Positions 1-64,000 of a stretch of DNA of 64,000 nt are shown here, one piece after another; the stretch's first letter is position 1, and every line of letters starts with the position of its first letter. Below the pieces are notes generated by a model. The model was not told the DNA's origin. It saw only the letters and a list, made by a program, of their open reading frames with translations, and did no database searches. Position numbers and translations under genes: made by a program. This stretch comes from Alistipes indistinctus YIT 12060 (lineage in GTDB: Bacteria > Bacteroidota > Bacteroidia > Bacteroidales > Rikenellaceae): positions 1,612,001 to 1,676,000 of the forward strand of contig NZ_CP102250.1 of the NCBI RefSeq assembly GCF_025144995.1, given 5' to 3'.

Positions 1-630
1 CTCCTGAGTTTGGAAAATATTCTCATAGCCGCCGGGAGTCATTTCGACTGCGTTGACATTCATAAGCAGGGTCGCAACGTCTCCCTCCAAAACCGTAATC
101 GTATTGGCATCTTCACTTTTAGGATCTTCATCCCACGGAGAAATAGACCACGATCCAGTGTCCAGCAAACGCATCCGTTCGTAATGCCACTTCTTACTGT
201 CGGCGATTTCGCTCACCTTGATGTCGTATTTCGTACTTTTCCGGGAGCTGATATACTCGGCCAGATCGTCGTTGATGCTCTCGATTTCGACCCCGTTCCG
301 ATCGGCCTTGTAGGTCGAAAAGTCCAGGCGCATCTCCCTGACCAGCGTATAATCGTCCGAAAAGTCCGCGCGTTTGTAAATCCGGAACAAGGCTTCGGCA
401 TAAAACCCGTTGGCCTCGAACAGTTTTTCCAGCAGCTCCTTCGCGGCAAAATGGAAGGTAATCGGGAACGACACCTCGGAGATTACCCCGGTAGTATCTT
501 CCCGGCACTGTTCGATTTCGAGCTCTTTCCAACTGCCGACATCGTTGGTAACGTCGATCTCTGTGGCGCCGTCTACGACTACACCCTGTGTGTCGACCAG
601 CGCAAATTTGGTTGTCGGTTTGGTAATCAT
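1..630 (-). CDS. phage tail-module protein, 3' end outside the window
   Basis: This leftward open frame starts at ATG 630-628 and stays open for 210 codons to the window edge, so the C-terminus is missing. Its start overlaps the stop of the tape-measure gene in a TGATG junction, which suggests translational coupling. The visible part opens MITKPTTKFALVDTQG and is acidic, with no signal peptide or membrane segment. I do not recognise a named domain. Its place directly after a tape-measure gene is where tailed phages encode distal-tail or baseplate components, so a structural tail role is inferred from position only. Confidence 0.7.
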   Translation of the reverse strand, partial: MITKPTTKFALVDTQGVVVDGATEIDVTNDVGSWKELEIEQCREDTTGVISEVSFPITFHFAAKELLEKLFEANGFYAEALFRIYKRADFSDDYTLVREMRLDFSTYKADRNGVEIESINDDLAEYISSRKSTKYDIKVSEIADSKKWHYERMRLLDTGSWSISPWDEDPKSEDANTITVLEGDVATLLMNVNAVEMTPGGYENIFQTQE

Positions 631-2345
631 CAGTTGAACGTTTTAGTGTGACGGAGGTTGGCCCGCAACGTATAGAACCGGCGGTTGGCGCGGTCGCGGT
701 TCACCCCGAATAGGATCTGATTCAACACCCGCGTATTTTTCTCTTGGGTATTCACGATCCTGTCGACGTCGATATTGATTATCGTCCGGTTATCCGGCCT
801 GCTATCGATTTTCGGCAGCGGGTCGAGCGAATCGATCGCATCGGCAACGGAAGGCACGAACAGGTCGAGGTTCTTCATCGCCTCCTCGACCGAAGGGAAT
901 ACCACCGACCGGGCGGGCAGGTCGACCAGCGTATCGCTGGCCGGAGTGCGGAACAGTCCGCCCGACGGGGTCATCACCACCTCCGGCCGGCCGCCGTCGC
1001 CGACCACGGCCAGTCCGCCGGGGTGGTTCCGGGTACCGGCAGCGTATTCGGGCAGGGGCTGAGCTATTGCGATACCTAATTGCGCAGCTCCGGCGGCAGC
1101 AACGATTCCGGCCAAAATAAAATTAGGCAATGCCTCCACCACAGCCGTGGCAGTATTCAGGATAATTTCGAAAATAGTTTTTTTCTTTTGCATCGCCGCT
1201 TTCTGTCTAGCCAGTTCTTTTTCCCGTTGCTCTTCTTTCTGGGCGATAGCCGCTTTTCGGGCATCGGCCTGCTCTTTAGAGATCGCACCCGACATCTCCA
1301 GTTCATCGACCCGGCTACGCTGCTCATCAGCCGCTTCTTGGTTCGCTTTCGACTCTCGGTCAATCCGTTCAATAGCAGCATTAAACGCTGCATCACTCAC
1401 CTTTGCCCCCTCTTTGAAAAAACCGATGAGATCTGCTTTTACCTTTGCTCTGATTTTCGCTTTCTCTTCTTCTGTTTTTTCGGTCTGTTTAACCTCTTGC
1501 GCTCCCGTTGTCTGCACGAGAGCAAGAACTTCTTTCCCAATCGTCTCTTTAATCTTCAAAGTCTCCTTTCCGGTCAACACATTGGCGGCAATCAACGTAT
1601 TGGAAGTGCTTTTCATGAGAGCAATGCGTTGCCGATCTATCTTTTTTTCCGTCTCCACCGCAATTTCCCGACGAGCATTTTCGTCCTCAGTCATCGCCAA
1701 CATGGTTTGACCACCCTCACTTTCTATTTTAAGTTGCTCTGTAATAGACCGTGTCTCAATAGCGGCAATCTCGAACGCCAACTCTTCGGCAATGCGCTGT
1801 CTCTCTTTCTGGTTGCCGGCATCCACCTTCTGCTCCTGCGCCCGCTGCTTGATCAGCATATCTATCTGGCTCTGGGCGCTCGCCTGCAAGGTTTGTTCTT
1901 CATAAAGCACATAATCGTCGAGAGCCTTTTTCCGCACATCGTACGACTGGGTCGGATCGTTCGCAATCGCTCTGTTTTCCCGGCTCTTTTGCCCGGCCTG
2001 TATGGCTGGGTCTTTCCGTAAAGCACTCTGGTCCCCTCTGTCCCGTTCCAGGTTCTGCCGAAGCTGGGTATCGAGCAGTTTTTTGAGCTCCGTCCGTTTC
2101 TGTTCGGCCGCAGCCCGGGCATGGAGCGCCTGGGCATACGCCTGTGTGGCGGCGTCTACCTCCTTTTCCGCCTTCGCCAGTTGTTTGAAGCCTGCCGGAC
2201 CTTTACTCAGTTTGATTTGCAGCTTGTCCAGCGAGGCTAACATCTGGATCAGCTTCCGGTTATCCTTGTCTATTTGGTCGCCCAGCATCGCGAGTCCCTT
2301 GGCAACCGCTTTGTAAACCAGCGTATTATTTGCTACGTTTGTCAT
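630..2345 (-). CDS. phage tail tape-measure-like protein
   Basis: This 571-residue protein probably sets tail length and occupies the tail lumen. About residues 1-390 are a charged, Ala/Glu/Lys/Gln-rich region with long predicted coiled coils. A hydrophobic stretch around 395-430 (FILAGIVAAAGAAQLGIAIA) follows. Then comes a Gly/Pro-rich segment with EYAAGTRNHPGGLAVVGDGG, a signature I associate with the C-terminal part of tape-measure and other large phage tail proteins. It is short for a tape measure, implying a short tail or a split gene. Its start overlaps the upstream gene's stop region by 20 bp and its stop overlaps the next start, so it lies within a tightly packed operon. The coiled-coil plus hydrophobic-plug layout and the position after the tail-tube gene support the call. 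Confidence 0.75.
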   Translation of the reverse strand: MTNVANNTLVYKAVAKGLAMLGDQIDKDNRKLIQMLASLDKLQIKLSKGPAGFKQLAKAEKEVDAATQAYAQALHARAAAEQKRTELKKLLDTQLRQNLERDRGDQSALRKDPAIQAGQKSRENRAIANDPTQSYDVRKKALDDYVLYEEQTLQASAQSQIDMLIKQRAQEQKVDAGNQKERQRIAEELAFEIAAIETRSITEQLKIESEGGQTMLAMTEDENARREIAVETEKKIDRQRIALMKSTSNTLIAANVLTGKETLKIKETIGKEVLALVQTTGAQEVKQTEKTEEEKAKIRAKVKADLIGFFKEGAKVSDAAFNAAIERIDRESKANQEAADEQRSRVDELEMSGAISKEQADARKAAIAQKEEQREKELARQKAAMQKKKTIFEIILNTATAVVEALPNFILAGIVAAAGAAQLGIAIAQPLPEYAAGTRNHPGGLAVVGDGGRPEVVMTPSGGLFRTPASDTLVDLPARSVVFPSVEEAMKNLDLFVPSVADAIDSLDPLPKIDSRPDNRTIINIDVDRIVNTQEKNTRVLNQILFGVNRDRANRRFYTLRANLRHTKTFN

Positions 2346-3087
2346 ATCTCAATGTGTTTTTATAATCCTTTAAATAACCGGCATACTCGGCCAGCGAAAT
2401 ATCCGGCGTCAGACGAAATCCCGCATGTTTGCTGAGAGCCACCAACTGATCGTTGAACTCTCCCGGCGTGCAGCTCTCCCGGCCGTTCCCTTCGAGCAAT
2501 GCTTCGTAACGGCGTTTTTCCTCACGGATTTTGATTTTCAGGGCCCGGATTTTCGCGTCGATCCTTCCGGCGAGCTTTCTCCATCCTGTTTCGTCTCCCG
2601 GCAGCACTTGCACCGGAAGACCGTTGCGGTTAAGAAAACGCAACACTGCCTGGGAAAGCGACAGCTCCTGCTCTTCCCTATCTTCCGACCGTCCCTCTCC
2701 GTCCGCCGCCGGTGCGTCCAGTTCATTTTCCCACGCCTCACGCCGGGTCAGCTCTGCCGCCAGCAATTGGGCGGCTATCGACAATCCTAGAATCCGCATC
2801 CGGCACAATTGCACTTCCCGTATCCGGTTGTTCAGCGAACGGCAAAGCGCATTTCCGGAGAGTTCGTGAAATTCTGCAACGAGCGCCATGCGGACCTCTT
2901 GCAGCACCTCTTCGGGCGGATTCCCCCCGATCACCAGCGCCCGCAGGTTATCGTTACACACCATCTCGATATAGGCCCTCAGCGGGCATTTGTTGCAGCT
3001 GTCATACAGCGTATATGAACTCCCGGACCCGTCCGGGCTTCCCGGCTTTGGTCCAGCACTCTTTGCGGTCGCAGTAGATTTTTCCAT
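2326..3087 (-). CDS. phage protein of unknown function between tail tube and tape measure
   Basis: The start chosen is ATG 3087 (253 residues). The frame is open further upstream, and ATG 2964 (212 residues) is equally possible. The recognisable part begins near TLYDSCNKCPLRAYIEM, with a CxxC pair. It continues into a helical, Arg/Glu-rich region and ends NTLRYDKRSK. No known domain is recognised. The first 86 bp overlap the 64-residue gene at 3002-3196 in another frame, and the gene's end overlaps the tape-measure start by 20 bp. Position between tail tube and tape measure matches tail assembly chaperones, often expressed partly by ribosomal frameshifting. Function is inferred from location only. 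Confidence 0.6.
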   Translation of the reverse strand: MEKSTATAKSAGPKPGSPDGSGSSYTLYDSCNKCPLRAYIEMVCNDNLRALVIGGNPPEEVLQEVRMALVAEFHELSGNALCRSLNNRIREVQLCRMRILGLSIAAQLLAAELTRREAWENELDAPAADGEGRSEDREEQELSLSQAVLRFLNRNGLPVQVLPGDETGWRKLAGRIDAKIRALKIKIREEKRRYEALLEGNGRESCTPGEFNDQLVALSKHAGFRLTPDISLAEYAGYLKDYKNTLRYDKRSK

Positions 3088-3196
3088 CCTGTTCGTAAAT
3101 GACATAGTCCGTTTTTTCGAGACCGGCAAGACGTTCCGCCAGCCTCTTTGTTTTTGAATATTCGCTATCCTTGTGTTTGAAGCATCCGCAGGGCAT
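3002..3196 (-). CDS. small cysteine-containing phage protein (64 aa)
   Basis: This short leftward gene encodes a charged protein beginning MPCGCFKHKDSEYSKTK. Cysteines at residues 3 and 5 and in YCDRKECW could bind a metal. There is no signal peptide or membrane segment. It overlaps the 5' part of the following gene and ends in that gene's frame-overlap zone. Its position between the tail-tube and tape-measure genes suggests the first half of a tail-chaperone pair (inference). The function is unknown, and I found no diagnostic domain. Confidence 0.5.
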   Translation of the reverse strand: MPCGCFKHKDSEYSKTKRLAERLAGLEKTDYVIYEQDGKIYCDRKECWTKAGKPGRVREFIYAV

Positions 3197-3298
3197 AATC
3201 CGAATTTACAATACATCCAAATCCTCAATCCTTATCAATCATCTTCCGGAACGCCCCCGGAAGCAACCGCGTTCCCGACCGGAAACCTGTTTCAGCAC

Positions 3299-3418
3299 TC
3301 AGTCGCAACATGCTGTTCGCCCAACCGTCTCACAGGCCTTTCGTCCAGCGGCGACATCGGGGAGCCAATGTGGCAAAGGGTGCGAGGCCCGAAAGCCGCC
3401 GCACCCTCCGGCTGTCAT
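3299..3418 (-). CDS. possible tiny cysteine-rich ORF (39 aa)
   Basis: An ATG lies immediately after the TAA of the 65-residue gene (TAAATG at 3421-3416), and the frame runs 39 codons to TGA at 3301-3299. The predicted peptide starts MTAGGCGGFRASHPLPHW and ends TACCD. The stop-to-start junction would allow re-initiation. No family is recognised and the Gly/Arg/Cys-rich composition could be chance in GC-rich DNA. The gap 3197-3418 otherwise holds only fragments, including a 28-codon ORF at 3226-3312. Confidence 0.22.
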   Translation of the reverse strand: MTAGGCGGFRASHPLPHWLPDVAAGRKACETVGRTACCD

Positions 3419-3616
3419 TTATGAAGAAGGTTGGATTTTCTTCCTGGGAGGTTTCACCGTCTCGTAAACTTCGGTGATCCGCTGCGTTAGGGTTTTCTCG
3501 TCGAGTCCGGTCCAGGCGAGGCTGCGGGCCGTGTCCCTGATGTAAGCCTCCTTTTTCGCCGTGCGAATGGCCTCCTCGTTGAAATCAATCGAGAACGTCC
3601 CGATTCTGACCTTCAT
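3419..3616 (-). CDS. small phage protein after the tail-tube gene (65 aa)
   Basis: The product begins MKVRIGTFSIDFNEEAIRTA and is mostly helical and charged, with a basic Pro/Lys-rich end (PPRKKIQPSS). Its ATG overlaps the last base of the tail-tube gene's stop codon (TAATG), so the two are probably translated together. Position just after the tube gene fits a tail assembly chaperone or tail completion protein, but no family is recognisable by eye. Confidence 0.6.
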   Translation of the reverse strand: MKVRIGTFSIDFNEEAIRTAKKEAYIRDTARSLAWTGLDEKTLTQRITEVYETVKPPRKKIQPSS

Positions 3617-4500
3617 TATGCGGACGCGCTGACGTCGGCGTACTCCCCGACGCCGTCAAGACCGAGGATGTCACCCGCCTCAAGGACGCTGGCGGATGCC
3701 ACACGGTATTTGCCCGCAGGGGCGATCGACAGCAGTCCGGCAGCCGAGTCGAACGTCGCGGTGGTCGCCGCCGTGCCCGAATCGTTGATAAACATATTGG
3801 CTTTCCACTTGTCGCCGTACTCTGCGGTAATATCCTCGCCGCCGCAGGCGGTCACCACCGAAGCGGTCCCGGTCGCACCGGCCTTCAGCGCTACGCCGAT
3901 CAGGCCGTCCGGCACGTTGGGCAGGCCCACCTCGAAGGCGTGCATGTTCTTCTCCTCCGACTCGTTGGAAGGCGTGTAATAGGCGTACAGCGAAAGGTTG
4001 TAGGCCGTCGAGCCGTCGGTCGGGGTCCGCACCGCGTAGAGCGTAGCCTCGAAACCGGCAAAGTAGTTCTTGCCGTCGCGCACCACTACGGTACCGTACA
4101 CGAATCCTTCGTCGTCGACCCGCAGCACGCGCATTTTGCGTTTGTTGAACTTCGAAATCTCTTTGTAGAGGCAGTCGCCCGCATCGACCTGGTAGGCGAT
4201 GTTCTTTGCCGTGAGGTTGGTCGGAACCGGCCCGCCGTAAGTACCCAGGTCCGGCGCATTGACCTCTCCGCCGTTGATGGTCATGCCGACCACGCCTTTG
4301 ATGGGATACATCTTCAGCGCATCGGCCGTGGTGACATACCCCGACAGGCCCGACACGAAATCCTCCGACTCCATCGGATAGAGGGCGTTTTTGCCCGTAA
4401 TGAGCAGCGCCGATACTTTGCCCTCTTTCTTGGGGCAGCTGCCGATACCCGTGTAGGGGGTTCCCATCGCGCCGCAGTTGCTTTTGATTGATCCTAACAT
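3616..4500 (-). CDS. major tail tube-like structural protein
   Basis: This 294-residue protein opens MLGSIKSNCGAMGTPYTG and is rich in Gly, Ala, Thr and Val with alternating beta-type segments. It has no signal peptide. Residues about 200-294 (AGATGTASVVTACGGEDITA onward) look like an extra Ig-like or beta-sandwich domain, a common decoration on tail-tube proteins. It lies upstream of small ORFs and a tape measure, the standard order in long-tailed phages. The assignment rests on composition and gene order. A capsid protein is a less likely alternative, because no portal, protease or terminase gene sits near it. Confidence 0.55.
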   Translation of the reverse strand: MLGSIKSNCGAMGTPYTGIGSCPKKEGKVSALLITGKNALYPMESEDFVSGLSGYVTTADALKMYPIKGVVGMTINGGEVNAPDLGTYGGPVPTNLTAKNIAYQVDAGDCLYKEISKFNKRKMRVLRVDDEGFVYGTVVVRDGKNYFAGFEATLYAVRTPTDGSTAYNLSLYAYYTPSNESEEKNMHAFEVGLPNVPDGLIGVALKAGATGTASVVTACGGEDITAEYGDKWKANMFINDSGTAATTATFDSAAGLLSIAPAGKYRVASASVLEAGDILGLDGVGEYADVSASA

Positions 4501-4549
4501 AATAATTTGGTTTTAAGGAATGAATAAAATATTGATTTGGTGAAAAGGT

Positions 4550-5188
4550 TCAGACGGACAGGAGATCCGCAATATTCTCCGTCACCCGGTCGTTCTCCGT
4601 CGCGATCTGCTCCAGTTGGCGCTGACACAGTGGCTTGAGCACGAGCGAAAGGTTGTGCAGTTCGATCGCATCGACATGCTCGCCGTAGAGGTCTTTGATC
4701 TGCGCCGCATTGCCTCCCGTGGTGAACACCTCGTAATAGTCGTGCGGAGGCAGGCCGTAGTCCGTCAGGAAGTAACCCGACAAGGCCGCCTGCCGCATAA
4801 ATTCGTCGTAGACCGGACGCAGCACCCTCTCGAAAAGTTCGGCCTCGCGCTCCCGGGTCGTCCACGTGCTTTTCACCGAACCCGCAATGGCGAGGTTGTA
4901 ATTGAGCGTCACCGCATCGCCCTTCCTCTGCTGGCGGATCGACTGGAAATTCAGCACGGCGGGAAACTTCAGCATAGACCCGTTCACGGCCTCTCCCAGT
5001 TTAAGCAGTACCGCCGAAATTTCGGCCTGCGTGCCGGGAAAGTGCCAAAAACCGAACTTCCCGTCCACAAGACAGTTCGGGGCGTAGTAGTACCCGGCCA
5101 GTGCGTCCAGAAAGGCTGCGTTGCGGTTCAACGCTTCGCGGGTGCGCCAGACGAGCGACCCGATAATCGTATTCGGAGAAACAGTCAT
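4550..5188 (-). CDS. phage structural or completion protein of unknown function
   Basis: The 212-residue product begins MTVSPNTIIGSLVWRTREAL and is soluble, with mixed helix and strand and no signal or membrane segment. The C-terminal third is helical (QRQLEQIATENDRVTENIAD). It sits upstream of the tail-tube-like gene in the same orientation, a place often taken by head-tail connector, tail terminator or completion proteins. No motif confirms this. A 49-bp gap separates it from the tube gene. Confidence 0.55.
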   Translation of the reverse strand: MTVSPNTIIGSLVWRTREALNRNAAFLDALAGYYYAPNCLVDGKFGFWHFPGTQAEISAVLLKLGEAVNGSMLKFPAVLNFQSIRQQRKGDAVTLNYNLAIAGSVKSTWTTREREAELFERVLRPVYDEFMRQAALSGYFLTDYGLPPHDYYEVFTTGGNAAQIKDLYGEHVDAIELHNLSLVLKPLCQRQLEQIATENDRVTENIADLLSV

Positions 5189-5281
5189 AGATTGAATGTA
5201 TTGATTGGTAAGAACCGTTCCCGGCAGGTAAAGTATATGCTGTCGAGAAACATTATTTCGCTGCTTTGGCCGCGGTTATTT

Positions 5282-5455
5282 TTAGGCGCCGCCACCCGGT
5301 TCCGCCGCAGGAACTTTCAGCGCCGCAAAGCCGGGCGAATAGCCTTCACCGCTCCAGGTGAAAAACTACAGGCCGGCCGGAAAAACCTCGATCTGATCCA
5401 ATTGGAGAAACCCGTTCGTGCGGTTGTTATCCATCAGCAAAAATAGGTCGCCCAT
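5282..5455 (-). pseudogene. 58-codon open frame interrupted by one in-frame amber codon
   Basis: From ATG 5455 the frame reads 29 codons (MGDLFLLMDNNRTNGFLQLD...), meets TAG at 5368-5366, then continues in the same frame for 27 codons (FFTWSGEGYSPGFAALKVPA...) to TAA at 5284-5282. Both halves look protein-like. The simplest reading is a small phage gene with a nonsense mutation. Amber read-through or suppression is possible but unsupported. The rest of 5189-5508 contains no other convincing gene. Confidence 0.35.
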
Positions 5456-5508
5456 AAGCGAAAAAATCAGAAAACAGCCTTGAGTTTTAGACAGTAGAGG
5501 GATGAGTT

Positions 5509-5778
5509 TTAGACATCGTCCATCCTCTTCTGGTATCCGAGCGCTTTGCGGTCCCCGATTTCAAGCAACCCCTCGGCACGCTGGATACCATGCACAATTA
5601 CGCTATGCGAACGCCGGTTGAACAGCCGGGTCAGTTCTACACAGGAAGCATGCCGGTCGCGCAGCCTTTTCCAGATCAGTTGTCTCACAATCGACAAATC
5701 CGATCTGCGGCTACTTCCAATAATCTCCTCCAGGGAAAATCCACATGCCGCTGCATACCTTTCAACGATTTTTTGCAT
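5509..5778 (-). CDS. stand-alone DnaA domain IV-like DNA-binding protein
   Basis: The product resembles the C-terminal DNA-binding domain of the replication initiator DnaA. The segment SIVRQLIWKRLRDRHASCVE, followed by LTRLFNRRSHSVIVHGIQRA, matches the helix-turn-helix layout in which R-x-H-S contacts DnaA boxes. No AAA+ domain is present. I chose ATG 5778 (89 residues) because purine-rich AAAAGAAG lies just upstream; a GTG at 5814 would add 12 residues. Such proteins may bind host or phage DnaA boxes to recruit or block replication. It lies in the same operon direction as the phage primase-helicase. Confidence 0.7.
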   Translation of the reverse strand: MQKIVERYAAACGFSLEEIIGSSRRSDLSIVRQLIWKRLRDRHASCVELTRLFNRRSHSVIVHGIQRAEGLLEIGDRKALGYQKRMDDV

Positions 5779-5872
5779 ATTTCTTCTTTTAGGACAATTT
5801 ATCTCAATTCGCACGTTTTAAAATCCACCGTCAACCGGTAAAATCCCAGCACATCCGATCCGATCAGTCCTC

Positions 5873-5992
5873 TTACGTGGCATAGACGAAGGGGACACGG
5901 TCGGAGACGATCTTGCCCGGCTTGTTCTTGTTGAGCTCACAGGCGGCAAGAATCACGGCTGCGAGTAAGGATAGGTAAAGTAACTTTTTCAT
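5873..5992 (-). CDS. tiny phage-encoded lipoprotein (39 aa)
   Basis: ATG 5992 to TAA 5873 encodes a peptide with a clear type II signal: MKKLLYLSLLAAVILAAC has a basic start, a hydrophobic core and an LAAC lipobox. The mature part is only 22 residues, starting CELNKNKPGK and ending RVPFVYAT. The Glu right after the cysteine hints at possible surface export in Bacteroidota (inference). Small phage lipoproteins act in lysis (Rz1-like) or superinfection exclusion. The sequence alone cannot choose, and this could also be the leftover 5' end of a longer gene. Confidence 0.55.
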   Translation of the reverse strand: MKKLLYLSLLAAVILAACELNKNKPGKIVSDRVPFVYAT

Positions 5993-6003
5993 GTGCCGGA
6001 ACA

Positions 6004-6303
6004 TTAAAAATTCACGTCTGTATAGTAGTACCAGTATTTTCGTATAGCTTCAAAAGAACACTTGAAATGCTCTGCGGCTTGCCACATGGTGTCGACTACT
6101 CCATTCGGGCGGCAAATTCCTTTCTTTGGCCTGCCGTGTATTAACACGGGATTCTGTTGCTTGATCCACTCCCTGACCGCAAGCGCCCGCATTCGTGTTT
6201 CATCCAAAATGCGGAGTTCGGCCAACCTGGCGAATAAATCTTCCGGGGTTTGTACGCTTTCCCGTATTTGTCGGAATAGCTCTTTTTCGTAGGTGGTCTC
6301 CAT
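6004..6303 (-). CDS. hypothetical phage protein with helix-turn-helix-like C-terminus
   Basis: The 99-residue protein starts METTYEKELFRQIRESVQ. A basic middle segment (HGRPKKGICRPNGVV) precedes a helical region, TMWQAAEHFKCSFEAIRKYW, that looks like a helix-turn-helix. A small DNA-binding or terminase-small-subunit-like role is possible but not demonstrated. Its 5' part overlaps the end of the longer frame at 6200-6709. It ends 11 bp before the tiny lipoprotein gene. Confidence 0.55.
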   Translation of the reverse strand: METTYEKELFRQIRESVQTPEDLFARLAELRILDETRMRALAVREWIKQQNPVLIHGRPKKGICRPNGVVDTMWQAAEHFKCSFEAIRKYWYYYTDVNF

Positions 6304-6709
6304 ATTTCAGGTTTTTTGTTATTTTTGCATCGCCCTTGATTCCATAGTCGGGGGCAGGGTTAGTAGTAATAGGTTGGAGGGTGAGGCGGACACCCTCCGT
6401 TTTATTTTCCGCCTTGCGGCATCCCTGCCGCGCTCTGATGCGGTCTCGCGCCATCCGGGTCAGGCGGCTGAACGGTGTCGCCTTCATTTTCGCAGGCTTG
6501 TCTGTCGGGGAGATCGTCCGGTAATCGATCCGCTGCTCTTTGCACCGCGTTTCCCAAATCGACGCATCCCGGTTGACCGATCCGGCCCCCTGCAACTCCT
6601 CCCGCCCTGCATTGCCATACCACTTCCGCAACCGGGCATCCTCGATGCGGAGTTTGATTTCGTGCCCCGTCTCCAGGGCGATATTCCGGCAGATCAGCAC
6701 CCGCTCCAT
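6200..6709 (-). CDS. hypothetical phage protein, basic, frame uncertain
   Basis: This 169-residue frame begins MERVLICRNIALETGHEIKL and is strongly basic (many Arg and Lys). Its first ~110 residues look more natural than the two competing frames on this strand. The last ~34 codons overlap the next gene by 104 bp, so the true end or frame may differ. No domain is recognised. Its place after the primase-helicase gene suggests a replication accessory or DNA-binding protein, but this is only a guess from context. Confidence 0.4.
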   Translation of the reverse strand: MERVLICRNIALETGHEIKLRIEDARLRKWYGNAGREELQGAGSVNRDASIWETRCKEQRIDYRTISPTDKPAKMKATPFSRLTRMARDRIRARQGCRKAENKTEGVRLTLQPITTNPAPDYGIKGDAKITKNLKYGDHLRKRAIPTNTGKRTNPGRFIRQVGRTPHFG

Positions 6710-6759
6710 CGCGCGGGTAGTAGTGAGTGGATGGCCTCGACAAGCTCCTTTTTATCGGT

Positions 6760-8529
6760 TTAAAACGGCAGGCCGCTGCCGGGTGTCCATGTTTCGTCAT
6801 TGGGAAAATCGGCCTGCTGCTGCTGCTTCGGTTGCAGCCAGTCGGAGTTGTCGAGTAGGTTGATGCCCCCCGGCGGGACCTGATACCGGCCATTGCGCGG
6901 GTTGTACTGGAGCAGCACGCCCTCCGACACCGGATGCCCGAAGTTTTTGAAACGCACTTTCGTCGGAATCAGCTTTGTTCGGTGATTCACGAAATCACGG
7001 TACACCGTCAATCCGTAGTCGGCCTTGTTGTAAAAATTGGCCGATCCGCTGATATCGTACAGTGTCGGCGGCGGATATATGCCGCTGCTGAGCTTCTCCA
7101 GTTTTGTCGGGTGAGCGACCAGATGGACCAATACACCGTACCGTTTTGCAAATCGCGAGAGTTCGTCAAGAAACCGTCCAACATACTCCGATCCCGTTTC
7201 ATTCCTGTCCCGTTTATGCTCCAGGCTGTTGAACGGGTCGATCACGAGCTGCTTGATTCCCCTGCGCTGTACGAACTGTTTTGCACGGCCCAAAATGTTT
7301 TCCAGGGTAGGTTCCTCGTAGGGATCGAGCCAAAAGAAATGATCTCCGATGTAGTCGAATACACGGTCGAACTCCTCGCGGCTCATGTCCGACTGTTTGA
7401 ACGACTTTCCGATCAGCTTTTCCGCAATTTTCGCATAGTGGCTTTGGATGGGATAATTTTCGGGCGAAAAAAAGAGCGTTTTCCAGTCGTGGCAAACCGC
7501 CAGCAAAACTGTCACCATGTCGAGCATTTCGGACTTGCCGTGCGACGGAATGCCTGTCCACACAGCGAGTTGCGACACCTCCCAACGGATCACCTCATCG
7601 ATCTCGGCAATGCCGGTCCGGTTCCCTTCCGGCAGCCCATGCCGATACATGGCAAAAATATCGTCATAACGCTCGGAAAGATTTATATATCCTTGGATCG
7701 GAATCTCCTGCGCCCCCTCAATCACTTCCCGGACCGCAAGCCCACCTTCGGCAATCAGCAGCTCGTTTGCGTCCTTGCGCCCTTTGTAGGTCACGATCAG
7801 GCATTTTTCCGAGCCCAGCCGACGCACCAACTCATTGCGCAGCTTCAGCCCCGCTTCGTCGAAGTCGGCGGCAATGTAGAACCGCTCGATGTGACCGAGA
7901 TTATCGACGTAGTTGTCGAAGTACGTTAAATCTGTCGCCCCGGCACCGTTCGGAACTGAAACCACATTCTTGTACCCGGCCTCGATGAAACTGAGTGCAT
8001 CCATTTCCCCCTCGCAGACAATCAATTCCTTCGACGCTGCGATACAATCGAAATTGTAAAAAATCAACTCTGCACCCTTAACCATCCGGAACGACTTCTG
8101 CGGCCCCCGGTACTTGATGTTGACGAGCCTGTCACCGACGAAATACGGAAAGCAAATCACTTTCGTATCCCTGCCGTACTGCGGCATCCACTCCTTGTCC
8201 GAATAGATCCGCATCTCCCGGAGTGTAGCCTGCGAAATCATCCGTCCCTCAAACCATTTCACGGCTCCATCCGTAAGCCCTGTTTTATTCTTCCACACCG
8301 GAACGGCGTAATCCTTCGACTGACGGGATGTAAGCTGCGTACGGGACGAAAAAGTGGCGTCACAGTGGCAGCAGTGACCGACCCCCTTGTCAGCATTCCA
8401 CACGAAACACTTGTCGCGCTTCTTTTTGCGGGTTTCGGAGCACACCGGACAGGTCATATAGTTCTCACCGTGCGACCGTGCCGGGCTAATCTCGTATAGC
8501 TTCTGCGTTTTGGTTTCGACGATAATCAT
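6760..8529 (-). CDS. bifunctional DNA primase-helicase (T7 gp4-like)
   Basis: This 589-residue enzyme would synthesise primers and unwind DNA at the phage fork. Near the N-terminus a zinc-binding domain has CPVC (about 27-30) and HCCHC (about 52-56). A Toprim domain follows, with the acidic motif VCEGEMDALSF near 170 and AADFDEAG near 220. The C-terminal half is a RecA/DnaB-type helicase with Walker A GIPSHGKSE near 329, a Walker B-like LVIDPFNS near 440 and a downstream motif near VHLVAHPTK. Length and order match phage T7 gene 4. It lies 2 bp from the upstream replication gene and belongs to the early operon opposite the repressor. Confidence 0.9.
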   Translation of the reverse strand: MIIVETKTQKLYEISPARSHGENYMTCPVCSETRKKKRDKCFVWNADKGVGHCCHCDATFSSRTQLTSRQSKDYAVPVWKNKTGLTDGAVKWFEGRMISQATLREMRIYSDKEWMPQYGRDTKVICFPYFVGDRLVNIKYRGPQKSFRMVKGAELIFYNFDCIAASKELIVCEGEMDALSFIEAGYKNVVSVPNGAGATDLTYFDNYVDNLGHIERFYIAADFDEAGLKLRNELVRRLGSEKCLIVTYKGRKDANELLIAEGGLAVREVIEGAQEIPIQGYINLSERYDDIFAMYRHGLPEGNRTGIAEIDEVIRWEVSQLAVWTGIPSHGKSEMLDMVTVLLAVCHDWKTLFFSPENYPIQSHYAKIAEKLIGKSFKQSDMSREEFDRVFDYIGDHFFWLDPYEEPTLENILGRAKQFVQRRGIKQLVIDPFNSLEHKRDRNETGSEYVGRFLDELSRFAKRYGVLVHLVAHPTKLEKLSSGIYPPPTLYDISGSANFYNKADYGLTVYRDFVNHRTKLIPTKVRFKNFGHPVSEGVLLQYNPRNGRYQVPPGGINLLDNSDWLQPKQQQQADFPNDETWTPGSGLPF

Positions 8530-8531
8530 AG

Positions 8532-9359
8532 CTAAAGCGGAATTTTGTAATCCATAGCCGAGTTGTGGTGCGATTGATCCTTTTTACGCCTGTTTTCCCA
8601 GGTCCGAACCGCTGCCTGCCAGTCACTCATGCGGTTACGGCCCACCTTCCAGCCGACAGCGCTGTAATGGTCGATGAAAGATTGAGGGTCGATACCGTTT
8701 TGGCGTTTTTCGCAATAAACCGCAACCTCTCCAACGCTCGGAGGCATGAATCGATGACGGCGCGCACGCTTCACCACTGACGCACCAGCTTCACTTTGGA
8801 CTGCATCCTCCGTGCGGTCGTCATGAATAGCACTGCCCGGTTCCTCTGGAAAAATACCCTTCCTACCTCCCCCGCAAGGGGGGACTATAGGGGGAATATT
8901 TCTTTTTTTCCTTTCATTTACTTTACTTTGGGGCGTTTCTGTCGACAATAACTCCGACTGTAAGGGGTTTCCGTCGACATCAACTACCAAATAGGGCATT
9001 TCCTCTGTTCCGGTGCGCCGTCTGGCAACGGACAGGTAGCGCTTCTGTATCCCCCGACTCGTTAGGACTCCCACCGAATCAAACAGGGCTTTATCAAAAA
9101 ATTCCCACCTGACCAAGCGGTTTACTATTTTGTCGAGAAGATCCGGACTGACGCCCGGAAGATCGCGCAGGATTTTCAAGCGTAACATGTCACTCCACAA
9201 GATGAAATACCCGTTACGGTATATCGCACAAAGCAGCTTAACAGCTACAATTTCCCCTTTCAGTCCAAACTCGCCCGATATGGCCGCTATTTTCTCGTCC
9301 TCGAAAAAGTCGACATCAAAAGGGAAATAATCCAATCCTTTCTTTGTAGGTCTTGCCAT
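8532..9359 (-). CDS. DUF4373-like replication initiation or loader protein
   Basis: The 275-residue product begins MARPTKKGLDYFPFDVDFFE, typical of the DUF4373 (Lin1244/Lin1753-like) N-terminal domain found in phage and mobile-element replication proteins. That winged-helix-type domain covers about residues 1-120. A charged, Pro-rich linker near 140-190 leads to a C-terminal part (YCEKRQNGIDPQSFIDHYSA) resembling DnaD/DnaB-type helicase-loader domains. Together with the adjacent primase-helicase it probably recruits the helicase to the phage origin. The role is inferred from domain family and neighbours. Confidence 0.75.
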   Translation of the reverse strand: MARPTKKGLDYFPFDVDFFEDEKIAAISGEFGLKGEIVAVKLLCAIYRNGYFILWSDMLRLKILRDLPGVSPDLLDKIVNRLVRWEFFDKALFDSVGVLTSRGIQKRYLSVARRRTGTEEMPYLVVDVDGNPLQSELLSTETPQSKVNERKKRNIPPIVPPCGGGRKGIFPEEPGSAIHDDRTEDAVQSEAGASVVKRARRHRFMPPSVGEVAVYCEKRQNGIDPQSFIDHYSAVGWKVGRNRMSDWQAAVRTWENRRKKDQSHHNSAMDYKIPL

Positions 9360-9492
9360 TGTTATCAGCTATTCGCCTTCAAGTATTCTCTTCGCCCCGT
9401 GGCCACGCTGCATTGCATCGCTAAACTCGTCCAGCGCCCGGGTAAGATGCCGGTTCCATTCTGTTTTGCTTGAGGGTGAATAAGTCCATTGC

Positions 9493-9666
9493 TTAAGCTT
9501 TTAAAAAATCTCCGTTCACCCTGAATTTTTTGCCGGTGTCAATGGTTAACCCTCCGGCAGCGGATCGTATTCCGGGAACTTTGTATTCACTTTTAGGTAC
9601 TACCAATGGCGCCCCACCTAATTCGAGCTTGTCGATTTCACCGCGTACATGGATACTCTTTTCCAT
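9493..9666 (-). CDS. small phage protein, first gene of the leftward operon (57 aa)
   Basis: ATG 9666 to TAA 9495-9493 gives MEKSIHVRGEIDKLELGGAP continuing to GDFLKA. It is soluble with predicted beta strands, and no family is recognised. As the first gene downstream of the divergent operator region it would be the first early transcript product, a place where Cro-like or host-takeover proteins often occur, but it lacks an obvious helix-turn-helix. Between it and the next gene (9360-9492) a 40-codon protein-like frame has no usable start. Confidence 0.55.
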   Translation of the reverse strand: MEKSIHVRGEIDKLELGGAPLVVPKSEYKVPGIRSAAGGLTIDTGKKFRVNGDFLKA

Positions 9667-9682
9667 TATTTTAGCTACATTT

Positions 9683-9740
9683 GTTTAGCAACTTATTTGT
9701 TATTGCAAATGTAAATACTAAATTTACATTTAGCAAATAA
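9683..9740. promoter_or_regulatory. divergent phage operator/promoter region with perfect inverted repeat
   Basis: Between the leftward early genes and the repressor lies a perfect 10-bp inverted repeat, AAATGTAAAT (9707-9716) and ATTTACATTT (9722-9731), spaced by ACTAA. The word TTTAGCAA occurs on both sides (near 9685 and 9730). The very AT-rich setting and divergent genes fit a repressor operator overlapping early promoters. Binding by the S24-type repressor is inferred. Confidence 0.65.
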
Positions 9741-9775
9741 AAAGTGAATTATTTTTTCACAAAAACACGCAAGAC

Positions 9776-10450
9776 ATGCATGACGATACGATAGAGAGGT
9801 TTACGGCTGCAATAGACTGGCTTAAAAAGAACCGGATTATATTATCTCAGGTTGAATTCGCCGAAAGAGCACATTTTAATCCCAGCCAGATTTCCGAAAT
9901 GCTTAATGGGAAACGCAAAATAAGTGAACGAACAATTCACAAAATATCCGCGGCTTTCCCTGAGATTAGTAACGCTTGGCTGCTCACCGGCGAAGGCGAA
10001 ATGCTGAAGCATGAATCCCCTACAGAATTAAAGTCGAATACAAGCATCCCATTTTACGACATCGATGTGACTGCTTCCATTGCCGAAGCATTCCACGATA
10101 CACCTGAAATACCGCAATACTATATTGACTTTCCTCCTTTGAATGACTGTACAGCAGCGTTTCCCGTATTCGGAGAAAGCATGGAGCCGGATTTTTTTGC
10201 AGGAGAAGTGGTGTTGGTGAAAGAGATCACCAATGTCGATTCCATGTTGTGGGGCGAACCTTATCTGGTGATTACCAATGCAAATTGCGATAATTTGCGT
10301 ACGATCAAAAATGTTTATTTATCCGAGGATCGGCAATATTTCATTTTACGCGCTACAAACCCTCGTTATTCCGGAGATACGATCATATCGCGCAATGATG
10401 TACTCAAAATATTCCTCGTAAAAGGAAAAGTGAATAGAAGGCAGTTGTAG
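9776..10450 (+). CDS. phage repressor, HTH plus S24 peptidase (CI/LexA-like)
   Basis: This 224-residue regulator probably maintains lysogeny. Residues about 1-75 form an XRE-type helix-turn-helix (SQVEFAERAHFNPSQISEML). Residues about 95-220 form an S24 domain with the catalytic serine in FGESMEP near 137 and a candidate lysine in RTIKNVY near 179. Self-cleavage during DNA damage is therefore plausible. It is transcribed away from the early operon across an inverted-repeat operator, the typical lysis-lysogeny layout. Its base composition is more AT-rich than the phage replication genes. Confidence 0.85.
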   Translation: MHDDTIERFTAAIDWLKKNRIILSQVEFAERAHFNPSQISEMLNGKRKISERTIHKISAAFPEISNAWLLTGEGEMLKHESPTELKSNTSIPFYDIDVTASIAEAFHDTPEIPQYYIDFPPLNDCTAAFPVFGESMEPDFFAGEVVLVKEITNVDSMLWGEPYLVITNANCDNLRTIKNVYLSEDRQYFILRATNPRYSGDTIISRNDVLKIFLVKGKVNRRQL

Positions 10451-10674
10451 GACTAAATAGAAACACCAAATATATACGCCCAAGATAGAATGGTGAGTAC
10501 CGCTGGTGTTCTATATCCTTACACTGCAATGTCAGCATTATTTTCAATGCTGAATGACGAGCGTTTTACACCCCAACTGCCCCCCCATATCACCCGGACG
10601 GCAAAATAATATCTCTACAAGGTTATCTGTTATATTTTCGGACATCGAAGATGAAACCGAAAGCGACAGCAACG

Positions 10675-10708
10675 AAAAACGCCTGTAGATCAATACCTAC
10701 AGGCGTTT
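10675..10708 (-). terminator. intrinsic terminator after tRNA-Arg
   Basis: A 12-bp perfect stem, AAACGCCTGTAG (10677-10688) with CTACAGGCGTTT (10697-10708), is followed on the minus strand by a T run (10675-10679 read in reverse). It lies 11 bp beyond the tRNA 3' end. Confidence 0.8.
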
Positions 10709-10718
10709 AATACAATCG

Positions 10719-10792
10719 TGATCCCGGGGCGGTTCGAACGCCCGACCCACAGCTTAGAAGGCTGTTGCTCTATCCAACTGAGCTACGGGACC
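10719..10792 (-). tRNA. tRNA-Arg(UCU)
   Basis: The minus strand folds as a full cloverleaf: acceptor GGTCCCG pairs with CGGGATC, anticodon loop CTTCTAA gives UCU, and the T arm contains TTCGAAC. The discriminator is A and no CCA is encoded. Its 3' end points at the prophage, making it the likely attachment gene (inference); the opposite phage end is outside the window. Confidence 0.95.
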
Positions 10793-10818
10793 CTACAGGC
10801 TTCGACTTCGAAGCGCCG

Positions 10819-10850
10819 CAAAATTAACGGTTTTATTCGGTTTCTCCAAA
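10819..10850 (-). promoter_or_regulatory. Bacteroidota-type promoter of tRNA-Arg
   Basis: On the minus strand a TTTG (10850-10847) is separated by 20 nt from TAATTTTG (10826-10819), matching the TTTG/TAnnTTTG consensus. It lies 27 bp upstream of the tRNA 5' end. The rest of 10851-11085 shows nothing convincing. Confidence 0.75.
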
Positions 10851-11085
10851 AGCGGTTCTCCGGTTCCCCGAAAATCAACACGGGAAAGACCCGCAACATC
10901 CTCCGCATTGGCAAACAGCGGTCCGCCGATCAGAGCATCGCCCAACGCAAATGCTGCGGTCGTAAGCAGACGGTCTCCTTTTTCAACTTTTGCCCCGAGC
11001 CGATTCCATCCGCTGCGGGGCGGCACGGGCCGCACTCCGGACGTCAAACCCCGGAATGCCATTCGGAACGCCTGTGCGCTATCTG

Positions 11086-12489
11086 TTATTTGATCCAGAC
11101 ATTTATGATTTCCCCGATAAACATCGTATTGAGCGGTTTCGTATTCCAGTTGGCACGTTCCGCCGAATCGACAATCGCACCGGGAGACAACGACTGCTGC
11201 ATCAGTTTGCGGCATTCTACCACCATCCACGCCTCACCGAAAGCTTTGGCGCCCGACGGAGTCGTGACGGGAGTCAGTCCCGTCGCCCTTACCTTGTCGG
11301 TATCGCTGCCCGAAGTCGTCCCGCAAATCTGCAATGCATCCCGGTAGGCTTCGGTATAGAACGACAGCGTATAGGTATCCCCTTTATCGAGTAACTGCCA
11401 GGTATAACGCAGCGGCGAAACAAAGCAGAAAGCCACCGGCTTGCCGAACAACACGCCCAAACCGCCCCAGCTGGCCGTCATCATGTTGAACTTCGCGTCA
11501 TTCCCTGCCGTCACCAACATCCAGTTATCGTTCAGCATCTTGATGATATTGCCGGGAATCTGCTGCGGGGCAATACGCTTATAACCGGGTAATGCCGTCC
11601 CTTCACCGGTTTGGGTGTCAGCGAGGCCGGCCGGTTCCGTCTGTGTTTCGGGCAAAGGCAGCGGCGTTTCGGCCACCCAATGCCCCTTTTCCTCGGGAAC
11701 AGCGGGCGGAACGACTGCCGGAGCGGTTGCGACAGCCCCTTCAACCGGAGCAGGAGCGGGAACCGTTGCCGCAGGAGCGGCAGGAACCTGACCGGACTGT
11801 ACCGGAGCCGTTTGCGAAGCGGGGAACATGACGCTCGGCGCCCCCGTCATCCCGGCTTGAACCGGAGTTTGTGCAAGCTGTAAAACCATGAACGATCCGG
11901 TTAGTCCGGCGAACAGTTCATCCACGCGATCCACCGTCTTAATACGCTGGCGGCGCACTCCGGGATAGACTTTGGTTTTATTTTTATCCAGCGCGTAATC
12001 GTCGGAAATCCACCCCTCCGCCATATGCGTCTCATTATCATAGACGTATTTGAGGCGTGAAACCTCCAGAACACATTTCCCCGGAGAGCAGATATAACGT
12101 TGCAGGAATGAAAAATCCGCCCGGTCGAGCGAAAGACCCCGATCGACAAAAACCAGATACTCCTGGTTCTGCACGTAGATCTCGCCTTTGGCTTTGTCTT
12201 CACGCACGATATTGCGATTCAGAATAATATCCTGATCCTGTTGCTCGGAACGGACGAGCCACTCTTTCACCTTATCGAAAATCTGGTCCTGCGACCACCC
12301 CGGCAACTCGAGTTCCCGGCGGAACACCACTTTACCGTTTACTTCCGGAACGGCTCCGGCCAGATAATAGTTCTCCGGCTGTTTTTGCGTGAAGGTCTGG
12401 CCCTCTTTTTTGTCATTGGCCCACCCGGCTTCGGAGAGCGCCAGCACACACAATGCCGCGCAACAAACCCATCGTAATACCCGCTTCAT
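11086..12489 (-). CDS. secreted DUF4468-flavin reductase-like fusion protein
   Basis: The protein starts with a signal peptide (MKRVLRWVCCAALCVLALSE). I prefer ATG 12489 because AAAAGAG is well spaced before it; ATG 12495 adds two residues. About residues 35-200 resemble DUF4468, a TBP-like-fold domain of Bacteroidota envelope proteins, with the expected RELELPGWSQDQIFDKVKEW start. A long Ala/Pro/Val linker (about 210-300) follows. The C-terminal domain (about 310-467) resembles FMN-binding flavin reductases: FNMMTASWGGLGVLFGKPVA then FVSPLRYTWQLLD. DUF4468 normally occurs alone, so the fusion is unusual. A redox role outside the cytoplasm is inferred; the natural electron donor is unknown. 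Confidence 0.75.
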   Translation of the reverse strand: MKRVLRWVCCAALCVLALSEAGWANDKKEGQTFTQKQPENYYLAGAVPEVNGKVVFRRELELPGWSQDQIFDKVKEWLVRSEQQDQDIILNRNIVREDKAKGEIYVQNQEYLVFVDRGLSLDRADFSFLQRYICSPGKCVLEVSRLKYVYDNETHMAEGWISDDYALDKNKTKVYPGVRRQRIKTVDRVDELFAGLTGSFMVLQLAQTPVQAGMTGAPSVMFPASQTAPVQSGQVPAAPAATVPAPAPVEGAVATAPAVVPPAVPEEKGHWVAETPLPLPETQTEPAGLADTQTGEGTALPGYKRIAPQQIPGNIIKMLNDNWMLVTAGNDAKFNMMTASWGGLGVLFGKPVAFCFVSPLRYTWQLLDKGDTYTLSFYTEAYRDALQICGTTSGSDTDKVRATGLTPVTTPSGAKAFGEAWMVVECRKLMQQSLSPGAIVDSAERANWNTKPLNTMFIGEIINVWIK

Positions 12490-12638
12490 AAGCATCTCTT
12501 TTGTATTTTATCCTGCCCGCCAAGAACATACCTGCCTCTTGGCCTTATTATCCGAAACGCGGAAACGCCCGCTTTATTTTGGGTCCAGCGCTTCCCCAAA
12601 AACATTCTCCGGCTGTTCCGTTTGATTTCGCACCGCCG

Positions 12639-15200
12639 CTATTTGACCTTCGCCACGAAATCGACCGCTGCGCGGCCCGCCGCGATCCGGAAACCCGAAC
12701 CATCCCGGAGCGGGACGCCGGCCGAACATTTGACGACCTTCATCCCATCGGGCAACAGGCAATGGACTACGGTTTGTACCGGTGCGCCGTCTGTCGGAAA
12801 ATCGATCCGTCCGACGATTGCCCCCTTTTTTTTGTCGTAACGCATCCGGTACGAAAGATCCCCGAAACGGGTCGAAGCGCGCTCGATGCCCACTTCCTCC
12901 CCGCTGCCGAGCCAGCCCCGTGCAATACCACGCCCCAAATGTAACACATTATCCTGTTCCATCACCAACATATCGCGCATAAACCGCACCACAGCCTCGG
13001 GCGTCCACAAATGCTGAAGGTCCCCCGAAATCTGTTTTGCGCCCGGAAACTGCCCGCGCTCTTCGCACCACGAATAAAACGGGGTAGCGTGGTTCAGCAC
13101 CGCATACAGGTAAGCGTTGGCCTGGTCCGGCTCATCGCGCATCAGGTGTACCTGGCCGAAATCGTTCAGCGTAATGGCTACCCACATGCCGTCGGCCATC
13201 CATCCCGTGTGAACCGGCAACCCGCCGGGACTTTCGCGTTTCTTATAGTGATTCATCGTATTCTCCATCAACGGATCGCGGGCCGGCAGCAATCCGGTCG
13301 GATAAACCGACGCCAACAGCCCCCAGCAACTTCCCGTTCCGGTCGCTTTGCCCGGTATCGAAGTGAGGTAACGGTTCCCGGCCGAATCCGTAACCGCCCC
13401 GAGTTCCATCGCCGTCAACAGGTCTCCGCGCGCTTCATCGTAAATCCGCTTCAGTTCGCGGGCATCGTCGGTTTTGTCCAGAATCAGCGCCGCGCGGTAA
13501 GCCAGCGAATCCGCATATACCGGCCAAATGTTGTGCGTATAGTAAATACCGTAGTGACTGCCGTCGTTCCGCAGCCCTCCGTCGCCCATCCCGCGCGGCA
13601 TCAGGCCCCATGTCAGCGGGCGCGTGCCGTCGGGCTGCAATATCTTGGTCTTTTTGCGCTGTTCATGCTGCCAGCGCGAATTAGCCAGCAATTGCGGATA
13701 GCGCCGTTTCAGGAAAGCCGTATCGCGTGTATGGGCGAAATGTTCCATCAGCGACCAGGCCTTGTAACCCGCCCCGGCCCACATCAGGTGTCCCCATCCG
13801 CCCGGCTCGGTCCAATCGCCCTCGGGCGTCTGCAAATCCCAGTTCACCCGGTAACCGCTCTCGGCTTCGTCATGCAGTCCGGCCTGATCGAGAGCGATGG
13901 TGGCGATCGACGACTCGAACGCATTGGGGCCCGTGCGATAACCGTTCGTCCCGGGCACAATGGCGATATACCCCCGGCCGACCGGCTCGCGCATGATGAA
14001 AATATCGGACAATCCGGCATAATAGGCGTTCACGACCCTTTGATCGGGTACGATCACCCGACTCGCACGAGCAAGCAGCTCCTCCCACACGCCGACCGCC
14101 TTCTCATATTCGGCCGCCCAGTCGGTAGCACGCAATTTTTCGACATCCCCGTTTCGCACATAGCTGTCGTAAGGACGGATCAGCCAACCCGTGCGAGTCT
14201 GGCCGGGTGCGACCGTCCACTCCATGTTCACCTGCGTATTCATCACCGGATCGAGCGGGTAAGCATCGGCACCGAGTCCCAGCACCACCACCTTGTCCGC
14301 CGGAGCATCCCACCCCGCCAACAAATGATCGGTCGGCAGCGTCGGATCGATCCAACCGGGATTGTAGCCTTTGAAATTTTTGGGGCAGACGACCGGCAGC
14401 CGCACCTGTTGCGGCTGGTCGGTGCTGTTGCAGGCCGTCACTCGGATGATCCCTGCTTTTTCACCGCCCGCAGCCTCGAGCAGCACCGATACGCCATCCC
14501 GTTCATAACGGTTTTCCAGCACCGGCAGCCAGCCCATCGCCCGCGTCCAGGTGCTGTGACCGAACGGCCGGCCGTTCAACTGCGGCACGATCTCGATACG
14601 CCAGTTCGCTTTGATCTCACGCATCGAATCATAAGGGTAGAAGTCCAGGTTGTCATAGGTCCACGAAACGGTCAGCTTGCCGTCCTCGGCATCGAGCAGC
14701 GTTTTGTCGCTGCTGTCGGGCAACGCGACCGTCATGCGGTGCGGAGTCGTGAACGCATAGAAAAAGTTGACCGGCTCGGTCCGCCACACAAAACTGCCCG
14801 TTGCGGATTGACCGTCCCGGCCCGTAAATGTATAGTCGACCGTATAATCCCGATCGCCTTGCAGCACCGCATCGGTCGAAAAGATATTCCCGTCGCCCGG
14901 TTTCAGTTCAAACGGGACGGAACTCTCGTGGCAGGCTACTCCCTGCGGATCGCGCACGATTACCCGGACGGTTCCCGGGCGAATCGCAGTGCTTTTATTG
15001 TCGAAATGGATATTCAGCCGGACACGGCGTGCATCTTCGGGCACCGCCTTGGTCACCGAATAGTTCGCTTCGACAGCAGCTGGTGTACCGATAACTCCCG
15101 ATTCGGCGGAAGTCTGTGCCGTAAGCGGATTTTGGGGATTTTGCGCCGCAAGCGGCTGGATAGCCAGCCCCAGGCAGGCCAATGTCAACAGTGTTCTCAT
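12639..15200 (-). CDS. secreted six-hairpin glycoside hydrolase-like protein
   Basis: Start ATG 15200 gives a clean signal peptide (MRTLLTLACLGLAIQPLAAQ); an upstream extension lacks one. The mature protein (~835 residues) has an N-terminal beta-sandwich half and, from about residue 410, a Trp/Gly-rich alpha/alpha barrel typical of six-hairpin glycosidases. Segments such as PEGDWTEPGGWGHLMWAGAG and NDGSHYGIYYTHNIWPVYAD look like active-site loops. The C-terminus returns to beta structure. The family could be rhamnosidase-like or a related GH; I cannot assign it safely. It is not next to a SusC/D pair. A periplasmic or extracellular polysaccharide-degrading role is inferred. Confidence 0.65.
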   Translation of the reverse strand: MRTLLTLACLGLAIQPLAAQNPQNPLTAQTSAESGVIGTPAAVEANYSVTKAVPEDARRVRLNIHFDNKSTAIRPGTVRVIVRDPQGVACHESSVPFELKPGDGNIFSTDAVLQGDRDYTVDYTFTGRDGQSATGSFVWRTEPVNFFYAFTTPHRMTVALPDSSDKTLLDAEDGKLTVSWTYDNLDFYPYDSMREIKANWRIEIVPQLNGRPFGHSTWTRAMGWLPVLENRYERDGVSVLLEAAGGEKAGIIRVTACNSTDQPQQVRLPVVCPKNFKGYNPGWIDPTLPTDHLLAGWDAPADKVVVLGLGADAYPLDPVMNTQVNMEWTVAPGQTRTGWLIRPYDSYVRNGDVEKLRATDWAAEYEKAVGVWEELLARASRVIVPDQRVVNAYYAGLSDIFIMREPVGRGYIAIVPGTNGYRTGPNAFESSIATIALDQAGLHDEAESGYRVNWDLQTPEGDWTEPGGWGHLMWAGAGYKAWSLMEHFAHTRDTAFLKRRYPQLLANSRWQHEQRKKTKILQPDGTRPLTWGLMPRGMGDGGLRNDGSHYGIYYTHNIWPVYADSLAYRAALILDKTDDARELKRIYDEARGDLLTAMELGAVTDSAGNRYLTSIPGKATGTGSCWGLLASVYPTGLLPARDPLMENTMNHYKKRESPGGLPVHTGWMADGMWVAITLNDFGQVHLMRDEPDQANAYLYAVLNHATPFYSWCEERGQFPGAKQISGDLQHLWTPEAVVRFMRDMLVMEQDNVLHLGRGIARGWLGSGEEVGIERASTRFGDLSYRMRYDKKKGAIVGRIDFPTDGAPVQTVVHCLLPDGMKVVKCSAGVPLRDGSGFRIAAGRAAVDFVAKVK

Positions 15201-15335
15201 AAAGTCAGTGGGAGAGGTTAGGGTTAATGCGGTTAAAAATAACGATATTCTGCGGGATAAACAACAGGAAAACCCGCTGTGAACCAATTTCCACACGATT
15301 CGGATACGGAGTTAAAATAATATCAAAAAAATCGT

Positions 15336-15343
15336 TACATTTG
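15336..15343 (+). promoter_or_regulatory. probable -7 element (TACATTTG) for lipA-lipB-recJ
   Basis: TACATTTG matches the TAnnTTTG -7 consensus and lies 29 bp before the lipA start. The upstream -33 element is weak. Region 15201-15335 is AT-rich with no gene. Confidence 0.5.
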
Positions 15344-15372
15344 TACCAGTTGGAAAGTAAATAAAACCTAAA

Positions 15373-16329
15373 ATGCCCATACAGCATGATGAGGTAACGA
15401 AACATAAAAAACCCGATTGGCTCAAGATAAGACTCCACAACAACGAGGGGTACAGCCAGGTAGCTCATATCGTCCGGGAGCATGGACTCCACACGATCTG
15501 CAGCAGCGGCAGGTGCCCCAATCAGGCGGAGTGCTGGAGTCGGCGTACGGCCACTTTCATGATTTTGGGAGAAATTTGCACCCGTTCGTGTAAGTTCTGT
15601 GCAACAGCCTCCGGGAAACCGTTACCACCCGACAGCGACGAGCCGCGCAAGCTCGCCCGTTCGGTCTCTTTGATGGGACTGAAGCATTGCGTAATTACCT
15701 CCGTGGACAGGGATGACCTGCCCGACGGGGGTGCCTCCCATTGGGCCGCTTCCGTGCGTTCCGTACGGGAATCCAACCCCGATACCACCATAGAGGTACT
15801 GATCCCCGATTTCGACGGCAAGGAAGAACTGATCGATATCGTTCTCGCCTCTGCGCCCGACATCGTGGGGCACAACATCGAGACGGTCGAACGCCTCACG
15901 CCGCAAGTACGTTCGCGCGCCAAATACGGGGTCAGCCTCAACGTACTGAAACACATCGCCGGCCGGGGTGCCACGGCCAAAAGCGGCCTGATGCTGGGCC
16001 TCGGCGAAAGCGAAGCGGAAGTCCTCGCGACGATGGACGACCTGCTGGAAAACGGCTGCCGGATTCTCACGATCGGCCAATACCTGCGCCCGACACTCAA
16101 ACACCTGCCCGTAGCGCAGTACGTCACCCCCGAAAAATTCGCGTGGTATAAGGAAGAAGCGCTCCGGCGCGGTTTCACCTATGTCGAAAGCGGCCCGATG
16201 GTACGCTCTTCGTACATGGCCGAACGGGCCATGCAACGCTGCCGGGAAGAGAACAAAGCGGGTGCGGAACATTCATCCGACACGGTCGCGGGCGGCACAT
16301 GCCGCGCAGCGGTCCGATCCGAACAATAA
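15373..16329 (+). CDS. lipA: lipoyl synthase (radical SAM)
   Basis: The enzyme inserts two sulfurs into the octanoyl chain on lipoyl domains of 2-oxoacid dehydrogenases or the glycine cleavage H protein. The auxiliary-cluster cysteines appear in CSSGRCPNQAEC (about residues 44-55), and the radical SAM cluster motif CTRSCKFC is near 69-76. The N-terminal KPDWLKIRL and the later GLGES and GQYLRPT motifs are also family-typical. The length of 318 includes a non-conserved C-terminal tail of about 30 residues. It is 10 bp upstream of lipB, forming a lipoylation operon that also includes recJ. Confidence 0.95.
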   Translation: MPIQHDEVTKHKKPDWLKIRLHNNEGYSQVAHIVREHGLHTICSSGRCPNQAECWSRRTATFMILGEICTRSCKFCATASGKPLPPDSDEPRKLARSVSLMGLKHCVITSVDRDDLPDGGASHWAASVRSVRESNPDTTIEVLIPDFDGKEELIDIVLASAPDIVGHNIETVERLTPQVRSRAKYGVSLNVLKHIAGRGATAKSGLMLGLGESEAEVLATMDDLLENGCRILTIGQYLRPTLKHLPVAQYVTPEKFAWYKEEALRRGFTYVESGPMVRSSYMAERAMQRCREENKAGAEHSSDTVAGGTCRAAVRSEQ

Positions 16330-16339
16330 CAAAACACCG

Positions 16340-17014
16340 ATGGAGTACGTTAGCATAAAGAATCTGGGCCGCACGGAGTACTCCGAAGCGTGGGAGATAC
16401 AGAAGCGGTTCTTCGGACAGCTCCTGCTGCAGAAACAGCAGGGATCGGCCGAAGAGCAATACCTGCTGCTGGTCGAACATCCCCACGTCTACACACTGGG
16501 CAAAAGCGGCCACGAGTCGAACCTGCTCGTCAACGGGCAGTTCCTGGCTAAAATCGGCGCTACCTACTTTCGTACCGACCGCGGCGGCGATGTTACCTAC
16601 CACGGGCTGGGCCAGTTGGTAGGCTATCCGATTCTCGATCTGGAACGGATCGGGGTCAGCCTGCGCGACTACATTTTTTCGCTCGAGGAGAGCGTTATCC
16701 GCACCGTAGCCGATTACGGCATCACGGCCGGCCGGCTCGAAGGAGCCACCGGGGTCTGGATCGACCCGCATACGCCCCGTGCACGCAAAATCTGTGCGAT
16801 CGGTGTAAAAGCATCGCATTTCGTGACGATGCACGGGTTCGCACTGAACGTCACGACCGACCTGAACTACTTTTCCCACATCAACCCCTGCGGTTTTACC
16901 GACAAGGGAGTGACCTCCATCGAGCGAGAAACCGGGCTGAAGCCGTCGCTCGAAGAGGTGGGGCAGCGCTTTACTGCGCACTTTGGCGAGATTTTAAAAA
17001 TCGAATTAAAATAA
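16340..17014 (+). CDS. lipB: octanoyl-ACP:protein transferase
   Basis: LipB transfers octanoate from ACP to lipoyl domains, giving the substrate for LipA. ATG 16340 is chosen because the longer frame overlaps lipA with non-family sequence. The 224-residue protein shows HVYTLGKSGHESNLL, the RGGDVTYHGLGQLVGYPI block and the lysine-bearing KICAIGVKASHFVTMHGFAL. The catalytic cysteine lies in HINPCGF. This matches full family length. It is 10 bp after lipA and 8 bp before recJ. Confidence 0.95.
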   Translation: MEYVSIKNLGRTEYSEAWEIQKRFFGQLLLQKQQGSAEEQYLLLVEHPHVYTLGKSGHESNLLVNGQFLAKIGATYFRTDRGGDVTYHGLGQLVGYPILDLERIGVSLRDYIFSLEESVIRTVADYGITAGRLEGATGVWIDPHTPRARKICAIGVKASHFVTMHGFALNVTTDLNYFSHINPCGFTDKGVTSIERETGLKPSLEEVGQRFTAHFGEILKIELK

Positions 17015-17022
17015 ATAAAGTT

Positions 17023-18801
17023 ATGTCAGCAGAAAAAAGATGGGTTCTCAAGGAGCAGGGGGAACCGGCTAAAGTGGCCCGACTGGCCACCGCGCTGGAG
17101 ATTCCTCCGGTCCTTGCCAACCTGCTTGTTCAGCGTGGCATCGAAACAGAAGAGGAAGCATGGCAATTCTTTAATCCCAAGCTCGAAAACCTGCACGACC
17201 CATTCCTGATGAAAGACATGCGGAAGGCGGTCGAACGGGTGGATCTGGCCCTCAGCCGGGGCGAGAGCATCATGGTTTACGGCGATTACGACGTAGACGG
17301 CACCACGGCTGTGGCCCTGGTCTATTCGTTTCTGCGCCGGCTCGGTCACAAAGCGTTGATGTTCTACATCCCCGACCGCTACACCGAAGGGTACGGCGTC
17401 TCGTACAAGGCGATCGACCATGCCCAACGCAAAGGCGTCGGGGTGATCATCACCCTCGATTGCGGAATCAAAGCGACCGAAAAAGTGGCTTACGCGAAGG
17501 AGCGGGGAATTGACATGATCATCTGCGACCACCACCTGCCGGGAGAAAAGATTCCCGAAGCGGTGGCGGTACTCGATCCCAAACGGGCCGACTGCCCCTA
17601 TCCATTCAAGGAGTTGTCGGGTTGCGGGGTAGGATTCAAGATGTTGCAGGGATACTGCCTTTACAAAGGGCTGCCTTTCTCGGAAGTGGAATGTCTGTTG
17701 GACTTGGTGGTGGTGAGCATCGCCTCGGACATCGTCCCGTTGGTGGGCGAAAACCGGATTTTGGCCTATTACGGCCTCAAACGCCTGAACGAAAAGCCCG
17801 GCAAGGGGCTGCAGTCGATCATTAAGATTTGCGGACTGGAGAAGCATGCGATCACGATCGACGACATCGTCTTCAAGATCGGGCCGCGCATCAACGCCGC
17901 GGGCCGTATGGAGGTCGATGCGGAAGGTGAAAACGCGGCGCCTTCGGGTGGCCATTCGGCCGTCTATCTGATGGTGGCGCGCGACGAAGAGGTGGCCACC
18001 GAATACGGTGCCTTTATCGACCGCAGCAACCAGGATCGAAAAAACATCGACCGCAGCGTCACGCAGGAGGCGCACGATTTTATCGAGCACCATCCGCAAA
18101 TGAAGGAGCTCAAAAGCACCGTGATCTACAACCCTCAGTGGATGAAAGGGATCGTGGGAATCGTCGCCTCGCGGCTGATCGAAACCTACTACCGCCCCAC
18201 CGTCGTGCTGACGATGAGCAACGGATTCGTGACGGGTTCGGCCCGCAGCGTCCCGGGATTCGACCTTTACCAGGCCGTGGAATCATGCGCCGACCTGCTC
18301 GAAAATTTCGGCGGACACATGTATGCGGCAGGTATGACGATGAAGCCCGAAAACGTCGAGATGTTCACGAAGCGCTTCAACGACTATGTCGAGGAGCACA
18401 TCGATCCGGAAATGCTTATCCCGCAGGTAGATATCGATTCGGAACTGCTCTTCAGCGATATCACGCCCCATTTCCGCGCGACGCTGGCCCGTTTCCAGCC
18501 TTTCGGCCCGGGCAATACCGCGCCGGTATTCGTCACACGGAATGTGAGCAACCGGGGCGATGCGCGGCTGGTCGGTGCCGAACGGGAACACCTCAAGATG
18601 GATCTGATTCAGGGACAAAAGCCCAATACGGTGATCCCGGCCATTGCGTTCCAGCAGCCGAAACTCTATGAATATGTCCGGACAGGCAGGAGTATCGACG
18701 TCTGCTATTCGGTGGTCGAGAATCACTACCGCGGCGCCGTTTTCGCCCAACTCCGGATCAAAGACATCAAAAAGAGTAATCCGACGGCAGCAAAGGACTG
18801 A
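17023..18801 (+). CDS. recJ: single-stranded-DNA-specific exonuclease
   Basis: RecJ degrades single-stranded DNA 5' to 3' in recombination and mismatch repair. The DHH-family metal motifs are present: YGDYDVDGTTA (about 86-96), the DHH of ICDHHLPG (about 169), and the DHHA1-type region with the glycine-rich FGGHMYAAGMT near 430. An OB-like domain near 480-575 includes RFQPFGPGNTAPVF. Length 592 is normal. It is the last gene of the lipA-lipB operon, which has no clear functional link, and is followed by a strong bidirectional terminator. Confidence 0.95.
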   Translation: MSAEKRWVLKEQGEPAKVARLATALEIPPVLANLLVQRGIETEEEAWQFFNPKLENLHDPFLMKDMRKAVERVDLALSRGESIMVYGDYDVDGTTAVALVYSFLRRLGHKALMFYIPDRYTEGYGVSYKAIDHAQRKGVGVIITLDCGIKATEKVAYAKERGIDMIICDHHLPGEKIPEAVAVLDPKRADCPYPFKELSGCGVGFKMLQGYCLYKGLPFSEVECLLDLVVVSIASDIVPLVGENRILAYYGLKRLNEKPGKGLQSIIKICGLEKHAITIDDIVFKIGPRINAAGRMEVDAEGENAAPSGGHSAVYLMVARDEEVATEYGAFIDRSNQDRKNIDRSVTQEAHDFIEHHPQMKELKSTVIYNPQWMKGIVGIVASRLIETYYRPTVVLTMSNGFVTGSARSVPGFDLYQAVESCADLLENFGGHMYAAGMTMKPENVEMFTKRFNDYVEEHIDPEMLIPQVDIDSELLFSDITPHFRATLARFQPFGPGNTAPVFVTRNVSNRGDARLVGAEREHLKMDLIQGQKPNTVIPAIAFQQPKLYEYVRTGRSIDVCYSVVENHYRGAVFAQLRIKDIKKSNPTAAKD

Positions 18802-18877
18802 CAGTATACAGTATACGGGCTCACCATAATCCAAGCACCCGTTTACCCGTCCGAATGTGAATGTCCGCACTTTCACG

Positions 18878-18915
18878 AATAAATACCCCCGGCCGAATGG
18901 CCGGGGGTATTTATT
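18878..18915. terminator. bidirectional terminator, 17-bp perfect stem
   Basis: AATAAATACCCCCGGCC (18878-18894) pairs perfectly with 18899-18915 across a GAAT loop, with A/T-rich flanks on both sides. It separates convergent recJ and the PPOX-fold gene. Confidence 0.85.
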
Positions 18916-19004
18916 GTTCTTGCAAGCCCGTTGCCGTACTATTGAAGTCTCTTGTGCTACGTCATGGTTTGGCCCGGAACATATCTGTTGTAACAAGGAT
19001 AGGA

Positions 19005-19418
19005 TTACAGGTCGTACGTCACGAATTCGCCGCCGATCCAGAACGTTCCGCACTGGGCCGTAAATTTCAACAGGCAATATTCGGGATCGTCCGCCCCCAG
19101 CGGGAAATGCTCCAGCATCCAATCCTGCCAGAAAGCACGTCGTGCAGGATCGGGCACCTCTTCGATAAACCCCGTCAGCACGACACTGTCTTGTCCGGCA
19201 AAAAAGCTCACTCCTGCTTTCGGATTGGCCCGGAACTGTGCAGTTTTACGTGAACCGGCCCCGGTTGCAAACCAAATCTGACCGCATCCTTCGGCCGCCA
19301 ATTTCACCACAGGAACCGGACGCGGATAGCCTTTACCATCCACAGAAGCCACCGTAATCACCTCACACGCATCCAACAGTGTTCCTCCCTTACGGATCAT
19401 TTCATTTTTTGCATCCAT
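19005..19418 (-). CDS. pyridoxamine 5'-phosphate oxidase-fold protein
   Basis: The 137-residue product has the split-barrel flavin-binding fold. VITVASVDGKGYPRPVPVVK is the typical first strand pair, QIWFATGAGSRKTAQFRANP gives the central strand and basic turn, and AGVSFFAGQDSVVLTGFIEE follows. Length fits general-stress-protein-26-like members rather than true PdxH, which is longer. It probably binds FMN, haem or F420-like cofactors; the substrate is unknown. It stands alone between two terminated units. Confidence 0.8.
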   Translation of the reverse strand: MDAKNEMIRKGGTLLDACEVITVASVDGKGYPRPVPVVKLAAEGCGQIWFATGAGSRKTAQFRANPKAGVSFFAGQDSVVLTGFIEEVPDPARRAFWQDWMLEHFPLGADDPEYCLLKFTAQCGTFWIGGEFVTYDL

Positions 19419-19580
19419 AAATTAATCCCCCTTATCAATTATCAATTGAGTACATGGTAACCGTTGCACCCGACCCTGGCAAGACTCCCGAAACGGCAAT
19501 TTTCCGCGATCGCTCTTATTTTCTTATAATACTCTTAAGCCAAGCACACCCCCGATCACAGGAATTGTGCCGACAACCCA

Positions 19581-20771
19581 CTACCGGGCTTTCCCTTCCG
19601 CCCGAAGTGTTTTCCAGGCTGCATAAAGCTGTTCCATCGCCCGCTCGATCACGCTGCGCTGCGTCGCGACATTCATGCGCATCCAACCCCGGCCCTCTTC
19701 ACCGAACATCGAACCCTCGTTGACGCCCCAGCCGGCTTTATCGATCAGGAAACGGTACACCTCTTCATGCGTCATGCCCCACTCCCGGAAATCGAGCCAC
19801 ATCAGGTAAGTCCCTTCGGGCGGGGTACACCGTACCGACGGGATGCGTTCGTGCAGGAAATTGCAGACGAAATCGATATTGCCCTTCAAATAGACCCGGA
19901 GCTGATCGAGCCAATCGTCACCATACGTGTAAGCCGCCTCGAGTGCAACCGTACCGAAAATATTCCCCTGATCGGCATGGAGCTTATTGAATTCGTCGTG
20001 TAACCGCCGATAAAGCGTCGGGTTCGGCGTGATCACGACCGAAGTCGAAAGTCCCGCCAGATTAAAAGTCTTGCTCGGAGCGATAAAGGTCAGCGTACGG
20101 GCGGCAAACCGCTCGTCGAGTGCCGCGATACGCAGATGCCGGTGCGGGTCGAATACCAGATCGGAATGGATTTCATCGGATAAAATCAACACGTCGTGCT
20201 TCACGCACAACTCGCCGATGTGGATCAACTCCTCGCGCGTAAAAACACGGCCCGTAGGGTTGTGCGGATTCGACATCAGAAAGATTTTCGCACCGGAAAG
20301 TTTTCGGTCGAGATCTTCGAAATCGATCTCGAAGCGCCCCTGCACTTCACGCATCGGATTGTTCACCACCACTCGGTCATTGAGGCGTACCTGTCGCGCA
20401 AACGGATGGTAAACAGGCGGCTGGATCACGACCCCGTCCCCCGGAGAGGTGAAAGCACGCAATGCAAAAACAATCCCCGACACGACACCGGGTGTAAAGT
20501 CGAGCCACTCCCCCTTGATTTTCCATCCGCTGCGACGTTCGACCCAGCCGATGATGGAATTCCAATATTGATCGCTGCGATAGGAATAGCCCAGGATCGG
20601 ATGTTCGGCCCGTTTACGGATCGCATTCAGGACTGCCGGCGGCGCAGCGAATTCCATATCGGCCACCCACAACGGAATGACATCGCCGCGCCCGTAAAGC
20701 CGCTCCCTCGCATCCAACTTCTCGCAATTCGTTCCCTCGCGGGAGATTACCTCGTCAAAATCGTATTTCAT
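19581..20771 (-). CDS. PLP-dependent C-S lyase / aminotransferase, PatB-MalY type
   Basis: This fold-type I enzyme probably cleaves cystathionine or other cysteine S-conjugates to pyruvate, ammonia and a thiol. Family signs are the N-terminal VIPLWVADMEFAAPPAVLNA, SNPHNPTGRVFTREEL around residue 170, DEIHSDLVF near 203, and the PLP lysine in APSKTFNLAGL near 238. The C-terminal GWGVNEGSMFGEEGRGWMRM binds the substrate carboxylate. Length 396 is typical. MalY members can also act as transcription modulators. It is monocistronic here. Confidence 0.88.
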   Translation of the reverse strand: MKYDFDEVISREGTNCEKLDARERLYGRGDVIPLWVADMEFAAPPAVLNAIRKRAEHPILGYSYRSDQYWNSIIGWVERRSGWKIKGEWLDFTPGVVSGIVFALRAFTSPGDGVVIQPPVYHPFARQVRLNDRVVVNNPMREVQGRFEIDFEDLDRKLSGAKIFLMSNPHNPTGRVFTREELIHIGELCVKHDVLILSDEIHSDLVFDPHRHLRIAALDERFAARTLTFIAPSKTFNLAGLSTSVVITPNPTLYRRLHDEFNKLHADQGNIFGTVALEAAYTYGDDWLDQLRVYLKGNIDFVCNFLHERIPSVRCTPPEGTYLMWLDFREWGMTHEEVYRFLIDKAGWGVNEGSMFGEEGRGWMRMNVATQRSVIERAMEQLYAAWKTLRAEGKAR

Positions 20772-20901
20772 CGTACTCGAATTTTAAGTCGTTCGTTTCA
20801 TACCATGCCGGCCTGCCCCCCCTGTCCGCTGAGACAGAACCGGATGCCGCGCCGACTACGTTCCCCGGCAAATTATACCACGGATAAAACGGAAAGATTA
20901 T

Positions 20902-20939
20902 CAAAGGTATGGAATTTGCGAAAAATAGCGATACCTTTG
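20902..20939. promoter_or_regulatory. inverted repeat containing two opposed -7-like elements
   Basis: CAAAGGTAT (20902-20910) and ATACCTTTG (20931-20939) form a perfect 9-bp inverted repeat with 20 bp between. Each arm contains TACCTTTG, a Bacteroidota -7 match, pointing away from the other toward the divergent lyase and pseudouridine synthase genes. Neither has a perfect -33. The arms could be divergent promoters, an operator, or both. Confidence 0.45.
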
Positions 20940-21060
20940 AGCACTTTTACAGGCAAATTCGAACTTTCGGCGGGGCTTTTGCATCTCTTTAATCAATAAG
21001 GAGGACTTCCGCCGCTATGATTTCAGATTTCAACCCGTAAAGCCAACTGAGAAAACACCG

Positions 21061-22467
21061 ATGAAAACATTCGATCCGAAAGAGAAAAAGGGACGTTTCT
21101 CCGGCGAAAGCCACAGTGAGAAACCCGCCCGCAAAAGCTTCCCCCGTCGCGATGACTCGGGCAGCCGCAACGATTACGACTCGCCTTCCGAGTTTATGAA
21201 AGACCAGCGCAAAGAGCGCCGCCCGCGTCTGGGCAACACGCCCCGCGAGGAAAATGAAACTCCGCGCCGTTCGTTCAACCCCAACTTCACACGCGACAAC
21301 CGCCGCAAAGACGACGGTTCGGCTCGTTACAACGACCGTTTCCGCCGGGACGACGATCGTCCGGGACGAGATGACGACCGCCGTTCCGGCAAACCGTTCC
21401 GTAAAAACGACAAGCCTTACAGCAGTTATGGGGATGAAGAGCGGCCCTACCGCAATAACCGCAGCGAAAACGACCGCGGCGGGAACCGTTCCTATCACAA
21501 AGATTCCCGCGACGGAGAGCATTCTTTCCGTAAAGACGCTTACCGCAAGGACAACGCCCCGCGCAGAGACAGCCGCGACTCCCGTGACGGGGAACGCCCG
21601 TTCCGCAAAGACGACCGCAGGGGCTCCTACAGCGACCGCCGCAGCGGATATGGCGACCGTCGGGAAGGCGGCCAACGCGCATACGGGAATCACAAAGGCT
21701 TCAAGAAATACGACTCCACGAACTATCCGCGCTTCGAAGCACCCAAGCAATCCGGAGCCGTCCGTCTCAACCGCTTTATCGCAAACTCGGGCATCTGCTC
21801 GCGTCGCGAGGCCGACGACCTGATTACGGCCGGAGTGGTAAGCGTCAACGGCCAGGTCGTATCGGAACTGGGCACCAAGGTCTACCCCAGCGATGAAGTC
21901 CGCTTCAACGGCGAAGTGATCCACGGCGAGAAACACGTCTACATCCTGATGAACAAGCCCAAAGGATACGTCACTTCGCTCGAAGACCCCCACGCAGACA
22001 AAACCGTTATGGACTTGGTCCGAAACGCCTGCACCGAACGGGTCTACCCAGTAGGACGGCTCGACAAAAACAGCGTGGGCGTACTGTTGATTACCAACGA
22101 CGGCGATTTGACGCGCCAATTGACCCATCCGAGTTACAAGAAAAGCAAAATCTACCAGGTTTCTCTCGACAAACCGCTTTCGGAAGAGGATATGCAGCGC
22201 ATCGCCGACGGCATCGAGCTCGAAGACGGGATGATTTATGCCGACGAGGTGAGCTATGTAAGCGACTCCCGCAAAGAGATCGGAATCGAAATCCACTCGG
22301 GCCGCAACCGTATCGTGCGCCGCATTTTCGAAGCGCTCGGTTATTCGGTACAGAAGCTCGACCGGGTTTACTTCGCCGGATTGACCAAAAAGGGTTTGAA
22401 ACGCGGTGCATGGCGTTTCCTCACCCCGCGTGAAGTTTCGATGCTCAAAAGCGGCGAATACGAATAG
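21061..22467 (+). CDS. RsuA/RluB-type pseudouridine synthase with long Arg/Asp-rich N-terminus
   Basis: The enzyme isomerises uridine in rRNA. Residues 1 to about 235 are a disordered, Arg/Asp/Ser-rich region with repeated blocks such as RDDDRPGRDDDRR. An S4 RNA-binding domain follows (RLNRFIANSGICSRREADDL), then the synthase domain with catalytic Asp in VGRLDKNSVGVLLITNDG and the C-terminal SGRNRIVRRIFEALGY. The catalytic part alone matches RluB/RsuA length. The low-complexity tail probably helps RNA binding or phase behaviour (inference). Exact target position (16S or 23S) cannot be decided. Confidence 0.9.
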   Translation: MKTFDPKEKKGRFSGESHSEKPARKSFPRRDDSGSRNDYDSPSEFMKDQRKERRPRLGNTPREENETPRRSFNPNFTRDNRRKDDGSARYNDRFRRDDDRPGRDDDRRSGKPFRKNDKPYSSYGDEERPYRNNRSENDRGGNRSYHKDSRDGEHSFRKDAYRKDNAPRRDSRDSRDGERPFRKDDRRGSYSDRRSGYGDRREGGQRAYGNHKGFKKYDSTNYPRFEAPKQSGAVRLNRFIANSGICSRREADDLITAGVVSVNGQVVSELGTKVYPSDEVRFNGEVIHGEKHVYILMNKPKGYVTSLEDPHADKTVMDLVRNACTERVYPVGRLDKNSVGVLLITNDGDLTRQLTHPSYKKSKIYQVSLDKPLSEEDMQRIADGIELEDGMIYADEVSYVSDSRKEIGIEIHSGRNRIVRRIFEALGYSVQKLDRVYFAGLTKKGLKRGAWRFLTPREVSMLKSGEYE

Positions 22468-22619
22468 AGTAGGCGATGCCGCAATAATCGAACGGGACGG
22501 ATTTTCATCCGTCCCGTTCGCTGTCTATCTGGCGCATTGCCAAAAGAGTGTCCGACCCGTCCGGCACGTAAGGGTGACCGCCAAGGAAGCCGGTGAAAAT
22601 GAATTTTTCATAAATATTT

Positions 22620-22651
22620 TTTGCATAAAAAGGATTTTACCCTTATCTTTG
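22620..22651 (+). promoter_or_regulatory. promoter of tRNA-Lys
   Basis: TTTG (22620-22623), a 20-nt spacer and TATCTTTG (22644-22651) match the Bacteroidota housekeeping consensus. It ends 22 bp before the tRNA. Confidence 0.85.
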
Positions 22652-22673
22652 CACCCACAATAACCGCAATGCT

Positions 22674-22746
22674 GGTTCTCTAGCTCAGTTGGTAGAGCAC
22701 GACACTCTTAATGTTGGGGTCGTGGGTTCGAGCCCCACGGGGACCA
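22674..22746 (+). tRNA. tRNA-Lys(CUU)
   Basis: Acceptor GGTTCTC pairs with GGGGACC (with G-U pairs), the D arm is GCTC...GAGC, anticodon stem CGACA/TGTTG encloses loop CTCTTAA giving CUU, and the T loop is TTCGAGC. CCA is not encoded. Length is 73 nt. Confidence 0.93.
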
Positions 22747-22747
22747 C

Positions 22748-22788
22748 AATAAGCCCGGTAATCTAAAATCTAGATTACCGGGCTTATT
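22748..22788 (+). terminator. terminator after tRNA-Lys, 18-bp perfect stem
   Basis: AATAAGCCCGGTAATCTA (22748-22765) pairs with 22771-22788 around a 5-nt loop. The A/T-rich ends make it usable in both directions, including for the convergent gene at 22909. Confidence 0.85.
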
Positions 22789-22908
22789 GCTTTAAATACC
22801 TTCCTCTGCCTGACCCTGAAAACACTCCCGGTCAGCATTGCCTATGCCCTGATGCCGAATCCGCTAAAGATAAAACGATTATCTGCCGGAAAATAGCGCC
22901 TGAGGATA

Positions 22909-23754
22909 TCAATCGAAACGCAACCGGTCGTAGAAAGTTATCCTGTCCGTGCATTCGGCCGACACGACGAGCCGGACGGATTGCAAACGATCCAGGTATC
23001 CGGCTAATTCGGACACTCCCATCTCGAAACGCTGTCCGAAATAAGCCTGACGGTTGCACAACCTGTCCATCCGGCGCAGCAAACGCTTGTTCTCCGGCAC
23101 CCCGATATCGAGTTCCCGGTTCAGCGCAGCCGAACGATGACGAAGGCAACAGAACAGTGCAGTCAGATTGTCCGCCCCCGGCAAAAACCCCAAATGCACC
23201 CAGGCCACAGCCATCAAAAACTGGCGCAACCCGTGAAACAGTCCGAACGCCGCCAACCGCAACTGTTGTGCATCGAGTTGCCGGTGCGCCTCGTTCAGAA
23301 ATCCGCTGCCCAATCCGAGGCACCGCTCCGCATCGGAAACAGCCCTTTTGAACACGAGTGCAGGTTTGAACCGGACCTGTCGGGGAAACCGGCAAACCCC
23401 GTTATCATAAAGCAGCACCCCTTCCTGATACACCTTATAAAAGAAATAGCTGCGGGGCAGCAGGTCCGTAACCAAGCCGATCGCATGGCTTTGCACGGCA
23501 AGATACCGCTCGACACGCTGTTCACAGGGGAAAAATTCGCACAGAAAGCGCATCACCCCTTCGGTTGCGGCTGGAGGGTTCTTTGCGGTCAGCAACAACA
23601 ATTCATAACCGCCCAAAGCGCTGGCCAACGTACCGCCCGCATAACGGCCGTAAAGAACGATCATATCGGGTGAAGCACACTGACGGATCAATCCCGTGAT
23701 CCGTTTCAATTCCGACAAATTCGCATCGGGCAAATCAAACTGCAGGCTTCTCAT
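22909..23754 (-). CDS. nucleotidyltransferase/HEPN-like protein
   Basis: The 281-residue protein resembles Bacteroidota proteins that join a MNT-like nucleotidyltransferase domain to a HEPN domain. The first half has DMIVLYGRYAGG (about 30-41), a degenerate GSxxxG turn, followed by ELLLLTAKN. The second half is helical (about 150-250, LFHGLRQFLMAVAWVHLGFL), as in HEPN. Both active-site motifs look weak: no clear paired Asp after the turn and no canonical RxxxxH. A regulatory or decayed toxin-antitoxin-derived role is possible. It lies between tRNA-Lys and an S24-like regulator transcribed oppositely. Confidence 0.5.
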   Translation of the reverse strand: MRSLQFDLPDANLSELKRITGLIRQCASPDMIVLYGRYAGGTLASALGGYELLLLTAKNPPAATEGVMRFLCEFFPCEQRVERYLAVQSHAIGLVTDLLPRSYFFYKVYQEGVLLYDNGVCRFPRQVRFKPALVFKRAVSDAERCLGLGSGFLNEAHRQLDAQQLRLAAFGLFHGLRQFLMAVAWVHLGFLPGADNLTALFCCLRHRSAALNRELDIGVPENKRLLRRMDRLCNRQAYFGQRFEMGVSELAGYLDRLQSVRLVVSAECTDRITFYDRLRFD

Positions 23755-23884
23755 TCTCGTTTTTTTACATGACTGACAGGGCCGGGCGACTGAAAATTTT
23801 CGTACATTTGTTCAGTCCCGGACACAAATATAATAGAATATTATCTACCTTCAAGCCTGTTTTTAGAATTTTTACTAATTTCGG

Positions 23885-24775
23885 ATGATTTTAGAGCGAC
23901 TGAAACAATATATCGACGCGAAAGGCATTACCATCGCCGCTTTCGAACGGGAAGCAGGAATGTCGAACGCCGCATTCGGCAAAGCGCTCAAGAACAACGG
24001 TGCGATCGGCACCGACAAATTAGAGAATATTCTATCCGCATATCCGGATATCAATCCCGTCTGGCTGCTCACCGGCAACGGCAACATGCTGACAAGCGGC
24101 AATCCGGCAGCCACCGCACCCGACGCTGGAAGGTCTGTTTCTCCAACGACCGTTCCGGCCGGCTACGGCAACCTCACCTATCGCGTCATCCGTGTAAATG
24201 ACAACCGCCTGCTCTACGAAGGCACGCGCGACGGCGCCCTGCCTGACGAACTGCAGGTCGAAACGCTCGAAACTGCGGCAGAGAATTCCGAAAGGTCGGA
24301 GGATGCCCCGCGGAAACTACCGCCGATCCTGCGCCTTCCGGCCGGGGTGATCGGAGAGGGGCCGCACAAATGTATCCGGGTACGCGGAGAAGCCATGGCC
24401 CCGACACTTCGGGAGGGGGATTTCGTCGTAACGGCACAGGTCGGACGCAACGACTGGCCTGAGATTCGGGAGAGACAGCTCTACCTGGTCATCGATACCG
24501 GAGGGAATCCGCACCTGAGCCGAATCAAGAACCGGCTGGGCGACTACCAATTCATCGCCTGCACGTGCGACAATCCCGACAAAGGACAATATCCCGACCG
24601 CAATCTAATGGAACATGAAATCGCGGAAATATGGGAAGTCAAGTGCCTGTTGTCCGCAAATATCCCGGAGCGGCACGATGCCGTGAGCCGGGACATCGAA
24701 CAACTCCGGCAAGAGATCAGCGAAATCCGGAAATTTCTGTCGAAACCGGCCGACAATCCCGGCGAACGCCGTTAA
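23885..24775 (+). CDS. S24/LexA-like regulator lacking the catalytic serine
   Basis: A helix-turn-helix occupies about residues 1-65 (TIAAFEREAGMSNAAFGKAL), sharing INPVWLLTGNGNML-type sequence with phage repressors. The C-terminal S24 domain (about 145-260) contains RGEAMAPTLREGDFVV, where the family serine is replaced by alanine; a lysine remains in LSRIKNRLG. The C-terminal 35 residues look coiled-coil. Without the serine it should not self-cleave, so it may respond by ligand or partner binding. No prophage genes surround it, suggesting a domesticated repressor. It is divergent from the NTase/HEPN-like gene. Confidence 0.75.
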   Translation: MILERLKQYIDAKGITIAAFEREAGMSNAAFGKALKNNGAIGTDKLENILSAYPDINPVWLLTGNGNMLTSGNPAATAPDAGRSVSPTTVPAGYGNLTYRVIRVNDNRLLYEGTRDGALPDELQVETLETAAENSERSEDAPRKLPPILRLPAGVIGEGPHKCIRVRGEAMAPTLREGDFVVTAQVGRNDWPEIRERQLYLVIDTGGNPHLSRIKNRLGDYQFIACTCDNPDKGQYPDRNLMEHEIAEIWEVKCLLSANIPERHDAVSRDIEQLRQEISEIRKFLSKPADNPGERR

Positions 24776-24916
24776 CCCGGAATCCTTTATCTTTGCAGCA
24801 CCATTCAGCACTGCGGACACGCGACACAAACATATTTTACCAATAGCCTCTGACTTTAAACTGCAAACGCCATATAACCTGAACACATATTCGATTCACC
24901 CAATACATTAAAGATT

Positions 24917-25552
24917 ATGACCGAAAATTTCAGACCTACCGTTCTCCGGAACCAAGCCTACGAGGCCTTAAGAGGCAAATGGACACCCGCCGTGGTTACA
25001 TCGCTCGTTTTTTGCATTCTGCTCGGCGTTGCCGTTTCTTTGTCACGGGTCAATGCACTGCTCTATCTGATCGCCTATCTGGGCGGAGCATCCATCGTCG
25101 CAATCGGCATGCTATACGCCTGTTGGGACCTCTTTACGAAAGGCACACTTCCCGAGGCAGGAGCACTCTTCGCTCCGTTCAAACAGTACGCACGTACGGT
25201 CGGAGCTGTCCTGCTCGTTTTCGTGTATACGCTGCTATGGACCTTGCTGCTGGTCATCCCCGGCATCATCAAGGCCTATTCCTATTCGATGACCTTCTAC
25301 ATCCTGCGCGAAAACCCGGAAATGACCGCCGGCGATGCAATCACCGCCAGCCAGAAAATGATGGACGGTCACAAAATGGACCTGTTCCTGCTGTCACTGA
25401 GCTTTATCGGCTGGGCTATTCTCGCCTCGATTACGTTCGGCATCGGTTACCTGTGGCTGATTCCCTATATATATACGGCGTACGCAGCATTCTACGAAAC
25501 CCTGAAAAAAGAGACGTCCGTAACGCCTGCAACCTCTGTGTCAGCCGAATAA
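24917..25552 (+). CDS. DUF975-like multi-pass membrane protein
   Basis: The 211-residue protein has a short cytosolic start (MTENFRPTVLRNQAYEALRG) and about five hydrophobic segments, near residues 25-45, 48-70, 92-118 and 150-188. The motif WTLLLVIPGIIKAYSYSMTF followed by ILRENPEMTAGDAI is typical of DUF975 proteins. Function is unknown; the family may organise membrane proteins. It precedes an M48 peptidase by 42 bp, so co-transcription is likely and a shared envelope-quality role is conceivable (inference). Confidence 0.8.
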   Translation: MTENFRPTVLRNQAYEALRGKWTPAVVTSLVFCILLGVAVSLSRVNALLYLIAYLGGASIVAIGMLYACWDLFTKGTLPEAGALFAPFKQYARTVGAVLLVFVYTLLWTLLLVIPGIIKAYSYSMTFYILRENPEMTAGDAITASQKMMDGHKMDLFLLSLSFIGWAILASITFGIGYLWLIPYIYTAYAAFYETLKKETSVTPATSVSAE

Positions 25553-25594
25553 AATAAACACCTTTATTCAAATCCGCTAACCCAATTTCCAGAG

Positions 25595-26401
25595 ATGAAA
25601 CATATTTTTTTGTTCTCTGCAGCGCTGTTGCTGACGGCCCTGCATACCGATCTTTCCGCACAAATCCGCATCGGCGGCCGTAATATCAATGCCGCCAAAG
25701 CCATTCAGGCCGGCAGCGACGTAGTGAAAGCGATCACGCTTTCCGACGCCGATATCGCGCGGCTCAGCAAAGAGGCTGTGGATTGGATGGACGAAAACAA
25801 TCCGGTTGCCGACGAGACGACCGAATACGGCGCACGGCTGAAAAAACTGACCGAGCACATCCAGGTGGACGGGCTGCCCCTCAACTTCAAAGTATACGAT
25901 GTCATAGATGTCAACGCTTTTGCCTGCGGGGACGGCAGCATCCGGGTCTTCAGCTCGCTGATGGACCTGATGACCGACGATGAGCTGATGGCGATCATCG
26001 GCCACGAAATCGGCCATGTCGTACATACCGACGTGAAAGATGCGATGAAAAACGCTTATCTCGCCTCGGCCGCGCGCAACGCTGCCGGATCGGTAGAAGG
26101 AAGCACCGCCGCGAAACTCTCGAATTCCCAATTGGGGGAACTGACCACCGCTTTCACCAGCGCACAGTTCTCGCAAAAACAGGAGAGCCAGGCCGACGAT
26201 TACGCTTTCGATTTCTGCATTGCGAACAACGTCGATCCCTATGCGATGTCGAATGCGCTGAACAAACTCGTGGAACTTTCCAAATCGGGGGGAGATAAGG
26301 CCAATGCGATCCAAAAGATGTTCGCGTCGCATCCCGACAGCGAAAAACGCGCGGTCCGCATGAAAGAAAAAGCCGACGCATACAAACAGCAAAACCAGTA
26401 A
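25595..26401 (+). CDS. M48-family metallopeptidase, secreted
   Basis: A signal peptide (MKHIFLFSAALLLTALHTDL, cleaved near SAQ) leads a 268-residue zinc protease. The HExxH motif is GHEIGHVVH near residue 138, and the third ligand is likely in KQESQADDYAFDF near 195, matching the family ExxxD pattern. Length and layout fit Bacteroidota YggG/LoiP-like periplasmic or outer-membrane M48 peptidases, which act in envelope protein turnover. It follows the DUF975 gene and ends at a bidirectional terminator. Confidence 0.88.
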   Translation: MKHIFLFSAALLLTALHTDLSAQIRIGGRNINAAKAIQAGSDVVKAITLSDADIARLSKEAVDWMDENNPVADETTEYGARLKKLTEHIQVDGLPLNFKVYDVIDVNAFACGDGSIRVFSSLMDLMTDDELMAIIGHEIGHVVHTDVKDAMKNAYLASAARNAAGSVEGSTAAKLSNSQLGELTTAFTSAQFSQKQESQADDYAFDFCIANNVDPYAMSNALNKLVELSKSGGDKANAIQKMFASHPDSEKRAVRMKEKADAYKQQNQ

Positions 26402-26487
26402 CCGCAATATTCCGCTTCCGAAGATCGCTCCGGAGGCCCGTCATCCGGCAAGGATCTGCAGCGGAGAGTTTTCATCAATACAATCAG

Positions 26488-26527
26488 AAAAAGAGGAGCT
26501 CGTCATAATGAATGAGCTCCTCTTTTT
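26488..26527. terminator. bidirectional terminator between convergent genes
   Basis: AAAAAGAGGAGCTC (26488-26501) pairs with GAGCTCCTCTTTTT (26514-26527) over a 12-nt loop, giving T runs on both strands. Confidence 0.85.
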
Positions 26528-26593
26528 CCATTAACATCCAAGTCAAGCGACCCGGATTACAAAACTATTGCAAACGGTCCGTCCCGTTTAGTT

Positions 26594-29500
26594 TTATTGC
26601 TCGTACGCCACGGCTGTCACCCGCACCGGCCCGAGCAAACCGGAAGTTTGCAGCGGCGAATCGGGACGCCACGGGTTGACCACAGTCCAGGTACGGCGCT
26701 GCGAAGCAGGCAGGCGGCTATCGCCGATCAGGCGGTTTACCCACGTGTTGACCACCTCAACACGCAGGTCGTTGCGCCCCTCTTTCACCCACTGCGTAAT
26801 ATCGAGCTCGTACGGGGTCGTCCATACGCCTCCGGCATATTGCCCGTTGACATAGACCTTACCCATCGCGGACAATTTACCCAGATCGAGCAATATCCGT
26901 TCGTTCGCCGGAAGTTTGACCAGATCGAACCCGGTGGTATATACCGCCGTCCCCGAATAATACTTAACCGAATCGTTAGGCATTTCGTTCCAAGGCTGCA
27001 AACGCGGCATCACGACCGGATTCACCGGGCCCCGCATCTTCTGGTCGAACGATACGTTCCACGGGCCGCTGATCTCGGTCAGCAACGCCGGGGACGGATA
27101 ATTCGTCACGGATCCCACCTTAGGGGATTTACCCGCTTTGACAGGTTCGGCAAAAACGACGAACACGCTTTCATAACTGTCGAGGTTCAGCGGAACGGTC
27201 GTCGTTCCCTCTTGCTGCGTAAAATCGGGAAGCTTGCGCGTCGTACCGGTGGTCGGCAGCCACAGCTCCGGCTGCTTGCCGCCCACACGGAACACGGGTG
27301 CCACCTGCAACGGCTTGTCACTCTGGTTCGTAATGAAATAAATATCGATATCACCCGCCTGGCGGTGGCCGTACAGGACCGGAACACCCTCGGGCAACTG
27401 ACAGTCCGGTGCACACTCGATCAGTCCGAACGCTTCCTGCATCGTCAGGCCATTGAGAATCATCCCCTTGCCGTATTTGGCCGATTTAACCTTCACACCG
27501 TCCACATCGCCCCACAGCTCGGCCGCCATCTCCGTTACGGCGGCATCGGCAGCAGGCTGGTTCTGCAAACTCGGCGAGTGGGTCGGCGGGGGACCGAGTA
27601 CTACACCGCCGTCGGCAACCAGTTGTTTGATCTTTTTCAACAGCTCGGGCCGCATCGTTTCGAGCTTGGGCAATACCAGAATCCGGTATTGCGTGCCGTG
27701 CGGCAATGTCAGCAATCCATCCACGACCTTCATATCGCGCTCGATCACTTCGGCATTGATAAAGTCGTACTGATAACCTGCCGGAATCATGGGGTCGAGC
27801 ACCCCGGCCATTTTCGGCGTATCTTCGCCGATGAAATAGGCCGCATCGGCAATGTTCAATCCCTGCTGCAGCATATAATTGCACCGCTTGAGATAGGTCG
27901 TGAAGAGGTCCATCTGCGAGAACCACGTATTCCCTCGGTTAAATTCGATCCCGAACCATGCATTGATACCCGGCAGCGAATCATAAGGCTGCGAAATGCA
28001 AACGTGCAGCAGGTTGTTGTTGATCCCTTCGGCGGCAAAACGGTCTCCGCGGTACTTAAACACCGCCGGATGGCGCTCAAACTCGTGCTGGAACGAAGTA
28101 AACGATTCGGCCGAAATTTTGTTTTTTCCGTAAATATGTCCGCACGAGATCGCCGCACGGTTCTCGATATTCCCCAGATCGCCCTCGGCCCAGAACTCGC
28201 CGCCGATTTCATCGGACTGGCCGCCGTACTGCAAAAACTCGCCGGGAAATCCCCAATGGCCGTAATTCTCGAGCCAGGTGGTCAGACCATACTTATGACT
28301 CTTCTCGCGCAGGCCCGCCACATAGTCGTAAGCGACCCGGTCGGCCACCAGACGGCGCACATCCCACAGGAAACGGTCCGATGCTTCGGGCGATTCCACC
28401 ACATAACCGTAATAAGCCGGCAGGTAAGGCAGCGGATCATAGCCGTACCGCTTCCGGAACGATTCGAGGAAATCATCGGTAAAATTCTGGCCGCCGGTTT
28501 CGTAACTATCCTCGACCACCACCTTGAATGCCTTGCGGTCCTTCGCAGGGATACGCTCGAGAATCTGTCCGATAAAATTGTCGAAATGCGCCTCGATATG
28601 CGGCCTGCTCATCTTGTCGGTTTCATAGCCGGTCGCTTCGGGCGGCGCAGGGCTGTTCGTCGTTCCGGTAGGCGTCATGCCGGTGCGCAGGATCACCCAC
28701 TCTCCTTCGGGAACGTTCCAGGTCAGCGTACCGTCCGAAGCCAGATACTGCGAAATATCCACGACCGAAGCGGGAGAAATCAGCAGCGCCGAATCTTCCA
28801 CGGCCGGCTGGGCCGCCCACTGGTACTCCTGCCAATAGGGCAGCGGCGCGGGGTACATTTTGGCCAGCGTTTTTTCACTGTAACGTTCCACGCGCGGAGC
28901 AGCCGAAAGTTCGATTTCGTTCAATGCGCTCTCTTGGCCGGTGTTCTGCACAATCAGCCGGAAATCGGAAGCGGTCGTAGCCGGAATCGAAATCACGACA
29001 GGCGCGGCACGGTCGAAACCGACAGTCAGCGATTCGGAAGAACGGCGGTCGATCTTGAAATCGGATACCGTGCGATAGCCGTCACCCTCTTTTACCTGCA
29101 GCGAGCAGGCGGCTTCAAGGGGCTTAATCGTCGGACGTACGATCAGGGCGCGGGCGGTAAACGGTTCCGGAGGGGTCAGGTCGATCGTCAGCGTCCCGGC
29201 CGCAGGAAGTACGACCGAGGTAGTCGCATCGCCATCGGTCAGGTTTCCTATCCCGGCCACCTGCGGCTGCGACACGATTCGGGCGGCCATCTTTACCCCG
29301 GCGTCTTTAGGCGCCGGATAGGCGATCACCTTGACATCCTGAAACAGTTCGTTCGGCTGGGGCAGCTTCGCTACCAGCCGTTGGGGTCCCGTAACGTGGG
29401 TTTCGGACGAAGCCAGGTAACGCATCGCCTGTTCGGGTTTGACCCACGGGCCGCCCGACTGGCTCCAGCCGGGAGAATTGAAAATACCGATATCGATACC

Positions 29501-29839
29501 CAATTCCCCGGCGGTCTTCAACGCCGTGTGCAGGATATCCCACCACTCGTCGGAAAAGACTTTAACCGGCCCGTCGGGAATACGGCCATCCTTGATATTG
29601 CCGATGAACGCACGGTTGATTCCCGCTTTTTTCATCGCCTGTAAGTCCTTTACCACTCCTTCCTTGCTGAGGTTATTCGACATCCAGTACCAATAGACGC
29701 TGGTCTGGATCGAGTCGGGCGGCGTCACGAACCCTGCCTCGAGGGTTTGGCGCGTCAGCGGCTCTTTGGTCGGGCCGCAGGCGAAAAGTGCGGACCCCAA
29801 GAGCAGGCAAAACGCCGTGCGCAATAGCTGTTTCATCAT
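26594..29839 (-). CDS. GH106-like alpha-L-rhamnosidase, lipoprotein
   Basis: This 1081-residue protein has a lipoprotein signal with lipobox LFAC near residue 21. The start of the catalytic region (SVYWYWMSNNLSKEGVVKDL, then MKKAGINRAFIGNI) and the total length match GH106 enzymes, which release terminal rhamnose from pectin-like glycans or glycosides. A long N-terminal catalytic half carries inserted beta-sandwich regions, and the C-terminal domain (LSAMGKVYVNGQYAGGVWTT) is a galactose-binding-like sandwich. No export signal of acidic residues follows the cysteine, so it may face the periplasm. GH43- and GH20-like genes lie next to it on the same strand. Confidence 0.8.
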   Translation of the reverse strand: MMKQLLRTAFCLLLGSALFACGPTKEPLTRQTLEAGFVTPPDSIQTSVYWYWMSNNLSKEGVVKDLQAMKKAGINRAFIGNIKDGRIPDGPVKVFSDEWWDILHTALKTAGELGIDIGIFNSPGWSQSGGPWVKPEQAMRYLASSETHVTGPQRLVAKLPQPNELFQDVKVIAYPAPKDAGVKMAARIVSQPQVAGIGNLTDGDATTSVVLPAAGTLTIDLTPPEPFTARALIVRPTIKPLEAACSLQVKEGDGYRTVSDFKIDRRSSESLTVGFDRAAPVVISIPATTASDFRLIVQNTGQESALNEIELSAAPRVERYSEKTLAKMYPAPLPYWQEYQWAAQPAVEDSALLISPASVVDISQYLASDGTLTWNVPEGEWVILRTGMTPTGTTNSPAPPEATGYETDKMSRPHIEAHFDNFIGQILERIPAKDRKAFKVVVEDSYETGGQNFTDDFLESFRKRYGYDPLPYLPAYYGYVVESPEASDRFLWDVRRLVADRVAYDYVAGLREKSHKYGLTTWLENYGHWGFPGEFLQYGGQSDEIGGEFWAEGDLGNIENRAAISCGHIYGKNKISAESFTSFQHEFERHPAVFKYRGDRFAAEGINNNLLHVCISQPYDSLPGINAWFGIEFNRGNTWFSQMDLFTTYLKRCNYMLQQGLNIADAAYFIGEDTPKMAGVLDPMIPAGYQYDFINAEVIERDMKVVDGLLTLPHGTQYRILVLPKLETMRPELLKKIKQLVADGGVVLGPPPTHSPSLQNQPAADAAVTEMAAELWGDVDGVKVKSAKYGKGMILNGLTMQEAFGLIECAPDCQLPEGVPVLYGHRQAGDIDIYFITNQSDKPLQVAPVFRVGGKQPELWLPTTGTTRKLPDFTQQEGTTTVPLNLDSYESVFVVFAEPVKAGKSPKVGSVTNYPSPALLTEISGPWNVSFDQKMRGPVNPVVMPRLQPWNEMPNDSVKYYSGTAVYTTGFDLVKLPANERILLDLGKLSAMGKVYVNGQYAGGVWTTPYELDITQWVKEGRNDLRVEVVNTWVNRLIGDSRLPASQRRTWTVVNPWRPDSPLQTSGLLGPVRVTAVAYEQ

Positions 29840-29937
29840 TCAGATATCAGTTTTAGTCAGGTTTGATTCCCTTTTTCCCGGAAAGGACCGTTTTCACTAT
29901 CGGTCATCCCATTCGCTCGTGCATGGCATATACTTCT

Positions 29938-30963
29938 TCACTCCGCACCCGAAGGCATCGGTTGCGGAGTCGAGGTAGGTCCCTGCACTTTCAACCGACC
30001 CTGCCGGTCGACAAAAATCCGGTCGATACAAACCACCCGGTCGAACGACGGTCTTGTCCCCTCGGGATCGGCATGGCGGTGATAAACGATGAACATCTCG
30101 CTGCCATCGGGAGACGCAACGATCGAATTGTGTCCTGGCGACGATACGCCTTTGGAAAGATCGGTGGTGAGGATCGGATTTTCATCGGCTTTCAGCCACG
30201 GACCCAGCGGATGTTTGGCAGTGGCATAACCGACGCCGTAATGGGAGTAGCCGGTATTGTTGGCCGAATAGGTCATGTAATAGCGTCCCTTGCGATAAAA
30301 GACGAACGGACCCTCATTGCCGCGGCAGTGGGCCCAGTCGACCATTTCCCACTCCTGGGAGGCCTGCGAGATCATCTGCGGCCTGCCGACGAATCCCGAC
30401 AGGTCGGGCGTCAGCTGCACCACATAATTTTCACCCGAAGCGAAGCCGGGAATCGACGTGTTGCGGCTGAAAAAAAGGTAAGGCGTATGCGCCTTGTCGC
30501 GATCGACGAACAGGTGGCAGTCGATCGCGCTGTAACCGAAATCGAACCACGGAGCATACAGGTCTTTGTACGGACCCTCGGGCCGGTCGCTCACGGCCAA
30601 CGACGAAAGCAATTTGCGGTTAACGGGATTGTAAGCGCTGTAAGTCAGGTAAAATTTACCGTTGTAATATTTCACCTCGGGAGCCCAGAACGACCCGGTA
30701 CCGTAATGTCCGTCGGGCTTCGTGTAAGCGGCGCCTGCAAAAGTCCAATGCACCAGGTCAGGCGAAGTATAACAGTCGAACCCGTTGTGCTGACGGGTCG
30801 TACCGATCAGGTAGTAAACCCCGCCATGGCGGTAGACGAACGGGTCGGCCACCCGGACCATATCCCCGTTCGAATCGCGGACCGGATTGGTATAACCCTG
30901 CCGGGCAACAGCGGTTCCACTACAAAAAAACGCGAAATACGACACGACAGCCAACAACCGCAT
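29938..30963 (-). CDS. GH43-like beta-propeller glycosidase, secreted
   Basis: ATG 30963 is preferred because it begins a signal peptide (MRLLAVVSYFAFFCSG); an upstream extension is basic and unlike a leader. The five-bladed propeller signature is visible: catalytic base in VRVADPFVY, the pKa-modulating Asp in YSAIDCHLF, and the acid in CRGNEGPFVF. GH43 enzymes remove arabinose, xylose or galactose. Length (~341) fits a single-domain member. It lies 98 bp upstream of the GH106-like gene and 105 bp downstream of the UbiD-family gene. Confidence 0.85.
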   Translation of the reverse strand: MRLLAVVSYFAFFCSGTAVARQGYTNPVRDSNGDMVRVADPFVYRHGGVYYLIGTTRQHNGFDCYTSPDLVHWTFAGAAYTKPDGHYGTGSFWAPEVKYYNGKFYLTYSAYNPVNRKLLSSLAVSDRPEGPYKDLYAPWFDFGYSAIDCHLFVDRDKAHTPYLFFSRNTSIPGFASGENYVVQLTPDLSGFVGRPQMISQASQEWEMVDWAHCRGNEGPFVFYRKGRYYMTYSANNTGYSHYGVGYATAKHPLGPWLKADENPILTTDLSKGVSSPGHNSIVASPDGSEMFIVYHRHADPEGTRPSFDRVVCIDRIFVDRQGRLKVQGPTSTPQPMPSGAE

Positions 30964-31068
30964 AGCAAACCGGCTCCTGCGTAGGAGTGAGGTCCTCAAT
31001 CGGGGGGATTGGGATCGAGGGGGTAACGAGAGGATCAAGTCGTTCATGTCCTTTGAATAGTTATCAGT

Positions 31069-33003
31069 TTAACCCGACGGATTCTGTTTCGGATTCCGAC
31101 AGGAACCGCCGCTCTCCGCATGGGTATCCTCTGTCGTTTTTCCAGGAAGCGGCCCACCGGCAGGTACCGCAGCTCCTTCTCCGTACTGCAGCCTGCTGTA
31201 ATGCAGCGATGGGGATAGCATGAACTTCCCAAGGCCATATTCGTTCCAGCGACCGTCGACACGCGCGATCGTTTCGGGCGATGAGGCGACCACATTGGGC
31301 CACCGCCGCGAAAACCCGTTCACGCCGCCCGCTTTCGACCGACAGTCGAACAGCACGACGCCGTCCCGTATCGTCACATCACGCGACGGATCACAGTCCG
31401 ATGAGGCGATCCACAACACATCCCCCGGTCGCGAAGTATCCACCTCCTCGTCGAGCAAAATCACATATTTGATTCCTTCGACCCGGTTTTTCTCCAGGAA
31501 AGCGAATACATCGGGCCGGACACCCCGGGGCGCGGACAGCAGCAATACCCTCCACGATTCGGAAAGCGCGTAATCGACCCGCACGATACCGTCCGAAAGT
31601 TCGAACGGGAACGGCAGCTGCACGGTCTCGAGCGGAGCGGCGGGATCGACACCCGTCGCATCGAACATCAGTTTGCCGCCGAGGCCTGTCTCGGGCGCAG
31701 CATGGTCGAGCACATCAAGCGGACCGCGTGAAAACATCAGGTCGTCAGGAATCCGTATCCGGCGCAGCAGATCGGCAAGTGCGGCCACGTCGCGTACCGG
31801 ACGGCCGGAAGCCGTCACCACCATAAATTTATTGAACATCATTTGTCCCGCGCCCCACAGCGAACTGGCCGCTTTGAGCGCCTGCCCGGCATAATCGGTG
31901 CGGATATCGACCACTGCAATGTTGTGTGCAACGCCCGCTTCGGGCATCCACAGGTCGCGTACCTCGGGCAGCATCGCCGCCCGGATCGGTACCAGAAATA
32001 TCTTTTCTGTCGCTTTCGCAATATAGGCATCTTCCTGCGGCGGCACACCGACGATCGTGGCCGGATAAACCGCTCCCCGCCGATGGGTAATCGCCGTTAC
32101 ATGGAACAACGGGTAGTAATCTTCGAGCGAATAGAAGCCGGTGTGATCGCCGAAAGGACCTTCGATCACCTTCTCCTCTGAAGGGTCGACATATCCCTCG
32201 ATGACGATATCGCAGTCGGCCGGCACGCGCAGGTCATTGGTCACGCACTTTACCAGTTCGACGGGCCGCTCACGCAGGAAGCCCGCCAACAGGTATTCGT
32301 CCATATTGTCGGGCATGGGCGCGGTCGCCGCATACGTATAGGCCGGATCACCGCCCAGACAGACCGTCACGGGCATCCGCTTTCCGAGTCTCTGGTAAGC
32401 CCGGTAATGACGCTCGCCTGTCTTGTGCAGGTGCCAGTGCATTCCGGTCGTCTGCGGCGAAAAAAGCTGCATCCGGTACATGCCCACATTGCGCACTCCC
32501 GTATCCGGATCGAGCGTATGCACCAACGGCAGCGTCACGAAACGCCCTCCGTCCTGCGGCCAGCATTTCAGCACGGGCAACAGGTCCAACCGCGCGGCAT
32601 CGCCTTGTAAAACGACCTGCTGGCACACCCCGCGGCCCTTGACTTCCCGGGGAAGCCAGCGTGACATGCGCCCCAGCAACGGCAGCATCCGTAACTTGTC
32701 GAACAGGTCGGGCCTCGGTGAAGTCAGCGCCGCAAAAAGCTCCTCGATACGGCCGGTCAGCAGATCCACGGACTCCACACCGAGCGCCATGGCAATACGA
32801 CGGTCCGAACCCATCATATTGGTCAGCACCGGAAACGGAGTCCCGGTATTTTCGAACAACAGCGCACGCCCTCCGCCGGGACTCTTCGCTTCACGGTCGG
32901 TCAACTCGGCGATTTCCAATACGGGATCGACCGGAACATTGATCCGTACCAGCTCTCCCGCGCGTTCCAACGCCGCAATATATTCGCTTAACGTTTTATA
33001 CAT
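31069..33003 (-). CDS. UbiD-family decarboxylase (menaquinone-type)
   Basis: UbiD-family enzymes use prenylated FMN to decarboxylate aromatic or unsaturated acids. The 644-residue protein shows PVDPVLEIAELTDREAKSPG, the family ENTGTPFPVLTNMMGSDRR, the prFMN/metal site QTTGMHWHLHKTGERHYRA and EGPFGDHTGFYSLEDYYPLF with its conserved Glu. Length is above classical UbiD (~490) and fits the longer Bacteroidota decarboxylases in menaquinone synthesis by the futalosine route (inference). The last ~35 residues are low-complexity. No mqn genes are nearby. Confidence 0.85.
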   Translation of the reverse strand: MYKTLSEYIAALERAGELVRINVPVDPVLEIAELTDREAKSPGGGRALLFENTGTPFPVLTNMMGSDRRIAMALGVESVDLLTGRIEELFAALTSPRPDLFDKLRMLPLLGRMSRWLPREVKGRGVCQQVVLQGDAARLDLLPVLKCWPQDGGRFVTLPLVHTLDPDTGVRNVGMYRMQLFSPQTTGMHWHLHKTGERHYRAYQRLGKRMPVTVCLGGDPAYTYAATAPMPDNMDEYLLAGFLRERPVELVKCVTNDLRVPADCDIVIEGYVDPSEEKVIEGPFGDHTGFYSLEDYYPLFHVTAITHRRGAVYPATIVGVPPQEDAYIAKATEKIFLVPIRAAMLPEVRDLWMPEAGVAHNIAVVDIRTDYAGQALKAASSLWGAGQMMFNKFMVVTASGRPVRDVAALADLLRRIRIPDDLMFSRGPLDVLDHAAPETGLGGKLMFDATGVDPAAPLETVQLPFPFELSDGIVRVDYALSESWRVLLLSAPRGVRPDVFAFLEKNRVEGIKYVILLDEEVDTSRPGDVLWIASSDCDPSRDVTIRDGVVLFDCRSKAGGVNGFSRRWPNVVASSPETIARVDGRWNEYGLGKFMLSPSLHYSRLQYGEGAAVPAGGPLPGKTTEDTHAESGGSCRNPKQNPSG

Positions 33004-33199
33004 AACTTTTTATTAGCCCGTTTGCCGACAACCGCGGTTCGATTACATCGCGTGTTTATCCAGTCCGAAAATTTACCCGCCGCCGGTTCCGGACTGGCGC
33101 CCGTCGGCAGCTACGGCTTTCCGGCAACCTCAGTTAAAAACCGGTTGTTCCCGCTGCCGATCCAAAGTCGCAACGGGAACATTCCTGACCTGTTTGTAA

Positions 33200-34900
33200 T
33201 TACTCTGCGATCCCGGTAGCCGAGCCTGTTGCGCCGGTGCCGCCGCCGGCGCTTTCGGGAACTTTCCCGGTCTCCGGAACAAACATATGCTTACCGTACT
33301 TATACCCTTCGGCATCGTATACTTTCGCCAGCGAATGCATCCGGTCGCTGAAGTCCGCATAATCCTTCCCGCCGTAAGTCCAACCGATCTCGGCAATCGC
33401 CGCCAGACGCGGCAGCGTCATATACTCGAGGTAATCGAGATCACGGATATATTCGGTCCAAAGGTTAGCCTGCACGCCGAGGATATATTTCTGTTCGGCA
33501 GGGGTCAGACCGGCATAAGGATCGAATTTATAAACACTGTCCACAGGCAGGCAGTTGCCGTAGGCGAGCGGTTCTCCGGCGGTGTCGGCCGTCTGGTAAT
33601 AATCGAGGTAACAGTATGTATAAGGCGACATGACCACTTCGTTGCCGCGTTTGGCACCGGCGATTCCGCCCTGCGTGCCGCGCCACGACATAACAGCGGC
33701 ATTACGGGAGAGGTCGCCACCCTCGAGAATCTCGTCCCATCCGATAATCCTGCGCCCTTTCGAGCTCATGAACTGGTCGATCCGGTGCACGAAATAGCTT
33801 TGCAGCTCTGTCTCGTTTTTCAAATGTTCGTCCCGGATCCGCTGCTGGCAGTGCGGGCACTCTTTCCAGCGGTTCTTCATACACTCATCGCCGCCGATAT
33901 GGATATATTCGGACGGGAAAAGATCGATCACCTCGCTGAGTACATCCTCGAGGAAACCGAACGTGCTGTCTTTTCCGGCGCAAAACGCGTCTTCCTGAAT
34001 GCCGTAAAGCGTCGTCACTTTATAATCTTTACCCACACAACCCAAATAAGGATATGCGGCGAGTGCGGCAGTGGCATGCCCCGGCATTTCGATTTCGGGG
34101 ATAACGGTAATAAAACGGTCGGCGGCATACTTCACGATATCGCGGATCTGGTCCTGCGTATAGAAGCCGCCGTAAGGATTTTCGTCGAATTTACGCACAG
34201 TGTCGAGTACGTTCGTGAGCAAATCTTTCTCCCGTACCGAACCGACCGTAGTCAATTCGGGATATTTTTTGATCTCAATGCGCCAACCCTGATCATCGGT
34301 CAGATGCCAGTGGAAACGGTTGATCTTGTGCAATGCCAGTAGATCGAGGTACTCCTTAACCTCATCCGGCTTGAAGAAATGGCGGCAAGCATCGAGCATC
34401 GCACCGCGGTAAGCGAAATGAGGCTCGTCCCGAATTTCGACCGCAGGCAGTTCGATCACCCGGGCCCGTTCGCCCGCCAGGGCGGCTGCAGGCAGCAGCT
34501 GGCGCAGGCTCTGGAACGCATAAAATACCCCGGCAGGAGAGCCTCCGGCAATATCGATGCTATCGGGTGTGATTAAGAGCGTATAACCCTCGGAGGGAAG
34601 TGAATCGTCCAGCCGTACATTGATCGCATCTTTTTGCGCCTGTCCGCCTTGGGCGACATAAAGACCCTTGCCAAAGGCCTTTGATACCACGCCGTTAAAA
34701 AAGTCGGTCGAACGCAGCAGCGTCGAATCGTCGGCCAGCAACCGGATACGGGTGCGTTTGGTCAGGTCGAACGTGCTGTCCGAAAGCTGTTCGGAAACGG
34801 GTTTGGGAACAATCGCGACTGCATCGGACTTCGGAATCCGTTTGCCGCAGGAGGCAAACAGCATCAGCGCGCAGCACAAGGAGAGTAAGCCGGTCTTCAT
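33200..34900 (-). CDS. GH20-like beta-N-acetylhexosaminidase, lipoprotein
   Basis: ATG 34900 begins MKTGLLSLCCALMLFASC, a lipoprotein signal; an in-frame ATG 30 bp upstream is less likely. The N-terminal domain (~30-150) is the GH20b type, and the TIM barrel begins near AYRGAMLDACRHFFKPDEVK. The catalytic Asp-Glu pair lies in HIGGDECMKNRW, and the end of the barrel in PRLAAIAEIGWTYGG. It would remove terminal GlcNAc or GalNAc from host glycans or chitin oligomers. A short Gly/Ala-rich tail ends the protein. It precedes the UbiD-family gene with a 196-bp gap. Confidence 0.92.
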   Translation of the reverse strand: MKTGLLSLCCALMLFASCGKRIPKSDAVAIVPKPVSEQLSDSTFDLTKRTRIRLLADDSTLLRSTDFFNGVVSKAFGKGLYVAQGGQAQKDAINVRLDDSLPSEGYTLLITPDSIDIAGGSPAGVFYAFQSLRQLLPAAALAGERARVIELPAVEIRDEPHFAYRGAMLDACRHFFKPDEVKEYLDLLALHKINRFHWHLTDDQGWRIEIKKYPELTTVGSVREKDLLTNVLDTVRKFDENPYGGFYTQDQIRDIVKYAADRFITVIPEIEMPGHATAALAAYPYLGCVGKDYKVTTLYGIQEDAFCAGKDSTFGFLEDVLSEVIDLFPSEYIHIGGDECMKNRWKECPHCQQRIRDEHLKNETELQSYFVHRIDQFMSSKGRRIIGWDEILEGGDLSRNAAVMSWRGTQGGIAGAKRGNEVVMSPYTYCYLDYYQTADTAGEPLAYGNCLPVDSVYKFDPYAGLTPAEQKYILGVQANLWTEYIRDLDYLEYMTLPRLAAIAEIGWTYGGKDYADFSDRMHSLAKVYDAEGYKYGKHMFVPETGKVPESAGGGTGATGSATGIAE

Positions 34901-35107
34901 CTCTGTTTTGGTCTTTTTAGGTTTATACATAACAACACGATATCGTCCGGACAAACGTCCCGCACGACAGTCCATATAGTTCGGCCTGGAAGAGATAAAT
35001 CTTCCGGCCGCAGACAAATTTACATTTTTTCTTCTGATAAAACCGGTTCCGACGGGCGCTTTTGCCAAAATAAACGCCCTTTTTCAACATTGTTAATAAA
35101 AAAACAG

Positions 35108-35115
35108 TAACTTTG
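35108..35115 (+). promoter_or_regulatory. probable -7 element (TAACTTTG) for mutA-mutB
   Basis: TAACTTTG fits TAnnTTTG and lies 57 bp upstream of mutA. No clear TTTG at -33 is seen. The 272-bp gap 34901-35172 is otherwise AT-rich without a gene. Confidence 0.45.
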
Positions 35116-35172
35116 GGGGTCTTTTCCGAATTTGGTACAACTCGATAACTTTTCAAATAACTCATTTTTATT

Positions 35173-37062
35173 ATGGCAAATAATAAGGAAGAAAAGCTGT
35201 TTGGCCTGTTTCCTCCCGTCACCACCGAGCAGTGGGAGGCAGCGATCACAACAGACCTGAAAGGAGCCGACTACGAGCGCAAACTCGTATGGAGAACGGC
35301 CGAGGGCTTCAACGTGCGCCCGTATTACCGCGCCGAGAATCTCAAGGACGTAGCCTTCCTGGGCAGCAAGTGCGGGGAATTCCCCTACGTGCGCGGCACG
35401 AAAAAGGACAACAACTGGCAGATACACCAGACTATCGGCGTGGAATGCCCCAAAGAGGCGAATGCCGAAGCCACCCGCGCGCTGACCAAAGGCGCCGAGT
35501 CGATCGGTTTCTGCATTGCCAGCAAGGAGTTCTCGGCAGCCGACCTCGACACGCTACTCAAAGGAATTTCGCTGAAGACCACCGAACTCACCTTCTGTGG
35601 CTGCGGTGTGAAAACCGTTGCGGAACTGTTCGCCGACAAACTCAAGAACTCGGACTTGAATCCCGAAGAGGTGAAGGTGAATTTCGTGATCGATCCGATC
35701 ATCAACAAACTCACGCTCAAAGGCAAACTGGGATGCAAAGAAGGTGCCCCCAAAGCTTTCTCCACAATTGCCGACCTGATTAAAAAGGTTCCGCAGTACA
35801 AACGCGTCCGCTTCGTCGGCGTCAACGGCCAGCAGTTCAACAACTGCGGTTCGACGATCGTCCAGGAACTGGCCTTCACGCTGGCCGTAGGCCACGAATA
35901 TGTCGTAAAACTGATGGAGCAGGGGCTCACGATCGACCAAGCGGCTCCTTCGATCCGCTTTACGATGTCGGTCAGCTCGAATTATTTCATGGAGATCGCG
36001 AAGTTCCGCGCCGCACGTATGTTGTGGGCCAACATCATGGCCCAGTACAAACCGACCCGCGGTTGCGCGAGCAAAATGAAAATCCACGCTGTAACGTCGA
36101 AATGGAACATGACCGTTTACGACCCTTACGTCAACATGCTCCGCGGTACGACCGAAGCGATGAGCGCCGCCATCGCAGGCGTGCACTCGATCGAGGTACG
36201 CCCGTTCGACGAGGCTTACGAAAAACCGACCGACTTCTCGACCCGTATCGCCCGCAACGTGCAGTTGCTGCTGAAAGAGGAATCGCACTTCAACCAGGTG
36301 TGCGACGCCGCAGGCGGATCGTATTACATCGAGAACCTGACGGCTTCGATTGCCGAACAAGCCTGGAAATTGTTCAAAGAGGTCGAAGACAGAGGCGGTT
36401 ATATCGCGGCTTTCGAAGCCGGATTTATCCAGGACCAGATCGAGGCTTCCGCCGCGACCAAAGATAAAAACATCGCGACCCGCCGGGAAACCCTGCTGGG
36501 GACCAACCAATTCCCGAACTTCCTCGAAGTAGCCGGGCAAGAGGTCACTGCCGAAACGGTTACTCCGGGCGACAAAGCCAAATGCTGCTGCTCGGGCAAA
36601 CCGGTCGAAGGCGGCGTGCGCCCGCTGCGTCCATACCGCGGCGCCATGGCATTCGAACAGATGCGCTTGAGCGTCGACCGCAGCGGAAAAGAGCCCAAAG
36701 CGTTCATGCTCACCTGCGGCTCGTTGGCATTTGCCCGCGCCCGCGCGCAGTTCTCCTGCAACTTCTTCGCCTGCGCCGGCATCCGCGTACAGGACAACAC
36801 TTACTTCAAGAGCCTCGAAGAGGGTGTTAAAGCGGCACTCGACGCCAAAGCCGACATCGTTGTGATCTGCGCCGCAGATGACGATTATGCGACACTCGCT
36901 CCCGAAGCAGCCAAAATGATCGGCGACAAGGCAATCTTCGTGGTGGCCGGCGCACCGGCCTGCATGGCCGACCTCGAGGCACAGGGGATCAAAAACTTCA
37001 TCCACGTTAAGTCGAACGTGCTGGAGACACTGAAGTATTACCTTAAAGAGCTGGGCATCTAA
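35173..37062 (+). CDS. mutA: methylmalonyl-CoA mutase small subunit
   Basis: MutA pairs with MutB to interconvert succinyl-CoA and methylmalonyl-CoA in propionate production. The N-terminus [20 protein letters not shown] and the barrel motif [20 protein letters not shown] match the family. The C-terminal flavodoxin-like domain lacks the DxHxxG cobalamin motif, as expected for the small subunit. Length 629 is normal. A CCC-rich loop ([20 protein letters not shown], near 470) precedes the C-terminal domain and is unusual. mutB follows after 14 bp. Confidence 0.93.
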
Positions 37063-37076
37063 TCCCGAAGAGTATT

Positions 37077-39215
37077 ATGAGAGCAAAATTTTCAGATTTG
37101 ACATACGAAGGCACCACGGCTAAGAGCTGCTGCAGTGCCAAAGATTGCGGGGAGGCCCAGCCCTGGGTAACCCCCGAACAGATTACCGTCAAGGGCACCT
37201 ACACGGCCGAAGACCTCGAGGGAATGGAGCACCTGAACTATGCGGCAGGTATCGCACCGTTCCTGCGCGGCCCTTACAGCACGATGTACGTGATGCGTCC
37301 GTGGACGATCCGCCAGTACGCCGGCTTCTCGACCGCCGCCGAATCCAACGCATTCTACCGCCGTAACCTCGCCTCGGGCCAGAAAGGCCTGTCGGTGGCG
37401 TTCGACCTCGCTACGCACCGCGGCTACGATGCCGACCATCCGCGCGTAGTGGGCGACGTCGGCAAAGCCGGCGTATCGATCTGCTCGGTAGAGGATATGA
37501 AAGTGCTGTTCGACGGCATTCCGCTGAACAAAATGTCCGTGTCGATGACCATGAACGGCGCCGTACTGCCGGTATTGGCCTTCTACATCGTGGCCGGCCT
37601 CGAGCAGGGCTGCACGCTCGACCAGCTCAGCGGCACGATCCAGAACGACATCCTCAAGGAGTTCATGGTGCGCAACACCTACATCTACCCGCCCGAATTC
37701 TCGATGAAGATCATCGCCGACATTTTCGAATACACGTCGAAGAACATGCCCAAATTCAACTCGATCTCGATTTCGGGTTACCACATGCAGGAAGCGGGCG
37801 CCACGGCCGATATCGAGCTGGCTTACACGCTGGCCGACGGTCTGGAGTACCTGCGCACCGGTGTAAACGCCGGCATGAGCGTGGACACGTTTGCACCACG
37901 CCTGTCGTTCTTCTGGGCCATCGGCATGAACCACTTCATGGAAATCGCCAAGATGCGCGCCGCACGTCTGCTGTGGGCGAAGATCGTCAAGCAGTTCGAC
38001 CCGAAGAACCCCAAATCCCTCGCACTGCGTACCCACTCGCAGACTTCGGGCTGGTCGCTCACCGAACAGGATCCGTTCAACAACGTGGGCCGTACCGCGA
38101 TCGAAGCCATGGCCGCCGCACTGGGACATACCCAATCACTGCATACCAATGCCCTCGACGAGGCGATCGCGCTGCCGACCGACTTTTCGGCCCGCATCGC
38201 ACGTAACACACAGATCTACATCCAGGAAGAGACCAATATCTGCCGCGAGGTCGATCCCTGGGCCGGTTCTTACTACGTGGAGAGCCTCACCAACGAGATC
38301 GTACACAAGGCATGGAACCTGATTCAGGAAGTCGAGAAACTGGGCGGTATGGCCAAAGCCATCGAAACCGGCATTCCGAAGATGCGTATCGAGGAGGCAG
38401 CCGCGCGCAAGCAGGCACGCATCGACTCGGGCATCGACACGATCGTCGGCATCAACCGCTACCGTCTGGAGAAGGAAGATCCGATCGACATCCTCGACGT
38501 GGACAATACGGCCGTACGCGAGTCGCAGATCAAACGCCTGAACGAATTGCGCGCAAACCGCGACGAAGCGAAGGTAAAAGCTGCATTGGCCGCAATCACC
38601 GAGTGCGTGAAGACCAAGAAAGGCAATCTGCTCGAACTGGCCGTCGAAGCCGCCAAAGTCCGCGCATCATTGGGCGAGATCTCCGATGCCTGCGAAGAGG
38701 TCGTAGGCCGCTACAAAGCCGTTATCCGTTCCATTTCAGGTGTATATTCTGCAGAAGTGAAAAACGACGAAAGATTTGCCGAAGCCAAGGCTTTGGCCGA
38801 GAAGTTCGCGAAAAAGGAGGGCCGCCAACCCCGTATCATGGTGGCTAAACTGGGTCAGGACGGTCACGACCGCGGCGCCAAGGTAGTTGCAACCGGTTAT
38901 GCAGACATCGGATTCGACGTCGACATGGGCCCGTTGTTCCAAACTCCGGCCGAAGCGGCAAAACAGGCTGTCGAGAACGACGTACACGTAGTCGGCGTAT
39001 CTTCACTGGCTGCGGGTCACAAGACACTCGTACCGCAGATCGTCGGCGAACTGAAGAAGCTGGGCCGCGAAGACATCGTAGTAATCGTAGGCGGCGTGAT
39101 TCCGCACCAAGATTACGACGCACTGTACAAAGCAGGTGCAGCGGCCATCTTCGGCCCCGGCACGCCGATTGCCACGGCTGCGATCAAAATCCTGGAAATC
39201 TTGTTGGACGAGTAG
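37077..39215 (+). CDS. mutB: methylmalonyl-CoA mutase large subunit (B12-dependent)
   Basis: The catalytic subunit carries adenosylcobalamin. The TIM barrel includes [20 protein letters not shown] and [20 protein letters not shown]; the B12-binding domain near residue 580 contains [18 protein letters not shown] with the DxHxxG motif whose His ligates cobalt. Length 712 is typical. The N-terminal segment [18 protein letters not shown] (about 13-30) is cysteine-rich, unlike the usual start I know for this subunit. An 18-bp stem terminator follows the gene. Confidence 0.95.
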
Positions 39216-39257
39216 TCATCCCTCCAATAACAACCGAACATTCCATCCGTTCGGCCG

Positions 39258-39303
39258 AAACAGCCAAGGAGCACCCTTACTGGTGCTCCTTGGCTGTTTT
39301 TAT
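39258..39303 (+). terminator. terminator after mutA-mutB
   Basis: AAACAGCCAAGGAGCACC (39258-39275) pairs with 39282-39299 over CTTACT and is followed by a T run. Confidence 0.88.
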
Positions 39304-39404
39304 TCCTAATCCCCTATTTAGATTTAGAGAGCTTCGTTTCCGCCTCCGCAGCGATAATCCGCCGAATTACAGTTCATGTATTGCGCTTCAATTTAGACTT
39401 TGCA

Positions 39405-39435
39405 TTTGCAGATAATGAATTTATCGCTATCTTTG
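39405..39435 (+). promoter_or_regulatory. promoter of tRNA-Leu
   Basis: TTTG (39405-39408), exactly 19 nt, then TATCTTTG (39428-39435) match the Bacteroidota consensus. The tRNA begins 26 bp downstream. Confidence 0.87.
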
Positions 39436-39461
39436 TTCGCTCAACGGTCGTAACCGTCTAT

Positions 39462-39543
39462 GCCCGGATGGCGGAATCGGTAGACGCGTTGGTCTCAAAC
39501 ACCAATGGAGCAATCCGTGCCGGTTCGATCCCGGCTCCGGGTA
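39462..39543 (+). tRNA. tRNA-Leu(CAA)
   Basis: This 82-nt class II tRNA has acceptor GCCCGGA pairing with TCCGGGT (one G-U), anticodon stem TTGGT/ACCAA around CTCAAAC giving CAA, a variable arm, and T loop TTCGATC. CCA is not encoded. Its last 16 bases are repeated at 47231, marking it as an integration site. Confidence 0.93.
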
Positions 39544-39544
39544 C
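39528..39544 (+). repeat. attL-like direct repeat within the tRNA-Leu 3' end
   Basis: ATCCCGGCTCCGGGTAC here matches ATCCCGGCTACGGGTAC at 47231-47247 in 16 of 17 positions, with partial similarity extending into the T loop. It covers the usual tRNA 3'-end attachment site of tyrosine integrases. Confidence 0.6.
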
Positions 39545-39549
39545 TTTTT

Positions 39550-39590
39550 AAAACCTCAATGATTTGGTTTGCAAATCATTGAGGTTTTTA
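39550..39590 (+). terminator. terminator after tRNA-Leu
   Basis: AAAACCTCAATGATTTG (39550-39566) pairs with 39572-39588, followed by T residues. It sits 6 bp after the tRNA. Confidence 0.85.
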
Positions 39591-39735
39591 TTTTGGGCAA
39601 AATTTGGGCGCTTTTTATTTGACATTTAAAACTATAAAAGATTTTTCTACTAACAATCCTGATTATTAGTTTTACTAATCATTGAGGCAAACAAAAGAAG
39701 CAACTTATAAACGAGTTACACCTGCATGACTTAAT

Positions 39736-40023
39736 CTAAGTCAATGCAGATAATAATGATTTCGAATATATTTTATTTGTCTGATCAGAGCCAACGACCA
39801 CTACTTTTCTCATCCATTTTTCTCCTGCATTCCACGCTTTTTGATTATTCTGGAAGAAACCCATATATAAATCCAACAGCCCGAACTTGAAATAGACATG
39901 TGCAGTATCATAAATAAACATCGTTTTTAAACGCAAATTCAAAGCCAGCCATCTGGAATCTCTCCACTTTTGAATAATATTTTTTGAAATTCCATTTTGT
40001 TGGTTTTTATATCTTAAATAAAA
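39736..40023 (-). pseudogene. possible remnant ORF in AT-rich DNA
   Basis: A leftward frame is open for 95 codons after a TAG at 40026, but it lacks a clear ATG start; TTG 39942 would give 68 residues. Segments such as LGLDLYMGFF-type hydrophobic/aromatic sequence and KVVVVGSDQTNKIYSKS look protein-like. It overlaps the promoter area of the rightward sugar genes. I do not recognise it; a decayed gene is the likeliest reading. Nothing else is visible in 39591-40068. Confidence 0.25.
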
Positions 40024-40068
40024 CTATTATTCGATTTGTTATACTATTTTTGTGAACTTTTTAATAAA

Positions 40069-41010
40069 ATGGTTAAAGTTGATTTTGGCATATCAAAATT
40101 TGCTATTGTAGGCATGGCCGGATATATAGCTCCGCGCCATCTCGATGCCATAAAGAATTCGGAGTGTGATCTGGTCGCGGCTCATGACGTAGCAGATAGC
40201 GTGGGAATTATGGACAGATATTTCCCTCATGCGGATTTTACCACCGATGCGGATAAATTCGCAGGTATACTCAAGCATGGGAACATCGATTACCTGACTG
40301 TATGTACTCCGAACTATCTTCATTGCCGACATTCCATTCTCGGACTGCGGAACGGAATGAACGTGATATGCGAAAAGCCGTTAGGCCTGCGTTCTGCGGA
40401 TCTCGACACCATGGCTAGCATGGAGCGTACATCCAACCGCCGCATATATCCCATATTGCAGTTACGCTTACATCCCGAAATCCAGAGACTCAGACAATAT
40501 GTGGACAGCACACCTGCAGATTTTACACATGATGTGGAATTAACCTATATAACGCCGCGAGGAAAATGGTATGCGGCGTCATGGAAAGGCGATGTCGCAA
40601 AAAGCGGTGGGGTCGTGTTCAACATCGGCATCCATTTTTTGGATATTCTGATTTGGATATTCGGCGATTTTCTGAATGCTGCCGTACATCATTCAGCAGC
40701 AGACTCCGTCTCAGGCGTAATAGAATTGCAAAAGGCACGAGTGAAATTCTTTCTGAGTGTCAATCCGGCGCACGCCTCATTGAAAAGCGTTGACGGGAAG
40801 ATGACACCATGCAGATGTCTGACGATAAACGGTGTGGGCTTCAATTTTACCGACGGGTTTACGGACCTGCACACTTTGAGCTATCGGAGGATTCTCGAAG
40901 GCAAAGGCTTTTCAATTGAAGACGCGAGACCGTCAATATCGGCAGCCGAAAAAATATGCCACACACCTCTGTCGAAAGTACTGAATGACTGTCATCCGTT
41001 AATCAAGTAA
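40069..41010 (+). CDS. UDP-GlcNAcA 3-dehydrogenase (WbpB/WlbA-like, Gfo/Idh/MocA)
   Basis: This NAD-dependent oxidoreductase would oxidise C3 of UDP-N-acetylglucosaminuronic acid. ATG 40069 (MVKVDFGISKFAIVGMAGYI) is chosen over an AT-rich upstream extension. The Rossmann segment is FAIVGMAGYIAPRHLDAI, and the family EKP motif appears in MNVICEKPLGLRSADLD near 108. GGVVFNIGIHFLDILIW carries the catalytic HxxD-type His. Length ~313 fits WbpB/WlbA. The next three genes encode the matching transaminase, acetyltransferase and 6-dehydrogenase, which strongly supports the specific role. Confidence 0.85.
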   Translation: MVKVDFGISKFAIVGMAGYIAPRHLDAIKNSECDLVAAHDVADSVGIMDRYFPHADFTTDADKFAGILKHGNIDYLTVCTPNYLHCRHSILGLRNGMNVICEKPLGLRSADLDTMASMERTSNRRIYPILQLRLHPEIQRLRQYVDSTPADFTHDVELTYITPRGKWYAASWKGDVAKSGGVVFNIGIHFLDILIWIFGDFLNAAVHHSAADSVSGVIELQKARVKFFLSVNPAHASLKSVDGKMTPCRCLTINGVGFNFTDGFTDLHTLSYRRILEGKGFSIEDARPSISAAEKICHTPLSKVLNDCHPLIK

Positions 41011-41032
41011 GGAATCGCAAAATCTGTGTGCA

Positions 41033-42160
41033 ATGATAAAAATGGTTGATTTGCATAAACAGGACGGGTGTATCCGCAATGACATCGATAAAGCCATAGC
41101 AGACGCGGTAGATGAATGTGCTTTTATCAAAGGGACTGAAGTCGGGACGTTCGAGGCGGAATTGGCCCACTATGTGAATGCGAAATATTGTATCAGTTGC
41201 GGCAATGGCACGGATGCGATTACATTGGCTTTAATGGCTGTCGGGCTACGGCCGGGTGACGAAGTGATTGTTCCCGCATTCTCGTTTGTGGCTGCGGCGG
41301 AAGCCGTGGCGCTGCTTGGCGGCAAGCCCGTGTTTGCAGATATAGATCCGCGTACTTTCAACATTGACTGCGAGAGTGTAGAGAGAGTCGTATCGAAACG
41401 GACAAAGGCCATCATCCCGGTTCATTTGTTCGGTCAGCCGTGCAATATGACCGGTTTAATGAAAATTGCATCGAACACGGGAATCGTATTGATCGAAGAC
41501 AATGCCCAGTCGTTGGGTGCAAAATGTATCTTCCCGGATGGTTCAAAGCAATTTGCGGGCACAGTCGGAACAATAGGCTGCACTTCTTTTTTCCCGAGTA
41601 AAATTCTTGGTTGTTATGGCGACGGCGGTGCCGTGTTTACCGACAGCCGGGAGCTTGCCGAAAAGATCAAAGCTCTTGCAAGCCATGGACAGAGCATAAA
41701 ATATCGTCATGAGTATATCGGTCTGAATTCCCGTCTCGACACTGTACAGGCGGCTGTTCTGCGCGTGAAATTGCCTCATGTCGACAAATGGATTTTCCAT
41801 CGACGCCGGGCGGCAGCTAACTATAACGATATGCTCAGTGATTTGGAAATGATAGGTCTGCCGCATGAAGACAGCGTGGGAATACACGTATATCACCAAT
41901 ATACGCTGACCGTACCTGAAGATGACCGCGACAAGCTCAGGCGCAGACTGCTGGAAAACGGTATAGAATCGATGGTGTATTATTCGGAAGCGTTGCACAC
42001 CCAGCCGGCATACAGCGGCGTATGCTCGTACGACAAAGAGATGCTGAATGCCGTAAGACTTCCGGCTTCCGTGCTCTCTCTGCCCATATACGGTAACATT
42101 TCGGACATAGATCAGGAAGTAATTGTTGACACCATAAGGAAATTTTACAAACATAACTGA
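41033..42160 (+). CDS. sugar-nucleotide 3-aminotransferase (WbpE/WlbC-like, DegT family)
   Basis: The PLP enzyme would aminate the 3-keto group made by the preceding dehydrogenase, using glutamate. It has the DegT layout: AKYCISCGNGTDAITLALMA near 50-70, EDNAQSLGAKC near 155, and the PLP lysine in FFPSKILGCYGDGGAVFT near 185. The C-terminal region with VYHQYTLTVPEDDRDKL and SLPIYGN is typical. Length 375 is normal. It starts 22 bp after the dehydrogenase and ends 5 bp before the acetyltransferase. Confidence 0.88.
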   Translation: MIKMVDLHKQDGCIRNDIDKAIADAVDECAFIKGTEVGTFEAELAHYVNAKYCISCGNGTDAITLALMAVGLRPGDEVIVPAFSFVAAAEAVALLGGKPVFADIDPRTFNIDCESVERVVSKRTKAIIPVHLFGQPCNMTGLMKIASNTGIVLIEDNAQSLGAKCIFPDGSKQFAGTVGTIGCTSFFPSKILGCYGDGGAVFTDSRELAEKIKALASHGQSIKYRHEYIGLNSRLDTVQAAVLRVKLPHVDKWIFHRRRAAANYNDMLSDLEMIGLPHEDSVGIHVYHQYTLTVPEDDRDKLRRRLLENGIESMVYYSEALHTQPAYSGVCSYDKEMLNAVRLPASVLSLPIYGNISDIDQEVIVDTIRKFYKHN

Positions 42161-42165
42161 CGTAT

Positions 42166-42741
42166 ATGCATGACGTGTTTATACATCCGACAGCGATGAT
42201 TGACGAAGGCGCCAAGATAGGAGCCAAGTGCACGATATGGCACTTCTCACATATCATGAGCGGTGCCAGCCTCGGCGATTCATGCAACATCGGCCAGAAC
42301 GTGATGGTCGCCCCAAGGGTAATCATAGGCAACAATGTCAAGATACAGAACAATGTGTCGGTATACGAAGGAGTCGTATGCGAAGACGATGTTTTTCTGG
42401 GACCATCGTGCGTCTTCACCAACGTAAGGAATCCGAGGAGTGCAATATCACGGCGAGGAAAGTATGAACGCACGATTGTCCGCAAAGGAGTCACGATTGG
42501 TGCAAACGCTACTATCGTGTGTGGTGTCGAAATCGGCAAGTACGCCTTCATAGGGGCCGGGGCTGTTGTGACACGCAATGTAGCCGATTACGCGCTGGTC
42601 GTCGGTGTGCCGGGACGACAGATAGGATGGATGAGTAGACACGGATACAGGCTCAAATTCGATGACGACGGCAATGCCGTATGTCCCGAATCAGGAATCA
42701 GATATGTGAAGCGCGGTAATATGGTTCTTGAATATGAATGA
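42166..42741 (+). CDS. UDP-sugar 3-N-acetyltransferase (WbpD/WlbB-like)
   Basis: A 191-residue left-handed beta-helix acyltransferase. Hexapeptide repeats run from IHPTAMIDEGAKIGAKCTIW through GNNVKIQNNVSVYEGVVCED to GANATIVCGVEIGKYAFIGA. The IxNxxxP-like tail VVGVPGRQIGWMSRHGYRL is typical of WbpD/WlbB. It would acetylate the 3-amino group to yield UDP-2,3-diacetamido-2,3-dideoxy-glucuronic acid. Its stop overlaps the next gene's start by 8 bp. Confidence 0.88.
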   Translation: MHDVFIHPTAMIDEGAKIGAKCTIWHFSHIMSGASLGDSCNIGQNVMVAPRVIIGNNVKIQNNVSVYEGVVCEDDVFLGPSCVFTNVRNPRSAISRRGKYERTIVRKGVTIGANATIVCGVEIGKYAFIGAGAVVTRNVADYALVVGVPGRQIGWMSRHGYRLKFDDDGNAVCPESGIRYVKRGNMVLEYE

Positions 42742-44011
42742 CAGATTTGCAATATACGAGAATCTTAAGACGCGACGAACTTCTGTTGCCGTCATCGGTC
42801 TAGGTTATGTGGGGCGGCCTGTTGCCGAAGCTTTCGCCCGCCATTTCGATGTCGTGGCCTATGATATTTCGCAAGAGCGTATCAATCATATAAAAAGCTC
42901 CTCTCCCGTCAAACATGATACAGTGCATTTCACAAGCGACGCCAACGACCTTGACAAAGCATCGCTATATATCATAACCGTCGGTACTCCGGTCGACGAA
43001 CTCAAACGTCCCGACTTATCACAGTTGATATCAGTAACCAAAACTGTCGCAGGACATCTGCACCATGGCGACTACGTGGTGTATGAATCGACAGTGTATC
43101 CTGGATGCACGGATTCGATCTGTATACCGTTACTGGAGGAACTATCCGGCATTAAGTGCGGGGCCGATTTCAAGGTCGGATATTCTCCCGAGCGGATAAA
43201 TCCCGTTGACACGGAACACACTTTCCGGAATACGGTGAAGATAGTGTCTGGAGTCGACCACGACACATCGACTATGCTTCAAAAGATATATCGGCATGTG
43301 ATTCAAGCTGATGTGGTCTGTGCGTCAGGCATCAGAGTCGCCGAGGCCTCAAAAATCGTTGAAAATACGCAACGCTGCGTCAACATTGCACTGATGAATG
43401 AGATGTCGCGTTTGTTTTCGCAAATGGATATAAACTTCAGCGAAGTGTTGGACATGGCATCAACAAAATGGAATTTCGTCGATTATCGTCCCGGGCTGGT
43501 AGGCGGACATTGTATTCCGGTAGATCCGTATTATCTTATCGCAGAATCAGCAAGGTTAGGGCTGGATGCACCCTTGACGAAATCGAGTTGTTCGGTCAAT
43601 GACGGAATGGCGGATTACATTGTCCGATCACTGCTTTCCATATTAAACAGCCGAACATCATGTGCGCCGCACAAGGTGCTTATCATGGGATTCACTTATA
43701 AGGCTAATTCCGACGACATTCGTAATCCGGCTGTCGCAGAGATGTATGCAATCTTTACGGCCGCAGGACTTTCGGTCGATATCATCGATCCACATGCCGA
43801 TGTCGCATCCGTAAAGGGAACCTTCGGGATAGAGTTGTCGGCAGTTCCCAGTCCTCTATATGATTTGATTATCGTCACGATAGGACATGACGAATACCTC
43901 GAACTCGATGAAGATTATTTCATCGGAATTGCAAGGCGCGACGCAATATTGGCGGATATAAAGGGAATTTACCGGAACAGAATCTCAAAAATAGGATATT
44001 GGACGCTATAA
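42734..44011 (+). CDS. UDP-N-acetyl-hexosamine 6-dehydrogenase (WbpA/WbpO/WecC-like)
   Basis: The NAD-dependent enzyme oxidises C6 of UDP-GlcNAc (or UDP-GalNAc) to the uronic acid, the first step of the pathway encoded here. The N-terminal Rossmann motif is VAVIGLGYVGRPVAEAF, and YESTVYPGCTD and GYSPERINPVD are family blocks. The catalytic cysteine is in GLVGGHCIPVDPYYL near 258. ATG 42734 overlaps the acetyltransferase stop by 8 bp; a TTG 6 bp upstream is less likely. Length ~425 is normal. Confidence 0.9.
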   Translation: MNDRFAIYENLKTRRTSVAVIGLGYVGRPVAEAFARHFDVVAYDISQERINHIKSSSPVKHDTVHFTSDANDLDKASLYIITVGTPVDELKRPDLSQLISVTKTVAGHLHHGDYVVYESTVYPGCTDSICIPLLEELSGIKCGADFKVGYSPERINPVDTEHTFRNTVKIVSGVDHDTSTMLQKIYRHVIQADVVCASGIRVAEASKIVENTQRCVNIALMNEMSRLFSQMDINFSEVLDMASTKWNFVDYRPGLVGGHCIPVDPYYLIAESARLGLDAPLTKSSCSVNDGMADYIVRSLLSILNSRTSCAPHKVLIMGFTYKANSDDIRNPAVAEMYAIFTAAGLSVDIIDPHADVASVKGTFGIELSAVPSPLYDLIIVTIGHDEYLELDEDYFIGIARRDAILADIKGIYRNRISKIGYWTL

Positions 44012-44027
44012 GACGACGATTAGCGTT

Positions 44028-45536
44028 ATGTACGGCACTGCAAAATATCAATTGCCTGCGGGCGGCAAAAGCCGTACATCCGAATCAATTTGGTTGGGAT
44101 TGGCCCGTATGCTGTCGTTGGGAATGTCATTTGTGCTGGCGGCAATACTGAGCCGTTACATGACGGTTGACGGGTATGGAACATATCGTCAGGTTCTGTA
44201 CGTATACACGACTCTGTTGACGTTTTTTGCTTTCGGGCTACCCCAGTGCTATTCGTATTTTCTTTCTGTCCGTCCTGTCAATGAAGGACGATCTATAATC
44301 AAAAAACTTAACTCGCTATTTATATTTATCGGCGCGTTATTTTCACTCCTGTTGTTTTTCGGGTCCGACCTGATTGCTGATATACTTAAAAACCGGCAAC
44401 TGGCTGAATCCCTCAGATGGTTTGCTCCTACTCCGATGCTTATGATGCCCATTATCGGGATAGAGGGAATCCTCGTTGTTTACAAACAAGCTCACCTGGT
44501 TTTCATTTACGTATTGCTGAGTAAAATTTTCACCATATCCTGCGTATTGGCGGCAGTATATGTTTCAGGAGCATCTGCCGTCAATGCAATCATAGGACTG
44601 GTGTTAGCATACGCAATGACAAGCTTTGTTGGATTCAGACTGATGTACCGGCCATTCAAGGATATTGCAGTATTGCAAAGCTGCATCAGCATTAAAGATA
44701 TTTTTTCGTATTCGATCCCCGTCTTCAATGCAAGTGTCTATGGGTTTATCATAGGGTCTGCAAGCCAGTTTTTTGTAAGCCGCTATTTTGGAGTGGCAGA
44801 GTTCGCGCAATTTGCCAATGGCTTTATGGAACTGCCTTTTGCCGGAGTGATTATCGCCGTGATAGCTTCGGTGATGCTACCGGAGTTTTCCAGGATGTAT
44901 GCTGCCGGAACGGCGAAAGAAGAGTATATTTTACTATGGAACCGGACGGTATTTCAATCGGCATCGCTCATCTATCCCATCTCGATATTCTGTTTCATTT
45001 TCGCCGAAGATATTATTACCTGTCTGTATGGACCTAAATATGGTATTGCATCGGATTTATTCCGGATAATCACCATCATCAATATCGCTCGTATATTGCC
45101 GTACAGGCCTATCATGTTTGCACTTGGAAAGGGCAAATTGTTTGCCGATATTCATTTGTTCACTGCGGTTCTCGTTGTCGGTCTCGACATTGCCTGTGTC
45201 AATTTCTTTCCGTCTGTAACAGGCATTGCATTGATATCGACAGGAACAACCTTGTTATGTCTATACCTGTTGATGATGTCGGTGTCTAAAATGTTAGGCA
45301 CCAATGTCGGCTCCCTCATGCCTTGGCGTAAATTGGGGATATTACTTGTGTGCTCGTTATGCTCAGGACTAGCATCCAAAACGGCAACGACAATTTTCGG
45401 CACGGCGACGCATGGGATGTCTTTAGGGTTGGGAGGTATCGTATTCATCCTTGGATATGGCTGCCTGTCCTATCTTGCAGGCATCAGGTATTCGCATTTC
45501 ATCACGCAAATACTATCAATCTTGAAACTAAAATAA
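44028..45536 (+). CDS. polysaccharide flippase (Wzx-like, MOP superfamily)
   Basis: This 502-residue membrane protein shows about 12-14 hydrophobic segments. The start SESIWLGLARMLSLGMSFVL with ILSRYMTVDGYGTYRQVLYV is the classic first two helices of Wzx-type flippases. It would move undecaprenyl-linked sugar units across the inner membrane. It follows the UDP-sugar genes by 16 bp. No polymerase (Wzy) or chain-length regulator lies in the island, so polymerisation must occur with genes elsewhere or has been lost. Confidence 0.88.
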   Translation: MYGTAKYQLPAGGKSRTSESIWLGLARMLSLGMSFVLAAILSRYMTVDGYGTYRQVLYVYTTLLTFFAFGLPQCYSYFLSVRPVNEGRSIIKKLNSLFIFIGALFSLLLFFGSDLIADILKNRQLAESLRWFAPTPMLMMPIIGIEGILVVYKQAHLVFIYVLLSKIFTISCVLAAVYVSGASAVNAIIGLVLAYAMTSFVGFRLMYRPFKDIAVLQSCISIKDIFSYSIPVFNASVYGFIIGSASQFFVSRYFGVAEFAQFANGFMELPFAGVIIAVIASVMLPEFSRMYAAGTAKEEYILLWNRTVFQSASLIYPISIFCFIFAEDIITCLYGPKYGIASDLFRIITIINIARILPYRPIMFALGKGKLFADIHLFTAVLVVGLDIACVNFFPSVTGIALISTGTTLLCLYLLMMSVSKMLGTNVGSLMPWRKLGILLVCSLCSGLASKTATTIFGTATHGMSLGLGGIVFILGYGCLSYLAGIRYSHFITQILSILKLK

Positions 45537-45547
45537 ATGCTGATTAT

Positions 45548-45637
45548 ATGAATCATACTCATCTTGTATTGGTTGTTTTTAATAACTCGCCGCTATTTAT
45601 CAACAATATCATCAATATACTAATATTCAGCGAATAA
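45548..45637 (+). pseudogene. truncated 29-codon gene start
   Basis: ATG 45548 runs to TAA 45635-45637 and encodes a hydrophobic N-terminal-looking segment (MNHTHLVLVVFNNSPLFINN). It resembles the start of a membrane or glycosyltransferase protein and may be the remnant of a lost gene, perhaps the polymerase. Base composition drops sharply in GC from here rightward. Confidence 0.3.
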
Positions 45638-45690
45638 CACATTACAGGTGACATTTTTTAATTAAATCTTAAACAGCTTCTAAAAAATAT

Positions 45691-46896
45691 ATGAAAAAAG
45701 GCGTTTTTATTTATGGTTTAACAGATGTAAAATCAATCTCAAAACCAACAGGTGTAGACAAGAAAGTACTGGCACAAATCCATGCGATTAATGCCGCAGG
45801 ACTGAATTGTAAACATTTTTACACCAAAAGAGAATCATGGGTTTCCCCTACATTAAATAAGAAAGCTCCTTGGTGTAATTTTCCATCTTTTAGATGTTTT
45901 TCAAGAGTTCAAAAATTTTTTTTTAAAAACATCAAACGTGTTTTTTTTCGTCTTCCTTTTGGATATTCATTGGACGATCCTTTATCTCGATATCATAAAA
46001 TGTTCGATGGCAATGATTTTTTCTACATTCGAAGGATGGGGATGTCTTTAAATCAACTACTTGTCATCCGAAAAATCAGGAAGCGGAATCCAAAAGCCAA
46101 AATTCTTTATGAAATCCCCACCTATCCATACAAAAAAGAATTAAAAAAACGATGGATAGATTATCCACTCTGGTGGAAAGAACGAACATATATGCCAATA
46201 CTACATCGATATGTTGATCGGATAGTAACGATAAGCAAAGATGAAAGACTATTCGGAATGCCTACAATACCAATAATCAATGGGATCAATCTTGATACGA
46301 TCCATCCTATAAAACCCGTACCCGAAGATGGCGCCATTCATATTGTAGCAGTAGCCATGTTTTGTTGGTGGCACGGTTATGACCGCCTTATACGGGGATT
46401 AGGGGAATATTATGCATCAGGAGGAGAACGCCCGATAGTACTTCATCTAATAGGAGGCGGACCTTTTACAACAGAGTTCACTATTTTAGCCAAACGTTAT
46501 GGAGTATCAGACAAAGTAATCATACATGGCTATAAAACCGGAGCTGAACTTGATGAGATATATGATCTTTGTCACCTGGGAGTCATCTCTTTAGCAACAG
46601 AAGACAAAGATATTTATATCCACTCAACACTCAAAAGCCGAGAATACTTGGCAAAAGGACTTCCAACGATAGCAACCGGAACGACAGATGTATTTATTGG
46701 GACAGACTACCCGTACAACCTTGAACTGCCAACAGATACAAACAGTGTAAACATACAGTCCGTCATATCTTTTTATGACTCTATTTATTGTACAAAAACT
46801 CGTCAACAAGTAATTGCCGAAATCCGAGCTTTTGCTGAGCGCCACATCGATATGAATATAACAATGGAACCAGTTATACGTTATCTATCCTCCTAA
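45691..46896 (+). CDS. glycosyltransferase, GT4-like
   Basis: This 401-residue enzyme likely adds a sugar to the lipid-linked unit. The GT-B fold is suggested by the N-terminal GVFIYGLTDVKSISKPTGVD and the C-terminal donor domain: INGINLDTIHPIKPV, HIVAVAMFCWWHGYDRLIRG, LHLIGGGPFTTEF and ADKVIIHGYKTGAEL-like text. The region LKSREYLAKGLPTIATG carries the family E-x7-E-like site in a weak form. Its AT content is much higher than that of the upstream wbp-type genes, suggesting a different source. Donor and acceptor are unknown. Confidence 0.78.
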   Translation: MKKGVFIYGLTDVKSISKPTGVDKKVLAQIHAINAAGLNCKHFYTKRESWVSPTLNKKAPWCNFPSFRCFSRVQKFFFKNIKRVFFRLPFGYSLDDPLSRYHKMFDGNDFFYIRRMGMSLNQLLVIRKIRKRNPKAKILYEIPTYPYKKELKKRWIDYPLWWKERTYMPILHRYVDRIVTISKDERLFGMPTIPIINGINLDTIHPIKPVPEDGAIHIVAVAMFCWWHGYDRLIRGLGEYYASGGERPIVLHLIGGGPFTTEFTILAKRYGVSDKVIIHGYKTGAELDEIYDLCHLGVISLATEDKDIYIHSTLKSREYLAKGLPTIATGTTDVFIGTDYPYNLELPTDTNSVNIQSVISFYDSIYCTKTRQQVIAEIRAFAERHIDMNITMEPVIRYLSS

Positions 46897-47040
46897 ATTA
46901 AAAACTTAGATTCAAATACAAAGGATTCAAAGTTTCATCGACAAGGCAGCCTCATCAAAACAATATTTTTAATAATTAAATAGCGGAGATGCATGATGAA
47001 ATGTCAAATTTCCCATTCAAAAAGTCTTTGTGGAGAATGA

Positions 47041-47115
47041 CAACAAAGATTTGCTGTATGGGAACGTGAAATTTTAAACAATGCAGATCTTGTCACAACA
47101 GTATCAAAATCTTAA
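47041..47115 (+). pseudogene. glycosyltransferase fragment
   Basis: One frame reads QQRFAVWEREILNNADLVTT then VSKS before a stop, the N-terminal-domain pattern of GT4 enzymes (E-x-x-I-L-x-x-A-D-x-V-x-T-V-S). A stop lies just upstream and a shifted frame downstream continues LDDFQSHYSLS. It is the decayed remains of a glycosyltransferase gene. The stretch 46897-47230 holds no intact gene. Confidence 0.5.
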
Positions 47116-47230
47116 TACTTGATGATTTCCAGTCTCATTACTCATTAAGTAATCATGATCGCTTTCTTGAGATTAGAAATAATTCTTGTTAAATTCAAGG
47201 GTTTGTACTTTGACGATTTTAGCTGTTTCA

Positions 47231-47247
47231 ATCCCGGCTACGGGTAC
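47231..47247 (+). repeat. attR-like copy of the tRNA-Leu 3' end
   Basis: ATCCCGGCTACGGGTAC differs from the tRNA copy at 39528-39544 by one base. It is not part of a tRNA here. It marks the likely right end of the island. Confidence 0.6.
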
Positions 47248-47262
47248 GTTTTTGTCTTGTTT

Positions 47263-47660
47263 TCATGAGCTCACTACGACCGCAAATCCGTAGGTTCGTC
47301 GACCCAAGTGTTTTTCAAAAATCTTTCCACCAACTGTCCCGCACCTTGCTGACTCACTTGAATCGCCCATCAGTCGAAATATCCATCCGCATACAAACCT
47401 GAAATTCCTATTCCTCTGGTATTCTCCGTTGCGTACAACGAATAGAATTGGTTGGTTGGATGCGAATAGACGGTCGTTCCGTTGGCATTGGTAATCTGGT
47501 AGCCGGGCGGACAAACATTGGTACTCGAAGTCGTGGTCTCTGCCGGCCAGCCAACCGCTCCCACCGGCGAATACAAGGTCGTTGGGGTCGTCCATCGCTT
47601 GAAAAATCCGGCATGCGAAGGATAGCTCACAAACGAACCATCATGGATCCTACATTGTAG
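47263..47660 (-). pseudogene. 3' fragment of a surface or fimbrillin-like protein gene
   Basis: A leftward frame encodes text like that at the C-terminus of Bacteroidota surface proteins: GWPAETTTSSTNVCPPGYQI and YSLYATENTRGIGISGLYAD. It is broken by an in-frame TGA after GYFD, then continues WAIQVSQQGAGQLVERFLKN to a terminal stop at 47263. No start is present, so it is a degraded gene end. It sits just right of the attR-like repeat and next to an AraC-type regulator. Confidence 0.5.
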
Positions 47661-47715
47661 ACGCTCCTTTGGGAGAAACAGCTATTACTCTTGTAAAATC
47701 GAATATTCCCGTGAT

Positions 47716-48579
47716 TTATTGATCCGATTTGTCGGTGTAACGATTCCGGATCTGGAGCGGAGTGGCATTGAAATACTGCTTGCAATAGGCATTCAGGTGC
47801 GATTGATCGGTAAAACCGAATTCGGCTGCAATAGCCTTGATCGGCACCGTTTTATCTAAAAGGCGGTTCTTGATTTTAGCACTCTTTTGCTGCAGCATCC
47901 ACCGGTAAGGCGGTACATCGAAGTGTTTGGTGAACAGTTTTTTGAAATTGGGGAGACTATAACCGCAAAGGTTGGCCAGTTCCTGTACCGTCTTGGCATG
48001 CTCATAGTTTCTCCGGACCAGGGTATCAAAAGCGAGGTCCTTATATAAAACCGGATAGAAGAACCGTGCCAATTCTTCTGCGGGATAAAACAACCTGTAT
48101 ATAACTGAAATTTCAATGGCTTTCGCATCATACAGGTGGTTACAGCACGCCCCCTGTTCCAGGTAATACATGACCGATTCCGCAAAACGACGCATGGCCG
48201 GTTTCATTTCCAACGTATTGAACTGATACTTTACAGACCGGATGCTCTTCCATACGTTCTCGGCTTGTATATCGTCGCATACATGATAATGGGTCGTGAA
48301 ATTGATCACGAACAGTTTGACCTGGGTCAGCGCCATGACACGATACTCCCGGTTATAGCCGAGTAAAACCATTTCATCCTGCTTACCTATGTCAGTACCT
48401 TCCGCATGGACGATTTCGATCTCTCCGCCGATGATGAACAATAAATGTCCGGACTCAGAGTCAAAATCGATTTGCGCACCGGGCTGGAATACCTGGACCC
48501 AAAAGCGGCGGCGATTGCTTTGGCAACCGGCACGGCAAGTCTCACAGGCAGGCCTGATCGTTGTGTTTATTTCAGTCAT
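47716..48579 (-). CDS. AraC-family transcription regulator
   Basis: The 287-residue protein has an N-terminal cupin-like half (GAQIDFDSESGHLLFIIGGE) and a C-terminal AraC domain with two helix-turn-helices: AKTVQELANLCGYSLPNFKK, then VPIKAIAAEFGFTDQSHLNA and YCKQYFNATPLQIRNRY. Several Cys residues near the N-terminus (ACETCRAGCQ) are notable. This type of Bacteroidota AraC protein often sits next to fimbrial or surface-protein genes; a decayed one lies beside it. Its target is unknown. Confidence 0.85.
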   Translation of the reverse strand: MTEINTTIRPACETCRAGCQSNRRRFWVQVFQPGAQIDFDSESGHLLFIIGGEIEIVHAEGTDIGKQDEMVLLGYNREYRVMALTQVKLFVINFTTHYHVCDDIQAENVWKSIRSVKYQFNTLEMKPAMRRFAESVMYYLEQGACCNHLYDAKAIEISVIYRLFYPAEELARFFYPVLYKDLAFDTLVRRNYEHAKTVQELANLCGYSLPNFKKLFTKHFDVPPYRWMLQQKSAKIKNRLLDKTVPIKAIAAEFGFTDQSHLNAYCKQYFNATPLQIRNRYTDKSDQ

Positions 48580-48755
48580 AAACGTCCTGTGGCGGCATTA
48601 ACGGTGATTTCAAATATAATCCGAAAGTTCGGTCAAAGAATATGCCAAGCATGAAAGATTAAAACGCTACGCCGCATTCCTGCAAAACTATTATATAAAA
48701 TTTATAAAACCCGGCATACCCTTTCCCAAAACAGTTTGCAAATCCGAAATAATTA

Positions 48756-49523
48756 GCCGACGACCAGAAATCCACAAACCTGCAGGAAGAATACATGGTC
48801 AACCGGAAGGGACTTAAAGCGCTGGGATACGACTCTCCCGAGGAGATCATAGGCAAGACCCTGCGGATCGAACACGAAGCGGTCGGCTACATCCCGCAGG
48901 GAGTCGTCTGCGGCGTGACCAACGACTTCAACTACACCAGCATGCGCGAGGAATCGATCCCTATGATCATCATGCAACGTCCGCTGTTCCTGCACAACAT
49001 CATGGTCCGGCTCAACCCCGACCAACCCAGGGCCCTGGAGACCTTCAACAACGTCTGGAAAGAGATTTTCCCCGATTACCCGGCCCGCTATGCGTTCATC
49101 GGCGACGTGTACGGCCAGATATTCCGCAACGAGCTGAACGCAGGGAAACTGGTCCGCATTTTCTCTTTGCTGTGCCTGCTGATCGCCAACCTCGGCCTGA
49201 TTATCTACATGGCCTTCATCATCAAGCTCCGGACCAAGGAGATCGGCATCCGCAAAGTGAACGGCGCCCGATCGGGCGAAATCATCCTGAGGCTGAACCG
49301 CAGCTTTATATGGCTGATCGTATCGGCGTTCGCGGTCGCCACTCCGGCCGCCTATATCATCCTGCAACGATGGCTCCGGAATTTCGCTTACAAAACGAGC
49401 CTCGACTGGTGGATTTTCGCCGGTGCCGGGATAACCGTCCTGCTCCTGTCCGGGATCGCCGTCTCGTGGCAAAGCTGGCACGCGGCAACCGCCAATCCGG
49501 CGAACGCGATCCTGCAAGAATAA
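48756..49523 (+). pseudogene. 3' fragment of an FtsX-type ABC permease (MacB-like)
   Basis: The frame opens after TAA 48750 and contains the periplasmic end and last three membrane helices of a MacB/FtsX permease: MVNRKGLKALGYDSPEEIIG, IFSLLCLLIANLGLIIYMAF, LRTKEIGIRKVNGARSGEII and WQSWHAATANPANAILQE. Full proteins of this kind are near 780-800 residues; only about 255 remain, so it is 5'-truncated and probably non-functional. DNA upstream belongs to the AraC promoter side, marking the deletion point. Confidence 0.75.
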
Positions 49524-49598
49524 ACCCGGGTGGATCGGTCAACGGCCCGCAGCATCCTGGCGGCAATACCGACTCGCCATACGATATCCGGGACATTC

Positions 49599-50609
49599 TC
49601 AAAGTCGTTTTACGGACTTCCCCTCTATAATCTGCGCCGGGAGTTTGATCTGCTGGGGTACCGATTGCTTATCGCTCAACCGTTCCATCAGGATCTTCAC
49701 CGCGAGCTGGCTGATCTCTTTGGTCGGCTGCGAGATACGGGTGACGGCCGGATGCAGGAAATCCAGAAATAGGTTGTTGTCGAACGACAGGATCGAAACA
49801 TCGTCCGGGATTCGCAGCGAAGATTCCCCGATCGCCCGGATCGCCCCGAGCATAATGGTATTGCTCAGCGCGAAGATCGCGGTGGGCCGGGCGGGGCTCC
49901 CGATAGCCAGCTTGGTCTCCAGATATCCGTTGGTAATGGAGTAGTCGTTGCCGGCGATACGGCTCCGGGTGTCGAAACCCGACTCCCTCAAAGCATCGAT
50001 ATATCCTTTGACCCGCTCTTTCGAGGGCATCGAATGGGGAACGCCGCGGATGCAAAGAATCTCTTTGTGGCCGTTTTCGATCAGCAGTTTGACCCCATCC
50101 AGGGCTCCCCGGTAATTATCCGTGCAGATATAAGAAAGCGAAGTATCCTCAAAATAGCGGTCGATCAGGACGATGGGGGTTTGTTCGTCGATCTTTTCGA
50201 GGCTCTCCGGCCTCTCGCCGCACGGAACGAGTATAATGCCGTCGATGCTGCGGGTCAGCAGCGTATTGATACACTCGCTTTCGTTACCTTCATCCTCAAG
50301 CGTATCGAGCAATATCACGGTGTAGCCGTACCGCTTGGCTTCAAAGACGATTTCACTGGCGATCGTAGCGAAATAAGGGTTGTCGATACTGGGGATCAGC
50401 AGCCCGATCGTGTAGGTTTTATTGGTGCGCAAACTTTGCGCAAGAATACTCGGCTTGTAATCGATGCGTTTGGCTTCGTCCATTACCCGCTTGACGGTTT
50501 TCGCGCTGATGCGATATTGTTCGTGCTTGCCGTTCAACACCCTCGAAACAGTCGAAATCGAAACTCCAGTGCGTCTGGCAATACTTTTCAGGTTATTCTC
50601 TGGACTCAT
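49599..50609 (-). CDS. LacI-family repressor of the ribosyl-compound locus
   Basis: The 336-residue protein starts with a LacI helix-turn-helix (LKSIARRTGVSISTVSRVLN, residues 7-26) and hinge (KPSILAQSLRTNKTYTIGLL). The rest is a periplasmic-binding-like ligand domain ending GKSVKRL. It is transcribed divergently from ribokinase, so it most likely controls the rightward operon, with ribose, a ribose phosphate or a nucleoside-like effector (inference). A GCGCAA/TTGCGC inverted repeat lies in the shared promoter region. Confidence 0.9.
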   Translation of the reverse strand: MSPENNLKSIARRTGVSISTVSRVLNGKHEQYRISAKTVKRVMDEAKRIDYKPSILAQSLRTNKTYTIGLLIPSIDNPYFATIASEIVFEAKRYGYTVILLDTLEDEGNESECINTLLTRSIDGIILVPCGERPESLEKIDEQTPIVLIDRYFEDTSLSYICTDNYRGALDGVKLLIENGHKEILCIRGVPHSMPSKERVKGYIDALRESGFDTRSRIAGNDYSITNGYLETKLAIGSPARPTAIFALSNTIMLGAIRAIGESSLRIPDDVSILSFDNNLFLDFLHPAVTRISQPTKEISQLAVKILMERLSDKQSVPQQIKLPAQIIEGKSVKRL

Positions 50610-50719
50610 AGCCGGATAAAATTTTACCGAAGATAAGAGAATTATTTGGAATTATAAATATTTTTCTTTACCCTTGTGAAGAAGCACAATCGTTTGAGCA
50701 AATAAACAGACCTATTTTA

Positions 50720-50735
50720 GCGCAACAAATTGCGC
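50720..50735. promoter_or_regulatory. candidate LacI-type operator
   Basis: GCGCAA (50720-50725) and TTGCGC (50730-50735) form an inverted repeat around CAAA in the 178-bp gap between the divergent repressor and ribokinase genes. LacI-family operators are commonly CG-centred palindromes; this one is AT-centred, so confidence is moderate. Confidence 0.4.
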
Positions 50736-50787
50736 ACGAGCTGGCGATTCATTCACAAAAAAGCGGAAACGAATAATTACGGGCAGG

Positions 50788-51717
50788 ATGAAAAGCGAAA
50801 ACAAACATATAGTCGTGGTCGGAAGCATTAACACCGACATGACCGTGAAATCCGGCAAACTGCCGCGTCCGGGCGAAACGGTGCTCGGCGGCGTATTTTT
50901 CAAAAATCAGGGGGGCAAGGGCGCAAACCAGGCGGTAGCCGCCGCACGGCTGGGCGCCTCCGTGAGGATGATCGCCAAAGTGGGGAAAGACGCTTTCGGA
51001 GAGGAATCCGTCGCTTCGCTGGCCCGCGAGGGAGTCGATACCGCCGGTATCCTGACCGATGCGGAGCACCCCTCGGGCATCGCGATGATTTTGGTAGACG
51101 ACCGCGGGGAAAATATGATTTCGGTGGCTTCGGGAGCCAACCTCGCGCTGACGCCCGAAGAACTCGGCGCGGTCGAAGAGATCATCCGTTCGGCGGGCAT
51201 CGTCCTCATGCAACTCGAAATTCCGATGCCGGTGATCGAATACGTCGCCCGGATGGCGAAACAGCACGGCGCGACGGTAATCCTCAACCCTGCCCCGGCT
51301 CCGAAACAGCAACTCCCGCCCGAACTGCTGGCCCATGTGGACATCCTCATTCCGAACCAGACGGAAGCCGAACTGATCTCGGGCACCGCCGTGAACGATT
51401 ACGAAAGTGCGGCGGCGGCGGCCGGGAAAATCGGGCAAATGGGGGTCCGGACCGTAATCATCACCATGGGTGCCCACGGCGTGTTCGTTTACGACAGCGA
51501 GAGCGGAAATTCGGAAATAATCGTTGCGAAACGGGTCAAGGCGACCGACACCACAGCGGCCGGGGACTGCTTTTGCGGAGCGCTGTCCGTAGCGCTCAAC
51601 GAGGGCCGGCCGTTGAATGAGGCACTGGACTTCGCCAACCGTGCAGCGGCGATTTCCGTCACGCGCCGGGGAGCGCAACCGTCACTGCCTTACCTGCACG
51701 AAATGTCAACGCGATAA
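50788..51717 (+). CDS. rbsK: ribokinase (PfkB family)
   Basis: Ribokinase phosphorylates D-ribose at O5 for entry into the pentose phosphate pathway. Key motifs are VVVGSINTDMTVKSGKLPRP, GGKGANQAVAAARLG (first PfkB signature) and DTTAAGDCFCGALSVAL with the catalytic Asp. Length 309 and the ribokinase-type substrate loop fit RbsK better than fructokinases. It is the first gene of the rightward operon, 28 bp before the first ADP-ribosylglycohydrolase gene. Confidence 0.9.
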   Translation: MKSENKHIVVVGSINTDMTVKSGKLPRPGETVLGGVFFKNQGGKGANQAVAAARLGASVRMIAKVGKDAFGEESVASLAREGVDTAGILTDAEHPSGIAMILVDDRGENMISVASGANLALTPEELGAVEEIIRSAGIVLMQLEIPMPVIEYVARMAKQHGATVILNPAPAPKQQLPPELLAHVDILIPNQTEAELISGTAVNDYESAAAAAGKIGQMGVRTVIITMGAHGVFVYDSESGNSEIIVAKRVKATDTTAAGDCFCGALSVALNEGRPLNEALDFANRAAAISVTRRGAQPSLPYLHEMSTR

Positions 51718-51745
51718 AACATTAACCTAAAATAACAGAACCTTG

Positions 51746-53323
51746 ATGAAACGTTTACTTGTTTTTGTACCGCTGCTGGCGGTTTTCCTGTCGTCCTGTA
51801 ACCATTCCGGCAATTCCTCGCGGCTGCCCGAGAGTGTAACTATGTCGAAAGAGGTGCTTCTCGATAAAATCAAGGGAGGCTGGGCCGGCCAAACCATCGG
51901 ATGTTCCTACGGAGGGCCCACCGAATTCGACTTCAAGGGCGGCATGATTACGAATTACACCCCGATCCCGTGGCCGGACGGTTATATCAAATGGTGGTAC
52001 GAAACTTCCCCGAGTCTGTACGACGATGTGTATATGGACCTGACGTTCGTGGAGGTATTCGACCGTCTCGGCCTCGATGCCCCGGTGGATTCCATCGCGA
52101 TGGCTTTCGCAACGGCCGAATACCGCCTGTGGCACGCAAACCAGGCGGCCCGCTATAACATCCTGAACGGGATTATGCCCCCCGAGTCGGGACACTGGCT
52201 CAACAACCCCCATGCAGACGACCTCGACTTCCAGATCGAAGCCGATTTCGCAGGACTGATGAATCCAGGAATGCCCAACAGCGCATCCGAAATTTCGGAT
52301 AAGGTAGGACATATCATGTGCTACGGCGACGGTTGGTACGGCGGGGTTTATGTCGGGGCGATGTATGCGCTGGCTTTTGTCTCGGACGATATGGAGTTCG
52401 TGGTGACCGAGGCGCTGAAAACGATTCCCAAGGAGAGCAAATTCTACCAATGCATCAACGACGTGATCGGCTGGCACAAGCAATACCCCGACGACTGGCA
52501 GCAGACCTGGTTCGAAGCCACCCGGAAGTGGAACGAGGACGTGGGCTGTCCCAGCGGCGTATTCGGCTCTTTCAACATCGACGCCGTCATCAACAGCGCC
52601 TATATCGTAATCGGACTGCTGTACGGGGAAAAAGACTTCTTCAAAACGATGGATATCGCCACCCGCTGCGGCCAGGACTCGGACTGCAACCCGGCATCTG
52701 CGGCGGGCGTCCTGGGCACGATGATCGGATACAGCAACATCCCCGAATACTGGATGAAAAACCTGCGCGAGGTGGAAGATATGGATTTCGCCTTCACGCA
52801 TACCTCCCTGAATAAAGTCTACAACACCGGCTTCCGCCACGCGCTGGAGATGATTCAGCGGAACGGGGGCACGGTTTCAGGCGACGAAGTGACCATCAAA
52901 TGCCAGAATCCCGTCCCGGTACGCCTCGAACAATCTTTCGAAGGACATTATCCGGTAGAGGCCCGGGAGATGAATATACCGATGACGAAGTTGGACACGA
53001 TCGAATTCGAAGGCACCGGTGCCGTGTTCCGCGGGAAATTGCAGTGCGAGGACCAGAATTACGTAGCCGAAGTGGATTTCTATCTCGACGGGCAGTTCGT
53101 CGAGCAGGCCAAGCTGCCGGTTGCATTCCATGACCGCCGCCAGGAGATCTGCTACAAGTACCAACTCCCGAAAGGCAAACATAAGGCGACGCTCAAATGG
53201 AAAAATCCCAGGCCGGATGCGACTTTCGATTTCACCTACCTTTTGGTCTATTCGGATGCCCCGCGCGTAGATGACCACGCCCGCCTGCAGGCGGAGAGCA
53301 TGAACAAGCAACCCGTAAAATAG
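51746..53323 (+). CDS. lipoprotein ADP-ribosylglycohydrolase, copy 1
   Basis: ADP-ribosylglycohydrolases remove ADP-ribose from proteins or small molecules using two Mg ions. ATG 51746 gives a lipoprotein signal (MKRLLVFVPLLAVFLSSC). The family's first block is KIKGGWAGQTIGCSYGG, metal ligands are likely in LYDDVYMDLTF, and the late block CGQDSDCNPASAAGVLGTMI carries the conserved Asp pair. A C-terminal beta domain (~400-525) is an addition typical of secreted members. No acidic residues follow the lipid cysteine, so it probably faces the periplasm. A paralog lies 1.2 kb downstream. Confidence 0.85.
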   Translation: MKRLLVFVPLLAVFLSSCNHSGNSSRLPESVTMSKEVLLDKIKGGWAGQTIGCSYGGPTEFDFKGGMITNYTPIPWPDGYIKWWYETSPSLYDDVYMDLTFVEVFDRLGLDAPVDSIAMAFATAEYRLWHANQAARYNILNGIMPPESGHWLNNPHADDLDFQIEADFAGLMNPGMPNSASEISDKVGHIMCYGDGWYGGVYVGAMYALAFVSDDMEFVVTEALKTIPKESKFYQCINDVIGWHKQYPDDWQQTWFEATRKWNEDVGCPSGVFGSFNIDAVINSAYIVIGLLYGEKDFFKTMDIATRCGQDSDCNPASAAGVLGTMIGYSNIPEYWMKNLREVEDMDFAFTHTSLNKVYNTGFRHALEMIQRNGGTVSGDEVTIKCQNPVPVRLEQSFEGHYPVEAREMNIPMTKLDTIEFEGTGAVFRGKLQCEDQNYVAEVDFYLDGQFVEQAKLPVAFHDRRQEICYKYQLPKGKHKATLKWKNPRPDATFDFTYLLVYSDAPRVDDHARLQAESMNKQPVK

Positions 53324-53456
53324 TAAAGCCAGACTGTACAGCCATTTCGGGAAGCGTTCCGGGAGATGCCAGCAAGACCTGGTCATGCACGCTGTAGCAT
53401 CCGTCTCATGCAAACCGAACCGAACTTTCCGGGCTGCCAGATAAACGTCGCGTACC

Positions 53457-54359
53457 ATGAAAAACAGCATCAGAACGGCAGTCATCATCTGTTTCGCGTT
53501 TCTGGGAGCCCTGCCCCTGCGGGGGCAGGAGCTTTCCCTGGAAATCCCGCTGTGGGCGACCCCGCCCACGGAGAACAACGGGCTGACGGGCCCCGAAACG
53601 AAGGTAGGATCGAAAGGGTTCACGGCAAATGTTAGTTATCCGGTACTGAAGGTCTACCGGGCAGATGCGGCCCGGAACACCGGGACAGCCGTATTGATCG
53701 CACCCGGCGGCGGATACGGTGCGCTCGCGATGCGGCAGGAGGGCGACCCGTTCGCCGCGTGGCTGGCCGGACAGGGCATCACCGGCGTGGTGCTGAAATA
53801 CCGCATGCCCAACGGACACCACCGCATCCCGCTCGAAGATGCCAAACAGGGCATGAGGCTGATCCGGGAACACGCCCGGGAGTGGCAAATCGATACCGCC
53901 CGAATCGGCGTGATGGGTTTTTCGGCCGGCGGACACCTCGCCGCAACGCTGCTGACCCGCTATGAAGCGACCTCTCGCCCGGCTTTCGGCATCCTGTTCT
54001 ATCCGGTCATATCGTTCGACGACCGGTGGGCCCACCGGGGATCAGTCCAAAACCTGCTGGGAGCCGACTCGACCGAAACAATGAAAACCTACTATTCAAA
54101 CGAATTGCAAGTCACGCCGCAAACCCCGCCGACCCTGCTCCTGCTGTCGAATAACGACGGAACCGTAAAACCCCGGAACTCCATCATGTTTTATGAAGCC
54201 CTGCGGGAAAACCGGGTGCTTACCGCCCTGTATATCTTTCCTTCCGGCGGTCACGGTTGGGGCTTTCGGGATACTTTCGCCTACCACGAAATCATGAAGA
54301 CACTGATACTGCAATGGATCGCCGAATTATGGCCCGAACAGGCCAGTGCGCCAAAATAA
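53457..54359 (+). CDS. secreted alpha/beta-hydrolase esterase
   Basis: After a signal peptide (MKNSIRTAVIICFAFLGALP), this 300-residue enzyme shows the oxyanion HGG-like APGGGYGALAMRQEG, the nucleophile GFSAGGHLA near 162, an acid in LLSNNDGTVKP and the His in FPSGGHGWGF. It resembles BD-FAE-type or acetyl-xylan esterases of Bacteroidota. Sitting between two ADP-ribosylglycohydrolase genes, it may remove acyl groups, for example from O-acetyl-ADP-ribose or acylated ribosides (inference). Confidence 0.82.
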   Translation: MKNSIRTAVIICFAFLGALPLRGQELSLEIPLWATPPTENNGLTGPETKVGSKGFTANVSYPVLKVYRADAARNTGTAVLIAPGGGYGALAMRQEGDPFAAWLAGQGITGVVLKYRMPNGHHRIPLEDAKQGMRLIREHAREWQIDTARIGVMGFSAGGHLAATLLTRYEATSRPAFGILFYPVISFDDRWAHRGSVQNLLGADSTETMKTYYSNELQVTPQTPPTLLLLSNNDGTVKPRNSIMFYEALRENRVLTALYIFPSGGHGWGFRDTFAYHEIMKTLILQWIAELWPEQASAPK

Positions 54360-54497
54360 ACCCGCTGCGGGTTCGCCCCATAGCGGACTCCGCCGCCGAT
54401 ACGCAGTCCCTTTCGGCGATGCATTGCGACATACCGTCACAGCCTCCCCGGACGAAATGAGAACTTTTCAAATCATTCACTTAAACAGAAAAGCTTG

Positions 54498-56021
54498 ATG
54501 AAACGTTTACTTTTCCTCGTACCGTTACTGACGATTTATTTATCGTCCTGCCACCGTTCCGGTGGCAACGCTCAACTACCCGCAAATGTAACCCTGTCGA
54601 AAGAGGTGCTGCTCGACAAGATCAAGGGCGGCTGGGCCGGTCAGGCTATCGGTTGTACTTACGGAGGGCCGACCGAATTCAAGTACACGGGAAGCCTGAT
54701 CCCGGAGTATGTACAAATCGACTGGAACGATACCATAATGAAATTGTGGTACGAAAAAGCCCCCTGGCTATATGACGACGTATACATGGATGCCACCTTC
54801 GTGAAGGTTTTCGACAGCCTGGGACTGGATGCCCCGGTGGACGCCTTCGCAGATGCCTTCGCGCATGCAGGATATTCGCTGTGGCATGCCAACCAGGCAG
54901 CCCGCTACAACCTGCTCAACGGCATCAAGGCGCCTGAATCGGGCCACTGGAAGAATAATTTCCATGCAAACGACATCGACTTTCAGATCGAAGCCGACTT
55001 CGCCGGGCTGATGGCCCCGGGCATGGTCAATTCGGCAGTCGGCGTGTGCGATAAGATCGGACACATCATGAACTACGGGGACGGCTATTACGGAGGCGTC
55101 TACGTCGCCGCCATGTATGCGCTGGCCTTCGTTTCGGACGATGTAGAATTCGTCGTGAACGAAGCCTTGAAAACCATCCCGGCAGAAAGCGAATTCCACA
55201 AGTGCATCTCCGATGTGCTCCGTTTCCACAAACAGTATCCCGACGATTGGAAACAGACCTGGTTCGAAATCGAGAAAAAATGGGAGGAACATCACTTCTG
55301 TTCCGCATTCGATGCCTATAACATCGAGGCGAAAATCAACTCCGCTTACATCGTGATCGGGCTGCTCTACGGACAGGGCGATTTCACCCGGACAATGGAT
55401 ATCTCGATGCGTTGCGGACAGGATTCGGACTGCAATCCGGCCAGCGCCGCAGGTATCCTGGGTACGATGTTCGGATACAGCAAAATCCCGCAGCAATATC
55501 TCTCGGCACTGCAGCCGGTGGAGCGACTCGACCTAAGCCATACCGACGCCTCGCTCGCAGACCTCTACGAGATGAGTTACCGCCAGGCCCAGGGAATGAT
55601 CGAGCGGAATGGCGGCAGTGTAACGGGGGACAGTGTGACGATCGCGGTTCAGCAGCCGGTCGCCGCACCGCTGGAGGTCAGTTTCCCCGGTTTCTATCCG
55701 ACCAAAATAATCGGTTGGAGAAAGATTCAGGAACAGAAAATCGAGAATCTCGCCTTTACCGGCAAGGGTATCCTCATCAACGGACATGTGAGCGGCCCGG
55801 GCGATTATGTCGCCGAAGTAGAATTGATCATCGACGGCCAGGTGGCCGAACGGGCGAAACTTCCGGTCGGATACCTGGAGCGCCGCAACGAACTAGCCTA
55901 CACGTTCGACATTCCGAACGGGGAGCACACGGCGACCCTCAAATGGCTCAATCCGCAGAAGGATGCCAAGATGACCATCGGCAGCATCATTATCTACGGG
56001 GACGCCCCGCAAAAAAAATAA
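54498..56021 (+). CDS. lipoprotein ADP-ribosylglycohydrolase, copy 2
   Basis: This paralog of the gene at 51746 shares the signal (MKRLLFLVPLLTIYLSSC), the block KIKGGWAGQAIGCTYGG, the metal region LYDDVYMDATF and the late block CGQDSDCNPASAAGILGTMF. Even the nucleotides around both starts (TTGATGAAACGTTTACTT) agree, pointing to a tandem duplication followed by divergence, mainly in the C-terminal beta domain. The two copies may prefer different leaving groups or anomers. ATG 54498 is used; the preceding TTG is not needed. Confidence 0.85.
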   Translation: MKRLLFLVPLLTIYLSSCHRSGGNAQLPANVTLSKEVLLDKIKGGWAGQAIGCTYGGPTEFKYTGSLIPEYVQIDWNDTIMKLWYEKAPWLYDDVYMDATFVKVFDSLGLDAPVDAFADAFAHAGYSLWHANQAARYNLLNGIKAPESGHWKNNFHANDIDFQIEADFAGLMAPGMVNSAVGVCDKIGHIMNYGDGYYGGVYVAAMYALAFVSDDVEFVVNEALKTIPAESEFHKCISDVLRFHKQYPDDWKQTWFEIEKKWEEHHFCSAFDAYNIEAKINSAYIVIGLLYGQGDFTRTMDISMRCGQDSDCNPASAAGILGTMFGYSKIPQQYLSALQPVERLDLSHTDASLADLYEMSYRQAQGMIERNGGSVTGDSVTIAVQQPVAAPLEVSFPGFYPTKIIGWRKIQEQKIENLAFTGKGILINGHVSGPGDYVAEVELIIDGQVAERAKLPVGYLERRNELAYTFDIPNGEHTATLKWLNPQKDAKMTIGSIIIYGDAPQKK

Positions 56022-56114
56022 GCTCCCGGAATAGATCCGTAAAATTGCAAATGTGCGCCCCTTTCGCATGTCCGGCGGGGGACAAAAAGGAAAAACCAAC
56101 TTATAAATACAGCT

Positions 56115-57119
56115 ATGTACATCGTTCAGAGTTATCCGCTGGCCATCCTCTTCTGTTTTATCACGATGCTCTGTTGGGGATCGTGGGGCAATACACAAAA
56201 ACTTGCAGGCAAGACATGGCGCTACGAGCTATTCTATTGGGATTATGTAATCGGCATCCTGCTCTTCTCACTGGTGTGGGCATTGACTGTCGGCAGTTGC
56301 GGTACAGAAGGGCGGAAGTTTCTGCCCGATCTGGCGCAGGCCAGCTGGGGCAATATCGGCAGTGCTTTTGTGGGAGGCGTCGTCTTCAATGCGGCGAATA
56401 TCCTGCTTTCGGCCGCGATTGCCGTCGCAGGTATGGCCGTGGCCTTCCCGGTGGGAATCGGCCTTGCGCTCGTGCTGGGCGTACTGATCAACTACATCGG
56501 GTCGGCCAAAGGCGATCCGGTACTGCTGTTCGGAGGCGTAGCCCTGGTGATCGTGGCCATCGTACTCAACGGCATCGCTTACAAAATGATTTCCCGGGGC
56601 AACCGTTCGGCGGCATCGTCGCGGGGAATCGTCCTCGCATTGCTGGCCGGATTGCTGATGTCGTTCTTCTACCGCTTTGTAGCCGCCTCGATGGACCTGG
56701 ACAATTTTGTAACTCCGGCCGCCGGTAAAATGACGCCTTATTCGGCAATGGTTGTTTTTGCAGTCGGAATCTTCCTCAGCACGTTCATTTTCAACAGTAT
56801 CGCCATGAAACGTCCTGTAAGCGGAACTCCGGTTTCGATATCGGCTTACTTCAAAGGCGGATTCCCGATCCATCTGGTCGGGGTGCTGGGCGGAGTGATC
56901 TGGGGATTGGGCAACGCACTCAACCTGATTGCAGCCGGCAAAGCGGGTGCCGCCATCTCCTACGGTCTGGGGCAGGGTGCTACGTTGGTGGCGGCGCTAT
57001 GGGGCGTTTTTGTCTGGAAGGAGTTCCGTGGCGGCGGCCGCAGAGTGGACTGGCTCCTGGGATGGATGTTCGCGCTCTTTGTCGCAGGCATCGGGTTGAT
57101 TATCGCTGCAGGCAATTAA
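56115..57119 (+). CDS. GRP-type sugar permease (DMT superfamily)
   Basis: The 334-residue protein has about ten transmembrane helices and the family start AILFCFITMLCWGSWGNTQK. Glucose/ribose porters of the DMT superfamily import free monosaccharides by proton symport. Conserved blocks include GGVVFNAANILLSAAIAVAG, GIGLALVLGVLINYIG and SYGLGQGATLVAALWGVFVW. Given ribokinase in the operon, ribose is the most likely substrate (inference). It lies 94 bp after copy 2 of the glycohydrolase. Confidence 0.85.
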   Translation: MYIVQSYPLAILFCFITMLCWGSWGNTQKLAGKTWRYELFYWDYVIGILLFSLVWALTVGSCGTEGRKFLPDLAQASWGNIGSAFVGGVVFNAANILLSAAIAVAGMAVAFPVGIGLALVLGVLINYIGSAKGDPVLLFGGVALVIVAIVLNGIAYKMISRGNRSAASSRGIVLALLAGLLMSFFYRFVAASMDLDNFVTPAAGKMTPYSAMVVFAVGIFLSTFIFNSIAMKRPVSGTPVSISAYFKGGFPIHLVGVLGGVIWGLGNALNLIAAGKAGAAISYGLGQGATLVAALWGVFVWKEFRGGGRRVDWLLGWMFALFVAGIGLIIAAGN

Positions 57120-57176
57120 CACGTACGACGGACGCCAAAATAATTACAGCCTCGAAATCCAAACGAATTGCGTACA

Positions 57177-58286
57177 ATGACTAAAGATTCAAAATCCAAA
57201 ACCGAAAATAGGACCATCCCTGTAAACGACAACATGGACCGCCGGACATTCCTCAAACGTTCGGCTTTGGCCGGAATGGCAGGCTTAGCGGCTTCTGTCG
57301 CGCCTGTGAATATTCTCGCAAATACAAACATGCCCGAAAAACAGGAGCAATTCCCCGATCTTAAATTCAATTCGAACGGAAAATTCAAAATACTGCAATT
57401 GACCGATACGCACTATGTATCGGGCGATCCGAGATCCGAACGGGCACTGAAAAACGTGGCGGAAATGCTCGATACCGAGCGGCCCGATTTAGTCATCCAT
57501 ACAGGAGACGTCATATTCGGCAAACCGGCGGAAGCCTCCCTGCGTGAAATACTGAGTCTGATTGCCGACCGGAAAATCCCGTTCGCCGTCACGCTGGGGA
57601 ATCACGATGAGGAGTTCGGCAAGAACCGCCGGGAGGTGTTCGATATTATCAGAAGCATTCCCTGCAATATCAATACGCCGGTCAAAGAGATATACGGCGT
57701 ATCGAACGACATCATCACCCTCTCGTCCACTACCGACGATACCGTAAAATGGGTGTTCTACCTGTTCGATTCCAACCGCCACTCCAAACTGCCCGGAATC
57801 AAAGGATACGACTACATCCATTTCGATCAGATCGCCTGGTACCGGAACCACAGCCAGGCTTTCACAAAACGCAACGGAGGCACACCTGTTCCTTCATTGG
57901 CATTTTTCCATATCCCGCTGCCCGAATACAACTATGCCACCCGGCTGGACACGCGCCGCGTGATGAAAGGCAACTTCGGAGAAGAACCCTATTCCCCGCA
58001 TGTAAATTCGGGTCTGTTCGTATCCCTGAAAGAGATGGGGGACGTACAGGCTATCCTGTGCGGACATGACCACGACAACGATTATGCGATGCAGTGGAAC
58101 GGCATGTTCCTGATGTTCGGCCGTTTCGGCGGTTGCGACACGGTATACAACGACCTGAAACCCAGCGGAGCCCGGGTCATCGAACTGACCGAAGGCGAAC
58201 CAGGTTTCCGCTCGTGGATCCGGATTTACGGCGAAGGAATCACACAGGATTTAAACTATCCGGAAGATTTCAAAACCGTATTGTAA
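57177..58286 (+). CDS. Tat-exported calcineurin-like metallophosphoesterase
   Basis: An N-terminal extension precedes a twin-arginine signal (MDRRTFLKRSALAGMAGLAA, from about residue 20). The catalytic domain contains the metal motifs LTDTHYVSGD, VIHTGDVIFG, TLGNHDEEFG, FFHIPLPEYN and LCGHDHDNDY, the complete set for a dimetal phosphoesterase. It could split ADP-ribose, nucleotides or other phosphodiesters before glycohydrolase action. Tat export implies it folds with metal in the cytoplasm. It ends the operon before a hairpin terminator. Confidence 0.88.
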   Translation: MTKDSKSKTENRTIPVNDNMDRRTFLKRSALAGMAGLAASVAPVNILANTNMPEKQEQFPDLKFNSNGKFKILQLTDTHYVSGDPRSERALKNVAEMLDTERPDLVIHTGDVIFGKPAEASLREILSLIADRKIPFAVTLGNHDEEFGKNRREVFDIIRSIPCNINTPVKEIYGVSNDIITLSSTTDDTVKWVFYLFDSNRHSKLPGIKGYDYIHFDQIAWYRNHSQAFTKRNGGTPVPSLAFFHIPLPEYNYATRLDTRRVMKGNFGEEPYSPHVNSGLFVSLKEMGDVQAILCGHDHDNDYAMQWNGMFLMFGRFGGCDTVYNDLKPSGARVIELTEGEPGFRSWIRIYGEGITQDLNYPEDFKTVL

Positions 58287-58306
58287 CTACACGATTACCT
58301 GTACCG

Positions 58307-58360
58307 GTTATCCCGGCCCGGGGATTTTGCCATGCCTCGGACTCGGGATAACTGTTTTTT
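58307..58360 (+). terminator. terminator at the end of the ribosyl-compound operon
   Basis: GTTATCCCG (58307-58315) pairs with CGGGATAAC (58344-58352), with further inner pairing between CCGGGG and CCTCGG, followed by TGTTTTTT. Confidence 0.65.
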
Positions 58361-58382
58361 ACAGACCTGTTGGCAAATACCG

Positions 58383-59552
58383 TCATTTGATTTTCAGGCC
58401 GGGAATCAACGACCGTGTATCGACCAGCGAGAGCGACTGCACCATATCGAGCGTACCCTGTTTGTATTTTCGAAAATGAGGTGTGGCAATATGCGTTTGA
58501 TAAGCGGCTTCATCGGCATAAATTTCGAGAATGGTAATCTCATTCGGCCGTTCTTTGTCAGCTACGGCATAAAGAGCCAATACACCCGGTTCCAACCGCA
58601 TCGAGGCCTCGATCTCCTCTTCGAGGTAAACGTTGTATTCGGCCAGCCGTTCCGGATCGACAGTGATCCGCGACAACCGGACTTTGTTGTCCCGGCTTGG
58701 AGACGCCTGCACCGGTTTGGGCAGTTGATCGGCCGATTTTAGCGCATCCAGCGCCTTTGCCGCGGGTGGCAGCCCTATATAAGGCATGCACTGTATAACT
58801 GCAGCAGCCAGTATCTCGGGAGTATTCCCGAGTTCCAGGTTGCCGGAAACATGCGAACGAAGCAGACCATCGGCCTCCAACGTGGTAAGCATACAGAACA
58901 CCAGTAATTCACGCGTTTTCAAATCGAGGCCCTGCCGGGTATAAAAATCCCCGAAGCAGAACCCGGTCAGCAAACGCGCCACATCTCCACCCACGCCGCC
59001 CGGCACGTATGTTGTCTTTTGCCCGGCCTCATCGCCATAAAGCCGATGTTGGATGGTCGCCCCCCGCCGGTAACGATCCGCCTCGGTAACCGTCCCCTGT
59101 GCTTCCAACGGCAGAGAGATACCCCGCTCCCGGAATACTTCATTGACAACGCTGACGGCATTCAGTGTCTTCGGAAAACCGACAAACGGTGCGCACTGAT
59201 AGACTGCCTCACGCAGTTCGACGGGCGTGACACCCACCGTGAGAGCTGCTGCTGCATGGGCTTTGAGCTGGGGCAGGGTCTGCATCACCGACAGCACCGT
59301 ACAAGTAATCAGTTCGCGGGTCTTCAGGTCGAGATCGCCCACAGCGAAAACTTCCCCGAAAATGTATTTCTGGAGAATATCCATCAACTCCGGATCCGTC
59401 CCCGTTCCCGTAAGCGCCTCACCCCCGAACAGGGCGGTATAGTTTTTCCTGCAAAGCTCGATTCTGTCCATAGTATCCTCTTTTTGAACTTCCTGCGCGA
59501 CAGCCGGCCAAGTAAAGACAGCCAGCAAAAACATAATCAATCCTCTTTTCAT
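58383..59552 (-). CDS. secreted fusion of two carboxymuconolactone decarboxylase domains and an ABM domain
   Basis: ATG 59552 starts a signal peptide (MKRGLIMFLLAVFTWPAVAQ). Two CMD/AhpD-like repeats follow: LKTRELITCTVLSVMQTLPQ near 75 and LKTRELLVFCMLTTLEADGL near 213, each with a cysteine but no CxxC. The last ~95 residues (VRLSRITVDPERLAEYNVYL) form an antibiotic-biosynthesis-monooxygenase-like dimeric alpha-beta barrel. The fusion suggests a periplasmic redox or quinone-handling enzyme; the substrate is unknown. It is convergent with the upstream operon. Confidence 0.82.
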   Translation of the reverse strand: MKRGLIMFLLAVFTWPAVAQEVQKEDTMDRIELCRKNYTALFGGEALTGTGTDPELMDILQKYIFGEVFAVGDLDLKTRELITCTVLSVMQTLPQLKAHAAAALTVGVTPVELREAVYQCAPFVGFPKTLNAVSVVNEVFRERGISLPLEAQGTVTEADRYRRGATIQHRLYGDEAGQKTTYVPGGVGGDVARLLTGFCFGDFYTRQGLDLKTRELLVFCMLTTLEADGLLRSHVSGNLELGNTPEILAAAVIQCMPYIGLPPAAKALDALKSADQLPKPVQASPSRDNKVRLSRITVDPERLAEYNVYLEEEIEASMRLEPGVLALYAVADKERPNEITILEIYADEAAYQTHIATPHFRKYKQGTLDMVQSLSLVDTRSLIPGLKIK

Positions 59553-59810
59553 CGCTTCTCGATTTGATGCCTGACTATTCGACGACATTATTGAATAAAC
59601 CTCTTTTCCCACTCCCGGGCAGGTTCTAATTCTTCTCCCGTACAAAAATAGAACATCCCGGTAAACGGATTTGTATATAAGTTACAGATAAATATACCCC
59701 AATTCAGGTTTGTACAGGCGTTTGCAGTTCCACCCGCCGGTGCGACCAACTATATCCGTCTCAAAATGCTTTCTTATAAGGGTCCTGAACCTTTTTCCAA
59801 AGAAAAACCC

Positions 59811-59818
59811 TATCTTTG
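59811..59818 (+). promoter_or_regulatory. -7 element of the fluoride riboswitch-crcB transcript
   Basis: TATCTTTG matches TAnnTTTG and lies just before the riboswitch, so transcription would begin near 59824. The -33 element is poor. Confidence 0.6.
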
Positions 59819-59825
59819 CGCCGGA

Positions 59826-59890
59826 AGTACAGGCAATGGTATCTGCCTTGAACCGCCGCCCGGCCGGGTGCGCTGATGATACCTACAGGG
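59826..59890 (+). ncRNA. fluoride riboswitch (crcB motif)
   Basis: The leader contains ACAGGCAATGGTATCTGCC, then TTGAACCGCC, a GCCCGG/CCGGGT hairpin and GCTGATGATACCTAC, the conserved pieces of the fluoride aptamer in the right order. The next gene is crcB, 43 bp downstream, so fluoride binding should switch on the exporter. The 59553-59810 stretch upstream shows no gene. Confidence 0.9.
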
Positions 59891-59932
59891 CTTTGAGCCG
59901 TATTCTGTTGTAGGTTGAAACAAGCTAAGGAT

Positions 59933-60310
59933 ATGATCCGGACTTTAATCTTCATCGGCATGGGCAGTTGCCTGGGAGGCATCGCCCGTTACCTGCTGAC
60001 CCGTTGGGTACAGGGAAGTACCTCTTCGTCGTTTCCGTACGGGACGTTGGCCGTCAACCTGCTCGGATGCCTCGCCATCGGAATGCTGTACGGACTTTTC
60101 GACCGGCACGGATGGATGGGGCCGGAGCTGAGGGCCTTTCTCGTGGTAGGATTTTGCGGCGGTTTCACCACTTTTTCTACCTTTGCACTGGAGAATTTTG
60201 CAATGCTGCGCGACGGGAACTGGGTGCCGGCAGCCCTGTATGCCGGGGCCAGTCTGGTGCTCGGTATCGGGGCGGTCTGGCTCGGCGCCGCAACCGTCCG
60301 AAGCCTATGA
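59933..60310 (+). CDS. crcB: fluoride ion exporter CrcB/Fluc
   Basis: The 125-residue membrane protein has four helices and the family motifs GMGSCLGGIARYLLTRW, GTLAVNLLGCLAIG and GFCGGFTTFSTFALE (the phenylalanine track). It forms dual-topology dimers that let fluoride out. ATG 59933 is chosen because AAGG lies 4-8 bp upstream; a TTG at 59915 adds six unlikely residues. Expression is governed by the upstream fluoride riboswitch. Confidence 0.95.
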   Translation: MIRTLIFIGMGSCLGGIARYLLTRWVQGSTSSSFPYGTLAVNLLGCLAIGMLYGLFDRHGWMGPELRAFLVVGFCGGFTTFSTFALENFAMLRDGNWVPAALYAGASLVLGIGAVWLGAATVRSL

Positions 60311-60371
60311 AAGGCTTTAAAGAAAACGACACAAACTACACCAACATATTAACGCATAATAAATCAACGTT

Positions 60372-61064
60372 ATGATCTACACACATGAAGTGCAGCAGAT
60401 GTGCTGCGTGAAGAAGGGTGCCAACCACCCGTCGGCCCCGATTCCCGAAGAGGGGAAATGGGTACGTTCCAAAGAGATCAAAGACATCTCGGGCCTGACG
60501 CACGGTGTGGGCTGGTGCGCCCCGCAGCAGGGAGCCTGCAAGCTGACCCTCAACATCAAAGACGGCATCATCCAGGAAGCGCTGATCGAGACGCTCGGCT
60601 GCTCGGGCATGACCCACTCGGCTGCGATGGCATCGGAGATCCTTCCGGGCAAAACGCTGCTCGAGGCACTCAACACCGACCTGGTGTGCGACGCGATCAA
60701 CACCGCCATGCGCGAACTGTTCCTGCAGATCGTTTACGGCCGTACTCAATCGGCTTTCTCCGAAGGAGGACTTCCCATAGGCGCCTCGCTCGAGGACTTG
60801 GGCAAAGGACTTCGCAGCCAGGTCGGCACGATGTTCGGCACCGTGGCCAAAGGCACCCGCTACCTCGAAATGGCCGAAGGCTATTGCACCCGCATGGCCC
60901 TCGACGAGAACGACGAGGTGATCGGCTATGAGTTCATCCACCTGGGCAAGATGATGGACATGATCAAAAAGGGCGTGGATGCCAACGAAGCGCTTGAAAA
61001 AGCCAAAGGCAGCTACGGCCGTTTCGCCGAGGCCGCTAAATACATCGACCCGCGCAAAGAGTAA
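60372..61064 (+). CDS. NifU/IscU-like Fe-S scaffold-type protein
   Basis: The 230-residue protein has an IscU/NifU-N-like core: GACKLTLNIKDGIIQEALIE followed by TLGCSGMTHSAAMASEILPG and KTLLEALNTDLV. Cysteines at CCVKKG, WCAPQQGAC and LGCSG could hold a cluster. The C-terminal half is helical and ends SYGRFAEAAKYIDPRKE, unlike classic IscU. It is 33 bp upstream of the GGGtGRT-protein gene, a pairing I recall as recurrent. Function of the pair is unknown; assembly or carriage of an Fe-S cofactor is inferred. Confidence 0.75.
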   Translation: MIYTHEVQQMCCVKKGANHPSAPIPEEGKWVRSKEIKDISGLTHGVGWCAPQQGACKLTLNIKDGIIQEALIETLGCSGMTHSAAMASEILPGKTLLEALNTDLVCDAINTAMRELFLQIVYGRTQSAFSEGGLPIGASLEDLGKGLRSQVGTMFGTVAKGTRYLEMAEGYCTRMALDENDEVIGYEFIHLGKMMDMIKKGVDANEALEKAKGSYGRFAEAAKYIDPRKE

Positions 61065-61097
61065 CCGATTTCCCCGAACTTAAAAAACAAAAGTATA

Positions 61098-62099
61098 ATG
61101 GCTAATTTATTTGAAAGTTACGAGCGCCGCATCGACCAGATCAACGCCGCGCTTGCCAAATACGGCATCAAAAACCTCGAAGAGGCTAAAGCCATCTGCG
61201 AGGCCAAGGGGATCGACCCTTACAAAATGTGCGAAGAGACACAGCCGATCTGCTTTGAAAACGCCAAATGGGCCTATGTGGCCGGTGCCGCGATCGCCAT
61301 CAAAAAAGGCTGTAAAAACGCAGCCGACGCTGCCGAGGCCATCGGTGAAGGCCTGCAGGCCTTCTGCATCCCCGGCTCTGTAGCCGACGACCGCAAAGTG
61401 GGTATCGGCCACGGTAACCTGGCTGCCCGCCTGCTGCGCGAAGAGACGCAGTGTTTCGCATTCCTGGCCGGGCACGAATCGTTCGCCGCCGCCGAAGGCG
61501 CAATCAAGATCGCCGAAATGGCCAACAAAGTACGCAAGCAACCGCTGCGCGTGATCCTGAACGGTTTGGGCAAAGATGCGGCGATGATCATTTCGCGTAT
61601 CAACGGTTTTACCTATGTCCAGACTGAATTCGACTACGCTACCGGCAAACTGAACATCGTCAAGGAAACGCCTTATTCGAAAGGTCTGCGTGCGAAAGTA
61701 CGCTGCTACGGCGCGGATGACGTGCGCGAAGGCGTAGCCGTCATGCACAAAGAGGGTGTGGACGTATCGATCACCGGTAACTCGACCAACCCGACCCGTT
61801 TCCAGCATCCGGTAGCCGGCACCTATAAAAAGGAGTGCACCGAACTGGGTAAAAAATATTTCTCGGTCGCTTCGGGCGGCGGTACGGGCCGCACCCTGCA
61901 TCCCGACAACATGGCTGCCGGTCCCGCTTCGTACGGTATGACCGACACGATGGGCCGCATGCACTCGGACGCTCAGTTCGCAGGCTCTTCGTCGGTTCCC
62001 GCACACGTAGAGATGATGGGTTTCCTCGGCATGGGCAACAACCCGATGGTCGGCGCTTCGGTAGCCGTAGCCGTGGCCGTAGAAGAGGCTATGAAATAA
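61098..62099 (+). CDS. GGGtGRT-family protein of unknown function
   Basis: The 333-residue cytosolic protein carries the name-giving motif SGGGTGRTLHPDN near 268 and MGFLGMGNNPMVGASVAVAV at the end. Cysteines occur in AKAICEAKG, KMCEETQPICFEN and QAFCIPG. GIGHGNLAARLLREE and the glycine-rich loops suggest a nucleotide or sugar-phosphate ligand. No signal or membrane segment is present. Co-transcription with the NifU-like gene points to a linked Fe-S process; the biochemical role is, to my knowledge, not established. Confidence 0.8.
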   Translation: MANLFESYERRIDQINAALAKYGIKNLEEAKAICEAKGIDPYKMCEETQPICFENAKWAYVAGAAIAIKKGCKNAADAAEAIGEGLQAFCIPGSVADDRKVGIGHGNLAARLLREETQCFAFLAGHESFAAAEGAIKIAEMANKVRKQPLRVILNGLGKDAAMIISRINGFTYVQTEFDYATGKLNIVKETPYSKGLRAKVRCYGADDVREGVAVMHKEGVDVSITGNSTNPTRFQHPVAGTYKKECTELGKKYFSVASGGGTGRTLHPDNMAAGPASYGMTDTMGRMHSDAQFAGSSSVPAHVEMMGFLGMGNNPMVGASVAVAVAVEEAMK

Positions 62100-62124
62100 A
62101 CCTCTGATTTTAACCGACACTATG

Positions 62125-62159
62125 AAAACCGGAAGCAGGAATCCTGCTTCCGGTTTTTT
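62125..62159 (+). terminator. terminator after the NifU-like/GGGtGRT operon
   Basis: AAAACCGGAAGCAGG (62125-62139) pairs with CCTGCTTCCGGTTTT (62143-62157), followed by T. The remaining gap 62160-62455 is promoter-type DNA without a gene. Confidence 0.88.
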
Positions 62160-62455
62160 ATCCCGCGTGTCGCATCTCGTACAGGTTCCGCTTACCGCAA
62201 TCCGCACTTCCGGAACCAGCCCCGCGGTTGTGTATCCGCTGATATTTTTCCGGCCACCCCTGTTTTCCTGCCCGGTGAAAAAACAACGGTTTCACCCGTA
62301 CAAAATGGATGGAGACTTTGCGATTTGTCGATATTTTATTTATATTTAGGGAGCTGTTTTTATCCGGGCGCCAACGCGACACTCCCGGTATCGTTTCGCC
62401 GGAGGCGCCTACGTTTCATCCAACATGCAACCGAAAACCCTAAAACGATAACCAG

Positions 62456-64000
62456 ATGAAAACGTATCCTACCAACGAGATTAAAAACGTAGTCCTACTC
62501 GGCGCCTCGGGCTCGGGGAAGACCACCCTGGCCGAGGCGATGGCATTCGACGGCAAAGTAATCGACCGCAGGGGCTCGATCGAAACCGACAGCACGCTGT
62601 CGGACTACACCGACATCGAACACATCTACAAGCGGTCGATCTATCCGACGCTTCTGTTCGCCGAATACAACGGATACAAACTCAACATTATCGACACTCC
62701 GGGCGCTGACGACTTCTGCGGCGGCCTTTTCTCGGCTTTCAAGGTAGCCGACGTCGGCGTCATGCTGATCAATGCGCAGAACGGCTTCGAAGTGGGTTCC
62801 GAAATCCAGGCCCGCTATGCCCGCTCGCACGACAAACCGATCATCGCGGTAATCAACCAGCTCGACAGCGAGAAAGCTTCGTGGGAGGCTTCGCTCGATT
62901 CGATCCGCGCCGCATCGCAGGTAACGCCCGTCGTGGTGCAATATCCGGTAAACCCCGGCCCGGATTTCAACGCCTTTATCGACGTCCTGTTGATGAAGAT
63001 GTATAAATTCAAAGGCGATACGGGCATCCGCGAAGAGCTCGATATTCCGGCCGAAGAGATGGAACGCGCGACGGAACTGAACCGCATCCTGACCGAAGCG
63101 GCCGCTGAGAATGACGAAGCGCTGATGGAGCTCTATTTTGAAAAAGGAGTGCTGACACAGGACGAACTTCGCTCCGGCCTGAAACTGGGCCTTGCCAAAC
63201 GCGACCTGATTCCGGTATTCTGCGCGTCGGGCAAACGCGATATCGGTGCGAAGCGGCTGATGGAATTCATCATCAACGTAGCTCCCGGACCGCTCAAAGC
63301 GCCCAATTTCGTTACGGTGGACGGCCGCGAAATCGAGCCCGACAGCAACGGACCGACGGCATTGTTCGTCTTCAAAACCACCGTCGAACCCCACTTGGGC
63401 GAGGTGACCTATTTCCGGGTGGTTTCGGGCAAGGTGACCGAAGGTATGGAGCTGGTCAACTCGAAGACGGGCAACAAAGAGAAGATCTCGCAACTATTCG
63501 CCGTGGCAGGCAAAAACCGTGTAAAAGTGACTGAAATGATGGCCGGCGATATCGGCTGCACCGTCAAACTCAAAGGCACCCGCACGAACCAAACCCTTTC
63601 GACACCCGGTTCGAACATCGAAATCGATCCGATTCGCTTCCCGGAACCGCGTTACCGCGTAGCGGTCAAAGCCGTCAAAACGGGCGAAGACGAAAAACTG
63701 GGCGAACTGCTCAACCGCGCCAATTTCGAGGATCCGACCATCCTCGTGGAGTACTCCAAGGAGCTCAAACAGATCATCCTGCAGGGGCAGGGCGAACACC
63801 ACCTCAACATCCTCAAATGGCAATTGGCCAACATCAATAAAATGGAGGTGGAGTACTTCGCACCGAAAATTCCGTTCCGCGAAACGATCACTAAAGTGGC
63901 CGCAGCCAATTACAGGCACAAAAAACAATCGGGCGGAGCCGGACAATTCGGCGAAGTATGGCTCGTAATCGAACCTTACCAGGAAGGGATGCCCGAACCA
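62456..64000 (+). CDS. EF-G-like translation factor (EF-G2 type), 3' end outside the window
   Basis: The frame opens at ATG 62456 and runs 515 codons to the window end; full EF-G is about 700-720. Domain I has Walker A GASGSGKTTLAEAM and the G3 motif IDTPGADDF, where the DTPGH histidine needed for GTP hydrolysis is replaced by Ala; G4 reads NQLD instead of NKxD. Domains II-IV are visible (GQGEHHLNILKWQLANINKM; IPFRETITKV; QSGGAGQFGEVWLVI). These changes match Bacteroides EF-G2, reported to work without GTP hydrolysis during starvation and gut colonisation. Housekeeping FusA should lie elsewhere. Confidence 0.88.
   Translation, partial: MKTYPTNEIKNVVLLGASGSGKTTLAEAMAFDGKVIDRRGSIETDSTLSDYTDIEHIYKRSIYPTLLFAEYNGYKLNIIDTPGADDFCGGLFSAFKVADVGVMLINAQNGFEVGSEIQARYARSHDKPIIAVINQLDSEKASWEASLDSIRAASQVTPVVVQYPVNPGPDFNAFIDVLLMKMYKFKGDTGIREELDIPAEEMERATELNRILTEAAAENDEALMELYFEKGVLTQDELRSGLKLGLAKRDLIPVFCASGKRDIGAKRLMEFIINVAPGPLKAPNFVTVDGREIEPDSNGPTALFVFKTTVEPHLGEVTYFRVVSGKVTEGMELVNSKTGNKEKISQLFAVAGKNRVKVTEMMAGDIGCTVKLKGTRTNQTLSTPGSNIEIDPIRFPEPRYRVAVKAVKTGEDEKLGELLNRANFEDPTILVEYSKELKQIILQGQGEHHLNILKWQLANINKMEVEYFAPKIPFRETITKVAAANYRHKKQSGGAGQFGEVWLVIEPYQEGMPEP

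What the first reader, a model, noticed from the sequence alone, without database searches (positions are those of the whole stretch)
49599..58286. Possible ADP-ribose / ribosyl-compound scavenging operon
A LacI repressor diverges from an operon encoding ribokinase, two lipoprotein ADP-ribosylglycohydrolases with an esterase between them, a GRP-type sugar permease and a Tat-exported metallophosphoesterase. Read as a pathway: the phosphoesterase opens or dephosphorylates ADP-ribose-like compounds, the esterase removes acyl groups, the glycohydrolases free ribose, the permease imports it and ribokinase commits it. Ribose-utilisation (rus) loci in Bacteroides share some of these functions, but this set lacks SusC/SusD and pairs two glycohydrolases with a Tat phosphoesterase. 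Substrate and order are inference.
Basis: partly seen in the sequence, partly recalled or inferred. Interest (0 to 1): 0.75.

Follow-up and report, generated by a model that had tools for sequence, protein, structure and literature searches.

The report
Ribose-scavenging operon with unusual ribose-cutting enzymes
A relative of the gut bacterium Alistipes carries a regulated gene set that most likely cuts ribose off scavenged molecules and imports it, using enzymes labelled ADP-ribosylglycohydrolases whose active-site motif differs from that of the known ones.

Summary
In detail: a LacI-family regulator diverges from rbsK, two lipoproteins of Pfam ADP_ribosyl_GH with an esterase between them, a permease and a Tat-type metallophosphoesterase. 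Ribose scavenging is well supported: near relatives of GH1 a ribokinase stands in 47 and this permease in 45 of 79 named loci, and from the permease side a ribokinase is directly adjacent in 39 of 68 loci. SusC/SusD and nucleoside hydrolases recur there, so this is a rus-like locus, here without SusC/SusD. The exact five-gene set occurs in none of the 79 named loci. ADP-ribose as substrate is not supported: the enzymes have the ARH/DraG fold, but two residues of the ARH metal motif are replaced (Y/F in 44 of 44, C in 42 of 44) and the GNGxxMR loop is absent (0 of 106). Best reading: ribosides are cut in the periplasm by a divergent ARH-fold family, and ribose is imported and phosphorylated. 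Activity and substrate are untested. A new variant of a known kind; the exported enzyme family is the interesting part.

The parts
49599..50609 (-). LacI-family regulator (RbsR/PurR/CytR-like), divergent from the operon
   Evidence: PF00356, PF13377; best NCBIfam RbsR NF047341 222.3 bits, below its cut-off of 382; relatives of it in 5 of the 146 loci compared (L044 57%, L191 52%, L185 45%, L180 43%, L144 40%)
50720..50735 (.). candidate operator, palindrome GCGCAA-N4-TTGCGC, 52 bases before rbsK (weak)
   Evidence: a 6+6 palindrome in a region of this size is common by chance (2331 of 5000 shuffles)
50788..51717 (+). rbsK, ribokinase
   Evidence: TIGR02152 362.1 bits over cut-off 299.65; the genome's only strong match, the other being a 29% partial hit at 1e-7
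51746..53323 (+). GH1, ARH-fold lipoprotein (ADP_ribosyl_GH domain plus C-terminal beta-rich part)
   Evidence: PF03747; lipobox LSSC read from the sequence; AlphaFold2 pLDDT 91.3; ARH/DraG fold
53457..54359 (+). alpha/beta-hydrolase esterase with signal-peptide-like start (acetyl-xylan/sugar-ester type), GFSAGG motif
   Evidence: PF20434; AxeA1 NF042968 253.3 bits, below cut-off 700; solved relatives 7dwc and 6a6o
54498..56021 (+). GH2, second ARH-fold lipoprotein, 61% identical to GH1
   Evidence: PF03747; alignment; similarity with GH1 runs a short way upstream of the start codon
56115..57119 (+). permease (Ureide_permease better than Sugar_transport)
   Evidence: ribokinase directly adjacent in 39 of 68 permease loci
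57168..58286 (+). Tat-type metallophosphoesterase (RR motif after ATG 57235)
   Evidence: PF00149; DxH, GD, GNHD and GHDH motifs invariant in 8 aligned sequences; AlphaFold2 pLDDT 78.3

Best explanation
A LacI-regulated ribose-scavenging operon of the rus-like kind, without SusC/SusD. Small ribosyl compounds enter the periplasm. The Tat-exported phosphoesterase removes or opens phosphate groups and the esterase removes acyl groups. The two ARH-fold lipoproteins hydrolyse the ribosyl bond, the permease imports free ribose, and ribokinase makes ribose 5-phosphate. Shown here: gene content, recurrence of the rbsK-permease-glycohydrolase core, export signals by sequence motif, ARH fold, and the divergent active-site motif. 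Inferred: that the glycohydrolases are active, that their product is ribose, the roles and order of phosphoesterase and esterase, and that the regulator senses ribose or its phosphate. The substrate is more likely a nucleoside-like or other riboside than ADP-ribose itself.
For: rbsK passes the ribokinase cut-off and is the genome's only strong match. GH side, within 6 kb: ribokinase in 47, permease in 45, SusC in 18, nucleoside hydrolase in 15 of 79 named loci; GH directly beside permease or rbsK on one strand in 46 of the 80 loci examined. Permease side: ribokinase within 7 kb in 48, directly adjacent in 39, GH in 22, nucleoside hydrolase in 17 of 68 loci. The genome has no PF01156 nucleoside hydrolase and both of its PF03747 proteins are here. 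ARH fold; E61, D95, D312 and D314 invariant in 44 of 44. LacI, rbsK, SusC, GH, esterase and permease stand together in a same-family genome (L044). In B. thetaiotaomicron the RusR module BT2803-2809 is most active on ribose and RusT is proposed to carry free ribose (PMC12596196, passages).
Against: No expression or enzyme data. The complete set occurs in none of 79 named loci. The family is patchy: GH1 relatives in 16 of 61 related genomes, own included, and in only 3 of 8 other same-genus genomes. 17 of 79 named loci have none of rbsK, permease, SusC or nucleoside hydrolase, some cut by contig ends. In two same-genus genomes a GH stands with the phosphoesterase but without rbsK or permease beside it (L033/L066 and L035/L055). 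An 'ADP-ribosylglycohydrolase family protein' of unknown subfamily is reported in an iron-regulated hemin-uptake locus of Prevotella intermedia (PMC10434189, passage). The enzymes could be inactive: single metal-ligand mutants of ARH1 and ARH3 are (PMC6309922, passage). RusT of B. thetaiotaomicron was not compared with this permease.
Confidence: 0.66

Rival explanations
1. True ADP-ribose scavenging: the phosphoesterase splits ADP-ribose-like compounds and the glycohydrolases free ribose from ADP-ribosyl or O-acetyl-ADP-ribosyl compounds.
For: ARH/DraG fold, TM up to about 0.7 to ARH3 on the target length; conserved E61 and motif aspartates; phosphoesterase and esterase recur beside glycohydrolases (7 and 4 of 79); a dimetal phosphatase, 2nxf, is the sixth Foldseek match of the phosphoesterase (that it is an ADP-ribose/CDP-alcohol diphosphatase is recalled).
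Against: The ARH metal motif E..[T/S]DDT..D[S/T]D[T/S] (PMC6309922, passage) is changed at two T/S positions; GNGxxMR loop in 0 of 106 relatives against 9 of 11 canonical ones; sequence matches to solved ADP-ribosyl hydrolases are weak; nucleoside hydrolases share the loci in relatives.
Confidence: 0.13
2. A glycan-side system: the ARH-fold enzymes cut a furanoside in an acylated oligosaccharide, with esterases and other glycosidases, and ribose or a related pentose is the product.
For: Carbohydrate-type esterase here; PF00756 esterases, sulfatase, AXE1, alpha-L-fucosidase, GH2- and GH9-type enzymes beside some relatives; SusC and SusD in 18 and 14 of 79 loci.
Against: Such enzymes are infrequent in these loci (sulfatase 4, PF00756 esterase 5, this esterase 4 of 79) and no polysaccharide-degrading enzyme was found among the seven genes.
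Confidence: 0.15
3. The ARH-fold lipoproteins are immunity proteins that reverse ADP-ribosylation by rival bacterial toxins and sit by chance beside sugar genes.
For: The best fold and profile match, 6dre, is from an ADP-ribosyltransferase toxin/immunity pair.
Against: Repeated association with rbsK and permease and the altered metal motif.
Confidence: 0.03

Closest known systems
rus, ribose-utilisation system of Bacteroides thetaiotaomicron (BT2803-2809, RusR)
   Same: Ribokinase, a DMT-annotated permease and ribosyl-releasing enzymes in one regulated cluster; B. theta gene list from PMC10434189 (table passage), RusR and RusT from PMC12596196 (passages)
   Different: No SusC/SusD seen, no nucleoside hydrolase, LacI regulator, two ARH-fold lipoproteins, esterase and Tat phosphoesterase. 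The primary paper (Glowacki 2020) is not held; I recall that it reports many rus variants, ADP-ribosylglycohydrolases among them
ARH/DraG (ADP-ribosyl)hydrolases: ARH1, ARH3, DraG, MJ1187, the immunity protein of 6dre
   Same: Fold, conserved Glu and motif aspartates
   Different: Two T/S metal-motif positions replaced, GNGxxMR loop missing, lipoprotein signal, extra C-terminal beta-rich part
E. coli yegTUV (predicted nucleoside symporter, ADP-ribosylglycohydrolase-like YegU, sugar kinase YegV)
   Same: Transporter, ADP-ribosylglycohydrolase-like protein and sugar kinase in one operon (PMC10819704, passages)
   Different: Repressed by the GntR-family YegW/GgaR and linked there to ADP-glucose and glycogen; YegU function unknown

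Membership tests
rus (canonical ribose-utilisation system) | Dedicated ribokinase | tested here: met
   TIGR02152 over cut-off
rus (canonical ribose-utilisation system) | RusT-type permease | tested here: inconclusive
   Permease family directly adjacent to ribokinase in 39 of 68 loci; BT2809 itself was not compared
rus (canonical ribose-utilisation system) | SusC/SusD pair | tested here: not met
   None seen among the ORFs of 46.5-61.5 kb, ten of which were scanned; present in 18 and 14 of 79 related loci
rus (canonical ribose-utilisation system) | Nucleoside hydrolase | tested here: not met
   No PF01156 match in the whole genome
rus (canonical ribose-utilisation system) | RusR-type regulator | tested here: not met
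   LacI-family regulator instead; a 500-residue family without Pfam match, c4, is near in 18 of 79 related loci (that c4 is RusR-like is inference)
rus (canonical ribose-utilisation system) | Induction by ribose | not testable with these tools
   Needs transcript data
ARH/DraG (ADP-ribosyl)hydrolase | All-alpha ARH fold | tested here: met
   The 50 Foldseek matches listed are ARH/DraG-type entries except the chloroplast motor chains 8xks_Q and 8xqw_G; TM on target length 0.52-0.74
ARH/DraG (ADP-ribosyl)hydrolase | Metal motif E..[T/S]DDT..D[S/T]D[T/S] | tested here: not met
   E and Asp kept; Y/F in 44 of 44 and C in 42 of 44 at two T/S positions (motif from PMC6309922, passage)
ARH/DraG (ADP-ribosyl)hydrolase | GNGxxMR loop seen in canonical bacterial members | tested here: not met
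   9 of 11 canonical sequences, 0 of 106 of this family, not in GH1 or GH2
ARH/DraG (ADP-ribosyl)hydrolase | Hydrolysis of alpha-linked ADP-ribose | not testable with these tools
   Needs enzyme assay
GRP/RhaT sugar-proton symporters | NCBIfam TIGR00776 cut-off | tested here: not met
   46.3 bits against 319.6; PF06800 passes at 31.0 against 26.3, PF07168 at 84.8 against 27

The most novel reading that the evidence does not exclude
The lipoproteins are an undescribed exported ribosidase family: an ARH fold with a rebuilt metal site (Y-D-D and D-x-D-C-N, so perhaps a thiol-ligated metal other than Mg) that frees ribose from a class of ribosides that nucleoside hydrolases do not handle. It would serve across Bacteroidota as an interchangeable module of ribose-scavenging loci.
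Probability: 0.45. Interest if true: 0.65.

Novelty: new variant of a known kind. Interest (0 to 1): 0.45.

Why it matters
Ribose from nucleosides and other ribosides is a contested gut nutrient. If this reading holds, a set of proteins now named ADP-ribosylglycohydrolase in Bacteroidota are mislabelled sugar-releasing enzymes with a different metal site. Their association with ribokinase and permease gives a direct way to find the substrate.

Tried and rejected
Operator search: two palindromes with half-site GCGCAA lie at 50427-50441 and 50720-50735, 2 in the window against 0.04 expected and 3 places in the genome, control 0. The third lies in a 127-residue ORF of a region with integrase- and mobilisation-like genes (functions judged by eye). 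The first palindrome falls in the lacI codons for about AQSLR, which I recall as a conserved hinge of the family, so it may be coding only. Two palindromes sharing a half-site arose in 18 of 5000 shuffles, at least one palindrome in 2331 of 5000. The pattern was chosen after seeing it, so I keep only the intergenic one, as a weak candidate. Five relatives with LacI show other palindromes.

Phosphoesterase fold search: many unrelated phosphoesterases match, no specificity. Promoter-like sites were 10 against a shuffle mean of 6.1 and terminator-like sites 11 against 10.3, no use. A near-identity plasmid search gave no match. Whether GH2 is the sister of GH1 could not be settled: GH2 has a long end branch and no starred set holds it, though shared leader DNA argues for local duplication. 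Literature searches in which I saw nothing on this enzyme subfamily: (listings; passages of six papers looked at). The try at finding a genome with the exact B. theta rus order, to test RusT homology, failed.

Rows dropped and partial sets: L070 had no called GH (79 of 80 counted); L179 and L295 had no called permease (68 of 70). Permease loci fetched: all 10 foreign match rows, 40 of 62 foreign rows (fragments, rows at contig ends, some repeats and two places fetched before were left out), 20 of 26 rows. Clusters are single-linkage; in the permease-side counts some nucleoside hydrolases were called by a short motif. The tree left out L033-L035 and GH rows outside 450-580 residues (97 rows).
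Full report
What is there. Seven open genes lie at 49599-58286: a LacI-family regulator on the minus strand and, on the plus strand, rbsK, an ADP_ribosyl_GH lipoprotein (GH1), an esterase, a second such lipoprotein (GH2), a permease and a metallophosphoesterase. From the coordinates the gaps are 28, 133, 138, 93 and 48 bases, and the simple scan lists no plus-strand terminator-like site in them. Both lipoproteins carry an LSSC lipobox and no acidic residue in the next five positions, which suggests a periplasmic rather than surface position (the acidic surface-export signal is recalled knowledge). Among 106 related GH proteins a crude pattern finds a lipobox in 66, with no acidic residue in the next positions in 51 of these and one in 15. 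The phosphoesterase has an RR-type leader. The genome is a relative of Alistipes: a same-genus genome, G001, has a contig of the same length as the record of an uncultured Alistipes (116575 bases).

Ribose is the common thread. The kinase passes the ribokinase cut-off and is the genome's only strong match; the second is a 29% partial hit. Of 79 named loci around relatives of GH1, within 6 kb, 47 have a ribokinase, 45 this permease, 18 SusC, 14 SusD, 18 a 500-residue family without Pfam match (c4), 15 a nucleoside hydrolase, 7 the phosphoesterase, 5 a PF00756 esterase, 4 the esterase of this cluster and 4 a sulfatase (families named). Of the 39 loci with 6 kb on both sides, 26 have the ribokinase and 24 the permease. 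The permease is itself patchy: 10 of 296 genomes drawn across the phylum and 42 of 295 of the order, own genome counted in both, and 25 of 151 in the family of Phocaeicola coprophilus. In 68 permease loci a ribokinase is within 7 kb in 48 and directly adjacent in 39; GH is there in 22, a nucleoside hydrolase in 17, both in 8. So permease plus ribokinase is the core, and the ribosyl-releasing enzyme varies. The window is one variant. Its genome has no PF01156 nucleoside hydrolase and only these two PF03747 proteins, so GH1 and GH2 may take that role.

What is not conserved. GH1 relatives occur in 16 of 61 related genomes, own included, and in 3 of 8 other genomes of the genus. No named locus of 79 has rbsK, glycohydrolase, esterase, permease and phosphoesterase together, and none has an esterase between two glycohydrolases; 6 of 79 have two or more glycohydrolases. 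In the same-genus genomes G001 and G004 the parts are split: glycohydrolase, rbsK and permease (and in G001 the esterase) behind a divergent c4 gene in one place, and another glycohydrolase with the phosphoesterase in another. The window joins what those relatives keep apart.

Relation to rus. The order c4, SusC, SusD, RBSK, GH, PERM in four Prevotellaceae bins (L068, L071, L072, L081) and a Tannerellaceae bin (L095) links this set to the rus loci of Bacteroides, in which the RusR module is BT2803-2809 and RusT is proposed to import free ribose (PMC12596196, passages); a B. theta table row lists ribokinase, TonB receptor, SusD, DUF4969, nucleoside hydrolase and a DMT permease (PMC10434189, passage). 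The window has LacI and lacks nucleoside hydrolase, c4 family and, as far as scanned, SusC/SusD. LacI in that place is not unique: L044 (same family) has LacI, rbsK, SusC, GH, esterase and permease; L144, L180, L185 and L191 also have it and L293 was labelled so. I therefore call it rus-like in working, not a canonical rus member.

The glycohydrolases. GH1 folds with high confidence (pLDDT 91.3, pTM 0.89) as an ARH/DraG domain with a C-terminal beta-rich part. The 50 solved matches listed are ARH3, ARH1, DraG, 6dre and related entries at 10-15% identity, apart from two chloroplast motor chains. Characterised ARHs hold two Mg ions with E..[T/S]DDT..D[S/T]D[T/S], and mutating even one ligand abolished activity in ARH1 and ARH3 (PMC6309922, passages). 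In 44 aligned sequences E61 is kept in 44, D94 in 42, D95 in 44, D312 in 44 and D314 in 44, but position 93 is Y or F in 44 of 44 and position 315 is C in 42 (N in 2). The two exceptions at D94 and C315 (first copies of L108 and L127) are strongly diverged, 24-25% identical to GH1. Eleven canonical PF03747 sequences from the same order keep an [S/T]DD[S/T] motif and, in 9 of 11, the GNGxxMR loop, which is in 0 of 106 of this family. The acidic residues stay while the two T/S positions change, so I read the metal site as rebuilt rather than lost; that is inference. GH2 keeps these motifs although it evolves fast (end branch 1.2 against a median of 0.27). Similar leader DNA just upstream of both start codons suggests local duplication. 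Sets of three GH paralogues with two PF00756 esterases and the permease recur in one order in ten other loci (L041, L108, L127; L186, L189, L190, L194, L199, L200; L287).

Mechanism most likely. Phosphate and acyl groups are trimmed in the periplasm, the ribosyl bond is cut by GH1/GH2, ribose enters through the permease, and ribokinase traps it; LacI represses until ribose or its phosphate appears. The trimming steps and the regulator's signal rest on family knowledge; the cutting step rests on fold, export signals and gene neighbourhood; the last two steps on family and strong neighbourhood. ADP-ribose itself is less likely than other ribosides for the reasons above, but not excluded.

What is new. 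The operon is a variant of a described kind of locus. I saw no paper on this exported ARH-fold subfamily in searches, but the main rus paper is not in the library, and I recall that it mentions ADP-ribosylglycohydrolases in rus variants.

Noticed in passing
48795-49523: A 242-residue ORF matching only the C-terminal part of ADOP-type/FtsX permeases, with no upstream half recognised by eye among the ORFs of 50 residues or more listed before it: looks like a gene remnant.
   Followed up: partly
58383-59645: A convergent gene with carboxymuconolactone-decarboxylase (two stretches) and ABM domains, downstream of the operon on the other strand.
   Followed up: no
L127:6288-15733 and similar loci L041, L108: Three consecutive ARH-fold paralogues followed by two PF00756 esterases and the permease, in conserved order; the first paralogue of L127 and L108 is strongly diverged.
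   Followed up: partly
L056:7371-8894 (cluster c4): A family of about 500 residues without any Pfam match, usually divergent from the operon and near in 18 of 79 loci: a likely RusR-type regulator.
   Followed up: partly
L075:7294-8043 (cluster c10): A family of about 250 residues without Pfam match that follows the permease or glycohydrolase in seven loci, ahead of GtrA-like and glycosyltransferase genes in several.
   Followed up: no
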